Assembly (NCBI RefSeq): GCF_964204865.1
Contig: NC_135261.1
Coordinates: 13,392,001 to 13,456,000, forward strand
Length of the DNA: 64,000 nucleotides
Source of the DNA: Styela clava
Lineage: Eukaryota > Chordata > Ascidiacea > Stolidobranchia > Styelidae
Reading direction: 5' to 3'
Shown here piece after piece: positions 1-64,000 of this stretch. The translations under genes and the position numbers were made by a program. The notes beneath the pieces are model-generated. The model made no database searches, was not told where the DNA came from, and saw nothing but the letters and a program-made list of their open reading frames with translations. Within the stretch, counting starts at the first letter, position 1; each line of letters starts with the position of its first letter.

Positions 1-352
1 TCTCTTCGATACTTGTTGTCGCCCATGTACTCAAAGAAAATCCAGTGCCAACTTTATGAGCCGCTTTTGCAGACGCAATTTCACCCTCGACAGATGCAAT
101 CTTGTTTAAAGCAGTTGGCGAGATACAAACAGGAAAAGCAATTTTATTTCCCAGTATTGAAGAGCTTGTGTCTATCTTGGATACATCTCGTAAAACTCTT
201 GGTTGAAATCGCCAAGATTTGAAAGCAGTGCAATTTTCTTCTAAAGTTTGTTCATCTGTTGCTCCTGAGTTATAGTAATGCAATGCATTTCTGGTCAGTT
301 TTCTTTCGGCTAGTTTTTGTATATCGTTGATGCAGATGCATTTGTCAGTCAT
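1..352 (-). CDS. HAO1: (S)-2-hydroxy-acid oxidase (glycolate oxidase type), 5' coding exon, partial
   Basis: Reading the minus strand from the ATG at 352-350 gives 117 uninterrupted residues that run off the window edge. They match the N-terminus of the FMN-dependent alpha-hydroxy-acid oxidases: an ICIND start, the YYNSGATDEQTL segment carrying the active-site tyrosine region, RVLRDVSKID, FPVCISPTALNKIA, and GTGFSLSTWATTSIEE, which is the start of the FMN-binding beta/alpha barrel. The family oxidises glycolate or longer 2-hydroxy acids to 2-oxo acids in peroxisomes, releasing H2O2. The catalytic His/Arg and the C-terminal peroxisomal signal lie outside the window. The symbol could equally be HAO2; the N-terminal third cannot separate the two. 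No splice donor is seen within the 352 bases. I am confident of the family and less so of the paralogue. Confidence 0.88.
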   Translation of the reverse strand, partial: MTDKCICINDIQKLAERKLTRNALHYYNSGATDEQTLEENCTAFKSWRFQPRVLRDVSKIDTSSSILGNKIAFPVCISPTALNKIASVEGEIASAKAAHKVGTGFSLSTWATTSIEE

Positions 353-603
353 CTCGTTAACTTTTAAACCGGTTATTCAAAGGCTGTTTGTCAATAAAGT
401 AAAAGTAGGCCGTTCTAAGATAACAGTATTTATTTTGTGTACAACCAATAGCCTATGCCGATGTAGCCTAAGTAAACAAATACTTTATACGCCCTGAAAC
501 ACTTATAAAGCGGCTTTAGTGTAATCTAAATCACGAACATAATTTAATCGATTAGATTTCGACAGCATAAAAAGGACGCTGCAAAACACATTATCCTGGT
601 GTT

Positions 604-677
604 ATGTAAAGATCCTTTTGCACGAAACAGTTGGGTGAATATGTAAAGATCCTTTTGCATGAAACAGTTGGGTGAAT
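604..677. repeat. 37-bp tandem duplication upstream of the oxidase gene
   Basis: Units 604-640 and 641-677 are identical except for one C/T difference. Each begins ATGTAAAGATCC and ends GTTGGGTGAAT. The pair lies about 250 bp upstream of the oxidase start codon, so it could fall in its promoter or 5' UTR. Confidence 0.9.
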
Positions 678-1914
678 ACTTCTCATTACGGAAAGTAAGA
701 TGTCTGATAAACAAATGCTTTATATTCAATACATTTTGCTCTTCTTGTTCAACGAATAGCGAAGTTGTTTGACTATACATTGTATCGAACTATCAGTGAG
801 CATTGCGGCAAGTGTATAAACGAAAAAAGCTGTATAATGTTTTTGTGGTATATGAGATATCGATACCACTTTTTCATTTATTCTTTTTGTCACATACCAA
901 TGCCATTTGACAAACAAAGTTTTATAAACTTTAATTAACGATTACGGAAAACTAGAATGACAATGAAGCAGGATGGACGGTAGTGGCCGCAGTGGAATTC
1001 TCTTTCATTTTTTTTTAATAGAAAACAGTTCACCGCAGCTTAATAAACTTTTTCGGTAACTCAGATGGATACGAATCTGGGTTTCCGCACATAGTCGTCC
1101 AAACATCGATGACAAAAAATCGCCTCAGTCGTTATATATAAGTACTACATTTGTAAGGTTAATAACTACACAATACCAACCAAGGATTATAGGACTTGTG
1201 GAAAAGATGCAACAAAAAGACTTTTACTCATGCAGACAATGGTTAACTATCTATAACCAACTAGCAACTGTCTTCATTTCAATCACAAGAATATAATTTT
1301 CGACCCATTCATTATAAAAGTTTCTTATTCACCGTCCTAGGCTGGAGTGGCTGTGTTTTTACAATTACGTTGCTCAATAACACAGATTTCGTCTGAACAG
1401 CTCCAACCGTGCAATATGCTTGCAGACATGGCGTTCTGCAGTGGGAACAACACGCACGAGACTGATTTCCAGTATAACGTTTTCAATAATATTTAATACT
1501 TATACTCTTATCTACACTGCCCTAGATTAAACTCTTGGTATTATTCTCGTTTTATTACTTTATTTAGACAGGTGAAAACAATAAGAATGGATGTAAAAAA
1601 CGCGAGTAATCAATTCTCGTTGTCAATATACCCGTCGGCAAATCACAGGTATCGATAACTTGCCCGAACACGACGTCTCAACCAGTTGCGCAATGCGCGT
1701 TTCAAACCAAGCGCTAGAGCTGAGACCCGTCAGCATATATTTTATGATAGCATGCTTTCTATGTTTAGATAAGGTATTGGTTTGAAGTTGCCGTGATGGC
1801 CAACGTATAGATAGTGTATAGTGTGATGTTATTAAATTTGGGCGTTTTTGCAGTTTTGGTGTGATAAATCCTTCTGTCTCGCAAACAGAAGTTCCTCTTA
1901 GTTAGATCGTCTAA

Positions 1915-1970
1915 CCAGAGCCGTTATATCGTAGTAGTATAATATATTTACGGTTATATAATGGCTCTGG
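1915..1970. repeat. Inverted repeat (stem-loop)
   Basis: CCAGAGCCGTTATAT at 1915-1929 pairs with ATATAATGGCTCTGG at 1956-1970, with one G-T wobble over 15 bp and a 26-base AT-rich loop. It may be the core of a small MITE; no target-site duplication was identified. Confidence 0.6.
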
Positions 1971-4542
1971 TCTAACCATAACCTCACAAAGCAATTAAAC
2001 AATTTCTTTGTGGGTGATCAATAGTTCAGCATGTTCCTCTTTACGTTGTCATTGAAGCATCTATACACGCAGATTATTTTTTTCCTTCTCCGGTTGCTTC
2101 ACAATGATGATGAATCTTCAATGTTAATTTTGAAGTGATCCTGTGCAATAACAATTTTTATATCCTTGTCTGAAGTCAATGTTTATGAATGGCTCTGTCT
2201 GACCTTGGTAGCCAATATATTCTTATACCCCATCCTATTGTCTCACCTTAATTTTACTAACTAATACTATTACCGGTAACTTGAAGTACATATTACAATC
2301 TGGACTATAATTTGGCTCTAATATTAGAAATGAAGGGCTCTAACAACCCCACCTCTTCATGCACCCAACACTGACAACTTCGTTTGGCCCATTTGACATT
2401 TGACTCCTACCATAATCAGCTTGGCGATATATTTTCAATAAATGTTTTTAGTTACTGTTCACTCCTGTTTAGAAAATCGATCAATATGGCAATGACAGCC
2501 ATAATACAATTATTAATATGGTTTCACGAGTAATTTTTCTTTTAATTATTTTTTTATTATTCTTAATAACAATGTAGGCTAATTTATCTTAAGTTTGTCG
2601 CGTTTTCTCACTTTGTAATATCTCTCTCTGCCTAAAAGAAATCCCAACTCAAAGAATGAAACCTTGTCGTTTACAACTAATATCAGTCGGCACTAAGTAA
2701 ACGCTAAGCCAGTAGGGGGTGAGTTGTCTGCTTCTCGAGCACAATTATCGTGATGTCGCAGAGAGATTGCTAGGCTGTTTAATTGTCTGCCCCTCATTAC
2801 GGCAGTCGAGTTGTCTGTCTGACATTGCTAACGTTACAACAGACTCAAATTTCTTCTGTAGACTGTATCGGTAAAACATGAAAAAAATATGTCACTTAAG
2901 CCAGTTGCGTAGCAAGACTCTCGTGGGCCCCCCCCCCGCAAAAATATTTCGTGGAAATGACCCTAAAAACTCTCGGACATAAGGTAAAACAACGTTTTGC
3001 TTTTTTTTCGCCAAAAAGCATAACATGTCGCTATAAAAAGGCAATGGTAACCTAAAATTTGCGCTGTCGTGCTTTCGCGTTAGCAAACTCATCCACCATC
3101 TTCGTCATATCAAGTCGGGTCAAGCGTTCAGATTCAATACTCAGCAGCGCCAGTCCAAAGAGCCTTTCCTGCGACATCGTGCTCCTGAGATAATTTTTTA
3201 TTAATTTCAATTTCGAAAACGATCTCTCGGCAGTTGAGGTAGTTACGGGCAACGTTAGAAGGATCAACAAGGCTGTACAAATATCAGGATAACTTGTTGA
3301 AATTCTATGCTCAACCATTAATGCGTGAGCTAATTCTTTTGGAGTTTTCAACGCTGGGAAGGCCTGTCGCATGAACAACTTTAATTTGAGCAACTGCTCC
3401 GGTAAAGCAGAACTTAAATCTTCACTATATTGCTCAAGTAAACGTTGCCCAGCGGAATAAATTTCCTGCTCGTCGCTTTTGAATAATTGTTCTGGGTAAA
3501 GTATGTGAAACCGCTCGTGAATTTTACGATGTCCTTCAAAACGATGTCGTAATTGAAAAATTACTATATTCAGACACCGATAAAATACGTTCACTTTGAA
3601 CCGTGATTCACTATTTAGTGTGGTTCGTTCAAGGTTAATGTCGTCGTAAATCGCTGGCATGTTTTTTTGACGTTTGATAGAGAACTTAGGCTCAACACCC
3701 CAAGTTTCCGCAACTTTGTCAGACTTCTTCCGTATTTCTTGATAATTGTTCCTAATTTTTTGGAAATTTCCTAGAGTGTCTCCAAGTAGAGCCGCTGCCA
3801 TGCCCAAGTCTTGGTTTTGTGATTGCAGAATTTTGGATAATAAATCGATTGGTTGTAGAACAGTCTCCATGAGAACTATCATGATGATAAAATCAAAATT
3901 TTGTAATTTGTTACCGAGCGATACGGCTTCTGATAGCTCTTCAGTTTTCTTGGATCGCAGAATAATCAAATTCAAAGCTTTCATAATATCTGCGTAACGG
4001 TAATGTAAAGCTGTAAGTGAACTGAAACGACTCGACCAGCGCGTTGGGTTCAATCTTTTCAGTGTTTTGTCTTTTTTCGATCCAAACGATGAAAGAATAT
4101 CCCATCTTTTAATACTTTGTCCGAAAAATACATATATCCTATCGACTATAGAGAAAAAATCGTAAATTTCACGGACGTTGTTTACGGCATCGTTTATGAC
4201 TAGGTTCAGGTTATGTGCAGCACAATGTACATAAACTGCTAAAGGCTGTTTCGCAGCAATTCGCCTGCAGGCCATTATATGCACCTTGCATATTTGCTGC
4301 ACAATCACATCCTTGTCCCCTGCACTTCAAAAGATCCAATCCGTTTGCATGCAACAGATATTCTAGCTGGGTTGCAAGTTCGTGCGAAGTTTGTCCAGAA
4401 ACTTTATGAAATCCCAGAAACACTTCTTCAATTTTCACGTCGATTGGCAGATCTCGTTCATTTTTTACTACACGTATGTATCTATATACTCCGGAAAGTT
4501 GGTCAGTTTTTGAAATATCTGGCGTGGTGTCCAAAACGATCT

Positions 4543-5748
4543 TACTACTTACTGAATACAGCGCGAAACACCGCAAAGAGCGCGAAACAGCGCAAAATAG
4601 CGCGAAACAGCGCAAAACAGAGGGAAACAGCGCAAAATAGTGGGGAAACAGCGCGAAAGAGCGCAAAACAGAGGGAAACAGTGTGAAGCAGAAAAAAAAA
4701 TTTGCAATGAGTTCGGGGCGGTCTTACTACTTACTGAATACACCGCAAAGAGCGCGAAACAGCGCAAAATAGTGGGAAAACCGCGCGAAAGAGCGCAAAA
4801 CAGAGGGAAACAGTGTGAAGCAGAAAAAAATTTTGCAATGAGTTCGGGGCACCTTGTTTTGAGTTGGATTAGGTTGTGCGACATATAGCTGCACATACTT
4901 CTGGAGCACCAAAAAGGTAGATAAAATTTCGCATGATGACCTATAATCCGGTACATAACCTTGTAAATATACCGGAAATAGCGCCATAAAACCATGGCGA
5001 GAGGCGCCGTGGTTCTTTCGTGGCAGGAGGTGGTAATGACTGCGTCTCCTGTTTTTTCGCTGTTTCCCTCTGTTTTGCGCTGGTTTCCTTCTGTTTCGCG
5101 CTGTGTTGCGCTGTTTCGCGCTATTTTGCGCTCTCTTGCGCTGTTTCGCGCTCTTTGCGGTGTTTCGCGCTGTATTCAGTAAGTAGTAAGACCCAGTTCG
5201 GGGCACCTTGTTTTGAGTTGGATTACCACGGCAGCAAATTAAAAACACAAACCAACGTATGTAGCCAGTAATGCTGTAATGGCAGGTCTGCCCCTGCTGG
5301 TGACACATTTTGGGTAACATAATTTAGAACATTTTCCATGTGGATATGGTTGGCTTTAGGGTTAAGGTTAGGTAAAAAGGGACCTCCAGAAGTATGTGCA
5401 CCAAGATGGCGCACAACCTGTAGTAGTATGTGTGTGTGTGTAGCGGATTCAGGTTGTGCGACATATTGCTGCACATACTTCTGGAGCACCAAAAAGGTAG
5501 ATAAAAATTCGCATGATGACCTATAATCCGGTACATAACCTTGTAAATATACCGGAAATAGCGCCACAAAACCATGGTGAGAGGCGCCGTAGTTTTTTCG
5601 TGGCAGGAGGTGGTAATGACTGCGTCTCCTGTTTTGCGCTGTTTTCCTCTGTTTTGCGCTATTTTGCGCTGTTTCGCGCTCTTTTGCGCTGTTTCGCACT
5701 GTTTTGCGCTCTTTGCGGTGTTTGCGCTGTATTCAGTAAGTAGTAAGA
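4543..5748. mobile_element. Foldback/minisatellite element inserted in the hAT transposase
   Basis: The left end CTTACTACTTACTGAATACA and the right end TGTATTCAGTAAGTAGTAAG are inverted repeats. Next to them lie degenerate GCGCGAAACAGCGCAAAA units in opposite orientations at the two ends. The same terminal sequence recurs internally near 4722 and 5150-5192, so one copy appears nested in another. Two direct copies of about 200 bp (4868-5075 and 5453-5640) share GCACATACTTCTGGAGCACC and the following TATAATCCGGTACATAACC block. Flanking host sequence is TGTCCAAAACGAT on the left and TGTCCAAAATGAT on the right, apart from four extra bases, consistent with a 12-13 bp target duplication. No protein is encoded. 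Long open frames on both strands are by-products of the GCGC-rich repeat. Confidence 0.7.
5379..5490. mobile_element. GGCGCTCC-type MITE inside the foldback element
   Basis: GGACCTCCAGAAGTATGTGC at the left and the inverted GCACATACTTCTGGAGCACC at the right delimit about 112 bp. The same termini delimit the MITEs at 14794-15002, 24160-24246 and 36877-37196. AAAAAG occurs at both borders. Confidence 0.6.
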
Positions 5749-6383
5749 CCCTGTCCAAAATGATAGAAAAGAAAGGAGCCGCTTTAATTTCCGTAATGAT
5801 TGTCTGCTTCAGTCTGTCAGAAATCATTTGGATAATTTCATTTTGGCACGTGGGACTGAGATACTTTCCTGACCCTGAAGGCATTTCAACAAGTTTCCCC
5901 ATAACATTATCGTATTTTGAAAGCAATTCAATAACCCCCAAAAAGTTGCCGTTATTACCTTCGAAGAGGTTTTCTCTATGGCCCCGTAGCGATAGATTTC
6001 GCGCCGAAAGCATAAGTATGATAGAGATATAGCGTCCAATGATCAATCTCCAAAAATTCTTACTGCGTCGAAATTCCTCCTCGGCCAGTTCATTCCTAAA
6101 TATAGATACACCAAAATCTGAAAGCTGTACATCCGAACGTACACTTTTCATCAAACCCTGTAGTCTATAGAGTGCTCTTCTGTATTGCAGTCGACCTTTA
6201 TTGCCCATCCATATCAGTATGTATCAACTCATTTATTATGTCTTGTGTCAAATATTCACTAATGTTCAACAAAATGGTGGATATAGCGAAAAAGAGAAAT
6301 TAAATATTATTCTTCATTAAAGGAAAAATTGGAGTTTAACTTAAACCTAACTCCAAATACATATATATAGCCGACATGCCGTG

Positions 6384-6426
6384 GTTACGGCAGCAAAATT
6401 GGTGGTATTCGATTTGCTGCCGTAAC
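6384..6426. repeat. 14-bp perfect inverted repeat
   Basis: GTTACGGCAGCAAA (6384-6397) and TTTGCTGCCGTAAC (6413-6426) form a perfect 14-bp stem with a 15-base loop. A related word, CCACGGCAGCAAATT, is at about 5225. Possibly a transposon end; function unknown. Confidence 0.6.
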
Positions 6427-6691
6427 TACGGCAGCTCGCTATTGGTTTGTGGCAGCTAAAAAGTCTGCCGTTGTCATTGAGGTGTTTACCTCAATGGACG
6501 CCTTGGGTTTTGGTCATAGCAGCCATGATTTGGAAATCCCGCCATGGTTTTGCAGCAGCTCTAGTCTAGACGCCACAAAATACTTGAAACTGCACTTGCA
6601 GCTGTCAGTCAATCTGCAGTCGAGTTGTCCATGATGAGCTGTCCGTGTACTTACTGGTGTAGCCGAGTTGTCTAACAGCCACTAAATAAGG

Positions 6692-7276
6692 CAGCGCTTC
6701 TCAAACCATGTACCGCGAAATATTTTTCAGGTGTGCTGGTACAACGGGCAAGCTTGTGCAGTTTGCTTGCGCGCTATTCCATTTAAATAATAAGACCAGA
6801 ATACGCTATTATTGCATTTGTCTTGTCGAAGCGAGAGATACCGTAAAGGCGATTGCGACGTTAAAATTGTATTGTTATAACAGTAGGCTATAGTGTGTTT
6901 GTAAACATGACGTTCACTTTCCATCATGTTGAATTGCACGCTTACAGGCTTAGGCTAACACTAATGGGAAAGCGAGATTTGGCTATCTGCTTACAAATCC
7001 TATTCAATCATTGGTGCAAAATCCGTCTGTCTGTCAAAATGATCTTGCCATTTGCATCTTCTGATCTTCATGGTTCTGTAAACACAGATTTTTAAAGGAA
7101 AAAAAATTGAATTGACGTGTTCCAATCCTATTTGTTCCTCAAAACAGGCACACATTTTCAGAATCAATTTGTTCAAAGCTAACTTTATTTTTTTTCACAC
7201 ATGCTGACTGTGTCGCAATTTTTTTTGTGCCGTAGTGCAGTAGTGTGCCGCAAGCAAAAATTTTCGAGAATCACTG
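6692..7276. mobile_element. Probable non-autonomous hAT element upstream of the ING gene
   Basis: The left end CAGCGCTTCTCAAACCATGT and the right end (read inward) CAGTGATTCTCGAAAATTTT resemble the common hAT terminus CAGTGNTTCTCAAA, and both sides carry TACCGCG/TGCCGC-type subterminal words. No clear 8-bp target duplication was seen (AAATAAGG versus AATTCTAG). It ends about 200 bp before the ING start codon. Confidence 0.5.
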
Positions 7277-7477
7277 AATTCTAGAACTCCTATTTTTCCT
7301 TGTATCAATATATTTTTGTTAAGGTCTGTCAGTGGGTATCGTACAAACTACAGTAGTGCAGTAGTGATTTCATTGTTTGTCTCTCTTTGGATAGGATAGT
7401 ACAGTAGTAGGCTATATACAGAGCTATTTTTGCAATTACTGAATTTACAGTTTAAACATTGTTAAAACAAATACAGT

Positions 7478-10400
7478 ATGAAGAATGTTCAAACCTCCGA
7501 GACTTCCTCAACGTCCATATCATTACAACATTCTTCACCTGAAGTTATTCAGCTTGCAACAAACTATGCATCCAATTATCTGGATTATGTTGAAAACTTG
7601 CCGTTTGATTTACAGAGAAATGTGACAAAACTTAGAGAAGTGGATCAGAAATGCAGAGGTGAGTAATTATTATAATTTTATAGGTACTGTATCTGAAATA
7701 TCAATGTTGAATAAATAAATACTGGAATAAGCAAACTTAGTAATTACAGACTTATGAACATGAGTTCAATATGTCTTAGATGTGTGTTCGTAGATTTCAC
7801 ACTCAGACAAGCAGAAGGATTTAATATTCAGTATTATTATATGAATGCAAATAGCTGTGAAAATATTATTTTTACTTTGAAAATTTTATATCATACTTTT
7901 TTAATCATTTATTTGCTACACCAACACTCGACTTTTTTTCTGTTTTCCAACATCACTATTTACGAGGCATGGAGTTCATTGTTGTAGTGTATACACTGGA
8001 AAGTTATCGCTTCATCAAAATTAAATTTGTCATTTGTACCTGATAGCTCCATATCTAACCAGATTTCAGAGATTTAAGCATTTCTCGGTAGCATTCAAAT
8101 TTTAAAAACTCAAGAACGATATGTAAAAGTTTTGTATTCTACTGAGTTTGTGCACATTAGTATTTTAGCCAATTATGCATGTGTCATAGTATGATATATG
8201 TGGGATCTTTTTGTACAGAGCATGTCAAAGAAATTGAAACTTTGTATGAAGGCTTCATGAAGGAGAACGATGGAAGTACAGGTGTTAGGAAAAGAACTTA
8301 TTTATTACAGATACGTCGATTATTTGGACTTTGCAAAGAATTGGGAGATGAAAAGATCGCTATAGCTCAAAGTGTAAGCACAATTTTTTATTTTGTATGT
8401 ATTTTCTCAACAATTTCTTACGACAATCCAGAAATTTTTAGATTTTTCAAGTAAACTTTTTCTTATATTCAAATGAAAGATGATCCAATGGTTATACCAG
8501 ATTTGGATTTGTTGCTAAACTCAACTGAAGCAATTTTTTTTCCTAATTAAATCTAGATGGCGGAGGAAATAGAAATGAGAAATAAGCAATTGGAGCATGG
8601 TTGCAGAAGGTTCGAACTCTCCTATGAGCCGAACATGAAGTCAGATCATAATGGAAAAAAAGACAAGGAAGGAGTATGTAGCGAACTCTATATCCAGTTC
8701 CTTACAGACTTACAGTTTTAACTTTGCAAACAATAATCTTTCAATTCATAACTCAGTGTAAAGTAGAATTGTCATACATGGTCCATATGTCTATTTAAGC
8801 TTTCTTCAAATTATCATTATTTTCGCTGCTGGCAGAAATCAGAAGCAGGAAAAGGTCACAAACGCTCTCGAAGGCAGCGTAACAATCAATCAGTTGAAAA
8901 GCAAGAGAAAGTGAATCATTCACACAAGGTAATATTCCAATTTATCAAAAACTATTTCTGCCTGAGAATACAAGAACTTATCCTCCCTTATGAAAAAGGC
9001 GGGTTTAGAAGGACCAGATTTTTCTGCCTATGCTAATTATCTGTATACCGTTTTTTGTATTCTGTTTTTATGATGGGTTTGCTCGAATAACAGGGCGGGT
9101 TCACACTACGAATATTCAAGCATACAATGTCAATATATGCCAGCTGACATAGTATCCACAAAACTTATTAAGAGCATTAGGTTTACGTTTTTAACAGTTT
9201 AATAAAAAAGGGATGAATATGCCAAAGTTTACTCAGAGTTGAGTCAAAATTTCCTTACACTGGAGTCAAAAAAAACACCGGGCCATACACATGCTTGGAT
9301 TAACATCATATTTCATTTTCTATTTATTGGCCATTCATGTACATTGACAATACACCATTAATTGTGTGGGGTATGTATATGATGATCATGGACTCCTGGT
9401 TTATCTTATTCAAATCTTCCCCATTTCCTAATTCATTATTTCACTCAGGACCAAGAAAAGGTTACCAAAAGTCATCAAGAAGATGTGGATGAACCACCAG
9501 CTAAAGTTATGGCATCGTCATCTCCCGAGCATTCCTCAATAACAATACCTACCCCTGCACTAACCAGAGCTGCACAGAGAGATGAAGATAAAAGGTTTGT
9601 TTCGGATTCACTCAGTAATGGCCAAAACGATATTAGATGCATTTTTAAAAAATGCTAAATTAGTTCAGTCCTTCTGTGGCATAGTTCACTACTCCTTATG
9701 GATTCCTATATTGTTGTGTGTGAAAATCAATTATTCTGTCAATTCAATAATTAGGTTGTCCAACAAGTCGTCCAAAGACAAAAAAGAAGAGAAGCATGAA
9801 AAAGCCGAAGAACCTGTTTCTGCAACAACTTCATCATCCACAAAAACTATATCTGAATTATCGTCTACTACTCCTAGCACAACATCGACAACTTCTGGCA
9901 CCCCATCGACTCCCACCACTTCCAAACAAAATAAAAATGCATCGGCATCAGCAACATCTACTAATTCTACAAACAAAAATACAAACAAAGGAAAGAAAAA
10001 GAAACGAAAGTCAAACAAAGTAAGTTCTGCTACAATTTTAACAGAAGTACCTAGTGAATCGTGCTATCTATATAGTGGTCCATGTGTATTATATTCGAAT
10101 AATGTAATGTACAAGAACTTAAGGATAAAATGAATTAAGCTAAATGACTTGCAATAGAAACCTTTATAAAATGTTTGAAATTATTATATTGTAATGCAAA
10201 ATTGTGATTTAATTGTTGATGCGAATTTCTGGTTGTTCAATATTGTACTTTGAATCAAGACTAATGAAAATCTTGGTTTATTCCCTCAGCCTCTCTGAGG
10301 GATATATCACACTTTTATTTTTGCCTGATATTTTAATAACTCTAGTATAAATTATTGAACACTTTTTGTTTCATTAATATGCTCCATATTATATTCTTTA

Positions 10401-10668
10401 CTTCTAGCACCAAACAGAAAAGCAGTCCAGCAACAGTGGTGAAGTATCACCCATTGTTGACATGCCGATTGATCCAGATGAACCAACCTATTGCCTCTGT
10501 CAACAAGTTTCATTCGGGCAAATGATTGGTTGCGATAATATGAAATGTCCAATCGAGTGGTTTCATTTTTCATGTGTTAGACTCACACACAAGCCGAAAG
10601 GAAAATGGTTTTGCCCAGACTGCACAACAAAGAGAAAACGAGAGGGAAAACGGGGAGATAATAGATGA
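7478..10668 (+). CDS. ING1: Inhibitor of growth family protein (ING1/ING2 type), 7 coding exons
   Basis: Exons 7478-7658, 8219-8373, 8557-8673, 8836-8928, 9449-9594, 9755-10019 and 10408-10668, all with GT/AG borders and closing phases, encode 405 residues. The N-terminal ING domain (about residues 24-125) is seen in [20 protein letters not shown] and [14 protein letters not shown] basic nuclear-localisation stretch KRSRRQRNN follows at 160-168, then a Ser/Thr/Asn-rich low-complexity linker encoded by exon 6. The C-terminal PHD finger has all ligands (C348, C350, C361, C366, H372, C375, C388, C391) and cage residues Y347, M358 and W370, expected to read H3K4me3. A short basic tail ends the protein. 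ING1/2 proteins target Sin3-HDAC complexes. It is longer than vertebrate ING1/2 (about 280 aa) because of the linker. ING1 and ING2 may not be separated in this lineage. An AATAAA lies at 11066-11071. Confidence 0.93.
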
Positions 10669-12283
10669 ACTTCTACTTCCAGTTAAAATCCAGCTCTAAT
10701 TTTCCGAAGTGACAATCATCTTGATTTAAACATTTTTCATTAATGTCAGCCCGGCCAAAAATGTATTTTTTTTTTGCACACTCCCCATTTTGTGTATTTA
10801 ATATTCATAGAAATACACTTCAACTAACTTCCTTTATGAATCTTTGATTTTATTAGCCCTTGTCTGAAAATATTTACTTATATGTACACGTATTATCAAT
10901 CCAATATAAAATGAGAAGAGAAAAAAATTCTATGTGTACATGCAAAAAAAAACAATTATCCTAACCTCTGAAACATATAATTGGAACTAAATAAGATTTT
11001 TGATTGTATTTAATATCGGATTTTGAGAAAACGATGAGGTGTATTATTCTATATGTGATAAGTTGAATAAAACCTTGTTTCTCAAGCTGCTAGAAATATG
11101 AAAGCTGCTTAGAATCTTACTTGGTTTCTTGTCTGAATCTAACAAATTTAGCTTTCAGCTTAAAGTGGCACCAGGTAACTTGTCTAAGGAACTTTCCTTA
11201 GCATTTTAGCGTTGTAAGTAGACTTGCCTCTAAGTAAGCATTATAAAGCGATCTGGATCTTGCACATTTTCTGCAAATGTGAAAGTTGACCCACAATGTT
11301 GAAATAATCATATTCATCCTGGGATTGAGGATATAGTCAAGATAGATTAATTCTATGTTGCGAGGAGTAGTTGCCAGTTCAGGTCCTGGCCAGATGATGC
11401 TTGCATCTGTATTGGGGAAACTGAAAAGCTGTATTAAGCAACCGAGAAGTTTCCAGCTATCTTTTCCATAAAGACTGCCCAACAGAAGATTTGTTTACTG
11501 TTATTCTGGCCAAAATTTAAGACATGGAACCAGTTAAATGTACATGGGTAGGCAGTGGTAGATCTGGATATATAACCAATACTTAATAGCATATCTGTAC
11601 GATGATCACACGTGAGAAGAAAAATTCGCAGTATGGTATTCAACTATTCATGTTAACTGCTGAACAGATGTCGCTTCGGTCACCACAGGAATCGGGTTCT
11701 GCGTCGTCACATAGATGTCAGCATATATCTTCATGTATGGATAAATAGTCACAATTTCCCTAGTCTAGCATATAGATGAGCCTAGCCTAGCAAGTCAAAA
11801 TTTGCTGGTGATGTATTAACTACTTGTTGAATGTGAACACGACTAAGTACCCATATACAGTTTTTAACATTCAACAGAACTTTGATGGGTTTGATCAAAG
11901 AATGATAAATTGTAATGTCCAACTTTCTGAACAAACTGTAGTCAATTACTTTGGAACATTACTTTATGCTCAAACTAAGTGATTCAGTTTGAAGTACGCC
12001 TGGGACAGAAACGCGACTAAAACATCCCTCTCTTCTTTTAAAATCTGAAGGAATTTCCTCCCTATGAAAGCATTTATTATTCATTTCAAAAGAGTTTGAA
12101 ACTATGCTCAATCTTTGCTCAATATAATTTGTCATACTTATGGAAACCCGAAATGTCACATTTACAGTGCATCATGAGGTGAACTTAGTTGTAGTACACA
12201 ATATCATTAATCAAAGAACTTAAGGAACCAACAAAATAAATAGAAGATGAAACTGATCGAATATAAGAAACGAGAATGAACAC
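10669..12283. other. Convergent intergenic / 3' UTR region
   Basis: This lies between the stop codons of the plus-strand ING gene and the minus-strand aconitase. It holds an AATAAA on the plus strand at 11066 and a TTTATT at 12073-12078 that reads AATAAA on the minus strand, a plausible aconitase poly(A) signal about 205 bases past its stop. No further gene or repeat was recognised. Confidence 0.5.
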
Positions 12284-14635
12284 TTATCGGCCTTTCAAAT
12301 CCAATGCCATTTTGTTCAGAGCACTGCCGGCTTTGAACCAACCTATTTGTCCCTCATTGAACGTATGGTTAAGGGAGAAGCTTTCAGTGGAACCATCAGC
12401 ATGAGTAAGTTTGCATGTAAGAGGTTTACCCGGTTTGAAATCTGTAAGTCCAAGTATAGCAATCTTGTCATCGGGCTGTATTTTGTCATAGTCTGCTGGA
12501 TTCGAAAACGTTAGTGGCAGCATGCCTTGTTTTTTAAGATTGGTTTCATGGATTCTCGCGAAGCTCTTTACTATAATCGCACGTCCTCCAAGATGGCGCG
12601 GTTCCAATGCAGCATGTTCACGACTGCTACCTTCTCCGTAATTCTCATCACCAATGACAACCCATCCGACACCGTTAGCTTTGTAGTGTCGTCCCACATC
12701 AGGTACTGCTCCATATTCTCCAGTCAATTGATTTTTGACTTTGTTGGCTTCATCATTCTCAATATTGATGGCACCGATCAGTAGGTTATTTGATATGTTA
12801 TCAAGATGTCCTCTGTATTTCAACCATGGTCCAGCCATACTGATATGATCAGTTGTACATTTTCCTTTGGCTTTAATCAAGACCTGCAATCCTTCCAAGT
12901 CGGTTCCTTCCCATGCTTTAAAGGGTTCTAGAAGCTGTAGGCGTTGAGATTGAGGATCAACGTTGACCTTCAAAGCTGAACCATCGGCGGGGAATGCTTG
13001 GTAAGTGTCTTCGCCGGCATCAAAACCCTTTGATGGAAGCTCGTCACCAGTTGGAGGTTCCAACATGAAATCTGAACCATCTGCGGCTTTCAAGGTGTCA
13101 GTTTCAGGATTGTAACGCAAGTCTCCAGAAAATGCCAACGCAGTTACTATTTCTGGAGATGTAACGAAAGCGTGAGTTGCAGGGTTGGCATCATTTCTTC
13201 CAGTGAAGTTACGATTGTAAGATGTAACAATTGTGTTTTTCTCACCCATAGCAACATCCTTTCTATCCCATTGTCCAATACAAGGACCACAAGCATTTGC
13301 AAGAACGACGCCACCAACTTGACGAAAGATTTCTGCATATCCATCTCTCTCTATAGTGGCTCTGATTTGCTCAGAACCTGGGGTGATAGTGAAAAGGGAT
13401 TTCGTAGTAAGACCCTTGTCAAGAGCTTGTTTACAAATATGTGCTGACCTTCCCATATCTTCGTAACTGCTGTTTGTACAGCTGCCAATAAGACTGACCT
13501 TAACTTCAGTAGGCCATCCGTTCTTTTCGGCATTTTCACCAACTTCAGACACTGGGTTGTAAAGATCAGGAGTAAAAGGGCCATTTAATGCTGGTTTCAA
13601 CTCATCCAGGTTAATCTTGATAAGTTCGTCATATTGGGCACCTTTGTCTGGCGTTAAAATATCTTTGTATTCTTCAGCAGCTTCAGCAATTTCATGTCTA
13701 TCTGTTGCAACAAGATAATCCCTCATTCTAGAATTGAAAGGAAAAACAGATGTTGTTGCTCCAATTTCAGCTCCCATGTTGCATATCGTACCCATTCCAG
13801 TACAAGATATGGAGTCTACTCCAGGGCCATGATATTCAACAATTGCACCAGTTCCGCCCTTAACAGTGAGAATATCAGCTACTTTCAGAATTACATCTTT
13901 AGGTGAAGTCCATCCTGATAATTTGCCTGTGAGCTCAACACCAATTACGTTCGGACATTTCAATTCCCAAGGTATATTTGCCATAACGTCAACGGCATCA
14001 GCACCACCAACACCAATACAAAGTCCACCAAGTCCTCCACCATTTGGAGTATGGCTATCTGTACCAATAAGAAGAACGCCAGGGAAGGCATAATTTTCCA
14101 AAATAATTTGATGGATGATACCAGATCCTGGTTTCCAGAAACCTACACCATATTTGGCACCAGAAGATTGTAAGAAGTCATAAACTTCCTTGTTTATGTC
14201 TTTTGCACGAGCAAGATCTTTATCACCGCCAATCTGAGCCTGAATCAAATGGTCACAATGTATAGTGGAAGGCACAGCAACTTTGGGCAGCCCACTGCTG
14301 ATAAATTGTAGCATTGCCATTTGCGCTGTAGCATCCTGCATAGCAACACGATCCGGTCTCAATTTTAAATACGATTCGCCTCGTTTGATGTCCTGTCCAT
14401 GAGGGTCGTCTAAATGTCCATATAGGACTTTTTCACTCAAAGTTAAAGGTCGCTGAAGACGATCTCGAACAATCTTTATATTGTTTTCCAGCTTATCATA
14501 AGCTATATTCATATTAGGCTCAAATTTGCTCATCGCTGGAGCAGCTCTTGCAGAAACTTTAGCAGAGAGAGTCAGATTTCGAATATGCATCATTCTGATG
14601 CTTCCCATCTTGCTATACTTCAATAAAGTCGCCAT
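12284..14635 (-). CDS. ACO2: Mitochondrial aconitate hydratase, single coding exon
   Basis: The uninterrupted minus-strand frame from ATG 14635-14633 to TAA gives 783 residues, against about 780 in vertebrates. The enzyme interconverts citrate and isocitrate in the TCA cycle of the mitochondrial matrix. The basic, Ser-rich N-terminus (about 30 residues) fits a transit peptide. Cluster ligands are present: [13 protein letters not shown] with C386, and [13 protein letters not shown] with C449 and C452. [29 protein letters not shown] and [20 protein letters not shown] (with the catalytic Ser loop) are intact. A TTG codon lies in frame at 14650 but the ATG is the natural start. Vertebrate ACO2 has many introns; this copy has none. 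Upstream on the minus strand a pyrimidine-rich tract ending TTTGTCAG/TGAACAG precedes the ATG, looking like a splice or trans-splice acceptor. A retrocopy is possible, but every motif is intact. Confidence 0.96.
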
Positions 14636-14793
14636 TCTGTTCACTGACAAAGACGGCAGACCAAAAAAGAATACTATTTAACAAAAACACTGGAAAACAA
14701 ATCATTATGCACTTATATGAAGTGGGAAATTTCGATTCACTGATTTGAGGAAAGAATACAGACTTTAGCAGCCGAAGCAAAATAACATTGTTA

Positions 14794-15002
14794 GGCGCTC
14801 CTGTAGTATGTGAACCAAGATGGCAGATTAGGGTTAAGCCATAATTTTATTCCAATTTTCCTTATTTTAGTTCTATTACGAGTTCGGGACTAGCCAAGTG
14901 ACTCCCGTAGTATTTGTGCCTAAAATAATGGCCTAACCCTAACTTGGTACACATACTACGTTCCGGGGTCTGCCATCTTGGTTCTAATACTACAGAAGTA
15001 CC
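14794..15002. mobile_element. GGCGCTCC-type MITE
   Basis: The left terminus GGCGCTCCTGTAGTATGTG and the inverted right terminus GGTACTTCTGTAGTATTAG both continue into AACCAAGATGGCAGA, giving about 34 bp of imperfect terminal inverted repeat. The flanks CATTGTTA and CATGGTTG match at 6 of 8 positions. The interior TAACCCTAA and TTACGAGTTCGGG words recur in the copy at 36.9 kb. Confidence 0.75.
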
Positions 15003-15483
15003 CATGGTTGTTATAGACCATTGGTTACCATTTGGGGGTCATAGGGTCGAATAAAGGTTTTTTAGGGTCCACAAGATTTGCGTTCACATAGGTTCAAATC
15101 AAAGTAGTAAAACTGTTTAAGTTTCTCATTCATATTGTCATTTTATTCTGTTATTGCTGTATTGAGCTCAATGGGATATTGAAATCATTAGTTACTGAAC
15201 ACACATCATATTTCCTATTATTTAAGAGCATTCAAGTTTTGATAAGAAACATTGGTTCGGGTGGGACGCATTGTTACACAACATGACTGATATTACATTA
15301 GGAGGTAAGTTACACAACTTATCGGTATCTTTACTTGGTATCCTTACATTCATGTGCTTCGAACAAATCGATTTTTTGAAAAGTTTAATTAAAAGTATTT
15401 TGGTGGAACAGAATACCAATTTGCCAAAAGACGACAAAAATGAATTCCTCCGAGCATAGGCTAGATACCGGTAGGGTGATAGG

Positions 15484-15909
15484 GGACCTAACATAGTTCT
15501 AGTGGACGTAGCATGACAATTTTTCACGTATCAATCCTAACACCCACCTGACTACAGCATCTAAAAATTACGTCAACACGACGTCACAGTGACGTAAAGG
15601 AGCCCTACAAACTATACGAACTGCCATCCAAGACGCGCAAACGAGCACCCGAAATTGAACAGTTATTTTTCTCGTCGCAACGATTCCAATAGGAGAGAGA
15701 TCGATAATGTCAGTCAGTTCTTTATCGTCGGCGCCAATGCCATTTCGGGCGATTGCTTGTATATTTGGCAAGCTCTATGACGTGATTGTGATGTTGTAGT
15801 GATGTAATTTTTGGATGGCATAGTCAGATGAGGTTTAAGATTGATATATCAAAAAATTGTTATGCTACGCCCACAAGAAGTACGTTAGGTACGAAACTAC
15901 ACGAGACCT
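15484..15909. mobile_element. MULE-like MITE, copy 1
   Basis: About 426 bp, homologous along its length to 59344-59802. Inverted ends share ACCTAACNTACTTCTAGTGG and GCGTAGCATNACAATTTTT. The outermost part of the left end is missing. GGGTGATAGG occurs directly on both sides (15474-15483 and 15910-15919), a 9-10 bp target duplication that would suit a Mutator-like or similar family. Confidence 0.7.
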
Positions 15910-17050
15910 GGGTGATAGGTACCGGTACCGTACCAGTAATTATTAAACTGCAGTTGTACAATTTCTTCCACTTACACAGTACAGCAGTACCGGTATAATA
16001 GGCCTAGGTCAGTAAGTCTTTCAGTTCAATGCCGCCTATTGTAAAATATTTTAAATTAAAGTACGATTACCGGTACCGTACCTAGAGCTAGACTACTACC
16101 GTACAATATCAAATTTTACACTGGCAGTGTACGGACAGTCAAACAGTTCTATGATTACACTACACACAGACACTAGACAAGTTTGCAACCAGAAGGCAGT
16201 TGAGTTGGTGAATAAATAAAATACCTCAAGTTATAAACTTGCAATTTGTCTGCCCGTCTAGTCAGTGCATGGGCCCGCTGTCAGGCTGCGCCAACGATTA
16301 CAGGATTACCGGTATCACGGTATGTAATTTATAGACATGTCAGGATATCAGGCTACCAAGCGTGCGACCTTCAAGAAGAAGGTCAGTCGTAAATAGAGTT
16401 TTCAGAAAATCTGGAGCCATCGATGACGGATTCAGGTAAAAAAAATACGGGTACGATAATTTGCGGTCACTGTAGAGCTGGGCCGAGATTGGGCTGAACC
16501 AAACTTATATTTACTGAAAACACTTGTTCGGATAATATTTAGTGCGTCAGTAATGACGTAATAGTTGTATAATGTCACATGGCGTGACGTTGCAAAAACA
16601 TGGCGAAATAGACTGACATCATGAAATCAATTTGGGTTGTTTACTGCCTTTGCGAAAATACGACGATCAGATTCAAATATTTAGTTTTGTCGTACAAACA
16701 ATGACTTGGAACATGCCATTGGTGCAACATCGCAGGACAATAAAATTTAAAATACCGGCAGCCAATTTGTGACTGTAGGTTTTGATTGCAGATTGTTTTT
16801 TTTTCCTGATAATTTTTTTTTAAATGTGTCCGTGCACAGAATTTACCAGCAAAGTTTTGATTTACCTTTGCATTCATTTTGGACCACTTTATCACCTTTC
16901 GGCAATGCACAACCAGTGTAGCTTTTCATGGCTTTTGACTATCTCCGTCACTTTGTCACACTGCATTCCACACGTTATCAGTATTCCTCACGCTCTGAAG
17001 TCAAAACAATATATATATTCGTCCAGAAGTCATGTTTGCGTACCGAGTTG
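15910..17050. other. Non-coding stretch with clustered ACCGGTACC words
   Basis: No gene was recognised. ACCGGTACCGTACC-type words occur near 15920-15935, 16068-16083 and, in shorter form, near 15990 and 16307. The same word recurs near 55556, 59105 and 59890-59965. Confidence 0.4.
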
Positions 17051-17071
17051 GTAGGATAGGATATACATATA
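17051..17071 (-). repeat. SINE 3'-tail fragment left of the inverted-repeat element
   Basis: GTAGGATAGGATATACATAT matches the tail of the minus-orientation SINE copies (compare 34810-34830). The rest of this SINE copy resumes at about 20470, on the other side of the large element, so the element interrupted it. Confidence 0.6.
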
Positions 17072-17187
17072 GAGGACTTGCACGGGTCACGTGACATTGT
17101 TTACTGGACGGCAATAAAACAAAAACGTCCATTTGGCTCCTGTCAGTTGCAAGTCGGATTATTCGTTTCCGTTTTGTTTGGCTGTTG

Positions 17188-17389
17188 AAAATGGTTATTT
17201 CGTATTGTTCCGCTGGCTGTACGTATAGTATAGACAACGAAATGGATCTTCAGTTATATTCCACTGTTTTCAAAAGATCCGGAACGTCGCGCAATGTGGA
17301 TATCATCTATTGGCAGGACTGCTTGGTGTCAAGTCCAGAGGTCATCTCGCTTGTGTTTCACTGTTTGCGGACAGCACTTTGTTGATGGT
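17188..17389 (+). pseudogene. THAP zinc-finger exon remnant (left arm)
   Basis: The frame from ATG 17190 gives MVISYCSAGC, the start of a C2CH THAP finger. Shifting one frame near 17298 continues with WISSIGRTAW, SSRLC and CGQHFVDG, the conserved second half of a THAP domain ending in Cys-x2-His-Phe. It ends at a GTGAGT donor (17387), as expected of a first coding exon. The frameshift makes it non-functional. An inverted copy is at about 20133-20350. Confidence 0.7.
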
Positions 17390-17599
17390 GAGTGATAATG
17401 TGCCGTTATCAATTTTTTTAAATATTCATACGCTCCCTCATTTCAATGGAAAGCAGATGACAAACTACTGTTATTGGTAGGCCGAGGCGTAGGCCTACTT
17501 GCAGACTTGACTCGTGTAAGGTTATTAATCAATAATTGCCATAAGGTATTGTTTCGCTAGTTAGCAGGTAATCTATTAGTAAGTGTGAAAGTTTGAATT

Positions 17600-17830
17600 C
17601 TCCATCTAAGAATACGCTCGCCACCGCATCTCTGATCCCCCTGGGAGTTTCACAGGTTCCAATCCCATGCGGGGATAGTTATGTGCGAGGGGATTGCAGC
17701 TCTCCTCCCATTGAGGGTGGTTCACACGACCGCTGGACGATTACGACATCCCCCATCATCAAGTCCATGCTTCTAAAACAAATAACTGGCTAACTAATCC
17801 CGACATAGAATGGTAATCGTACGATGTTGC
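17600..17830 (+). repeat. tRNA-derived SINE, copy a
   Basis: Homologous to the full copy at 18643. It starts within the tRNA-like head, and the B-box is mutated to GGTTCCAATCC. It shares TTATGTGCGAGGGGATTGC and the CAAGTCCATGCTTC segment. It lies inside the left arm of the inverted-repeat element. Confidence 0.75.
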
Positions 17831-18642
17831 ACCTTGCAATCTGTCCCCAACCACAGATAAATTCTATTCTAAAAACTACCCACATTGGTAGGCATAGTTG
17901 CATTTTAAATTGAAAGAAATCTTCATTAATGGTCACTTCTGATTGTTGTCTGATTGTTTTATTAGTTAGCAGGTAATTTATTACTGATCTGATACACAAA
18001 CTTGGCACTGTCAAATGATGATTAGTGTTTAATTTATTTTCAGGAAAAAGGGAAGATAACCCTTTATCAGCTGCTTATATGTCCCATCGATATTTGAATT
18101 TTCGCCATCTCCAGAGAAGAAGAGAATAGTTAGAAAAAGGGGGATTTTGAAGAAAGGCAAAAGGCAGGACCATTTCAACAAATTCTGTTAACTGCAATAT
18201 TACTTTACAGTTGTTAGCATAAACATTTAATGTGTCTTTCAACTAGACCTACCACACATTAAAAGAAGCCGCCTACACCCCTTTTCACTAGAACCATAAT
18301 ACTGTAAAATATTTGATAGAAATTACCCCCTATGCATCATATCTTCCATTTGAAAGGGCCGTGGAGGCAGATACATTTTTCACTCTAAATTATGGAATGT
18401 TACTTCCAGGTTATCTTATCCTTGCCTATAGATATCTTGAGGTCAGTGACTCCAACTGACCCATGCATGCCACACTGAAAATTCTCTTGTGTACCGATAA
18501 AATTAGGCTGTTGGAGCCTTCAGACCTTGAAAACAGTCGAATCTGAGCACGATGGATTCATGTGAAATACGTAATATGCATTTATAGGCAAAAATATCCC
18601 ATTCTGAGCAGCACCGATCCACAACCTCCTGCCTATGGAATC

Positions 18643-18990
18643 AACACGGCGGCGGTGGTGTGGCTCAACGGGCTAAGCGTTAGGAATACACTCGCCACCG
18701 CACCTCTAATTACTCTGCGTGGGTTCGCAGGTTCGAATCCCATGCAGAGATGGTTATGTGCGAGAGGATTGCTGGACTCCTCGCCGTCGTTGGGTGGTTC
18801 ACGTAACCGCTGGTCGGTTACGGCTTCCTCCACCACCAAGTCCATGCTTCCGAAAGAAAAAAAAAATACAGTAAAAAACTAATCCCATACCCGACTTGGA
18901 ATGGTAACCGGACGAGAGGCCGTGGTTCGCCATATGGATAAGCCGTCTTATCGGCTTTCCTCTCCCCCGGGATAAATATGTAAATCCTAT
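18643..18990 (+). repeat. tRNA-derived SINE, copy b (most complete)
   Basis: The tRNA-like head has a pol III A-box TGGCTCAACGG (18661-18671) and a perfect B-box GGTTCGAATCC (18730-18740). A body with ATGTGCGAGAGGATTGC follows, then CAAGTCCATGCTTCCG, an A-rich stretch, and a tail CCCGGGATAAATATGTAAA. AACAC just before and after may be the target duplication. Five other copies were recognised in the window. Open frames across it are accidental. Confidence 0.88.
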
Positions 18991-19764
18991 CCTAACACAT
19001 TAGACAAATTGGTGTACTGTGCGCATTCACAAATCTTTGCGGATCAAGTGTGCCTTTTGACTAAAGAAAATTTAGCATTAAAATGGTCAATCTCAATATC
19101 AACCTAGTATCTGCAGATAAAACCAATTGTTTTTTAAAAATACATTTTTGATGTGCTTTATTTTTCAAATATAATTCATAATCACTGTAAAGTGTGTGAT
19201 ACATTTGGTACCATGAATACCATTTGCAAATTAGCTTGGGTTACACTCCTCTCAAATAAAAGTTTAGACTCTTAAGTCATATCTCATAATATTCTTTAAA
19301 CAAAATGTTGCGGCTAGTCGGTTACCCATCAGAATTTTCTTTCAGATCACAAAGTCGCAATATTACGCCTCGCTAAGTTGCATTGGCAACTGTATCTGGT
19401 TGTAGTATCGGTGTCCAACTTTAGACTGAAACCTTCACTACCAGACCCACCGAAACAATTTTTTTTTCTTGATAGGGTCGTCTTGAAGTTGCTTTCGTTA
19501 GAGCACAATGGACACTTTATCTCCACCAATCCACAGTAATCACAAGTTACTTTGTCATTACGATAAGCATCAATAAATGGATACTGAGGATGTATTATCA
19601 AGTCACGCAAGCTGAGGTCTTGTGCCACTGTGGTCTTGTTGCAACGTATACTTTGCCATCCATCTATTCCATGGTCGCACGTCGCACCCATATCTGTAAG
19701 ATAATGGATACAGATAGAGTTGACCAATGACAATAAAAAGACATTTTGGATCAGTTGTACAAGC

Positions 19765-19950
19765 ACCATTAGGATAGGATTTATCTGGGGGGGGGGGGGG
19801 GGGGGGCAATTATTTGTTTCCAGAAGCATGGACTTGAATGGTGGGGAATGGTCGTAACCGATCAGCGGTCATGTGAACCACCCTCGTTGGGATTGAAACC
19901 TGTGAAACTACCAGAGTGATCAGAGATGCGGTGGCGAGCGTATTCTTAGA
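19765..19950 (-). repeat. tRNA-derived SINE, copy c, with a 20-G run
   Basis: Minus-orientation SINE in the right arm, reading GAAGCATGGACTTGAATGG and GCGGTGGCGAGCGTATTCTT. Where other copies have CCCGGGGG followed by about 90 bp of body, this one has an uninterrupted run of 20 G (19787-19806). The tail AGGATAGGATTTATC lies to its left. Confidence 0.75.
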
Positions 19951-20132
19951 TGGCGAATTCAATTGAATTCTGGTTATTATTAATTCCTTACACAAGTCAA
20001 TATCTGCAACTGCAAGTAGGCCCACGCCCATGCCTACCAATAACAGTAGTTTGTAATCTGCTTTCCATTGAAATGAGGGAGCTTGTGAATATTTAAAGAA
20101 ATTGATAACGGCACACTATCACCACATTATCA

Positions 20133-20350
20133 CTCACCATCAACGAAGTGCTGTCCGCAAACAGTGAAACACAAGTGAGATAGCTTCTAGACTTGACACC
20201 AAGCACAAGCAGTTCTGCCAATAGGCAATAGATGATATCCACATTGCGCGACGTTCCGGATCTTTTGAAATCAGTGGAATATAACTTAAGATCCATTTCG
20301 TTGTCTATATATTATACGTACAGCCAACGGAACAATACGAAATAACCATT
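20133..20350 (-). pseudogene. THAP zinc-finger exon remnant (right arm, inverted copy)
   Basis: Reverse-complement counterpart of 17188-17389. It retains the ATGGTTATTTCGTATTGTTC start and the ACTTCGTTGATG/GTGAGT exon end, but carries extra small insertions relative to the left-arm copy. Non-functional. Confidence 0.65.
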
Positions 20351-20471
20351 TTCAACAGCCAAACAAAACGGAAACGTATAATCCGACTTGCAACTGACAG
20401 GAGCCAAATGGACGTTTTTGTTTTATTGCCGTCCAGTAACAAAGTCACGTGACCCGTGCAAGTCCTCTATT

Positions 20472-20790
20472 TACCCCGGGGATAGGAGAGCCGATAAGAC
20501 GGCTTAATCATATTGCGAACCATGGCCTGTCGTCCGGTTAGCAGTCCAAGTCGGGTATGGGATCAGTTATTTGTTTTCGGAAGCATGGACTTGACGGTGG
20601 AGGAAGCCGTTACCGACCAGCGGTTACGTGAACCGCCCTACGGCGGCGAGGAGTCCAGTAATCCTCTCGCACATAATCATTTTCGCATGGGATTCGAACC
20701 TGCGAACCCACGCAAGGTAATCAGAGATGCGATGTCAAGCGTATTCCTAACGCTTAACACGATGCGCCACACCGTCGAGCCTGGTATAAT
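20472..20790 (-). repeat. tRNA-derived SINE, copy d (interrupted copy)
   Basis: Minus-orientation SINE with CCCGGGGATAGGAGAGCCG at the tail side, GGAAGCATGGACTTGACGG in the body and the B-box as GGATTCGAACC. Its tail end continues at 17051-17071, beyond the 3.4-kb inverted-repeat element. Confidence 0.8.
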
Positions 20791-20939
20791 TTATTGTCGC
20801 GTTCTGTGTGGCCAATGACGTTTAATGTCATTGGTGTGGCTGTTGTTAATTTTTCGGATAGTTCAGGATATATCGTTGTAATTTAATCTGTCACCTTTAT
20901 ACAGCTATACCTATTATACCTACAATTTGGAGTTAGATC

Positions 20940-21132
20940 GAAACAGTTAGCGGGTCCGATCGAACGCTGGAATACGCGTGTTTTTAGTAGTCGTGGGGGT
21001 CTAAAAAGCATTTCAAGCTACGAAAAATTGCTATCTATGATATATACGAAAAATGATTTTATTTTTTTTACATTTAGAAAGGAGGGGGCGGGGGGGTCGA
21101 CCCGCAAAACCACCCGCTTGGCTACGCCACTG
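20940..21132. mobile_element. hAT terminus remnant (CAGTGGCGTAGCC type)
   Basis: GGGTCGACCCGCAAAACCAC followed by TTGGCTACGCCACTG, ending at 21132, is the inverted form of the CAGTGGCGTAGCC hAT terminus. No partner end was found nearby. It is related in type to the terminus at 2902. Confidence 0.5.
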
Positions 21133-21266
21133 ACTGATACGGAGGATTTGTCCATTTAGACTAGTTGTATTCAACCTCCCCTACATTTTTTACAACGAGC
21201 CGTGAATTTTATATAGGGCATGAAGTGTTTCGTGATTTTGGTTTGTTCGTTCCGGCCACCTACATC

Positions 21267-22759
21267 CAGGGGCGGATTAAGCCCCTTCGGTGCCCTAAGC
21301 ACTGAAGACTTTGGTGCCCCCTCATGTGTAATTTAATTATGAAAACAATAAACCACATAAGTGTAATATCCATTAAAAATAATTACAACCAACAGTAAAT
21401 AAAACAACTTTTACGAACATTTTTAGGTTTTTTTAACTGTTATATATAGACGATATATATATCGGCCGTTTACTGCCGATATCATATATCGGCAAACACG
21501 CAGTATCGAGCCAATATATCGGTTGAGCTCTAATCCTGAGGGAGTGTGACAATAAAGATTCATGTCTCCAGTCTCAACGTGAATCGAAATACCAAAGGAT
21601 ACAAGTCACAACTGTAGTTTGAAATTTTACCGGTAATTTGTTGTCTATCTCAGTGTGGTTCAAAGTTGCTAGGTTGAAGGACCGCAAAAACTTTTGAGGT
21701 GGTGAAAACCCAAAAGTGATCGAAATATCGCGAGTTTACTTACTTTAAATCTAATGAAAAACGAGAGTTTACCGTTCTAATCAGACTATTATTATGTTGC
21801 ATGGGTGGCGTTCTTTCAAAGAAGATTAATGAAGCCTTTCGTTATTTTAAAGTTAATTCCCGAGAATTACCGTTGTATTTTGCGCATCTCACTTCAAATT
21901 ATATTCTTTCGTGACAGATATTACTTGAAATCAAACTAGACACTGCGTGATGGGCAAGGAAATACGTTTCCGCCCTAACTTCCCTTATGTCACCTTTCTT
22001 GCGACACTCATTTTATTACGAATTGTTATATTGAGTAATTTAAAAACTTGCAGCGTGAGCAAGCTTAGTGCCATCGTCAAATACCAACCAAGTCCGTCTA
22101 AGTTGGTATTTCGGGATCTAGCTAAAAAAACTGGATTGCGCAGCGTTAAGTGGGCTTTGCGTTTCGTCACTACCGTCACTTGAAAACAGAGGATTGTTTT
22201 TACTAAAATAAAGACACAAAGCGTTGGAAAAAGGGTTTGAATCTCGGAATCCCAACCCCAGTTGAAATAGCTAAAAAAAAAACGTTCCTCCATTAGATAC
22301 AAATGTACGCTAAACGCCTGGTCTGCCCTGGTCTACCTGATCAAAAATCTCCCGACTTCGCTGACCACTAGATCGTTGAAATGCGATCGTGGAACCGCCA
22401 CATAGTGTAAATAGTTCATTGATCCAATTGGTTAAGAGAAATTTTTTTTTAAAACAAAAATGCAGCAACAAGGAGAATACTAGAACGAAAAAACAACAAC
22501 AATTTAAGAAAACGACTCATAGGCCCATTTCACGCCCAAAAAAAGTTTCAGTGTATATTTTCAATGAAGAAGGTTAATATGATACTTGAAGACAAAAAAT
22601 AAGCGAACATTTTGAAGTTTGAGTTGTCTGGTGAACTCGTAATATTTTAATAAACACCGATAAACTATATAAAATTCTGCTCTAAAATTTCTGTGGTGCC
22701 CCTCTTTGCTTGGTGCCCTAAGCACCTTCCCATATTGTTTAATGGTTAATCCGGCGCTG
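21267..22759. mobile_element. Non-autonomous hAT element, 1.49 kb, with perfect 8-bp TSD
   Basis: The left end CAGGGGCGGATTAAGC and the inverted right end CAGCGCCGGATTAACC are flanked by perfect CCTACATC direct repeats (21259-21266 and 22760-22767). Subterminal GGTGCCCTAAGCAC words occur at both ends. No transposase frame remains. A 5'-truncated relative lies at 53884-54894. Confidence 0.88.
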
Positions 22760-22995
22760 CCTACATCCCAATATTGGTTCTCCTTATAACACATGTACCA
22801 AATCTTGCGCTGTAATTGATATTTTTATTTCCCGAAAGACCGCGCGTCTTGCTTAACAAAATCGAAAGTTATTGCGCAATCATTATTCGAGGGAAATGAT
22901 AGGAATAAATTTCCAACCCAAATTTAATTTATTATGATTATTATCATTTCTGTAGGCTTTGATCATCCTTATCGCCACCATAAAATAAAAAGTAT

Positions 22996-23021
22996 ACTGT
23001 ATATATATATATATATATATT
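22996..23021. repeat. (TA)n microsatellite
   Basis: An alternating TA run follows GTATACTG. Similar short runs lie near 24880 and 39930. No further structure. Confidence 0.8.
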
Positions 23022-23199
23022 GCTACTGGCTTTTTTGAGTTGAATCGAACTTCTGAAATTTAGTCACTGTGTAAATATTTTGAAGCCATTTATATTAGAA
23101 TGACCCCATGCGGTTAATGTTAAACAATCGAATGATGTCAGATGTTAAAGTGGATAAGGTCACTGTTGTTCCTAGCACATTCCTCACGACATTCTATTA

Positions 23200-23563
23200 C
23201 CGTGTTTCCTGAAAATAAGACCTACCCTGAAATGAAGACCTAGCATGAATTTTAAAAATGATTTTGATATAAAGCCCTCCCCTTAAAATAAGACATAGTC
23301 GATAACGCAATCTTTTGTTGACCTGGTCGATAGCAGGAAATATTTCCTACTCGTTTTAAAGGATTAATAATCTATGTTTAGCTGTTATTTTAAATAGAAA
23401 CTTGTTATTTATAAGTAAATGGATATGTTTTTAATATTTTGAATATTTGAAATCTCGTAATTCTCTTATAGGAAATAAAAGACATCACCCCAAAATAAGC
23501 CCTAGTGTTAATTTTCGAAAAAAATTTGAAATAAGACACTATTTTATTTTCGGGGAAACACGG
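23200..23563. mobile_element. Tc1/mariner-type MITE
   Basis: The left end CCGTGTTTCCTGAAAATAAG and the inverted right end CCGTGTTTCCCCGAAAATAA delimit 364 bp bounded by TA on both sides (23198-23199 and 23564-23565). Several internal AATAAGACNTA words repeat. The TA target fits Tc1/mariner-class insertion. Confidence 0.8.
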
Positions 23564-23565
23564 TA

Positions 23566-24159
23566 GGTGGTTAGGACCATGATAGTTTGACTGTCTCCGT
23601 ATGTACATTACCGCGACAAATGGCTGAATTTGTACGTATCATTTCGTGCACTAAATATACCGTGACAGCCACTGAATTATACGCACCAAACAATCACTTC
23701 AAACGTTAACATCTTGAAATATACAAATGCTCCATAAATAGCTTGTCGTTTTTGAATATTCTCCCCAAATTGCCTCTCTGCTTTGAAACATTTTGTAGCG
23801 AGATAACAAACTGCTACTCAAAGATATTGACAGTGTTATAGCCTGCATCGTGCCGGGAGATTGTATTTTGTCTCTCCTCATTTTCAACCAAACTTGGTTA
23901 ATTAAGGTGAATTTTTTTTAATTCGTTAATTTAGTTTACGTATCAATAGAAAATGACGATATGTGTTTGAGACGTAGGTGTAAATTCTAGGACAGGTGCA
24001 GTTACTGCTACGAAAAAGTAATGATGATAAAAGTAGTTTTGGAATACATGTGCTATGCTCTCATTTTGTATTGGTTTACTTCAAAATCATAACGATTTCA
24101 AATGACGCAGAAACAGGAAAATAAATTTCGCAAGTATGATTCTAGTTGCTAGAATAAAA
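23566..24159. other. Non-coding stretch, nothing recognised
   Basis: AT-rich DNA between two MITEs. No coding potential, RNA gene or clear repeat was found. Confidence 0.4.
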
Positions 24160-24246
24160 GGACCTCCAAAAGTATGTGCCCTATGTGTGAACATAGTATG
24201 TGTACCAGGTTGTGCGCCATCTTGGTGCACATACTTCGGGAGCGCC
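24160..24246. mobile_element. GGCGCTCC-type MITE, 87 bp, with perfect TSD
   Basis: GGACCTCCAAAAGTATGTG and the inverted GGCGCTCCCGAAGTATGTG form the two ends, flanked by perfect GAATAAAA repeats (24152-24159 and 24247-24254). The 8-bp duplication assigns this family to the hAT-like group. It is almost nothing but its inverted repeats. Confidence 0.85.
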
Positions 24247-25672
24247 GAATAAAAATATTTGCGAAATGTCTGTGTCAAAAGCACAGTTGTTTCTCGGTCA
24301 AGTTTCATCGACATTTTGACGAGTTCAAGCTCAGCCATATCGTTAAGAAGACTCAGGTCAGGTTGAATTTATAAACTTCATTCGTATCGAGTAAATGATT
24401 AAAGTCTGCTTAACACTTTACCCTACACTGAAAGTTGCGAAACATGCTGAATAAACGTATAGCATATATATATTTCACCACCGGGTTTATATTATAGTTT
24501 ATCATTGTAGACGATTTGTATGTATTTAATTGTTTTACAAGAAGTAACTATAGTAGAATTAAACAAACAGAAACGCAAATATTCATTTGATTCACATTCG
24601 CTTCAGTCAGATTCCCTTTTCAAGATTTAATGAGCTCGGAAGAAAAAAAATTCGAAGAATAGTTATTTTATGTGTCAGCAAACCTTCGGTGATGCCTTCT
24701 CATCAGTATGCGAAATCCCATTCATATGCTGTAATCAAATAATATAAAAATTAAATTATGTATTAATAGTTTCCTAATGTCACTGATGTTCACTTGGCCT
24801 ACATAAACCGAGGTTGAGGAATATATCGGAATTGTCACGAGTTGTCATATAGTACAAGATAGAACATTTGGCATTCATGATATATATATATATATAACTA
24901 AACTAGTTACTATATTTTATGATGATTTCATTTTTAGGACATAGCTTTGAATAGTGGCAAATCCAGAAAATATGTCTGAAATTAGCAAATGAATGATTTC
25001 TGAAATTTCGTGTTTGTATTGAAAAGTTCTACATTTTTCTGATACACATAAGCTAATTGAACTGAAAAAAAAAATCAAAAATATTTTTTATTGGATTTGG
25101 GATTCGCTCCAGCAAAATTGAAGTCACGAAATCATAAAATTAAGAAGGAAGTTTTAGGTTATCGAAAATAACCATGACTTCATTTTTGAAAGTGACTCAC
25201 TTCCTTCTTAAATTACTTAATACCGAATCAAATTTTATATTCAACCTAATTATTGAATATTAAATTGTATTGGAAAACCGAATTGATGTTATTACATGAT
25301 ATGATTGAAGTAGATTAAATGAATAATTTTTTGATTATAAATAATTACCATAAAGATATTCGCTAAATGTTCTTTACTGAGAATTTTGTACCAGATGGGA
25401 AACCTTGATGAATTACATATGTTTTCATTTTATCATTAAGTTAATTGCTGAGGGTAAACGCCACAAATCTGTCACCAATAAAAGTGTTAAATTAATATTC
25501 ACAATAGTGTTTTCAATACGGATTGCTGAAGTTGGTAAAATATTTGTTTTGTGGTCCAGCGACTCAAATAATTTATGTTATTGCTGATGCACCCCTAAAA
25601 GGACTGCCGTCATTTAAATTCTACAACACATACTTTATGAAACAGTTTCATGGAATGAATTTTTGCCTAGAT
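24247..25672. other. Non-coding AT-rich stretch
   Basis: No gene or mobile element was recognised. It contains a short TA run near 24880. Confidence 0.4.
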
Positions 25673-26172
25673 CAGGGGTCGGCAAACTACGGCCCGCGGG
25701 GCGGATCCGGCCCGCGGAGTAATATAATCCGGCCCGCGATGCTTCACGATGAATTATAGTAACAAAACAGCTGTTTTTGACGATTAAATTCTTTACACAA
25801 CAGAATTTGTTGTGAGACACTTGTAGACTAAATTATATTATAACCTAACAAGTATATAATTCACAATTACTCGTTTAATGAGCCTATAATTCAATTAGAA
25901 TTAGACAAATGGCAACAAAACGCAGAGAAGGTAATGCTAAACCTAAAGGCAAAGGTTTCAATGGCGCCGAAAATACTCGAATGAATTTTTTTTAGATGCA
26001 ATGCAATGAGGAAATAAATCTATATCTTATTTGAGAGATGTATCACCGCTTGATTTTCATTATAAAAAGTATCATCTGTTCGGTTTTCAACTTTCTAAAA
26101 ATATGTGCGACCCACCAATGACTTGCAACCCTTAATTTTGGCCCGCGAGCGACAAAAGGTTGCCGACCCCTG
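25673..26172. mobile_element. hAT MITE (CAGGGGTCGGCAAAC type), 500 bp, perfect TSD
   Basis: CAGGGGTCGGCAAACTACGG at the left and the inverted CAGGGGTCGGCAACCTTTTG at the right, with CGGCCCGCGG-type subterminal words, are flanked by perfect GCCTAGAT repeats (25665-25672 and 26173-26180). This terminus type is widespread among animal hAT (Charlie-like) elements. It ends only 30 bp past the stop codon of the Cys-rich gene, so it may supply that gene's 3' end. Confidence 0.9.
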
Positions 26173-26201
26173 GCCTAGATAGATTTTTTCCATTGTAAAT
26201 T

Positions 26202-27930
26202 TTAAATCCTACCGCGATGGCAATTCTTTGTAACTTCGTACGATCCCACGAAAAACTTAGCCATACATCCATTGCAGCATGATATGCATTTTGCGGAAGG
26301 ATATCTTGGACAACTCGTTACGTCACATGCATCTGCCTTGCACGCTTGGGCTGTACATATCTGCGGACAGTATTCTATAAAAATGAAATGAATTATAAAT
26401 TTCAATCTCCATTGGACTTCAATGAAACTGCTACTGGGCTACCGTATGGACAGCCAGTCTCACCTTTGGAGGATTTTCACTCAAGTGATTTACTACCAAT
26501 CAGGTACAGAGATATGTTAAACAATTGTATTTGGTCTATCCGAAAGAGCAAACATTGAAAAACTTCACAAACATTTTCTAGAACCAAAAGGGAGCAATAG
26601 CCACTGTAACAATATATACACTTTAGATAAGTCCACTGCCTGGCGGAGGCATGTTATGTGGTGTAAATTATTAGGATTTGGGTAAATTTTATGCGAGTAA
26701 AATGGTAATAACTGCGAAAAAGAAAAACGAATATCTCCTGAAAGAAGGGAGCGATGCTCAACTATATGGACACGAAGCCAAAACGGAGTTGCATCAAATT
26801 TTATACAGGGGTACCTGGGGTCTATTTTATAAAAAAAAAAGTCTCGACTTTGCTTATCACGTTATCGCTGAAATGCGATTGCGCTACCGCCACACATTGC
26901 GCAATTTTTAATTTTGAAGATGTCATCCCACAACACACTTCAAAATGAAAAACGAATCCCATACAGGCCACAGAAATTTTTGAGGTGAATAAAAGCAAAT
27001 AACCTTCCAGCGACAACAACAATCTTTAACTAAAATTTCAAATCAATTGGTCCAGTAGGGGAAGATAAAGGCAATTTTTTCACAACAACAACAACAAGAA
27101 TAGTCAGACAACAACAACAATAATTTACCAAAGCAATTCATAGGTTCATTTCGTGTCCAATAGGCAATAAATTGTCATTCCCAACACTTGTTCAGATAGA
27201 ATATATGTATCCAAAACTTACCACACAATTTTGTCACGTCCCAATTCAAAATACCGGTATAAAATCTTGCAATGCAACCGTTACAGCATGATCTACATTT
27301 CGCAAAAGGTACACTCGGGCAAAATGTAACGTCACATGCATCTGTTTTACAAACTTGGCCGTAACATCCTGGGCAATCTAGCAAACATTCAGAATATTAT
27401 TCATATATCTATGGGAATATTATGAGATCAGGTCTCTGGGTTTTGATAGGCTTGTTATGAGTCGTTACTCTTTGAGTCTTTCATAAAGAATAAAAATTTT
27501 ACTCGATTCAAATTGTCATTTTTATTGCTTTAAAAGTGCCAATTTTAAGACAGATGTCAACTACGGTTGCTGTCAACTTCAAGTCGGGTCAATTTCAAGT
27601 CCTTGGCAAAAGACCTGACAAGGTTTAATCAGTTGAAGCTCTACGAATAAAATACAAAGCATAGTCGAATCTGACTCAAGAATCACCCGAGTCGATGTAA
27701 CAAATTACTGTCATTTAATCTTTGACTTATTAGCGTAGTATTTCTGTTCGTGAGAAATTGGGTACAACTTCAAAAAAGATTTGCAATGAAACTAAAACAC
27801 CACGTTAGACTTCATACAATTGCTTACAAATAAATTGAATAAGATACTACTTACTGCTACTCCACGCGGGGGTGCAAAGGAACACCACGATTGTTAACAA
27901 CAACAAATTAACGGTGATCGAAGGCGACAT
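26202..27930 (-). CDS. Small secreted two-repeat cysteine-rich protein, 3 exons
   Basis: Minus-strand exons 27930-27855, 27377-27222 and 26374-26202 join with phase 1 at both junctions to give 134 residues. Exon 1 is essentially a signal peptide (MSPSITVNLLLLTIVVFLC, then a PAWSS end). Exons 2 and 3 each encode one copy of a repeat sharing KxDACDVTxCP, then AKCxSCCNGC, then VTKxC, with 10 cysteines in each (C-x4-C-x4-C-x7-C-x2-CC-x2-C core). I do not recognise a named domain. The cysteine-dense secreted form suits a protease inhibitor, antimicrobial or metal-binding peptide; the final C-x2-C-x3-C recalls ascidian vanabins. The start is chosen because it alone gives a signal peptide and a phase-1 GTAAGT donor. 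A TTTATAC about 85 bases upstream could be a TATA element. No conventional poly(A) signal precedes the downstream hAT. Confidence 0.8.
27033..27172. repeat. Dispersed AATTGGTCCAGTA / CAACAACAA / TTCATAGG repeat
   Basis: Lies in intron 2 of the Cys-rich gene. ATTTCAAATCAATTGGTCC, a CAACAACAACAACAA run and CAATTCATAGGTTCATTTCG are in order. Parts in the same order occur at 22492-22545, 34018-34085, 54629-54680 and 55790-55915. Confidence 0.6.
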
Positions 27931-28019
27931 TTTTGTGTTTAGCCCTGGCTACATTAAATTCAAATAAGCTGCTGATTGGATTAAAATATTCAAATCCGAG
28001 AAAATTGACATTCTGTATA

Positions 28020-29538
28020 AATTGCCCCTGGGCTTTTTTGTCCGTCATAATGTTTTAATTCGATTTTTACTCAGTGGTTTTAATTAGATGTAATCTTGTA
28101 TATACTGGTATATATATACTGACCCACACTTAGAATAGGTATATTCCACAATTGAAGATACATTCCGTTACGGTAGACCGCCTCCGCCACATTTGTGAGC
28201 CCATTCTTTCAGCAAACTGGATGCTCAGCAGAGTACCAGTACCAATGCGCGATCTCCGCGTGCATATATTTGAGATCATTTGTATTTTTACACAAACATA
28301 TTTCACAAAGCATGTCAGCAAACATATACACTGTTTAAGAATATTTTCAAATAAGATGGTAATATTTTTTAAAAAAAATGTAAATTTTGAAAACCATTAA
28401 GTACAATGAATTTATCAAGTAATCAAAATTTGGTTGATAAAATAGTATTTTCTTCCTTTTTAAAATTGAACCTTAGCGCCAATTTAGATTCCTGAACTGT
28501 GTGGATCTTGAGTCGTATTTATATGTGAATCACACGGAAAGGTCTGTTGGAGCACTGTTGAATATACACAATCGTTCGATAAACCAAGTTACAACAGAAT
28601 CGGTCGGAGGCACAAGGAATGTATGTGTATCATTTATTGTAGCCACATGAATTTCGGAAATGTTCTTCTTGTATTTTTGTAAATTGTTTTTATTTTGGCG
28701 TTCTCAGGTCAGTCTGATCCAAGTTTTGAATGACCATCAATATTGATAGCAGTACATTAATTGTAAATGTTGCGCACACACGTTGATCCCTGAATATGCG
28801 CAGGTGAAAAGTCATGAGTTATTTCGCCAAGCTTTTTTGCTCCATTTATTTGATTTTTTTTTCTTCATTGATTTATACACTTGCTACAACATTATCTCAT
28901 CACTCGTTGGTTTCCCATTTCTTACCGTTACGATATTCTGAAATAAATAAATTTTAAGTTTGATTTTTAGATAATTCTCAACCTGTGTTTTTTAGGCATT
29001 AGGATGTCTTATATTAAAATTGTTCTAATACAAAAGCAACATAGCATGTCTTTCTCATGGGAACTGCATATTGCAGATATAAAAAAAAAAATTAAATCGT
29101 TATATATATATATATCTTTTAATTGATATGAAGTACATAATTACATGTACATCACTATAAAAATCTAAAACGGCAGTTTTGTGAGCCAACTAAATTTTGA
29201 TTTTTATAACTACCGGAAAACTCCGTTAATCGCAAATTGGAGTCTAAACTCTAAATCAACCAGTGTGATATTGTTTTTAGGATAGTTTTTCTAGGACTTC
29301 ATTTCGGTAAAGAAATGAGGAAAAGAATGGTTATGAGATGAATCACGACCGATTAACAGTTGAATCGTTCCAGATGCATGACTTGAATGGTGCATGAAAT
29401 CGTATAATAGTCAACTTTTACGTCAACAACGAAAGTAAAACGCGAATGATTCTGTGGTCTACTCTAGGAGGTGCGATGTCTCGGTCATATCCTCCTACGT
29501 AAGGTGATTGGGATGGTTCAACACTTACGATTGAACAA
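28020..29538. other. Intergenic stretch
   Basis: This separates the Cys-rich gene's promoter side from the 3' end of the SLC5 gene. AT-rich with short TA runs. No gene or defined repeat was seen. Confidence 0.4.
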
Positions 29539-32500
29539 TCACTTTAGAGGTTGTAAATACCAGTATGCTCCACCTACTTCGTTGGCTAGAACATTTAAAT
29601 CATCACATATTGGAATGTTGTCCTCCCAGTCTATTCCAAACCGTAAAATTCTTCTGATGGATTCAGGAATCCATGATCGGAAAAACCAATGATCAAACGG
29701 TGGTCTCAACAGATTTTGCGGAACATGTTTTCTTTGTCTCCATCCACCTAAACATATTATAACAAAAAATGTTACCAATATTTTATCAACGTTCTGTTTC
29801 TTCGTATTTTAGTCGTTATTGCTGTGCTGACATGTTGTACTAAATATTTACCATAATATATATATATACCGGTATATGCAGCTAAGAGTTCAACACACAA
29901 CTGGTCGTGCAAGTTAGTAAATGTAATCTTGGTGCAATCTGGAGTAATGTTCGCTCAATAATCTGACCCTCGCAAAATGAAAATTTAATCCGAGCCCAAA
30001 AACTATTTAGTAAATCTATACAGAGACATGAAATTGCAATACTTAATTGAGGATCAAGTAGTCTATCATGGTTTTTATGGTTGTTAACCAAATTGTTCAA
30101 ATATATATCATCGTTTTATATGTTGCACTCCAAAATGACTCAGTTTCGAAATTGTATATACATATATAAAATCGAAAAACTTACATGATAACAGACTAAC
30201 AATTATTCCAAAAAACAGGGTCACTGCAAATCCAATGCATCCGTAGTATAAATAAGATACTGAATAGAAATTGACGATTGACGGAATCTCAGTGCTTGCT
30301 TCTGGAACATCAGTAACAAACTGGCTTGTTTCCATCATCGTTGGGACCGGACTTGTCGTAATGTTAACAAATGTCAAATTCTTGCTAGGGCAACCGTCCG
30401 TGATCGTTGGCAGTGTATTCGATATTCCCGTGTAAATATTTTTTCGTCTAGCGTCAGCGGCGCCTACATACATCCATGATGTGCAAGCAAGGCCAAATCC
30501 AAGACCTGCAGCAGCACCCTGCAAATTCAAGGTGAATTATCACATGTTGTGTTACCAATTAAAGAGGATATTGGCTACATTTATAATGAATTGATACCCG
30601 CGGAATGTTTTCATCAAAGGATCGCTAGTTGTCATAGGCGTTGATATGACATAATCACTCCTACCCGTCTATTGCTTATCTAGAATAAAAATAATGTGAA
30701 TATTGCTATACGCCATATCTGACGTTACATGGCGTCCAAAAAGTTATTTTTTGAAAGCATGCAGTGTGTAAAAAACTTGTCGGAACATGCCGATTGCAAT
30801 CTTTAATGTTTATGATATCATATTTATTTTCACTTACCCAGGAGTTAGCAAAGGCAAACATTATTCCTAATGTATACACTCCTATAAGAGGTCCACCAAC
30901 AATACCAAATATGCTAATTGCTGCTTGTAAAACGCCTCCAAGTTGTGAAGCAATGTATGCCATTCCGATACACGCCAAACCATACAGTATTCCCAAACCT
31001 AAAAAGTAATTAATTCATTGAATACTCTTTGAACTCGAGTTCCCAGAACGACACTAATCTCTCGTCGCGGCAGCGGATAAGAGCGCTATATTTAGACGAA
31101 TTTTGACTGAACATAGATAAAATAATAAAGGCCATTATATACCTTTATTATCTGAACATAGGACCAAAATGATTGGCCAAACTAAAAAATCTGATCACCA
31201 CGTGTTTATGGGGTTCCGCCGGAAACATCAAGGCTAATTTTTCACTGTTTGATATCATTGAAATTACGAATAAGTTCATCAACGATCAACTTGGGAGACA
31301 TGATGGCACCGGTAACGCACCTGGTCAGTGTTTCACATTTTGCGGCCTCATTCGAATTTCGAAAGTACTATATTTGCTACATTCTTGATACTGCCATATT
31401 TACAACGGATTTTAAACAAAGTCTCATTTCCAAATTGTTATTGGATAATATTCATCTATCGAGCCGACTATAAACGTATGTATTTTAGTCGAATATATGC
31501 TAAAAAAATAAAGATACGAGAATTTGCGGGCCAACAATGACAAATAGACGAGAATTTTCCAAAATTATTATAAAGAAAAAGAACGAACTGGAGAAGGGAA
31601 AGTCGGAAAAACTGCGTAATTGCGTAACAACGTTATTTAGGTCGAGTTTACGCAATGGTTATTTGGCCTCGAGGTAAATATTGAATGAAATGCTTATAAA
31701 ATGTGAATGGTGCATCATAAATTCAATCTGATAGTACCACTAGAAAGGTACGGTATGTATAATCTCGACAAACGCTGTCGATTATGTAATAGGTCAAATC
31801 GATAACAAAGCCAATAAATTGATTGAATTTAGGACCATTTAAAAAAGAAAAATTATGTTTTTTAATTTTGCCAATTTTAGTAAGATAACCGCAACATGCT
31901 CTTTTAATTTTAAAATTATAAATTGTCTTTAAGATTATCTTTAACACGATGTAACACTTGTCTTAATATAATTTGGGGTTCGAGAGATACGAGGTTTCAA
32001 AGTTGCATTCCTCGTATGTGATGCCGAAGCCGCAAAAGCGGCTTTCAGGGTCAGAAGACGTTCTCGGAATAGAGATGTACCGATGTATCGGTATCGGTAT
32101 CGGCAATATCGGCCATTTTTTTGGTATCGGCCATGTATCGGTATCGGTTAGATTAAGGCCGATATTACCGATATATTTACCTTTTTGATATGGTCCAGAA
32201 TGTTTTAAAAGATAAGTTGGAATACTAATTTTTAATTTATTTTTGTCTGGAGAGATCGTGAGCTATGAGCCATACATGTCCCCACCCCTGCGAGAGAATA
32301 GGATTCACGTGTTTTTAGCTATTTATCAGCTAAACTAGCTCAACTAATTTGGCTATTTTCGCTGTCAAATTTTTATATTGACATTTTTAATATTACATAG
32401 TTTTTATGAAGAAATATATCAACACAGCACATAACAAAAAGCAACTAGGCGCCCAGTTTTAAATCATACAGTGGAATTGGGGTCCTTCCTTATTAACGGC

Positions 32501-35500
32501 ACATGGGCTTTTGGCACGGGTATAAATCCTGACTGTTTGTCGTCAAGTACGAGTGTCATTCAGTCCGTCGACATCGATAAACTAAATTCCGACACAATTA
32601 TCCCATTACACAGGTATTAATTTTAATTCTTCTTAACTACACGATTTCTTTATAGATATATTGCCTTGACCGCCTAGCCCTAGACTGTCTCAAAATATAT
32701 GATAGCAATTGTAAAAATATTATAAAATAATGAAGTAAAAAAACATCCTCAACGGTTATCGATGGGCCTTCTTTTTGTCGGTGCTGATTGATATTCTTTC
32801 ATGTTGGCTTTGACTTTTTGCGTCAACGATTACGATTAGCCACTAAATTAAATATTTGTAAAATGCTTTTAATTTGAACGCAGGACGGCGGCGCTAGAAT
32901 GTGTGGGTGATATTCGATATTCTTTTAAACACGAATAACGATATTCGAAGCTCGCGATATTAACATTAAATTCAAATTGGACATCCCGGCTTATGAGTTT
33001 TCTAATTGAACACCGAGATTACTAGCGTTACTGTACAATGTATCTTAATCAGTTACAGCATATGTATACCAAACATTAATTTCATATTATGTGATATATA
33101 TATCTTTTTTTTCGATCTGAAATAATGTGTACTATGAACAACGCTTAAAGACCATTGTTTTAACCCGTCTGCCCTACACAGCATACCTAATTAAGTAATA
33201 ATTACATAGTATCGGTATCGGAATATCGGTAATATCGGCCTTTTTGTAGTATCGGCATATCGGTATCGGCGTTTTCAGCTGGTATCGGATAGGTATCGGT
33301 ATCGGCGACAAAAGTGGTATCGGTACATCTCTATCTCGGAAAAGCCGCAAAAGCGGCTTTTAGGGTTCAAAGAGTTAACAATAAAAACTTTCACTACTGA
33401 ATTGATATCGAGCAACCAAAGCAAGTTAGGTTATTCGAATATATTATTCATAAATACCTCGTGATATCCAACTTCTGTATTTCTTTGAGATATTTGTGCA
33501 AGGTTTGATGAAATCTTCAACAGTAACGCAAGCCATTGCGTTGATTCCCGTGGAAATCGTACTGGTAGAAAAACAACGATTCCATTATGTAATGTACAAA
33601 CAACGTGTATATAAGTCTGAAATTTGCCTCTGGAGTACCGTTTAATAGTTGTGTATTGGTGAAAACCCAATCCAAATTCGATGTTTGATTTATACTCAAC
33701 TAGGAATGATTTGTCTCCATATCAAGTTATGAACTTTAGAGTTACGAAATTAGTATGATTGCTACACAAAATGACTTGCCTAGAATAATATTAATTTAAA
33801 ATAGCGTTACCAACCTTAATCCACCGGAATAAACACAAGCAACAAATATCCCTGGAACTCCTGGATAATCTTGAAGTATTTCCATAACCAAATAAGGCAA
33901 TAGCTGAAATATAATAACAAGAGCTCGAATAAAAGAACACGAAGTCAAGTGTCATACAAAAGTGTTTTCGTGAATTAATATAAAACAGCAAAGTTTGGAT
34001 TTGGATTGTAGAGAAGCGATGTTATTCGCAACAACAATAATTTGGCAAATGATCCATATGTAGCCTACACTTCGCGTCCAATAATTGAAATGATGACAAT
34101 TTGCGTACTATGATGAAATCCTCTAGATCAGTGGTTCTCAAACTTTTTTAGTCCCAGAGCCGCATTTCAAACCTCAAAGTTATCAAGAGCCGCACACAAA
34201 CAACGTGAAGTAAAATAGAAACAAACCTTAAGCGCGTATCTAAAATACCAAGTCTTCGTAACAACAACAAGCGTAACAACTAGGGCTGGGCAAAATATTC
34301 AAATATAATAAAATATTCAAATGGCATTTTACTATTCGAATATCCGGTAGAACGTGACCTGCGCCGCTCTGCTTGGACATCGAACTCGCTCGTCTCCAAC
34401 TCAATCGTGAATTGTGTGAGATTTCCCAACGGCGGTCACTGTCAGGAAAAAACGACAAATTTCGTTGTCTTTGCGTTATGGTGTTATATGCTTATCTTTG
34501 CACTTAACGTATCATTTCAATTCCATATTTTCCATATTTTGACCGTTCCGTAAATTTAGAAACGTCAAACCAGATTAGGTATTTAAAATAAATTTCTCAG
34601 ATTTTGAACTCCGCATGCTTGGTGACATGTCATTAGTCATTTCTTGCATTACCGAACATAAAGTTGATTGAAATTAAGAGTTAAAATGTCTTTTCGGCGT
34701 TTCATTGTAAAAGAGGCGATTTTAGGTCGTTAAAAAACTCTAGTTATATAAATAGAATGGACTTAATAATGACCAAAAGTTTTTCCATGGTATGAGTTAC
34801 TTAGCATAGAATAGGATTCACATATTTATCCCGGGGGAGAGGAAAGCCGATAAGACGGTATATCCATATGGCGAACCACGTCCGGTTACCATTCCAAGTA
34901 GGGTATGGGATTAGTTATATTGTTTGTTTTTCGGAAGCATGGACTTGGTGGTGGAGAAAGCCGTAACCGACCAGCGGTTACGTGAACCACTCAACGACGA
35001 CGAGGAGTCCAGCAATCCTCTCGCACATAACCATCCCTGCATGGGATGCGAACCCACGCAGAGTAATTAGAGGTGCGATGGCGAGCGTATTCCTAAAGCT
35101 TAGCCCGTTGAGCCACACCGCCGTGCCGACACTTGTATGAAAAACACTCATTAAGTTGTAACCAGATAAGAAATGTCCTACTCCATTTAAAGCACTATGT
35201 ATTAGCTCTTTAGTGATCCCTTCCATCCTTCGCCAAGTAATGTTTCGAATATGTAAACATTTTACTCGACTATGCATGGCCGTTGAGCCAAGAGTAGAAC
35301 GTAAAATCAATCGTGAATTTTGTTGTAACAATGCACACTGACTCGTTCACGAGTTGCTGCATCTATTATCATCAAAAATGATTACCATTGTTAAATTTTG
35401 AAGCATTTGGGCAGTAATAATTACGGTAAGCCTTAAGGCATGATATAATCAAAATCATTAAGTGAAGTGCTGAATTTGCAAATTCCGTAAAAAAAATTGA

Positions 35501-38500
35501 GCATTACTCAGTAAGTATTTTAGCTATAATAACCATCGGGGTGGTGTTTTGTTGAAAAAAAAAAAACGTTAAAACTTGAAGGAATTAGTTATAATTAGCG
35601 TTTGACCTTCTATTAGGCACAGAGGCCTATAGGAATGCTTTTAATGCCAATTTATTCAATCGCTATTTTAAATCAACATTCAGAATTCACGCAATCGTAA
35701 ATTGGCTAGGTTTATCTATCTAATACTAAAATAACACGAACACCATAGAAAAGCATGAGAAACTCAATTATCATTTTAATAAATATCTGCATCTCGGTTA
35801 CCGTTCTCTTCAAACAAGCACGGTTAATTTACAAACGGTGAGAAGGGAAATCAAATCCAAGGCAGAGGATAAAACTCAGAATAAAATTAATTTGGTTTTG
35901 AAATCAGCCCTTAATGTATTCAACAGCTGTCGCTGATGTGAACGCAAGGGTATACTAGAAATATGAAACATCGATATCCGGCGACACCTTATTCTTGCAA
36001 AAATCGAGAAAAGGACGGGAATATCAAATACCAACTTTAGGATATCGCCGCCGAAACGATCACGGTGATAAAGACAATCAGCGATTATGATGAATTAACC
36101 ATTAACCAGTAAAAAAACGCTTTATTGCCGACTTTTCATATTTCTATGAATTTGACAATGAAGATCGACCTCCGTCGTTCTGGACCTCTGTTATGTATGA
36201 AAAATATTTATTATTCGACTATTCGGTATTCGTTAAAAACATTCAAATGCTCACCCTAGACTAAAAGCCATTTAATTTGGCTTTGATTTGTAATTATTTT
36301 GTCAAAGAAGGTTATAATCGTGGAAGATGCAAGGTGCAGTAGCTGCTTGAGATAGTCGCCAGATATTTCGGGACTATTTTCGAATACTGGAACCAAATTA
36401 AAATGCTCTAAAAATTGGAATAATCATTGAGGTATTTGATTTATACATAATATTCGGAAAAACGACAAAAACTGAAAATCCACGAAAGCAAGCCAATGAT
36501 TACAGCCATGTCTAAAAAATTTCCAAATGAAAATTGTCCAAGTGGCCGCAAAAACGCTCACTGTCGCGTCACTATTGCATCTTGTAGATTCGTCAACGCT
36601 ACGCAAATAAACACGGGGGAATCCATTCGACTAACTAATAGACTTCCGCATTTTAATTTCAAGTCAATGATTAGTTTTCAATGAAAATTTTTTTTTGAAA
36701 GTAGGTAATTTTTAAAGCATTAACAAGAGCCACAGGAAAGGTTGTCAAACCCTAGTTTGAGAATCACTGCTCTAGATATATATGTTCGTATCACACGCTA
36801 GAGATTTCGGAATCAAACTGGGCATTTTATTGTTTAGTACAAGTACTAAGAACTTCGCATCGGGAGTAAGAAATAGGGTACTCCCGTAGTGTGTGTACCA
36901 GGTTAGGGTTAGGCCATAATTTTATTCCGATTTTCCTTAACCTAATTCTATTACGAGTTCGGGTACTGTCTGTGTTAGCCAAGTGAATATACCCCCTGCC
37001 CAGAGTAATATTTGCACAACTTGATGTGAAGTAGGCGAGTAATTTTCCTTATTCTAATTCTATTACGAGTTCGGGGACTGTCTGTGTTAGCCAAGTGAAT
37101 ATACCCCCTGCCCAGAGTAATATTTGCACAACTTGATGTAAAGTAGGCGAACAAAATTAGTTACCTCCATATTGGTACACATACTTCTGGAGCGCCAAAA
37201 ATAATATATTGGGTTATGTCGGACCGATAAACTTTTGATCTGTCCAAAACCTCTCTAAAGCCTCTAGCTCTCTATACGTGCGTATGGCTTCTTGTAACGT
37301 GACTCTCCGTATTTTATTCAACTTAGAACTTCTGGCTTAATAATGTTACCTACCCTGTCTCTGCTTTTTGGAGGTATTTTCCCGTCTTTTATTGGGTCGC
37401 ACTTATGAAAATACGCATATGTTACCAATCCTGTCAAGCATGTTAATGTAATCACAATCAGCAATCCAAATGCGTTTAAAAACAAAGCCCTGAAAATATG
37501 TAATAATGTAATGCTAAATAAATTGTAGAGGTGAGAGGAAGCAAGAATTGCATTGAGTAGAATGACACGAACATTCAATGCACGATCATTTGACATGGGA
37601 CATTTATACCAAATCTAGTTGAAGCATTTTTGATGAAGAACTGTCCCATATTTGATCAACAAATAAAAGCAAAATAATAATGAAAATAATAGCGCTGTCG
37701 GCATAATGCATCTACTTACATTTTTGATTCGCGTTCCGACCTACAACAAATGTATCGTTGTATTTGTGACTGAGAAACTGCGTATAAACCCAGCCATAAA
37801 AATGTTCCTCCTACAAGAAGTGTCCATATTGAATGACGCACTTTGGGATCAGGGTCGACGCTGGAAAAAAATTAAATCATGTTAATATACTAACACAAAC
37901 CAATAGCTTCCTAAGTCACCAATATTTCATGATAAATATATTTTTACTTGTATCCACCTGAGAGCATGAAGTGTTTAATATGGCTTATCTATAATATTTT
38001 TCATATTTTACAGTGTTATTACGACATTTGAAGGTCAAGGCAATTTAGGTTATTGTAACCGTTTAGTGTTACACAACATATCTTGGAAATCTCAGGGAAA
38101 ATGTTTAACTTGGCAGAAAAATTATTTCATTTATCCTATAATTACATTGCCATGTTTAGTCTTCCTCCCTCGCCGCTAATCTCCCAGATGTTTGTGAAAC
38201 CGCCCATTATTACGCTTCCTCTTATCAAAACAGCAAGTAGTCCACTGATCATCACAGCTGCTTGAAAAACATCCGTCCAAATAACGCCTTTCAGACCTCC
38301 CTATAAGATGTGAACGGAATGAAGTCAACTTTGCAATAAAAACCAATTGAGCCCCAGAACACATCTGAATGCGATTGCTATTTGCCGGTATCAAGCATTT
38401 GTAATCGAAGACAATTATATTTGTGAAATTAATATGGAATTATGAAAAGTATCTAATTTGAAATTGTATCACAAGATTTTATTGTAAATCAGTATTTTGT

Positions 38501-41500
38501 ATCAGACAAAAAGTAAATGCAAATTTTAACGTCTTTATCTTACCAATGTTGTGTAAAAAGTACAGACGAGCCCAGTGGATAAAACAGCAGCCCATAAGTT
38601 GAATCCTGTCACTGCAAAATAAAAGCAGTGAGAAACATCATTTAGAAAATATTGATAATCACAATATTTATGCGAGAATCAATCTAGTGAAAGTTTTTTT
38701 TATAATTTGTCTGCAGATATCAGTTCTCTGAAAAATCTCAAAATATAGAATAGCACACTAAACCAACTAAAGCCGGTTTGTGATAATCATGTATGGGCAT
38801 GTAAGTATGGGCATAGGCGATGTTCATAATTTTATGAAATTTTATGGTAGACGAGAAGTCCAGTAATATTCTTGAACACAATCATACTTCATACAACCAA
38901 AACGTTTGCGTTTTCTCCTAACACCAGCCAAACTTTAATTATACATAGCAGATGGAACTCTCTTGAAGTTATAAAAATGGCATCGTAGTAAATGTACCGG
39001 TAGTTGCCTAACAACAAAATATTCTTACCAATTAAGTGTTAATGGTGAAGTGATCATTTCAGAGTGGTTAGAGTGATCTTTTTATTTTTCAATTACTTCA
39101 TACGGCGAATGATTAGTCAATACAAAACATGCTAGTTCGAGAATTGACCCTTTCGTAAATGTGCTGATAAGAGGTTGTGATGTTTATTTCATTTTGCATA
39201 AGTTGCCCTATATCGGTCATGCAACTATGCAAGGTATTTGTGTATGAGATGCGGATAAATCCCATAGGATTTAATACTTGATGTTAATTTAATTAGGTAT
39301 ATATTTACTACCTTGACTCAATGCCAACGAAGGGGCATAAATAACTATACCAGCATACATGATGGTCTCAACTATAAATGCAGCAGTTACAAGCACACGA
39401 ACGACTCGATTGAATCTCATCTCAAGATACTGAATAATAAAAAGAAACGAGAATTATTAGACGATAAATTTTGCCCACTCGTTGACGGATGATCGGAAAC
39501 GATTAGGCCTTAGAAGTTTGGGAGGGATTTTTATTACAACGATTTATTTCAAGTTGAAACGCATTCAACGTGTTGCTAAACTCATCGATGAACAAACGAG
39601 GTTCCCGGTTTTGCTTCCATAAAATGTCTTGTTGCTGTAATGACCTAACGTACGCATTGAGTTATCACCTCGTTTGAAATGCGAGGCGTAGAATGTCACG
39701 ATGTTCTGTCTGGGTGGGTTCGCATTTTGGATGTCTAATTAGACACGTACGGCAAGTATCATAAGGTTTAACCAGTAATCCCCAAAATTGTTCAATCGAG
39801 ACTATGAGATAGATTCCAAACCATTAAACAACCATTTAAAAGGCTTTTGTCATCTTTGAAACCCTTGTATGTGTTCTACAAAATTGGTTGCTGATTTCAA
39901 ACTCTATTAGTTTATTTATTAATATATATATATATTGCATATTCAAACCTCGTATGAACTTTTAATGTCAAGTCTGTAGAAGATTGGAATATAAACTTCA
40001 GAAATAATTCCCGCTGCGATAAAAAACGCGGGTACCAACCTGAAAAATGTATTTAACTTTAATACAAGACAAATAAATATCTAACTTGTGACTATTATTA
40101 GTATATATGTAGTGATTTTCAAATTATCTTAGCTGTTTATTCTAGCGCGACGCCCCCGCAAATTTTTATCCTAATAACAGCTCCTATTTATCACGGTACT
40201 TACCACCAAAGCATCATGCCATAAGTATAGATTTCAGCCGGGTTTCCAAGAATCGTTATTGCCGACATGAAACTTACAGTTAGAGAAAGTGCAACGGGGA
40301 TATAATGCATTTTCCTGTATACAAAAAGTTTAAATTCACTAATAAATCGTCAATAATATTTATAAATATCAACGAATTAAAACTTCTGTAGGTTGACAGC
40401 ATGTGAAAAAGACATTAATATAATACAATCTGTAAACCATTTGCAAACTGGAACCACTTTGATGCGGGAGTGGTATTTATGCCAGACTCTAAGTATATGA
40501 CGCACAGAAATGTCACAGAATAAAACCAATTCGAAGATACAACTCGCGCTTTAAAAGGTAGGTGGTACACGTTTAATAACTGCAAACAAGTTTGGTGAAT
40601 ATTTCAATTAATGACGATCGGTCGTGAGCTCTTTCATATAACAATGAAGCTCATTGAAAAGCAAAAAGCTCAGCGAAAGTGTTCGAATGGCGTACGTGTC
40701 GACATAATAAACGAGTATAATTGCCCAATACTTTCACACTACTATATTTAAATTCCTGAAACTCGTTAGAATTTAGTTTCAGATAATCAAGGCGTCCATA
40801 TCTCTTTTCAAGTGGTTTTGTGGAGAAAAGCCTTATTAAGAGAAGACAATGGAATATATCGGACATTTTATAACAATAAGTCCGTGAAATGAGCCCCGAG
40901 TGATAATATCCAGCAGATTACAGAGAAAAGGTTATTCCATCGTAGTTACTCAATCGTTAAGTTTAAAGTAAACCAAAATATAATTCCATTTTATGCAAAT
41001 TTTCAAGATTTGACAATGCAAATTGATTACTTGAATAAAATACAGCCATACATAAGGCATAACTGGAATCGAAAGCCGGTCATACTTAATCAGAGATATT
41101 CAGCGTCTCTTCAATCTAAGGCAATTTAATATTGGATAATTGATCTAATTATCTGACACATAATTATACTAATTATGATGAATCGAAAGGTAAGAGAAAA
41201 GAGCGCATGAAACATCGTATATACGAGAAGTAAAAAATATTATTTTCATATATATTAATCATTTGAAATATTGGTTTTTAGAGTTAAAACTGAAAAGTAT
41301 TTAAACGCTTGACTGCGACATTGGAAAATATTGTATCGATGTTTTAACGATTCATCGGAACACGCTGATAATAAGGAAATATGGTAAAGAGTAAAGAATT
41401 TTAACGGATTAATCCAACTCACAATGCCCACGAAATATTTATTATTTCGCTTCCGCATAAGTAAACTCAAACCTCACCCCTTTGCCGAAAGGTAGTCATC

Positions 41501-41638
41501 ATTTCCACTAGATCTTCGTCTTGCATCTCTGATAGCATAGAATATACCAACACCTGACGAAACTACTAGAACAAGGACAAATATAGCATAATCTCCTGGA
41601 CCAAACGTAGTTCCACTTGCCACAGTTTCTTCTTCCAT
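29539..41638 (-). CDS. SLC5A8: SLC5 family sodium-coupled monocarboxylate-type cotransporter, 13 exons
   Basis: Minus-strand exons 41638-41478, 40314-40204, 40039-39949, 39429-39312, 38611-38544, 38300-38146, 37860-37720, 37489-37354, 33903-33815, 33561-33458, 30998-30838, 30518-30185 and 29747-29539 close in phase to 625 residues (human SLC5A8 is 610). SLC5 signatures: [17 protein letters not shown] after the first [27 protein letters not shown] (near 186-197), SQSQIQRYI (264-272), [16 protein letters not shown] running into STISTGINA (353-365, the sodium-site helix) and [19 protein letters not shown]. These proteins move lactate, pyruvate and similar anions with Na+ across the plasma membrane. 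The loop around 473-520 has N-glycosylation sites N492 and N497. The PDZ-type tail of mammalian SLC5A8 is absent; this one ends LQPLK. SLC5A12 or a related SLC5 member cannot be excluded. Two large transposons sit in introns 8 and 10. Confidence 0.92.
32028..32069. repeat. GCCGC-AAAA-GCGGC hairpin, left of the hAT element
   Basis: GCCGCAAAAGCGGCTTTCAGGG lies just before the hAT element at 32070, and GCCGCAAAAGCGGCTTTTAGGG follows it at about 33345. Each is a 5-bp stem with an AAAA loop. They lie outside the 8-bp target duplication, so they are an independent direct repeat of the host DNA. Confidence 0.5.
32070..33333. mobile_element. hAT element rich in TATCGG repeats, 1.26 kb, perfect TSD
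   Basis: The left end TAGAGATGTACCGATGTATC and the inverted right end TAGAGATGTACCGATACCAC, each followed by degenerate GGTATCGGTATCGG arrays, are flanked by perfect TCTCGGAA repeats (32062-32069 and 33334-33341). It sits in intron 10 of the SLC5 gene. No transposase frame is left. Confidence 0.87.
34280..36256. mobile_element. Nested hAT-like element (TAGGGCTGGGCA type)
   Basis: The left end TAGGGCTGGGCAAAATATTC and the inverted right end TAGGGTGAGCATTTGAATG, with subterminal ATTCGAATA-type words on both sides, suggest a roughly 2-kb hAT-like element inside the outer hAT. No good target duplication was seen. It contains SINE copy e. A word near 35300 (AGAACGTAAAATCAATCGTG) recurs near 55133. 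Confidence 0.55.
34805..35135 (-). repeat. tRNA-derived SINE, copy e
   Basis: Minus-orientation SINE with tail CACATATTTATCCCGGGGGA, body GGAAGCATGGACTTGGTGG and the head's inverted A-box as CCGTTGAGCCACAC. The B-box region is shortened (GGATGCGAACCCACGC), removing part of the promoter. It sits two transposons deep in an SLC5 intron. Confidence 0.85.
36877..37196. mobile_element. GGCGCTCC-type MITE with internal tandem duplication
   Basis: GGTACTCCCGTAGTGTGTG and the inverted GGCGCTCCAGAAGTATGTG form the ends. Flanks AGAAATAG and AAAAATAA match at 6 of 8. Inside, a unit of about 105 bp containing TTACGAGTTCGGG, GTGTTAGCCAAGTGAATATA and GCACAACTTGATGT is tandemly duplicated with few differences. 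It lies in intron 8 of the SLC5 gene. Confidence 0.75.
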
Positions 41639-44600
41639 GTGTTTTTATCGCTAGGCTGCTAAAACTTGAACTGATTGAAAACAAAGAAAAAGTAAGTAAT
41701 TTTACCTACACGAATTGCTATTGTCACGAAGCGCATAGTTATAGAAGGACACGAAAGAAAATACGTTATTTTAGAACCTAACACGGAAAGCCAATTGCGA
41801 TGTTTAGCTTGACATTACCTTATAGTTATCTCAACATTTTCCCATTAAAAGTCCATAGCCAGTAAATTATGTTTTGAATTGAGCAATTATTCACCGCATG
41901 AACACTTTGCCTATACCTATTACAGACAAGGTTAAACTGACGTCTATTCTTTGCCATACGCAAATATCAGTTGACTTGACACCCAACAATTACTAACATG
42001 AAGGTAGGAGTGGCGAATATAACTTACATTTCACATAAATTGTATGAGTCTATTCCTAAACTAATATGTACAACATTTTTCTATAGTTGGACGCATACGT
42101 TATTGCATAAGGAGAAACGCCGCCAGTGTGATCGAAGTTTTTGATGAGTTATGTTTAAATAAAGAATTTGAAATTTCATCAAATTTACGAAAAAAAGTTT
42201 GAGTCGCGTCTTGCTTGTGGGCGGATAATTTTAATAAGCCTGTCGAATACACGTAATATGCTGCTTTGCATTATCTGTATTCGCATTGTTATTACATATA
42301 AGAATGTATGCTGCTGTCTTTATTATAAAGAAATTCATATCCTGTCTAGATAAAAAAAATTACTCTACCAAAAATAATTAACTCCCCGCGTTAGTGATAC
42401 TTTTAATTTGTTTTTCATTCGCAATCAAAGACACAACCACTGCTTTAATTTGCCACAACAGCCAAGCGCCAGTACTCATAAATTCCCCTAATTCAAATAC
42501 CATCTCGCCACAAGTCATGATGCTGATGTCACAAAGAGTCATGAACATAGCCAAGCATGCCAGCGACACCAGTAATCATCTAAATTCAAAGCAACTCATT
42601 ACAAATAGCTTTCTAGTTGCCTATTCTGAAGCTAAACACACACCATCACGCCCGAACGTTTGATGATATTAGACGAGCGCATGCAGCCGTACGGCCGCAG
42701 GTTGTGCACCACTGCCCCAGATCTTGCCTATGTGAAAATAGTTTCGTTTGTCACGGATATATGATGATTTCGTTTTGAATAACTAAAATATTCAACTTCC
42801 TCGAGTTTTATTAAAACTTCTGACCTATTTTTTGTTAATATTACGTATAAAATGTGAATGGATATGATGAATCGTTCATAGGAGTGTTGTACATGAAGTA
42901 TGCTTCAAGTAAAATGCTCTAATGATCGATTGTTCCGCACGCAATTTGAAAAGTTAGTTTATAAAGTTGATCAAAAAATTTATAGTTTGATTTCAAAATA
43001 GTGATCCCAGCCCACAATCTCGTCCTTGTTTTGAATTCCAGAACATATACTGTTCCGTGGAAAAATTCTCACGATTTCACTGTAATAGCTTTGTGATTGC
43101 GTTAACGAATTTTTATACACAATAATATTCTGTTATAATCATTATTTTTTTGGCTCGTCTTATTATATTATCGATTGGCCAGCGACAAACCATGACAAGT
43201 ATAGCAAAAGAAAGAACGTAATAGAGTACGTTGACAAATTACTGCCACAAAACCGCAAAATTGTTCACCCTATTCCCATTCGATAAATGATCATGGTTCA
43301 TGAGTAATATCCGATACGCATTTTGAGCATGTTTAATGAATGTTGCCCTACTTTTAAAATGACCGTGTCGCGAGTGAGATCATCATTCAGTTTCTTTTTC
43401 GATATAATTTATTGAGAGTTTGAAAAGCTGTTACAAGTGTATTATAAGATTTCTACAACTAATGCAATATATTATGATGATAACTCACTGAATACACGAA
43501 CATTTTATTTTAGTTCTTCTCTAGTTTGTTTTCACTTCAACAGTCTGCGTGATTCGGAAGGATAATTTTTGTCATCGTTTATTGCCTCTTCTTTTGTAAG
43601 TAAATGTAACCCAATAAAGAAGCGCCAAAAAAAAAATTGGTCCGAATTCCGCTTGGGGCATATGTAATGTCCAATGATGATAACGAGATGAAATGCAATA
43701 TTTTTTATTTTGTATCGGCATTCAGGTTCGTAAAATAGTAGATAATAGAAGAAAATTCCGGTTTTCACATTTTACAAACAACCAGATTCAGTGGTTACGA
43801 AGTATGGATTGCCGGGAACGCATAGCGATGATTGATAGATAGGTGGATAATCGCAAAAAAACAATCCTGACTCTCGCGGCATTTCTTCCCTCCTAAACTA
43901 CCATTGATGACCCATGTGCACGCAGCTCATTTCGTACATGAGAATTCTACGAAAAACGTGACCCTGAAGAACATGGGAGTATTTTCAAAATATGTGCATA
44001 TTCAAAAAAAAGAAGCGGCACACTCCAAAACCCTCGTCGTATTTCCCATTATGACATAATTTCTGTATTATGACCTCGCTTTTTGCGGAAGATCCTGAAT
44101 ATTGTCATATGATCTAAAACCTGTTTCTACCTGAAAATGTATAGATCCGCGCTTGTATGATCATAGCTTCAAATTAAACTAAAATTTTTTTTTATCTTTT
44201 CCCCCAACCAATTGACATCCTAATGATTCATATATTTCTGCAGCCCACAAAACAAGAGATGAAGCATATGCATATGTTGACCAGCACTTAAACTAATCGG
44301 GTTTATTCACTACGCAAGATGAATTTATGAGCTCGTCTGTCAACGAGCCCTGATTATTTTATTGGAATGCTTTACAATTTGAATGACCTCGCTTCAACTC
44401 CTAACTATTCACTTGTTGCAATTTCATAATAAGCATAGTACTTTATGGTCTAACAATGCAAACAATCTCAAACTGCCTGTATTAAGTACGCTGTGAACAT
44501 AATTGAATTCCTTTTACTTCCGCTGAGAATGTTGCCCCAGGGTTGACTATTATCATTTATAATAATCCATCCACACGTATAAATCGCTCTTCTTTTGTTC

Positions 44601-44939
44601 ATTTATTCAGATTAGGTAGTGATCGATGAAAATGGAGCTACGAAGGCACCTCATCCAGTTCACGAAACAAAGCTTAGGGATTTTCACTTGTCAGCACCTT
44701 GTCATGCATGAATTCCACGTAAGTTTAATGACCTGCAACGTGTCTGCATTCCGAGTGATGACTACGAGGAAGAGAAAACATCGCGAATGACATTTTCTGA
44801 TGGCACAACGACAACTATTGGAAACTCGTTAATAACTTCACCTTATTAAGACTAGCTGCTGTCTCATCTGCTCAAAAATATAACATAAAATAGCATATAT
44901 CTTTGCAGGTAATTTAATGTGAAATTATATCCATTGACT
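41639..44939. other. Intergenic region upstream of the SLC5 gene
   Basis: This contains the SLC5 promoter and 5' UTR. The word GCCGCAGGTTGTGCACCACTG near 42690-42711 reads, inverted, as a hAT terminus (CAGTGGTGCACAACC), but no partner was found. A 63-codon hydrophobic minus frame at 42378-42569 is unexplained. Nothing else was recognised. Confidence 0.4.
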
Positions 44940-45415
44940 CAGTGGTTTCCAAACTTTTTGTTCGTGCGACGCCACATTATCAGGGAAAAATTCAAGGCGC
45001 ACTTACAGCACGAAAATAATGCTGCTTTTGAATAAAACTCAGTTTTGGGATCGTTAATGTTTATATTATATGTCTTTTAAAGTTTGTAAACATGAAGGCT
45101 CAAGAAATAAAGGCAAAAAGTCGACTCTTCTTCCTCATCTCTGCCTGATTTTTTAACTCAGTTCAGCAGGTAAATAAACTACAGCTCACGCAATTGCAGC
45201 AATTAGTGTCTATTTATTCTAGAGGCAGACACTACGTAACAGAAAGTCAACGACATAGAAAGGTAAATGAAGTTATTGATAAATTTACATAGCATTTAAA
45301 ATAAGAAACGATATAACATTTATAATAAATACAATATGTAAATCATCCAATCATATTTTAGTTATGTTTAATACAATTCTGTTAATTATCGCGGCGCCCC
45401 CTTTGGTAACCGCTG
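44940..45415. mobile_element. hAT MITE (CAGTGGTTTCCAAAC type)
   Basis: CAGTGGTTTCCAAACTTTTT at the left and the inverted CAGCGGTTACCAAAGGGGGC at the right, with GCGACGCC and GGCGCCCC subterminal words, delimit 476 bp. The flanks CATTGACT and TACTAACT match poorly, so the copy is old. Confidence 0.7.
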
Positions 45416-45960
45416 TACTAACTCATAACTAAACATCGATATCGATCGAATTGAGTGGGGGTCATTGCTTGCAATGCCTTAGGGTGGATACCCATAGTAA
45501 TACAATAGTATAAAAAAACTTACGTTTTTGAGGTTAGTTTTTCATACGAATAGCAAAGCATGTTGTGGAGGCAATAGGGACAACAAACCATTTGTGTGAA
45601 TATTTTTTATTTGTTTGTTTCAAAAATAAAAATTGTCACATATGCTTGAGAAATAAAACACAAAAATAAAACTGTAATTTATGGTGTATGACATGTTATT
45701 TAATGTGCGGCCCGCGGCAAAACTGAAATATAGTTTGCGGCCCTCTAGGCATTTGGATTGGACATGGCTGGTCATCATTGATTTTGGTATGCGTGATATT
45801 CAGGATATGTGTGGTGTAACATATTTTTAGTATTGCTTCCTAAAATTTCCTCAATTTAGATTCTTGCATCCCATTCGAGCCACTATAATATGTCAAGAAT
45901 ATGGCAAAGTGACTTCTCAACGCTAGTCGACATGCGATAAACAAAAGACAGTTTTTAATA
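45416..45960. other. Intergenic stretch with a hAT-like remnant
   Basis: GTGCGGCCCGCGGCAAAACTG and TTTGCGGCCCTCTAGGCA near 45701-45750 look like the subterminal part of another hAT-type element; ends were not defined. No gene was seen. Confidence 0.35.
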
Positions 45961-45967
45961 TTGTTCT

Positions 45968-45973
45968 TTTATT
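45968..45973 (-). promoter_or_regulatory. Probable poly(A) signal for the minus-strand terminal exons
   Basis: TTTATT on the plus strand reads AATAAA on the minus strand, about 85 bases past an acceptor CATTCCAG at 46055-46062 that would follow the GTAAGA donor at 46300. Together these support a spliced 3' UTR. Confidence 0.45.
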
Positions 45974-46300
45974 TCAATCCAATTAATAAGAACTTTAATG
46001 TACATTTTTTTTTCTTCTCACCATTTCATCATGGTATGACATCATAAAATACACCTGGAATGAAAAGTAATAATTCATATATATATATTGTTTAAATATA
46101 TATCATAAATAATATAATAAACGGACATGTAATATATATCAGACCACCAGTAATCTACATAAAAAGATTCGTCAGCAAACGATAGGCACATAGTGCAAAC
46201 ATCGGTCTGGAATTTGTGGCTCATTTTTATTGTTTGTATTTTTTATATATTTCATTTGTCTGATACAGGTCCCATCGTTAATGTTGCTTAAAAATCTTAC

Positions 46301-46386
46301 CTGAGATATAGGAAGCTATGGTCGCTCACATGAGCCCGCATTGCAATACGAATCGCTCGAACAGTCAGAATTTTTAGTGCAACCGC
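46301..46386 (-). CDS. Terminal exon with EB-like four-cysteine module
   Basis: The acceptor TTTTTTTTCAG precedes 46386. Entering in phase 1 gives GCTKNSDCSSDSYCNAGSCE, then R-P and TAG at 46318-46316: a C-x5-C-x5-C-x4-C module like those of EB/dickkopf-type short repeats. After the stop, CTCAG/GTAAGA at 46301-46300 is a strong donor leading to a UTR exon from 46054. The phase fits a donor (TGTG/GTAAAT at 49354) in the last coding exon of the Cys-rich gene upstream, so this may be an alternative 3' end of that gene. It could also belong to an unseen gene. Confidence 0.5.
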
Positions 46387-46470
46387 CTGAAAAAAAAGTT
46401 TATATTAAAGTTGTATTTTGATGCATACTATTTTTCGAATAGTTTGAGTCCAACTATATGGAAAACTGCA

Positions 46471-46690
46471 CGGGGTGTCTCTAACATTTCGTGTTCCACC
46501 TGTACCACGTGTCATTTTTACCACTTCTTCCATCTGTTACACGTGTCCCGCATGTCCCACTCATCCCATTCTCAAATCACTTGTCCCATTTTTTCAGCAC
46601 TTATTCCACTCTTTTATTACTTGTCTTACTTGCATCTTTCCCTCGTGTGTCCCACATCTCCACACCACACACTAATGGAACAAGTGTGCG
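46471..46690. repeat. Degenerate TGTCCCAC minisatellite
   Basis: Variants of CACGTGTCCCACTTGTCCCAT repeat irregularly. They resemble the array at 54405-54615 (CGGTGTCTCCAAAATGTCGT units). Long open frames here are by-products. Confidence 0.6.
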
Positions 46691-48443
46691 ACATATGGGG
46701 CAAGTTTGAGAAAAAGTATTGAACAAGTCTTTGATAGGTAAGGCATCATTTAGTCTATTTAAATATGTTTTATAGGTCGTTTTATCGAGGACATGAAGAA
46801 ATCTTACGACGAGTTAAATATTTATTTGCCAATTATGTTTTGGTTTGTAAACTCGGAAACTAAAATACATATTTCTATGTGAGACAAAAGTCTTGCTATT
46901 GAAGACCCGGCAAGGCTCTTGAAATTAAACAGTTATAATATTTCGATTTTTCGAAACTTGCTTTCGACAAGGCCAGCCATGACAATTTAAATAAATACAA
47001 CCATCATGAATCCTGATAATATGATTTGACAGTAAGATTTCATCTTGAATAAATGATTTCTAATGTATCTAAACTTTGCCACGTTATCCGTTTGAATGCT
47101 TTCAATTTAAAAACAGTAATTACATAAATTTGCAGTAAACAGCGCGATATCAATATCGCCAAAGCCAAAGTTGCAAAAGATCCTATGCGAAGTTATGCAT
47201 ATATTATATGTAAATCAAGAATTCACATTGGCCAATGTGTACACGCTTGCTAACATCCTAATTTACTCATCAACTAGTCCAACCATATTTTTGTATTCTT
47301 TTGCTCTCATTCGGAATAATATATCTTCTTTGACGTATAAAGCAAGGACGGCCGAAAAACACCGAAGAGTGTTCAGTTCGTACCCAATATATTATGAAAC
47401 TCTGGTAAGTCAGGCCAAATCAGCACAGAGTAATATTTCACACATTAACAGTAGGTAGTCACGTCACTTTGCCAGCTGTACAACTTTCTTTATGCAAGCG
47501 CTTTATATATTGTATTGCTTGCATTTTATGGCGGAAGGTTGTTGGTATATATTCGACAGGCACAATAATTGAAAAATGAAAGCTGATTAGTCGGTTTTAC
47601 GTTCTGGGTCCTTAACCGAAGCGTAACGTTTTGGGAATGGAAAATTTTATTGTTTTGGTAATTGAATTGCCAAATAAATTTCCTATGGTCTTGATAGATA
47701 TAAAAGTGAACAACTATTTCTCCATATTTTATGAAATTCATAAATCATAAGTTAAAATAGGTGGACGAAATTTTAATCTTTAGAGACAATTAAATAGTTC
47801 GATTGAATTTACGTAAAACAAGCCTCCCAAATCATAGTAGCTAATAGTTAATACCTATAGATGTAGTCTGCTGGCAATCATAATATATACAAAAGGTTGA
47901 ATATGTCTGGCGCAAATAGTTTACTGTATTTCCTTGGGAACGGTGATATCATCTGGAATCTTCAGATTGACTCCTGGGTGTTAATTTAAAGTTAATTTTT
48001 TGAAATATGAATGATTGTAATGAGTTTCCTTGGTTTCGAAATACCGGCGCCGAGATAACTAACGTACTGCTGTTTTAGCGCTGAACGAATTTCGACATCA
48101 ACATCCTTCATAGACGGAATCGGAAAAGTGCACAACGTGCTAATGTGCCAACTTTACATTCCAAAAATAATACAATGATACATTTGTTGCTTCATTTGTG
48201 TGTAACAGTCGATTTGATGGGTGAGGCACTTTTTACATGTAATCAAGGTGAATAAAATATACGCAAAGCAACGTTACAGCAGTCATTTAGACATCAGTCT
48301 TGGTAACGATTATTTCATTTTTGCGCCTAGCAATAGATGATTCCACTTCACTCCATATCATCACTACTTCAGAAGGCGAAGTCTTTAGTCAAGTTAGTAA
48401 CGATAACATGATTTTCAGGTTGCATTGAGGCGAACGGCTAGAC

Positions 48444-48868
48444 CAGGATTTCCCAAATTTTTTGAGATACGGACCCCTATTTGTGAATCCTAGTTTCGAC
48501 GGACCGCCATCCTAAGCCGTATCAATTTCTCTGCCTAACCAACGAGGAAGGATGATGTTTCCTGCACAACATAACAACACACGCAAACTCGTAGGTCCGA
48601 CTCTACGGCAAGTCTCGACCTGTATTTTGTCATCATATTGGTAAGAACTGAACATGCTGCCTTACACATCCAAGTCGTTGCAAAAGGCAATAAAACTTCA
48701 ATTGCCTTTTTTGACAGCAATGGATATTCGTCCGCAACGCTCAACCAAAAAGATGCATGGCTTTTCGATTGAAATCAACCATTGAAGATCGACGAGACTC
48801 TTTCCCTATCATCGCGAAACGCCATTGCAGTCATCACGTGATCACGGACCTCAGTTTGGCAAACCCTG
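48444..48868. mobile_element. hAT MITE (CAGGATTTCCCAAA type), 425 bp
   Basis: CAGGATTTCCCAAATTTTTT at the left and the inverted CAGGGTTTGCCAAACTGAGG at the right are flanked by GGCTAGAC (48436-48443) and GGCTAGAT (48869-48876), a 7/8 target duplication. ACGGACC subterminal words occur at both ends. Confidence 0.82.
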
Positions 48869-49339
48869 GGCTAGATAACTATCGCTCGGGCTAGTAAATC
48901 GATCTCTCATTGCTCAAATAACTTTGACTTTCCATCTTTGATTAAAAAAACAACCTTTTTTTCATGAATACGCCCGTGAATTATTTTATTCAATCAATTT
49001 AAACCACAAATACAAATATATATATTATATACGATGTTGCTAAATAACACCAAATGTTAAACATTCATAGCACCCACAAAATATTTTGTTAGTTGTATAT
49101 ACATACACATTTGTTCACTTTGCACCTGCAAAAAATGGTGAACAGTTGTAATATTAAATGAAATAATTCTATAAATTGAATAATTTTAAACTTTTAGCCC
49201 AAAATTTGTCTTCGGCTGCATATATTTTGATCTTGGTAATACGGAAAGACCCGTTCGGTCTATGGGCTAAACTTGGGTATTGAGGAAGTGAAAAAATCTG
49301 TTATATTAAAATTTATTCTATTCTTTAGTGTCGAATTTA

Positions 49340-50944
49340 CTAAAAAAATTTACCACAATTGGCTTTGCAAGCTATGCATGCTTCCGATGAACCATCAAGA
49401 ACACATATATCTTCGTCACACTCTTCAATGCATTCGTCTATCATTTTATTCCTGACCATTGTCTTAACATCTGATGAATAAAATAAAATTTAGGTTATAC
49501 GATTCTTATTGAAATATTTTAAAACAAAATCACGTGCACTCACTCGAAAAAGTAAAAAAGTAAGAAAGCTTCCTTCAAGTAAACTCAAAGGAAACCACTT
49601 CAATGCCTAAACCAGCGAAATCAATCAGACACGCGGTAAATAACAAATGTTTTCGCGACATTGTGTATGTCTTTGAATGGATATTTATAGACTGTCAAAG
49701 TTGAGCACAAATGGTACATCGTGATAAATTCCGGGTGCTCTTTAGAGTTTATACCAAATTTAAAGATATCTTAAATATTATATAAGATGATATCAGTTTA
49801 TCATCATTAATTCCTAGGTTAAGATGAGTCTTGCCCCGCCCATCTACATATAGGACACATAGTTATTATTTTAATTTTTATAGAAAATTACATTTTAGTG
49901 AACATTATTACCTTTTGCATAGTCTATGAGCGGTTAAAGACATTCAAATCAACAGACGCTGTGATTGATCGGATGTTCACAAAAATATCGTCATATTTAT
50001 TACATTTTTTATTTGAATACCTGCTGGAATGCAGTAGTCTATGCATCTTTGACAAGAACATCTGGATTTGACTCGACTGCAATCGTGTCCTAAAGAACAT
50101 TGTTTCCTCGCCTCAACGACACATTCCACGTGATCAAAAAATGGCACGACGTCATCGTCATATTCTGAGAAGAGAAAACAAAATGCACATTCATCACACA
50201 GGTTGAGTAAAAATTTGAACCAGATGTCAAAAACTAAAGAAACTGCTGAGAAGTCGTTAGAGAATTGTTTTCGAAATAGAAAAAAAAACGGTGGTACTTT
50301 AATCAGAGTTGAAACTTAATGCAGATCAACCTACCGCATTTTGACGAAATGCATTTGTGACATGATGTCAAAGGGCTGTCTTTTGACATCTCGCAGGAAG
50401 CTCTGCAATACCTTGTGAGACATTCAATTTTTTTTGGAGGGACGAACTCCAATTTAAACTCGGCGAATAAGACATCGTCTGGCGTGTCAGGGCTTGCGAC
50501 AGATCTTACCAATCTGATCCCGCGTGCAGAGACGGACATCCCTTTAATGCAATAGATATATAATCTTAAAAATATATCGTAATGTGATTAAAGTCATTAT
50601 TATGAACTCATTCGTTACACAATAAATTCAAAGTTGTGAAAGCTACAAACATTCACATACTAAAATCTAGCAAAAACAGTCAATAATAATTAATATTTCA
50701 GACAACTCTCGGATAGTTAAATCACGTACATGGGCCCATGCTCATTGGCACTCTCAATGGCCTGATTTAGGAATTTAAATTTGAAAACAATATATTGTTT
50801 GATGGTACTGCTTTGTATGTACGAACATATTGTATGAAATATAAAAAAAAAGTTTCGTTATTCATACATAGCTATTTATATTTTATACTTACTTTGAAAA
50901 ATCACAAACGCTACTACCATGCTTGAGATAATGTTACTTTGCAT
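49340..50944 (-). CDS. Secreted multi-module cysteine-rich protein (vanabin-like spacing), 4 exons
   Basis: Minus-strand exons 50944-50893, 50541-50335, 50164-50021 and 49470-49340 join with phase 1 at all three junctions to give 177 residues. Exon 1 is a hydrophobic signal sequence (MQSNIISSMVVAFVIFQ). Exons 2, 3 and 4 each hold one module with 6, 7 and 6 cysteines: ECLTRYCRASC then SCHKCISSKC; QCSLGHDC then CSCQRCIDYC; ECIEECDEDIC then ACIACKANC. All end in C-x2-C-x3/4-C. The C-x2-5-C spacing recalls ascidian vanabins (vanadium-binding proteins); this is resemblance, not proof. Acidic runs precede some modules. A TATATATAAG box lies about 90 bp upstream. AATAAA on the minus strand near 49310 follows the stop. 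An alternative donor at 49354 could extend the gene to 46386. The acceptor of exon 2 is pyrimidine-poor, the weakest point of the model. Confidence 0.72.
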
Positions 50945-51032
50945 CTTGAAATATTTTCACATGCAATTCAAAGGTAGCAATTCGTATTAAACTTTTTACT
51001 CACTTTGTCAAACATTCGTCTTGTCTTCTTAT

Positions 51033-51045
51033 ATATACTATTTAG
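51033..51045 (-). promoter_or_regulatory. TATA box of the Cys-rich gene
   Basis: The minus strand reads TATATATAAGAAG here, about 90 bases before the ATG at 50944, a good TATA element for that gene. Confidence 0.55.
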
Positions 51046-52230
51046 CTGGTACTTGATCTTCCCCTAGGCTTCGACTTAAATATAATAGGCTTGCCGTTAT
51101 ACTACTTCTTATATGAAATGAACATAATATTTTTCGATTGAACTAAGTTGCAAAGACAAAAATAGATACATAACAAAATTATAGGGCCCAGGTATAATTA
51201 AGTTGCAATTTAATCTAATATCCCGGATTAAATAATAATGTCAAGTCAGTTATGTAACTTTAAGTGAAAAATACGACATCACAAGTATTATTTGTTGCGT
51301 AACATCCTTCTATACTGCGTAAATATTCTAATTATTAAAGAAAACAAAAATTATGTAAGAGTTAATTATCTTGTAATAGGGATTTCGTTGTGAATCAAAT
51401 TTTCTTATTTTATTAGCGTCTTATTGCTTTGTTTATTAATGTTATGGCTTTCGAAATATATACTATGGGTATGGTTGCTAATTTTGATACTATCAGTAGA
51501 TTTATTCTCCACCAAACTATGTGCCTGTTTGATATCAGAAAATTTTTGTCTAAGCCCAAAGTTTGGAGAAATCTTTATTTATTTCCGTCTTCACTCCATG
51601 GTCATAAAAATATCAAAAATTTTTCCTGTTCAAATATTTTGTTGCCACTTCAAATTGAGGGGAAATTAATAACTATTCATATTCACAGCCCTTTTGTATA
51701 TGTATTATTTAAACAAATTTCTTGCAACTTGAAAACCCCAAAATGCTGAGAGCGGTACAATATTTGTCACCTACAACATGACTCACTGAATTTGCAAACA
51801 CTTCAAATGAAAAACGAGAATATCGGTCAGAGACCGAAGACTTATCGATCGAAACTTAGGGGATCCCAAGACAGCGCTCTTACTCCATAGTGACAATTTG
51901 TGTCTCATCACTAATTAATTAACAACTCGCTAATTATACGACATAATTCATCCAAAATCAATAGGCTTCTGGTACGACATATAATGAATGCACGTGCAAA
52001 ATCTTGAGCAGATTCAATCTTGCTTTCGTGAGATATCGCGTATATCTAACAGACAGACAAACAGACAAATACCTATCAACATACTTACCGATTAAAATCG
52101 ATAAGTAAAAAATGAGCAACATACTGGTCATGCGTCTTCGTTTCACCGAACATCTTTTGACGTAAAAAAGTGGACAGAACTCGCTGGAAGAACTTCATTC
52201 GTTATGTAGCATGTACGGTTTCATAATCTT
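51046..52230. other. Intergenic stretch
   Basis: AT-rich. It includes CAGACAGACAAACAGACA near 52048-52070 followed by an imperfect palindrome CTTACCGATTAAAATCGATAAG at 52084-52105, possibly a repeat terminus. No gene was recognised. Confidence 0.4.
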
Positions 52231-53430
52231 TGCACCAGTAATTGCACCCATGGCAATCGCGCCTGCATACATTTGCACCCATGAACAATTGCTGTCACCA
52301 CCATGAACAGTATATATTCTTGCTACTCGCTTCAGGCATCGCATATTGGTGGCATAGAACTAATAATTTATTTCCCATAACCAGAAAGAAAATTGGATTT
52401 CGTGATTTTTGGTAAATAATCGATAGTGTTCTAAACTAAACAATCACAAATCTGCCATTCACCTCAGACTGCTGGGAATTGGCCACCGTTGTTTTCGCTT
52501 TTAAAAACAATAGTGATCGGACGAACTCTTGTAAATATCGCCCTATTAGTCTCTTGCCAATAATAAGCAAAGTATTGACTCATCAACACAATCATTACTG
52601 ACTACTTAGAATCACATGCTATTTTAATCGACAAACAATACGGTTTTGTCGAAAGCGTTCCAATGTCAATTTTATAACTGCTACAACTAAAAAAACTCTT
52701 GACCTACATTATTACTTATTTTCAACATTCACCTTTCTGAATTTGAAAATAGACAAAATCGTATAATCCGATCGTTATATTAATCCTAATACAGCTTCAA
52801 TCTCTTCTGTTTTAAGAGTGTGCGCGCGACCTTGTTTTGAGCAAATGTGACTAAGAAGGTCTCATTATCTTTGCATCCACCTACATTTGCACACAGAACA
52901 ATTGCACCTGCATACCTTTGCACCCACGGACATTTGCATTCATTAACAACTGCACCCATACATTTGCACCTGCAGATTTTAGCATCTACATACAGATTGC
53001 ACCCATGAACATTTCCACCCATGGATATTTGCACTCGTGGACATTTGCACCCACAGATATTGGCACCCACGGCTATTCGCACCCACGCACATTTGCATCT
53101 CTGAACACTTGCATTTATGGAATATTGCACCAGTAAACATTTACACCCATGGATACCAGTCATTGAAGTAAAATAAGTTTTATTGCCATTTGCGAGAATA
53201 GGGAATCCTAATGTTATATATGGTAATGAAGACGAACTCACTACAAACCCGAACGCGATCAATTTGAACGGGGTGCAAATGACCGTGGGTTCAAATGTAC
53301 ACGGGTCCAAATGTCCGTAGGTTCTATCTATATGTGGGTGCTAAAATCTATGAATAGAAATGTATAGGTGCGAATGTTAGTGAGTGCAAAAGTACTGATT
53401 ACAATTTACGGGTGCAAATGTGCCGTCACT
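52231..53430. repeat. Inverted minisatellite of about 16-17-bp units
   Basis: Degenerate units of the type CACCCATGGACATTTG run in plus orientation at about 52231-52300 and 52870-53160. At about 53265-53430 the units are inverted (GGGTGCAAATGTCCGT). A Cys-rich open frame of 174 codons on the minus strand (52786-53310) is an artefact of the unit length and phase. A LINE fragment lies between the arrays. Confidence 0.7.
52505..52670 (+). pseudogene. LINE reverse-transcriptase fragment
   Basis: One frame reads CKYRPISLLPIISKVLT, the conserved reverse-transcriptase block of Jockey/CR1/RTE-like non-LTR retrotransposons. After a frameshift near 52582 it continues NTIITDYLESHAILIDKQYG and F. Only about 55 codons remain and there is no flanking LINE coding sequence. 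Confidence 0.7.
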
Positions 53431-53439
53431 GCCTAAGAA

Positions 53440-53883
53440 CGTGAGCTTGTCTTGATTCCGTCTTGAATATATGTTTTGTAAAATTTTGTTAAGTAAACTC
53501 TTATGGAGCATCGTAATAGCCACCGTCTTTGACGTTCTTATTGCTTGAATAACAAACACGCAGATGTAGCAGAAAATCTATATCAATTCTTTCAGTCTCC
53601 CCTAGAATAACTGCTTCAACAACAACCCCCATCCACTTTAACTTATGTTTTCCGAATCAGATATTCATTTCATCGTTTACCGCCGAATGATACGTATATA
53701 TATGTGCAAAACAAAGCTGATGGACGCAATTGTTCAATTTCCAAATCTTTTTAGTACACTATTTTAATTTGTCGTAGCTGGCACCATATATTATGGGATA
53801 GTATAATACGGCAATTATCTCTTATACAAATATGAAAGTCGATCGTTAGGAAATCCCACAGCACAATGAAAACTCCATATACA
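53440..53883. other. Non-coding stretch, nothing recognised
   Basis: AT-rich DNA between the minisatellite and the hAT copy. No coding potential or defined repeat was found. Confidence 0.35.
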
Positions 53884-54894
53884 CGGTTTTTCAACTGTTA
53901 TATATACATAGGAAAACACGCAATATCGGGCCAATATATCGGTTGAGCTCTAATCCTGTGCGACGATGGTGATTCATGCGTCCAGTCTCAACGTGAATCG
54001 AACAACTGTAGTTTGAAATTTTACCGCTACCTGGTAGTCTACCTCAGGGTGTTTCAAGGTTGCTATGTTGAAGGACCGCAAAAACTTTTGAGAAGGTTGC
54101 GCGGGCCGCAAGTCGGAGAAAACCCAAAAGTGATCGAAATATCGCGAGATTACATACTTTAAATTTAATAAACAACGAGAGTTTACCGTTCTAATCAGAC
54201 TATTATTATGTTGCATGGGTGGCGTTCTTTTAAAGAAGATATATATATATATATAGGGCTTTCAGTTATTTTAAAAATAATTCCCGAGAATTACCGTTGT
54301 ATTTTCCGCATCTCGCGTTTAATGTCGCTTCAAATAATATTATTTTGTGACAGATATTACCTGAAAGCAAACCAGACACTGCGTGGTGGGCAAGGAAATA
54401 TGTTTCCAACCGGTGTCTCCAAAATGTCGTGTCCCACTTGTCTCAGGTGTCCCCAGACTCCGGTGTCTCCAAAATGTCGTGTCTCACTTGTCCCCAGACG
54501 CCGATGTCTCCAAAATGTTGTATCCCACTTGTCCCCAGACGCAGGTGTCTCTAAAATGTCGTGTCCTCAGACGCCGATGTCTTCAAAATGTCTAGTCCCA
54601 CGTGTTCCGGAGAAGTGGGACAGGAAGGGACAACAATTTAAGAAAACGACTCATAGACCCATTTCGTGTCCAATAAATAAGTTTCAGTGTTTATTTTCAA
54701 TAAAGAAGGTTAATGGTATACTTGAAGACGAAAAAAAGCGAACATTTTGAACTTTGAGTTGTCTGGTGAAGTCGTAATATTTTAACAAACACCGATAAAC
54801 TATATAAAATTCTGCTTTGAAAGGTCTGTGGTACCCCTCTTTGCTTGGTGCTCTAAGCACGTGCTTATATTGTTTAATGGTTAATCCGGCGCTG
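53884..54894. mobile_element. 5'-truncated hAT copy related to 21267-22759, with minisatellite
   Basis: It shares long blocks with the 21.3-kb element: GAGCTCTAATCCTG, CAACTGTAGTTTGAAATTTT, TTACCGTTCTAATCAGACTA and the right end CAGCGCCGGATTAACC (inverted) at 54894. The left terminus is missing. At 54405-54615 it carries repeated TGTCTCCAAAATGTCGTGT units absent from the other copy. A SINE-tail remnant (CCCATACCCGACATGAGC) follows at 54899. Confidence 0.8.
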
Positions 54895-54929
54895 GCTATT
54901 CCCATACCCGACATGAGCTGGTAACTAGA

Positions 54930-56003
54930 CAAAGGGCCTGATTCAGCATAATATGCTCAAGTCACTTTTTTGCCTTTCCGCTCTCTCGGCTTAGATAAAA
55001 AATTTTACTCCTTACGTAGACGTAGCATGTATTTTTTGTGATCCAATTTATCTTTGGCCCTGTAATGTTTTGAAAAATGTGATTTTTACCCAACCTTGCA
55101 TGGCGTACATGTATAGTAGGTTAGGTAAGACAGAACGTAAAATTAATCGTAAATTTTGTTGTAAAGCTGCGATGTGATAAATCAACATTCCAATTTCGTA
55201 ATCAAATTCGGATGCATCTAATTCCATACGTTTAGATATTTTGCTCTTGTCGTTTGTTCTTTTATAATATCAAGCAGTGAATATTTTTCACCACGACAAA
55301 CCGGACGCAATATCTTGTCTTTACGAGTTTTTCGATGTCGTATAACTAACTCTCTGTCAATTATTTTTTTCTGTGGACTTCTTGAAATCATTTTTCTTTT
55401 TTGACTTTCCCTTTTTTCTGAAAATAAAACCAAATCATTAATATACCGATGCATAATGTACCGGAACATTTCTCACATAGAATGCATTACAATGTCAAAC
55501 AAGAGAGTTACGCACAAATATATGGACACGTTAGACCAGAGCGAATCAGTCTTTACCGGTACCTTTGACGCTACCGGTACCCTCAAAAAAGTTCTGAATT
55601 TCCAGTAGCAAGAATTTTGCAGAATCAAAACGTACAGCCAGTCATGACACTGACTAAAATCCGTGTTCCCATGGATAAAAAATAATACAGCAAAATTTTA
55701 GACGAAATATCAAATTTTATAGAATTCACGCAAAATTTTGAAATAAATAAAAGTAATAGCCTTCTAGCGAAGAAATTAATCTTCAACCACTGAAAATTTC
55801 AAAGCAATTGGTCCAGTATTCGAAGAGAAAAGCGATTTTTTTAAAAACGTGTCAAAGAACAAGAACAACATAATATTGAAACGATCGTTATGGCCACTAA
55901 ACGTGTCCAACAAGATCCTTACGCGAGGCACCTAGACATTTCCCACGAAAAATTACAAGAAAGACGAAGACTAGAACACACAAGTAAGACAGAACACATA
56001 TAC
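54930..56003. other. Intergenic stretch with a possible orphan exon and a dispersed repeat
   Basis: A minus frame preceded by TTTATTTTCAG at 55420-55430 and ending in a stop at 55218 encodes about 66 very basic residues (SRSPQKKIIDRELVIRHRK). It could be a terminal exon, but no partner exon was found. At 55790-55915 lies the dispersed AATTGGTCCAGTA repeat, and ACCGGTACC words lie near 55556-55580. Confidence 0.35.
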
Positions 56004-56519
56004 CAGGGGTGGGCACAATTTCTTGTATAAGAGCCGCATGCTGCAAGTCAGAACTTTAAAAGAGCCGCAGAATTTGTGAATTTATTAATATTATCGAAAT
56101 ACTATGAACAGAAAAGAAATTCACACAAGAGTCTAATAACAATAAATAGATAAACAAGGCAACTCTGACAACTCTGTTTCCATCTTCGTACTTTCGTTTT
56201 TTTAATTTTGGACACATCGCACAGTAACTTACTTAGACTAACTAACCGCAATCAAGCTGCAATATCGCCGACGCATCAATAAACATTGACCATTGTGACG
56301 AAAGATTTGCTGACTCGACTGACTTAAATTCAACGCTACAGCGATTTTCATACTAAAACATAATTCGACCTAATTATTGACGAAAACTTCTTTACGACTT
56401 TTAATAAATAAAAAGAGTTTACATTAAAGTTTTTCTATTAGTTAAAATTTGGATAATCATTTATGTTAGCGAGAAGAGCCGCACAAAAAGTCTGGCGAGC
56501 CGCGGTGTGCCCACCCCTG
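56004..56519. mobile_element. hAT MITE (CAGGGGTGGGCACAA type), 516 bp, perfect TSD
   Basis: CAGGGGTGGGCACAATTTCT at the left and the inverted CAGGGGTGGGCACACCGCGG at the right, with AGAGCCGC subterminal words, are flanked by perfect ACATATAC repeats (55996-56003 and 56520-56527). The perfect duplication suggests a fairly recent insertion. Confidence 0.9.
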
Positions 56520-56939
56520 ACATATACGTTCCATAAGAAATGCATTAAGAGTTGAAAAAGTACGCCATAGCGTACGGTATACCAACTGCCATGGTTGCCA
56601 GCGCCAAGTGATCAAAAAAGCCAGGTCAAGATCCGAAATACAGAAAAAAGCCAACGGTTTTATTAACTACGAATGCCCATAATTTGTCTGATTTGAAACT
56701 CTTAGCACAATAGTGGATATGCACAGTTTGCAATATGCTAATTTAGAGCCATCAGTCGATTTAGTAGCCCGCGCCACCAAATGTCTTTTCCCATTGAAAG
56801 TTGTATTTTCGGTTGCTATCATGATGATTTCCATTTCAGCATGATGAAAGGTTTATAAGTAAGCAGTAATTATTGAATGGCAGAACCAGAATGTACATCC
56901 GACACAATACAGTCGAGCTGACCTATCTTTATAAAAAAA

Positions 56940-57232
56940 AGTTGGGTATGTCGGGTATATAATTAGTTAACCAGTTATTTGTTTTCGGGTATGTAATTAG
57001 TTAACCAGTTTTTTGTTTTCGGAAGCATGGACTTGATGGTGGAGGAAGCCGTAACCGACCAGCGGTTATGTGAACCACCCTACGGCGGCGAGGAGTCCAG
57101 CAATCCTCTCGCACATGATCATCCCCACATGGGATTCGAACCTGCGAACCCATGAAGGGTAGGTAATCAGAGATGCGGTGGCGAGCGTATTCCTAACGCT
57201 TAGCACGATGCGCACACCGCCGAGACAATTCA
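56940..57232 (-). repeat. tRNA-derived SINE, copy f
   Basis: Minus-orientation SINE with B-box GGATTCGAACC, GGAAGCATGGACTTGATGG and GCGGTGGCGAGCGTATTCCT. The tail side has a local direct duplication of TAATTAGTTAACCAGTT and TTTGTTTTCGG (about 56960-57018). Confidence 0.85.
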
Positions 57233-57261
57233 ATATGTAAAATACAGGGTGCCACGTTACA

Positions 57262-58764
57262 TAGGGTGACCATACGTCCTCCTTTTGGAGGATTTGTCCT
57301 CCTTTTTCGATGAAAAAATTGCGTCCTTCGAGGACGCTCTGAAATGTCAAAATGTCCGACATTTGCACGCGATAAAATATTTAAAATTATATCTTTTGAT
57401 ATGGTAAGATAATTTTGAAGTAAGTAGAGACTTGTAATATCATTATACATAGGCTATGACAAGCAATGCATTGCGTTGTGATAGAATACACACTCTTATT
57501 AAATGCATACTCGTTTATAACGTAAAAATCGTTTTGTTCTGCAATTATTTTTTACGTCATTTCACGTTGTATTTCACAATATAGTAAAGTTTCGATTTTG
57601 GCAGAAAATTACGTCAGCAGACCCAATAAATTATTCCGGAAAGAAATACCTTTATCACTCAGGAACAAGGAAAAAGTATCCATGCTTTAGAAAAGATAAA
57701 CTGATAGCGAAGCGGAGTGCATTACATACGGCTATGAGTCTATGACACTTTCGTTTCTGTGGCGAATAACGGCAAGCTTAGCAACAGTTGCACATTGAGA
57801 GTTCAAGCATAAAACAGCTGTTAGAGAAGAATCATCATCAGCGAAAGAGACCGACTATATTTTGCGCCTGCAACTCATATTGGAGAAAAGGACGTTTCAT
57901 TGTGTAAAACATCACCAGAGTTACAGATCTGACAATTGTACGTCAAATCTATTGAAGAAGGTTTTCCCAGGTTCAAATATTTAAAAAAATATTTTTATGC
58001 TCGGACGAAAGTTTAAGCATTTTCTATTTTTCTGTTTGTGATAGAATAAACTACTGCCTGACTGCAGCCACAATGGCCAAAAGAACCATTTGAGTTTGTT
58101 TCCTATTTGAATCTGCTGCTAATGTAAGGCTGGCTCCTTGCTGATTCGAACAATTGTTATGTGTCCAAATTTACATTTGAGTATAGTAGTCCAATAACCA
58201 AAATTGTTTTTTATTTGTGGGGCTTAGCCTACTCCTCACTTTCAAATAATAGTGTAATAGTTGAAAATTTGCTTTCACGGAAAAAAATTATTTACTTTTA
58301 TTTTTTTGTTTGTTTTTTCAAATTTTCTTTAATTTCTAATAGTCATATTTTACTGTGAATTTATCAGCGTAAACTTGGAGGGGGCAGACTTCGATGACCG
58401 CATGGTCGTGTCGCTCCTTCCAGTCTATACCGTAAAAAGTGTATTTTTTTATAGCTATTATTTATTTATTATTATGACTGTTTTTTTCTGGTTTACGAAA
58501 TAAATATCTCTCTCTCTGTACCCACTAAATTTGATTGACACTTCTTGCAGCCAGTTCTACGATATTGAAAAAAATAACTCAACAATATTCACGAAGGAAC
58601 TGCCAAATACTCATGGTCTAATGACAAATAAATTGATTCTTCTGTGGATGTTTTTTTAATCCTAGAGAATTCAGCATATATATAATGTATAATCTCAGGC
58701 ACAGAAATGAGGTTCTACCAAACGACGTGTCCTCCTTTTAAGGTTTGGAAATATGGTCACCCTA
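57262..58764. mobile_element. hAT element (TAGGGTGACCATA type), 1.5 kb, perfect TSD
   Basis: TAGGGTGACCATACGTCCTC at the left and the inverted TAGGGTGACCATATTTCCAA at the right are flanked by perfect ACGTTACA repeats (57254-57261 and 58765-58772). GTCCTCCTTTT words lie near both ends. No transposase frame was recognised. Confidence 0.88.
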
Positions 58765-58772
58765 ACGTTACA

Positions 58773-59343
58773 GCTTAACGTATGTGACATGCCTAACTGT
58801 TACATATTTCTACTTATATTAGCGAAATACCCATTTTAGTAGGCACATAGCGGACAAAGCCATTTTAGTAGAAAGATATCGCGACATATCCATTTAACCC
58901 TTTCCATGCGATTTTTATTTTTTTTTATAAATAATCGTATTTTGCTACGCCGATTTTATGCATTTGTACCCCCACAACTAATCGACAATGATCCTCTGCT
59001 GCTCACTGACGGCTCGTTGGAAAGCTTAGAGTAGGGACATAGAGGACATAAACATTTTAGTAGGGACAAATAGCGGACATAGTCATTTCGTAACTAAGTT
59101 ATGGTACCGGTACCCGTCTGTCCCGAAAACTTTTCGCTCATAGTCTAGTTAATTTTGGGGGTTTATTTATGTTTACTGATTGACGAAAAAGACGCGTAGA
59201 TGATCACCCTAAATCGAGCAAGCTATTTCTCTCGCTTTTTCGTCGCAACGATCCCGATATTAGAGAGATCGCTGTCGTTAGTGAGTTCTTCATCGTCGAC
59301 ACAGATGGCATTTCGGGCGATCGTAGTTATACTCTGGATCTGT
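58773..59343. other. Repeat-derived stretch with AGCGGACA words and a MULE-like internal fragment
   Basis: CATTTTAGTAGNNACATAGCGGACA-like words repeat several times (about 58840-59090). From about 59215 to 59335 the sequence matches the interior of the adjacent MULE-like MITE (TTTTTCGTCGCAACGAT, TTCATCGTCGAC), so it is a fragment of another copy. Confidence 0.5.
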
Positions 59344-59802
59344 GGGTCTCATGTAGTTTCTTACCTAACATACTTCTAGTGGGCGTAGCATGACAATTTT
59401 TTCACGTATCAATCCTGATCCCCACCTGACTACATCATCTAAAAATTACGTCATTACGACGTCACAGTGACGTAATAGAGCCCTTCAAACTATACGAACT
59501 GCCATCAAAGACGCGCAAACGAGCACCCGAAATCGAACACTTATTTCTCTCGTTTTCTCGTCGCAACGATTACAATAGGAGAGCACCGATAACGTCAGTC
59601 AGTTCTTTATCGCCGGCGCCAATGCCATTTCGGTCGATCGTGCGTACGGTATATTTGGCAGGCTCTATGACGTGATTGTGATGTCGTAGCGATCGAATTT
59701 TTGGATGGCGTAATCAGATGGGGGTTAGGTAGGATTGCATATCAAAAAATTGTTATGCTACGCCCACTAGAAGTACGTTAGGTACGAAACTACACGAGAC
59801 CC
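59344..59802. mobile_element. MULE-like MITE, copy 2, with long terminal inverted repeats
   Basis: GGGTCTCATGTAGTTTCTTA at the left and the inverted GGGTCTCGTGTAGTTTCGTA at the right both continue through ACCTAACNTACTTCTAGTGG and GCGTAGCAT, giving roughly 60 bp of inverted repeat. Flanks GGATCTGT and GGCTTTGT match at 6 of 8. Homologous to 15484-15909. The interior encodes nothing. Confidence 0.75.
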
Positions 59803-60000
59803 GGCTTTGTGACGTGATTCAGAGTTGGCCGTGGCATGAATGGCGTAGTCAGGTGGGGGGTTAGGATTGACATGTGAGAAAATTGTTACCGGTACCGTAC
59901 CGGTACCGGTATGCTACGCCCACTAGAAGTACGTTAGGTACCGGTACCGGTACCGATGTACGGAACTACACCAGACTATTTCTACGGAAGCCGGAAGGGT
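59803..60000. repeat. Fragment of a third MULE-like MITE with ACCGGTACC expansion
   Basis: GGGGGTTAGGATTGACATG, CTACGCCCACTAGAAGTACG and GGAACTACACCAGAC repeat the right half of the neighbouring MITE, but its terminus is interrupted by runs of ACCGGTACCGGTACCG (59888-59910 and 59937-59957). Confidence 0.6.
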
Positions 60001-60292
60001 TGCCATCTCCAGTATTTTTGTGGGAGCTTGTTTATATCAAAAGTTGATATGTAATGATGATGATGTGTAAGTGTCATTCAAACCAATAAAATGAGATTAT
60101 CCTCAAGGGAAAAAAGGCTAATAAGATGGCCTGATTTTGTAATTAGGCTATATGATAAACAGCATCTTGCGCGGTTTCTATCAGTAAGATGCCAAGCATT
60201 TCGTTCTTATTATGTTCAATTAGATTTTTTGTTAATGTAATTGATAAGTCACAGGGATAGTTAGAATCGAACACTTTGTCGTTACTTTAGAT

Positions 60293-60712
60293 CAGGGGTA
60301 TGCAACCTGCGGCCCATGGAGATGGAGTAAAATGAACCGGCCCGCTATGCTTCACTAAAATTCAGCCACAAAACGGCAGCTGCGAAGTTTAGCCATAATG
60401 TATCTAATTATATAATCTATGCTCGAGGAGCAGATTACTGAACAAGGAGTGGATCGTTTTGTTATTATGTTGTTGTCACCTGATGTCGTAAAGTTATCAA
60501 GCGTAATGCAACAACAAGTGTCACATAAAATGTCATTTGTAAATAATTTGCCTGGTAAGACGACTTTAGTCCATGAGTTGACGCAGTGTTCGCTCGCTAT
60601 TTAAAGTCAAAAATTTCAACTTCTGACTTGTTTGAAAAATGTGATGCATTAGCCACCGGTTCGGTTTTTAACTTTTTAAAAAAAATATATGCGCCCCACC
60701 AAGATTTGCAAC
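60293..60712. mobile_element. Degenerate hAT MITE related to 25673-26172
   Basis: It starts CAGGGGTATGCAACCTGCGG with GGCCCGCTATGCTTCAC, matching the left half of the 25.7-kb MITE, and near its end GCCCCACCAAGATTTGCAAC matches that element's CCACCAATGACTTGCAACCC. The right terminal repeat is lost. Confidence 0.65.
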
Positions 60713-60715
60713 CCA

Positions 60716-61781
60716 AAATTATATTTCTTGACCTGATTTTCTTTTTTGTGACTAGTGACATCTTATTTCATTTCCATAAAAATTTGGTTACATGGAGCCA
60801 TGAGTTTATTTTGGCTGATTAGAACATGTAGAATATACCTCATTTCGACTTTTCCCATAGCTGAATTCGTATTTATTGTCGTATGAATTGAAATAGGCTA
60901 TATTTTCATTAGAAAAAGAATTAATGTGTCGCTTCCATATGGAAGATACCATATTGTCTATTTTTATTTCGTAAAATTATGGGCCATCAATATCTGCCGT
61001 TGCTCAGTGATCTCATGTTTGGCCCATATAAGGACGAGGGATCATTTCATAGTGTATGTGTTATGTATGAATCGGTCATTTTTAATGACAGGAAATGGTT
61101 TCAGTGATGAGTTGTTGAGCCAGCGTATTTGATAGCATGTCAGTCTGAATTCTACATGTATACAGAATATAATGTGTAATTTTAGTATTTTCTTTTTTTT
61201 ATATTAAATATTTATTTGGTAATAGACGGAAATCATTATTATTCATACATGTTCCTGTTATCAGTATTGGGTTACATCACTGTAATTTTGTTTGAAGTTG
61301 TTTTGATATTATCTGAATATGGCCATGATACTTATTAACAATTACATACAGAAAATATATTTGGATCATGGGCAATTTGACTGGGAGTCATGGAATGTGA
61401 TTGGCAATAGTGATTTCATTCTAATGTCAATCACAGGTTCAGATGAGTTCAAGTCGTATTGAATAAGCCCAGATTCTATACAAACACATAATTTATTTTA
61501 TTGTTGGTGATAAAATAGTATCTGAATAGTGAATACACATAAATTTAAATTACGGTAAATATATATTTTCAGCTCTCTAGTTAAATATTTATTGTATCAT
61601 TTAAACAAGGAAAATCTCACCCATGTATACAACAACACTGGAAATAATTATTTTTCGGAGGTAACTGGATTTGGTAGATTGACAGAATCGCATGTGCTTG
61701 CATTAGTAATTTTCGAACATCAAATTGTATTAAATATTCTGTAATTTCTAATGTGACTGGAAAATGCTGCTTTGTTTATAG
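60716..61781. other. Upstream region of the right-edge gene
   Basis: AT-rich. No coding sequence or mobile element was recognised. It likely contains the promoter and first non-coding exon of the plus-strand gene whose coding starts at 61821. Confidence 0.35.
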
Positions 61782-61820
61782 GCGTTTGCTTGATTAACAT
61801 GCGAGAGTTCAGTGTCGGGA

Positions 61821-63944
61821 ATGGACATTTTATCAGGTGAGATTGATTGCATGTTACAATATAATTTATTGACTTCTTGAAATGAATTCTCGTCTTCTCT
61901 GATATAAGGAACTGTCAACTAATTCAGCTGGGATGTTTGACATAATTTGAAAACTTAGTAAAATAGGAACCCTTGCAGTTTTGAGATGTTATCATGAAAA
62001 TAAGACGGTAATGATGAATTTGCAAAGACTTGGTACTTACCATAATTAATTCTATCAAGTTGACCTATTTTGTCATTTGTGCCTGATTATAAAAATATCA
62101 TACACATCATGGTGTGAAAGTTACTAGACCTGTTTTAATTTCAACTCAACAGATTGAATGTATATCATATAACTTTTTACAGTTTAGGATACCGTAGATC
62201 AGGATTTATATACCGTAGCTACCCACAGGTTTAAATAGGTTCTCTGCTTCCTTCAGCTCTACCCTATTCCCCCTAATTAGTCTTGTGTTCATTTAGCAAA
62301 TATCGCTATTATTAACATCCAACCCGAAGCAGATTAATTTTACATTTAATAAATGCATTTGATCCATCTTTATTGAGTGATGTAGTATGAATCTTTTAAT
62401 AATTATTAACATGTCACATATAATTTCTTTAATATTCACATAAATGTGCAAATAATGATACAATGAAATGTGAAAATCATTCTATACATACCTATATAAA
62501 ATGCAAGACTCTATTTACTTTGTTTTAAGAGAATTGGCATTTTTATTGTAATTTATGATATGTCCCTTGTCGTGCAATGTGTATCTAGAGACTAGAATTA
62601 ATGTAATGTTTATTCTATAGTCATGCCGGTGTCCGAGGCTGTTAACACCAACTGCATAGCCTATAGAATATTAGTTCAGTTGCCTTTTGATTTATAATTT
62701 ATGATATTTAATTGAATAATTTCATATATGTATGTAATTTTTGTATATTCTGCCAGCTGAACTTTATAAGAATAACTTACAAAAGTAATAGCCTCATCTT
62801 ATTATTACATTAAATTTGGCTGATTGAAGGAGGTTGCATAACATAAATTTAATCTCCAATTGTAGACGGAATCAATTTTCGTCAAGTTCAAACATGGTGA
62901 ATGGAATGATATCATTCAAAAGGCATGTGATAATAACTAACAATTTGACTTTTTTTTTATCAAATAATTAGTATTTTAAATACAATATAAAATAAACGTT
63001 CTATGCCCCACAAAAGTGGTGAAAAATGTGGAGGGGTCTCTTCCAACCATATTTACATGTTTGAAGTTCTGTCTTGTGTAAACATTTCATTTTGACAGAT
63101 CATTTGTTATATAAAATGTATCATTTAAAGCAATTGAATGCATGTACAAGGAGTTTATTGAGTGGTTGTTCAGTTTAATTCATAATTAATGCTATCCTAT
63201 ACAGCAGGGGTAGCCAACATGTCGAAACTATGCGAAAGTTATTGTCTCACTCCATGAGTAGAGTGAAAAATTTATTCGCAAGAGTAGCAGTGGCATCAAA
63301 ATGGCTGATTTTTTCTAATTCCATGCGAGCAAAGAATCGAACTTGAAATCGGAGAAAATTGTGAATTAGATAGGCTACTGAAGTTTGATCAGTCATGTAA
63401 CATTTATGGTTTGAAAATATTTATTTTTTGTCGTTCAAATATTTCATGAATACTTGGCAAGGTTTTATAGGGATTTTCCAACGACTCAATAAAATTAGGC
63501 AGGCCTTAGATCTGAATTGTATGATTTAATAAACAAATCTTGTTATTAAATAAATAATGGAACAATCAAAATACAATTTTTTGTGGTGATTTCATTAGGA
63601 ATGCACACTTGTATATGTGCAGTTATCTGCATATTCAATGCTCGTTCGCTGTTGTGTATGACCTTATTGCCATTCAGTCGATTGCGAGCTATTTTGTAGA
63701 TTTTGGTCTATCACGGTCGAAAGCACAAAGCAGGTTGGCCACCCCTGCAATATAGAATCAGCTGGAGTGTATAGAAGACTTATTCACCTTCTTTACCTGA
63801 CTTATATATATATTTTTTTTTCTTATTCAGATAAACTTAATCTGATGGAATTAGAATTCCAATTTCATGATGATAATACAAGTTGTTCTTCTTCTACTTT
63901 TTCAATCAGCGAAGATTTTGATGACTTGCGATTAGGAGCTGATG
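61821..63944 (+). CDS. Unrecognised protein, first two coding exons (partial at right edge)
   Basis: An acceptor TTTGTTTATAG at 61781 opens an exon whose ATG at 61821 gives M-D-I-L-S before a GTGAGA donor at 61837 (phase 1). The next exon, 63831-63944, follows TTTTTTTTTCTTATTCAG and ends at GTAAGC, also phase 1. Joined, they read MDILSDKLNLMELEFQFHDD followed by NTSCSSSTFSISEDFDDLRLG and AD. The visible 43 residues are acidic and Ser-rich with no domain I recognise. An upstream out-of-frame ATG at 61799 in the same exon could be a short uORF. The remaining exons lie outside the window. The rest of intron 1 is occupied partly by a hAT MITE. Confidence 0.55.
63205..63747. mobile_element. hAT MITE (CAGGGGTAGCCAAC type), 543 bp
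   Basis: CAGGGGTAGCCAACATGTCG at the left and the inverted CAGGGGTGGCCAACCTGCTT at the right delimit 543 bp. The flanks CTATACAG and CAATATAG match at 6 of 8. It sits in the first coding intron of the right-edge gene. Confidence 0.82.
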
Positions 63945-64000
63945 GTAAGCATTATAGTGCCGAGTCATGATTACACAATAAGGAAATGAACTTCTGAAGT

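Follow-up and report, generated by a model that had tools for sequence, protein, structure and literature searches.

Vanabins are described as a unique protein family confined to vanadium-rich ascidians, with 18 conserved cysteines and a bow-shaped structure that contains nine disulfides (PMC9486056). A second account describes the vanabin disulfides as arrayed along a helix-helix interface (PMC13348028). Vanabin2 is reported to bind V(IV) via lysine and arginine residues, while VanabinX is reported to be without those residues, yet it is named a vanabin (PMC9486056). We find that the Vanabin2 sequence splits into three six-cysteine units and that it contains 19 Lys+Arg and 13 Asp+Glu residues.

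Here we analyze a cysteine-rich gene found in a 64,000-nucleotide stretch of DNA (the window; positions below are those of the window unless a contig is named). Judged from its translation, the gene product looks like a small secreted protein made up of three cysteine-rich modules. The initial annotation had likened this protein to the vanabins and had paired the gene with a second cysteine-rich gene at 26-28 kb. We describe the gene and its relatives before weighing these two proposals.

Gene structure and organization

The gene occupies positions 49340-50944 of the minus strand, exactly where it had been annotated, with the ATG at 50944 and the stop codon ending at 49340. Four exons of 52, 207, 144, and 131 bases encode a protein of 177 residues, 19 of which are cysteine. 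The three introns are all GT-AG and all in phase 1. Exon 1 (50893..50944) carries the start codon and a hydrophobic N-terminus, and ends at a phase 1 intron with the donor gtaagt. Exon 2 (50335..50541) contains a linker and module 1, whose six cysteines are spaced C-x4-C-x3-C-x10-C-x2-C-x4-C. Exon 3 (50021..50164) contains module 2, with seven cysteines spaced C-x7-C-x5-C-x6-C-x1-C-x2-C-x3-C, and exon 4 (49340..49470) contains module 3, with six cysteines spaced C-x3-C-x4-C-x8-C-x2-C-x3-C, and the stop codon. The earlier description of three consecutive phase-1 module exons with 6-7 cysteines each is thus accurate (6, 7, and 6), as is that of module ends of the form C-x2-C-x3/4-C, the endings being C-x2-C-x4-C in module 1 and C-x2-C-x3-C in modules 2 and 3. 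The locus is a genuine gene and not a chance arrangement.

Two further features of the initial annotation hold in part. The signal peptide corresponds to a hydrophobic N-terminus (mean Kyte-Doolittle hydropathy of 2.82 over residues 5-15), which is consistent with secretion. The TATA box corresponds to two TATA-like sites, TATATATA and TATATAAG, at 51028..51037 of the minus strand, starting 93 and 91 bases 5' of the ATG; they are consensus matches only, as is an AATAAA polyadenylation-type hexamer (49312..49317, minus strand) that starts 23 bases past the end of the stop codon. Residues 18-177 carry 23 Lys+Arg versus 27 Asp+Glu, making the protein slightly acidic. A search for a fourth module covered minus-strand positions 49400 to 38001 and yielded four frames with at least five cysteines per 40 residues, none of which has the module spacing by eye; the plus strand yielded two such frames.

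Other open frames on the minus strand of the window were read by eye. A 797-residue frame at 12287-14677 reads like a mitochondrial aconitase and is apparently intronless, and a frame at 3055-4326 resembles a hAT-type transposase. The cysteine-rich frame at 52789-53340 seems to be built from a short repeated unit; it is more likely to be repeat sequence than a gene.

A paralog and probable relatives on contig C6

The genome searched comprises 376.6 Mb in 379 contigs. On contig C9 (16160500-16180499; loci L022, L023, and L011), exons that by eye resemble cellulose synthase precede a GH6 domain, the single match to Pfam PF01341 (35.4 bits, cut-off 27). The pairing of cellulose synthase with GH6 marks tunicates, and the genome is therefore that of a tunicate. 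A cellulose synthase and a GH6 domain are described in tunicates in PMC7464555. A search for COX1, intended to reveal the mitochondrial code, came back empty.

Searching the whole genome with the window protein returned at least seven matches at E<=10: its own three module exons, three ordered exons at C6:3112075-3113834, and one weak match at C6:12389881. The three ordered exons match exons 2, 3, and 4 with E values of 2.0e-8, 1.7e-12, and 0.0068, respectively, and belong to a paralog that has all three modules in order, its own first exon, and the same intron phases as the window gene. The two proteins are identical at 67 of 171 aligned residues. Mismatches between the genes at codon positions 1, 2, and 3 number 73, 62, and 100, and this third-position excess indicates that the coding sequence is under constraint. 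Without its first 20 residues the paralog has 18 cysteines, and its charge is near neutral (25 Lys+Arg versus 24 Asp+Glu).

The weak match (E 0.07) is the only one, among those listed, to a putative long gene at C6:12.385-12.391 Mb, where 13 cysteine-rich open frames follow one another on one strand, some of them with Gly/Pro/Arg-rich stretches; we propose phase-1 exons for most of the 13. In a five-row alignment that includes the window gene and three hand-joined frame triplets of this long gene, 17 cysteine columns are invariant. From these comparisons the long multi-module gene is a probable, weaker relative of the window gene. Its own genome search gave five matches, all within itself. Next to the paralog, a long stretch rich in Thr contains repeats of the TTDMTT type and has modules with five to seven cysteines on either side (L021 8245-10000 and L009 1-1132); the arrangement looks like a mucin-type gene.

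Neither Pfam (window protein, paralog, and module pieces), NCBIfam (window protein), nor PDB sequence searches (window protein) assigned a family. The PDB searches listed a LAC9 fragment (E 1.8) and NR1D1 (E 0.87), both of which were rejected as apparent chance hits on cysteines that bind zinc.

We propose, with about even confidence, that the window protein is a short soluble secreted member of a small tunicate modular family and has an extracellular matrix-type role. It would have three modules rich in disulfides, each encoded by its own phase-1 exon, and would represent the short soluble form of the family, its probable relatives carrying similar modules within long extracellular proteins that are Thr-rich (mucin-like) or Gly/Pro/Arg-rich. 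Outside the cell, such a protein would most likely serve as a block for building or binding in mucus, the tunic, or another matrix, one that is rigid and resists proteases. We suggest mucus or matrix because the probable C6 relatives seem to carry Thr-rich or Gly/Pro/Arg-rich linkers, and these linkers are the single feature that points to such a role.

Because it is small, cysteine-rich, and secreted-looking, and has a short paralog, the protein might instead serve in defense or signaling, for example as a disulfide-rich antimicrobial in blood cells. We consider this unlikely, as the third-position excess between the paralogs suggests constraint and not rapid change, and the probable relatives resemble matrix proteins.

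Cysteine spacing and predicted structure of the modules

The vanabin-like cysteine spacing proposed for the window protein is present in modules 1 and 3 but not in module 2, whose seven cysteines depart from the six-cysteine unit. A unit with successive gaps of 3-4, 3-4, n, 2-3, and 3-4 residues describes two of the three modules here and three of three in Vanabin2. This pattern, which was set after the modules had been seen, matches the window protein twice, and none of 5000 residue shuffles contains two matches. A strict pattern derived from Vanabin2 alone gives one match, with at least one in 12/5000 shuffles, and allowing one residue of slack gives two matches (0/5000 shuffles). The fixed Vanabin2-derived pattern fits both the window gene and the C6 paralog. 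It fits the other C6 genes poorly: the long gene has no strict match and one with slack (405/5000 shuffles), and the Thr-rich gene has none with either version. The resemblance between the window protein and the vanabins is mostly one of how the cysteines are spaced.

Single exons encoding modules 1 and 3 were modeled with AlphaFold2, each from one sequence without an alignment. The exon 2 model (module 1) has helices at residues 35-43, 46-50, and 56-67 of 68, with a mean pLDDT of 62.4, and the exon 4 model (module 3) has helices at residues 9-18, 21-25, and 28-38 of 42, with a mean pLDDT of 66.1. The pTM values, 0.37 for one model and 0.30 for the other, indicate low confidence. The models suggest, at that low confidence, that modules 1 and 3 are helical hairpins, each probably held by three nested disulfides. 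The initial annotation had named a fold without bundled helices as evidence against a vanabin; the two modules are instead predicted to be helical.

Vanabin membership

Were the window protein a divergent vanabin, it would have three units and about 18 cysteines and would bind or reduce vanadium in blood cells or plasma. The two matches to the three-unit spacing of Vanabin2 together with a third cysteine-rich module are consistent with this reading, and so is the helical form of the two AlphaFold2 models. The genome also holds genes that pass the Pfam Vanabin-2 cut-off and have their cysteine-rich units in phase-1 exons. These nearly identical, Lys/Arg-rich genes are arranged in tandem at C17:10365650-10373217 and C112:334-8491 (loci L012-L018). 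Four of their exons exceed the cut-off, at 26.2-27 bits (E 0.0014-0.0025), and a protein hand-joined from C17 contains 44 Lys+Arg and 17 Asp+Glu residues. When the whole genome was searched with the window gene and with the C17 vanabin-like gene, neither found the other among the matches listed.

The Pfam Vanabin-2 family (PF11437, cut-off 25 bits) provides the test that weighs most, because both positive controls match it, with 40.5 bits for Vanabin2 and 34.5 bits for the protein joined from C17. The window protein matched no family at E<=10. Searches of the PDB with the window protein and with profiles did not return 1VFI, the Vanabin2 structure. These empty searches say little, because the C17 vanabin-like control gene missed 1VFI as well. 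In preparing the profiles, MAFFT shifted the first cysteine of most A3 rows and one module 3 Cys in A4, so that both profiles misplace cysteines and their PDB negatives are weak. Alignment with hhalign gave a probability of 2.8 per cent over 12 columns, with the C17 control reaching only 12.0 per cent. Vanabin2 used alone as a query found nothing in the genome, though Pfam Vanabin-2 found four places there, and this negative is likewise a weak one.

Pairwise and profile scores were compared with those of shuffled sequences. The score between the window protein and Vanabin2 is common among shuffles, being reached by 96/1000 full shuffles and by 333/1000 shuffles in which the cysteines were kept in place; for the C6 paralog the corresponding counts are 201/1000 and 787/1000. 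The C17 protein reaches a score against Vanabin2 that only 7/1000 full shuffles attain, and this score is explained by cysteine positions, since 448/1000 cysteine-kept shuffles attain it too. A profile built from 12 family modules gave Vanabin2 10.2 bits, above all 500 full shuffles and exceeded or equaled by 11/500 cysteine-kept shuffles, a weak result in favor of the vanabin reading. The same profile did not detect the C17 vanabin-like protein (128/500 full shuffles). In the reverse direction, a vanabin-unit profile scored the window protein much as it did shuffles (343/500 full and 423/500 cysteine-kept). In the profile tests, any shuffle that produced no hit was assigned a score of -20, which lowers the means and leaves these counts unaffected.

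The lack of profile similarity that the initial annotation had named as arguing against a vanabin is what we observe at the sensitivity of the Pfam, hhalign, and PDB-profile searches, with the 10.2 bits of the 12-module profile on Vanabin2 as one weak contrary result. The net charge of the window protein also speaks against a vanabin when set beside the Lys/Arg-mediated V(IV) binding of Vanabin2. Acidic charge does not decide membership, however, because VanabinX lacks these Lys/Arg residues and is still named a vanabin. On the sequence comparisons made here, vanabin membership of the window protein is not supported, and we regard a divergent vanabin as very unlikely.

The second cysteine-rich gene of the window

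The gene at 26-28 kb (24703-27930, minus strand) encodes a secreted-looking protein with two cysteine-rich modules and belongs to a large family. Used as a query against the genome, it returned 57 matches at E<=10, including three to its own exons; 26 of the 57 have E values below 0.001. The matches are spread over many contigs, with many clustered on C17, C9, and C14. Three pieces of its relatives matched no Pfam family. The six-cysteine unit is absent by both the post-hoc pattern and the strict Vanabin2 pattern, and the single match with slack is at chance level (571/5000 shuffles).

The initial annotation had assigned the two genes the same modular plan, which does not fit the two modules and different cysteine pattern found here. 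It had also placed an SLC5 gene between them, and the intervening gene does look SLC5-like, with a Pfam SSF score of 32 bits obtained from hand-picked, hand-joined exon pieces. That the two cysteine-rich genes are members of one family flanking this gene can be dismissed as next to impossible at the sensitivity of these searches: the shared strand, the SLC5-like neighbor, the cysteine-rich exons after phase-1 introns in both genes, and a pairwise score reached by 38/1000 full (118/1000 cysteine-kept) shuffles stand against differing cysteine patterns and the absence of any cross-match, with none of the 57 matches falling at the 49340-50944 gene and none of the at least seven matches to the window protein, among those listed, falling at 26-28 kb.

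Comparison with known systems

A broader origin of the modules can also be considered. Tentatively, and as a somewhat improbable proposal, the vanabins may belong, as a single branch, to a larger superfamily of tunicate proteins that arose from a duplicated and shuffled exon encoding a six-cysteine helical hairpin. In that case the window gene, with its three modules, would be a member without a part in vanadium biology, and the origin of the unit would be seen in the long genes of matrix type. A module-per-exon family with vanabin-like spacing, beside exon-modular vanabin-like genes, would be a concrete place to seek the source of the vanabins. Otherwise, the window gene represents one more secreted cysteine-rich family without a Pfam or NCBIfam name.

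Compared with its neighbor at 26-28 kb, the window gene shares its strand, a secreted-looking product, and cysteine-rich exons after phase-1 introns. The neighbor differs in having its own cysteine pattern, DACDVTxCPxxPxAKCxSCCNGC, and in the lack of a cross-match. The vanabin-like genes on C17 (10.365-10.373 Mb) and C112 resemble the window gene in their hydrophobic N-terminus and their cysteine-rich units in phase-1 exons, but, unlike it, they are strongly basic and pass the Pfam Vanabin-2 cut-off. With the vanabins themselves (PF11437; Vanabin2, 1VFI), the window protein shares the spacing of the six-cysteine unit in two of its three modules, a cysteine count near 18, a tunicate source, and helices bearing cysteines, which here are modeled only. 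It differs from them in the off-pattern module 2, in the missing Pfam match, and in a net acidic charge where Vanabin2 is basic, and its modules are separated by linkers, whereas the units of Vanabin2 are nearly contiguous.
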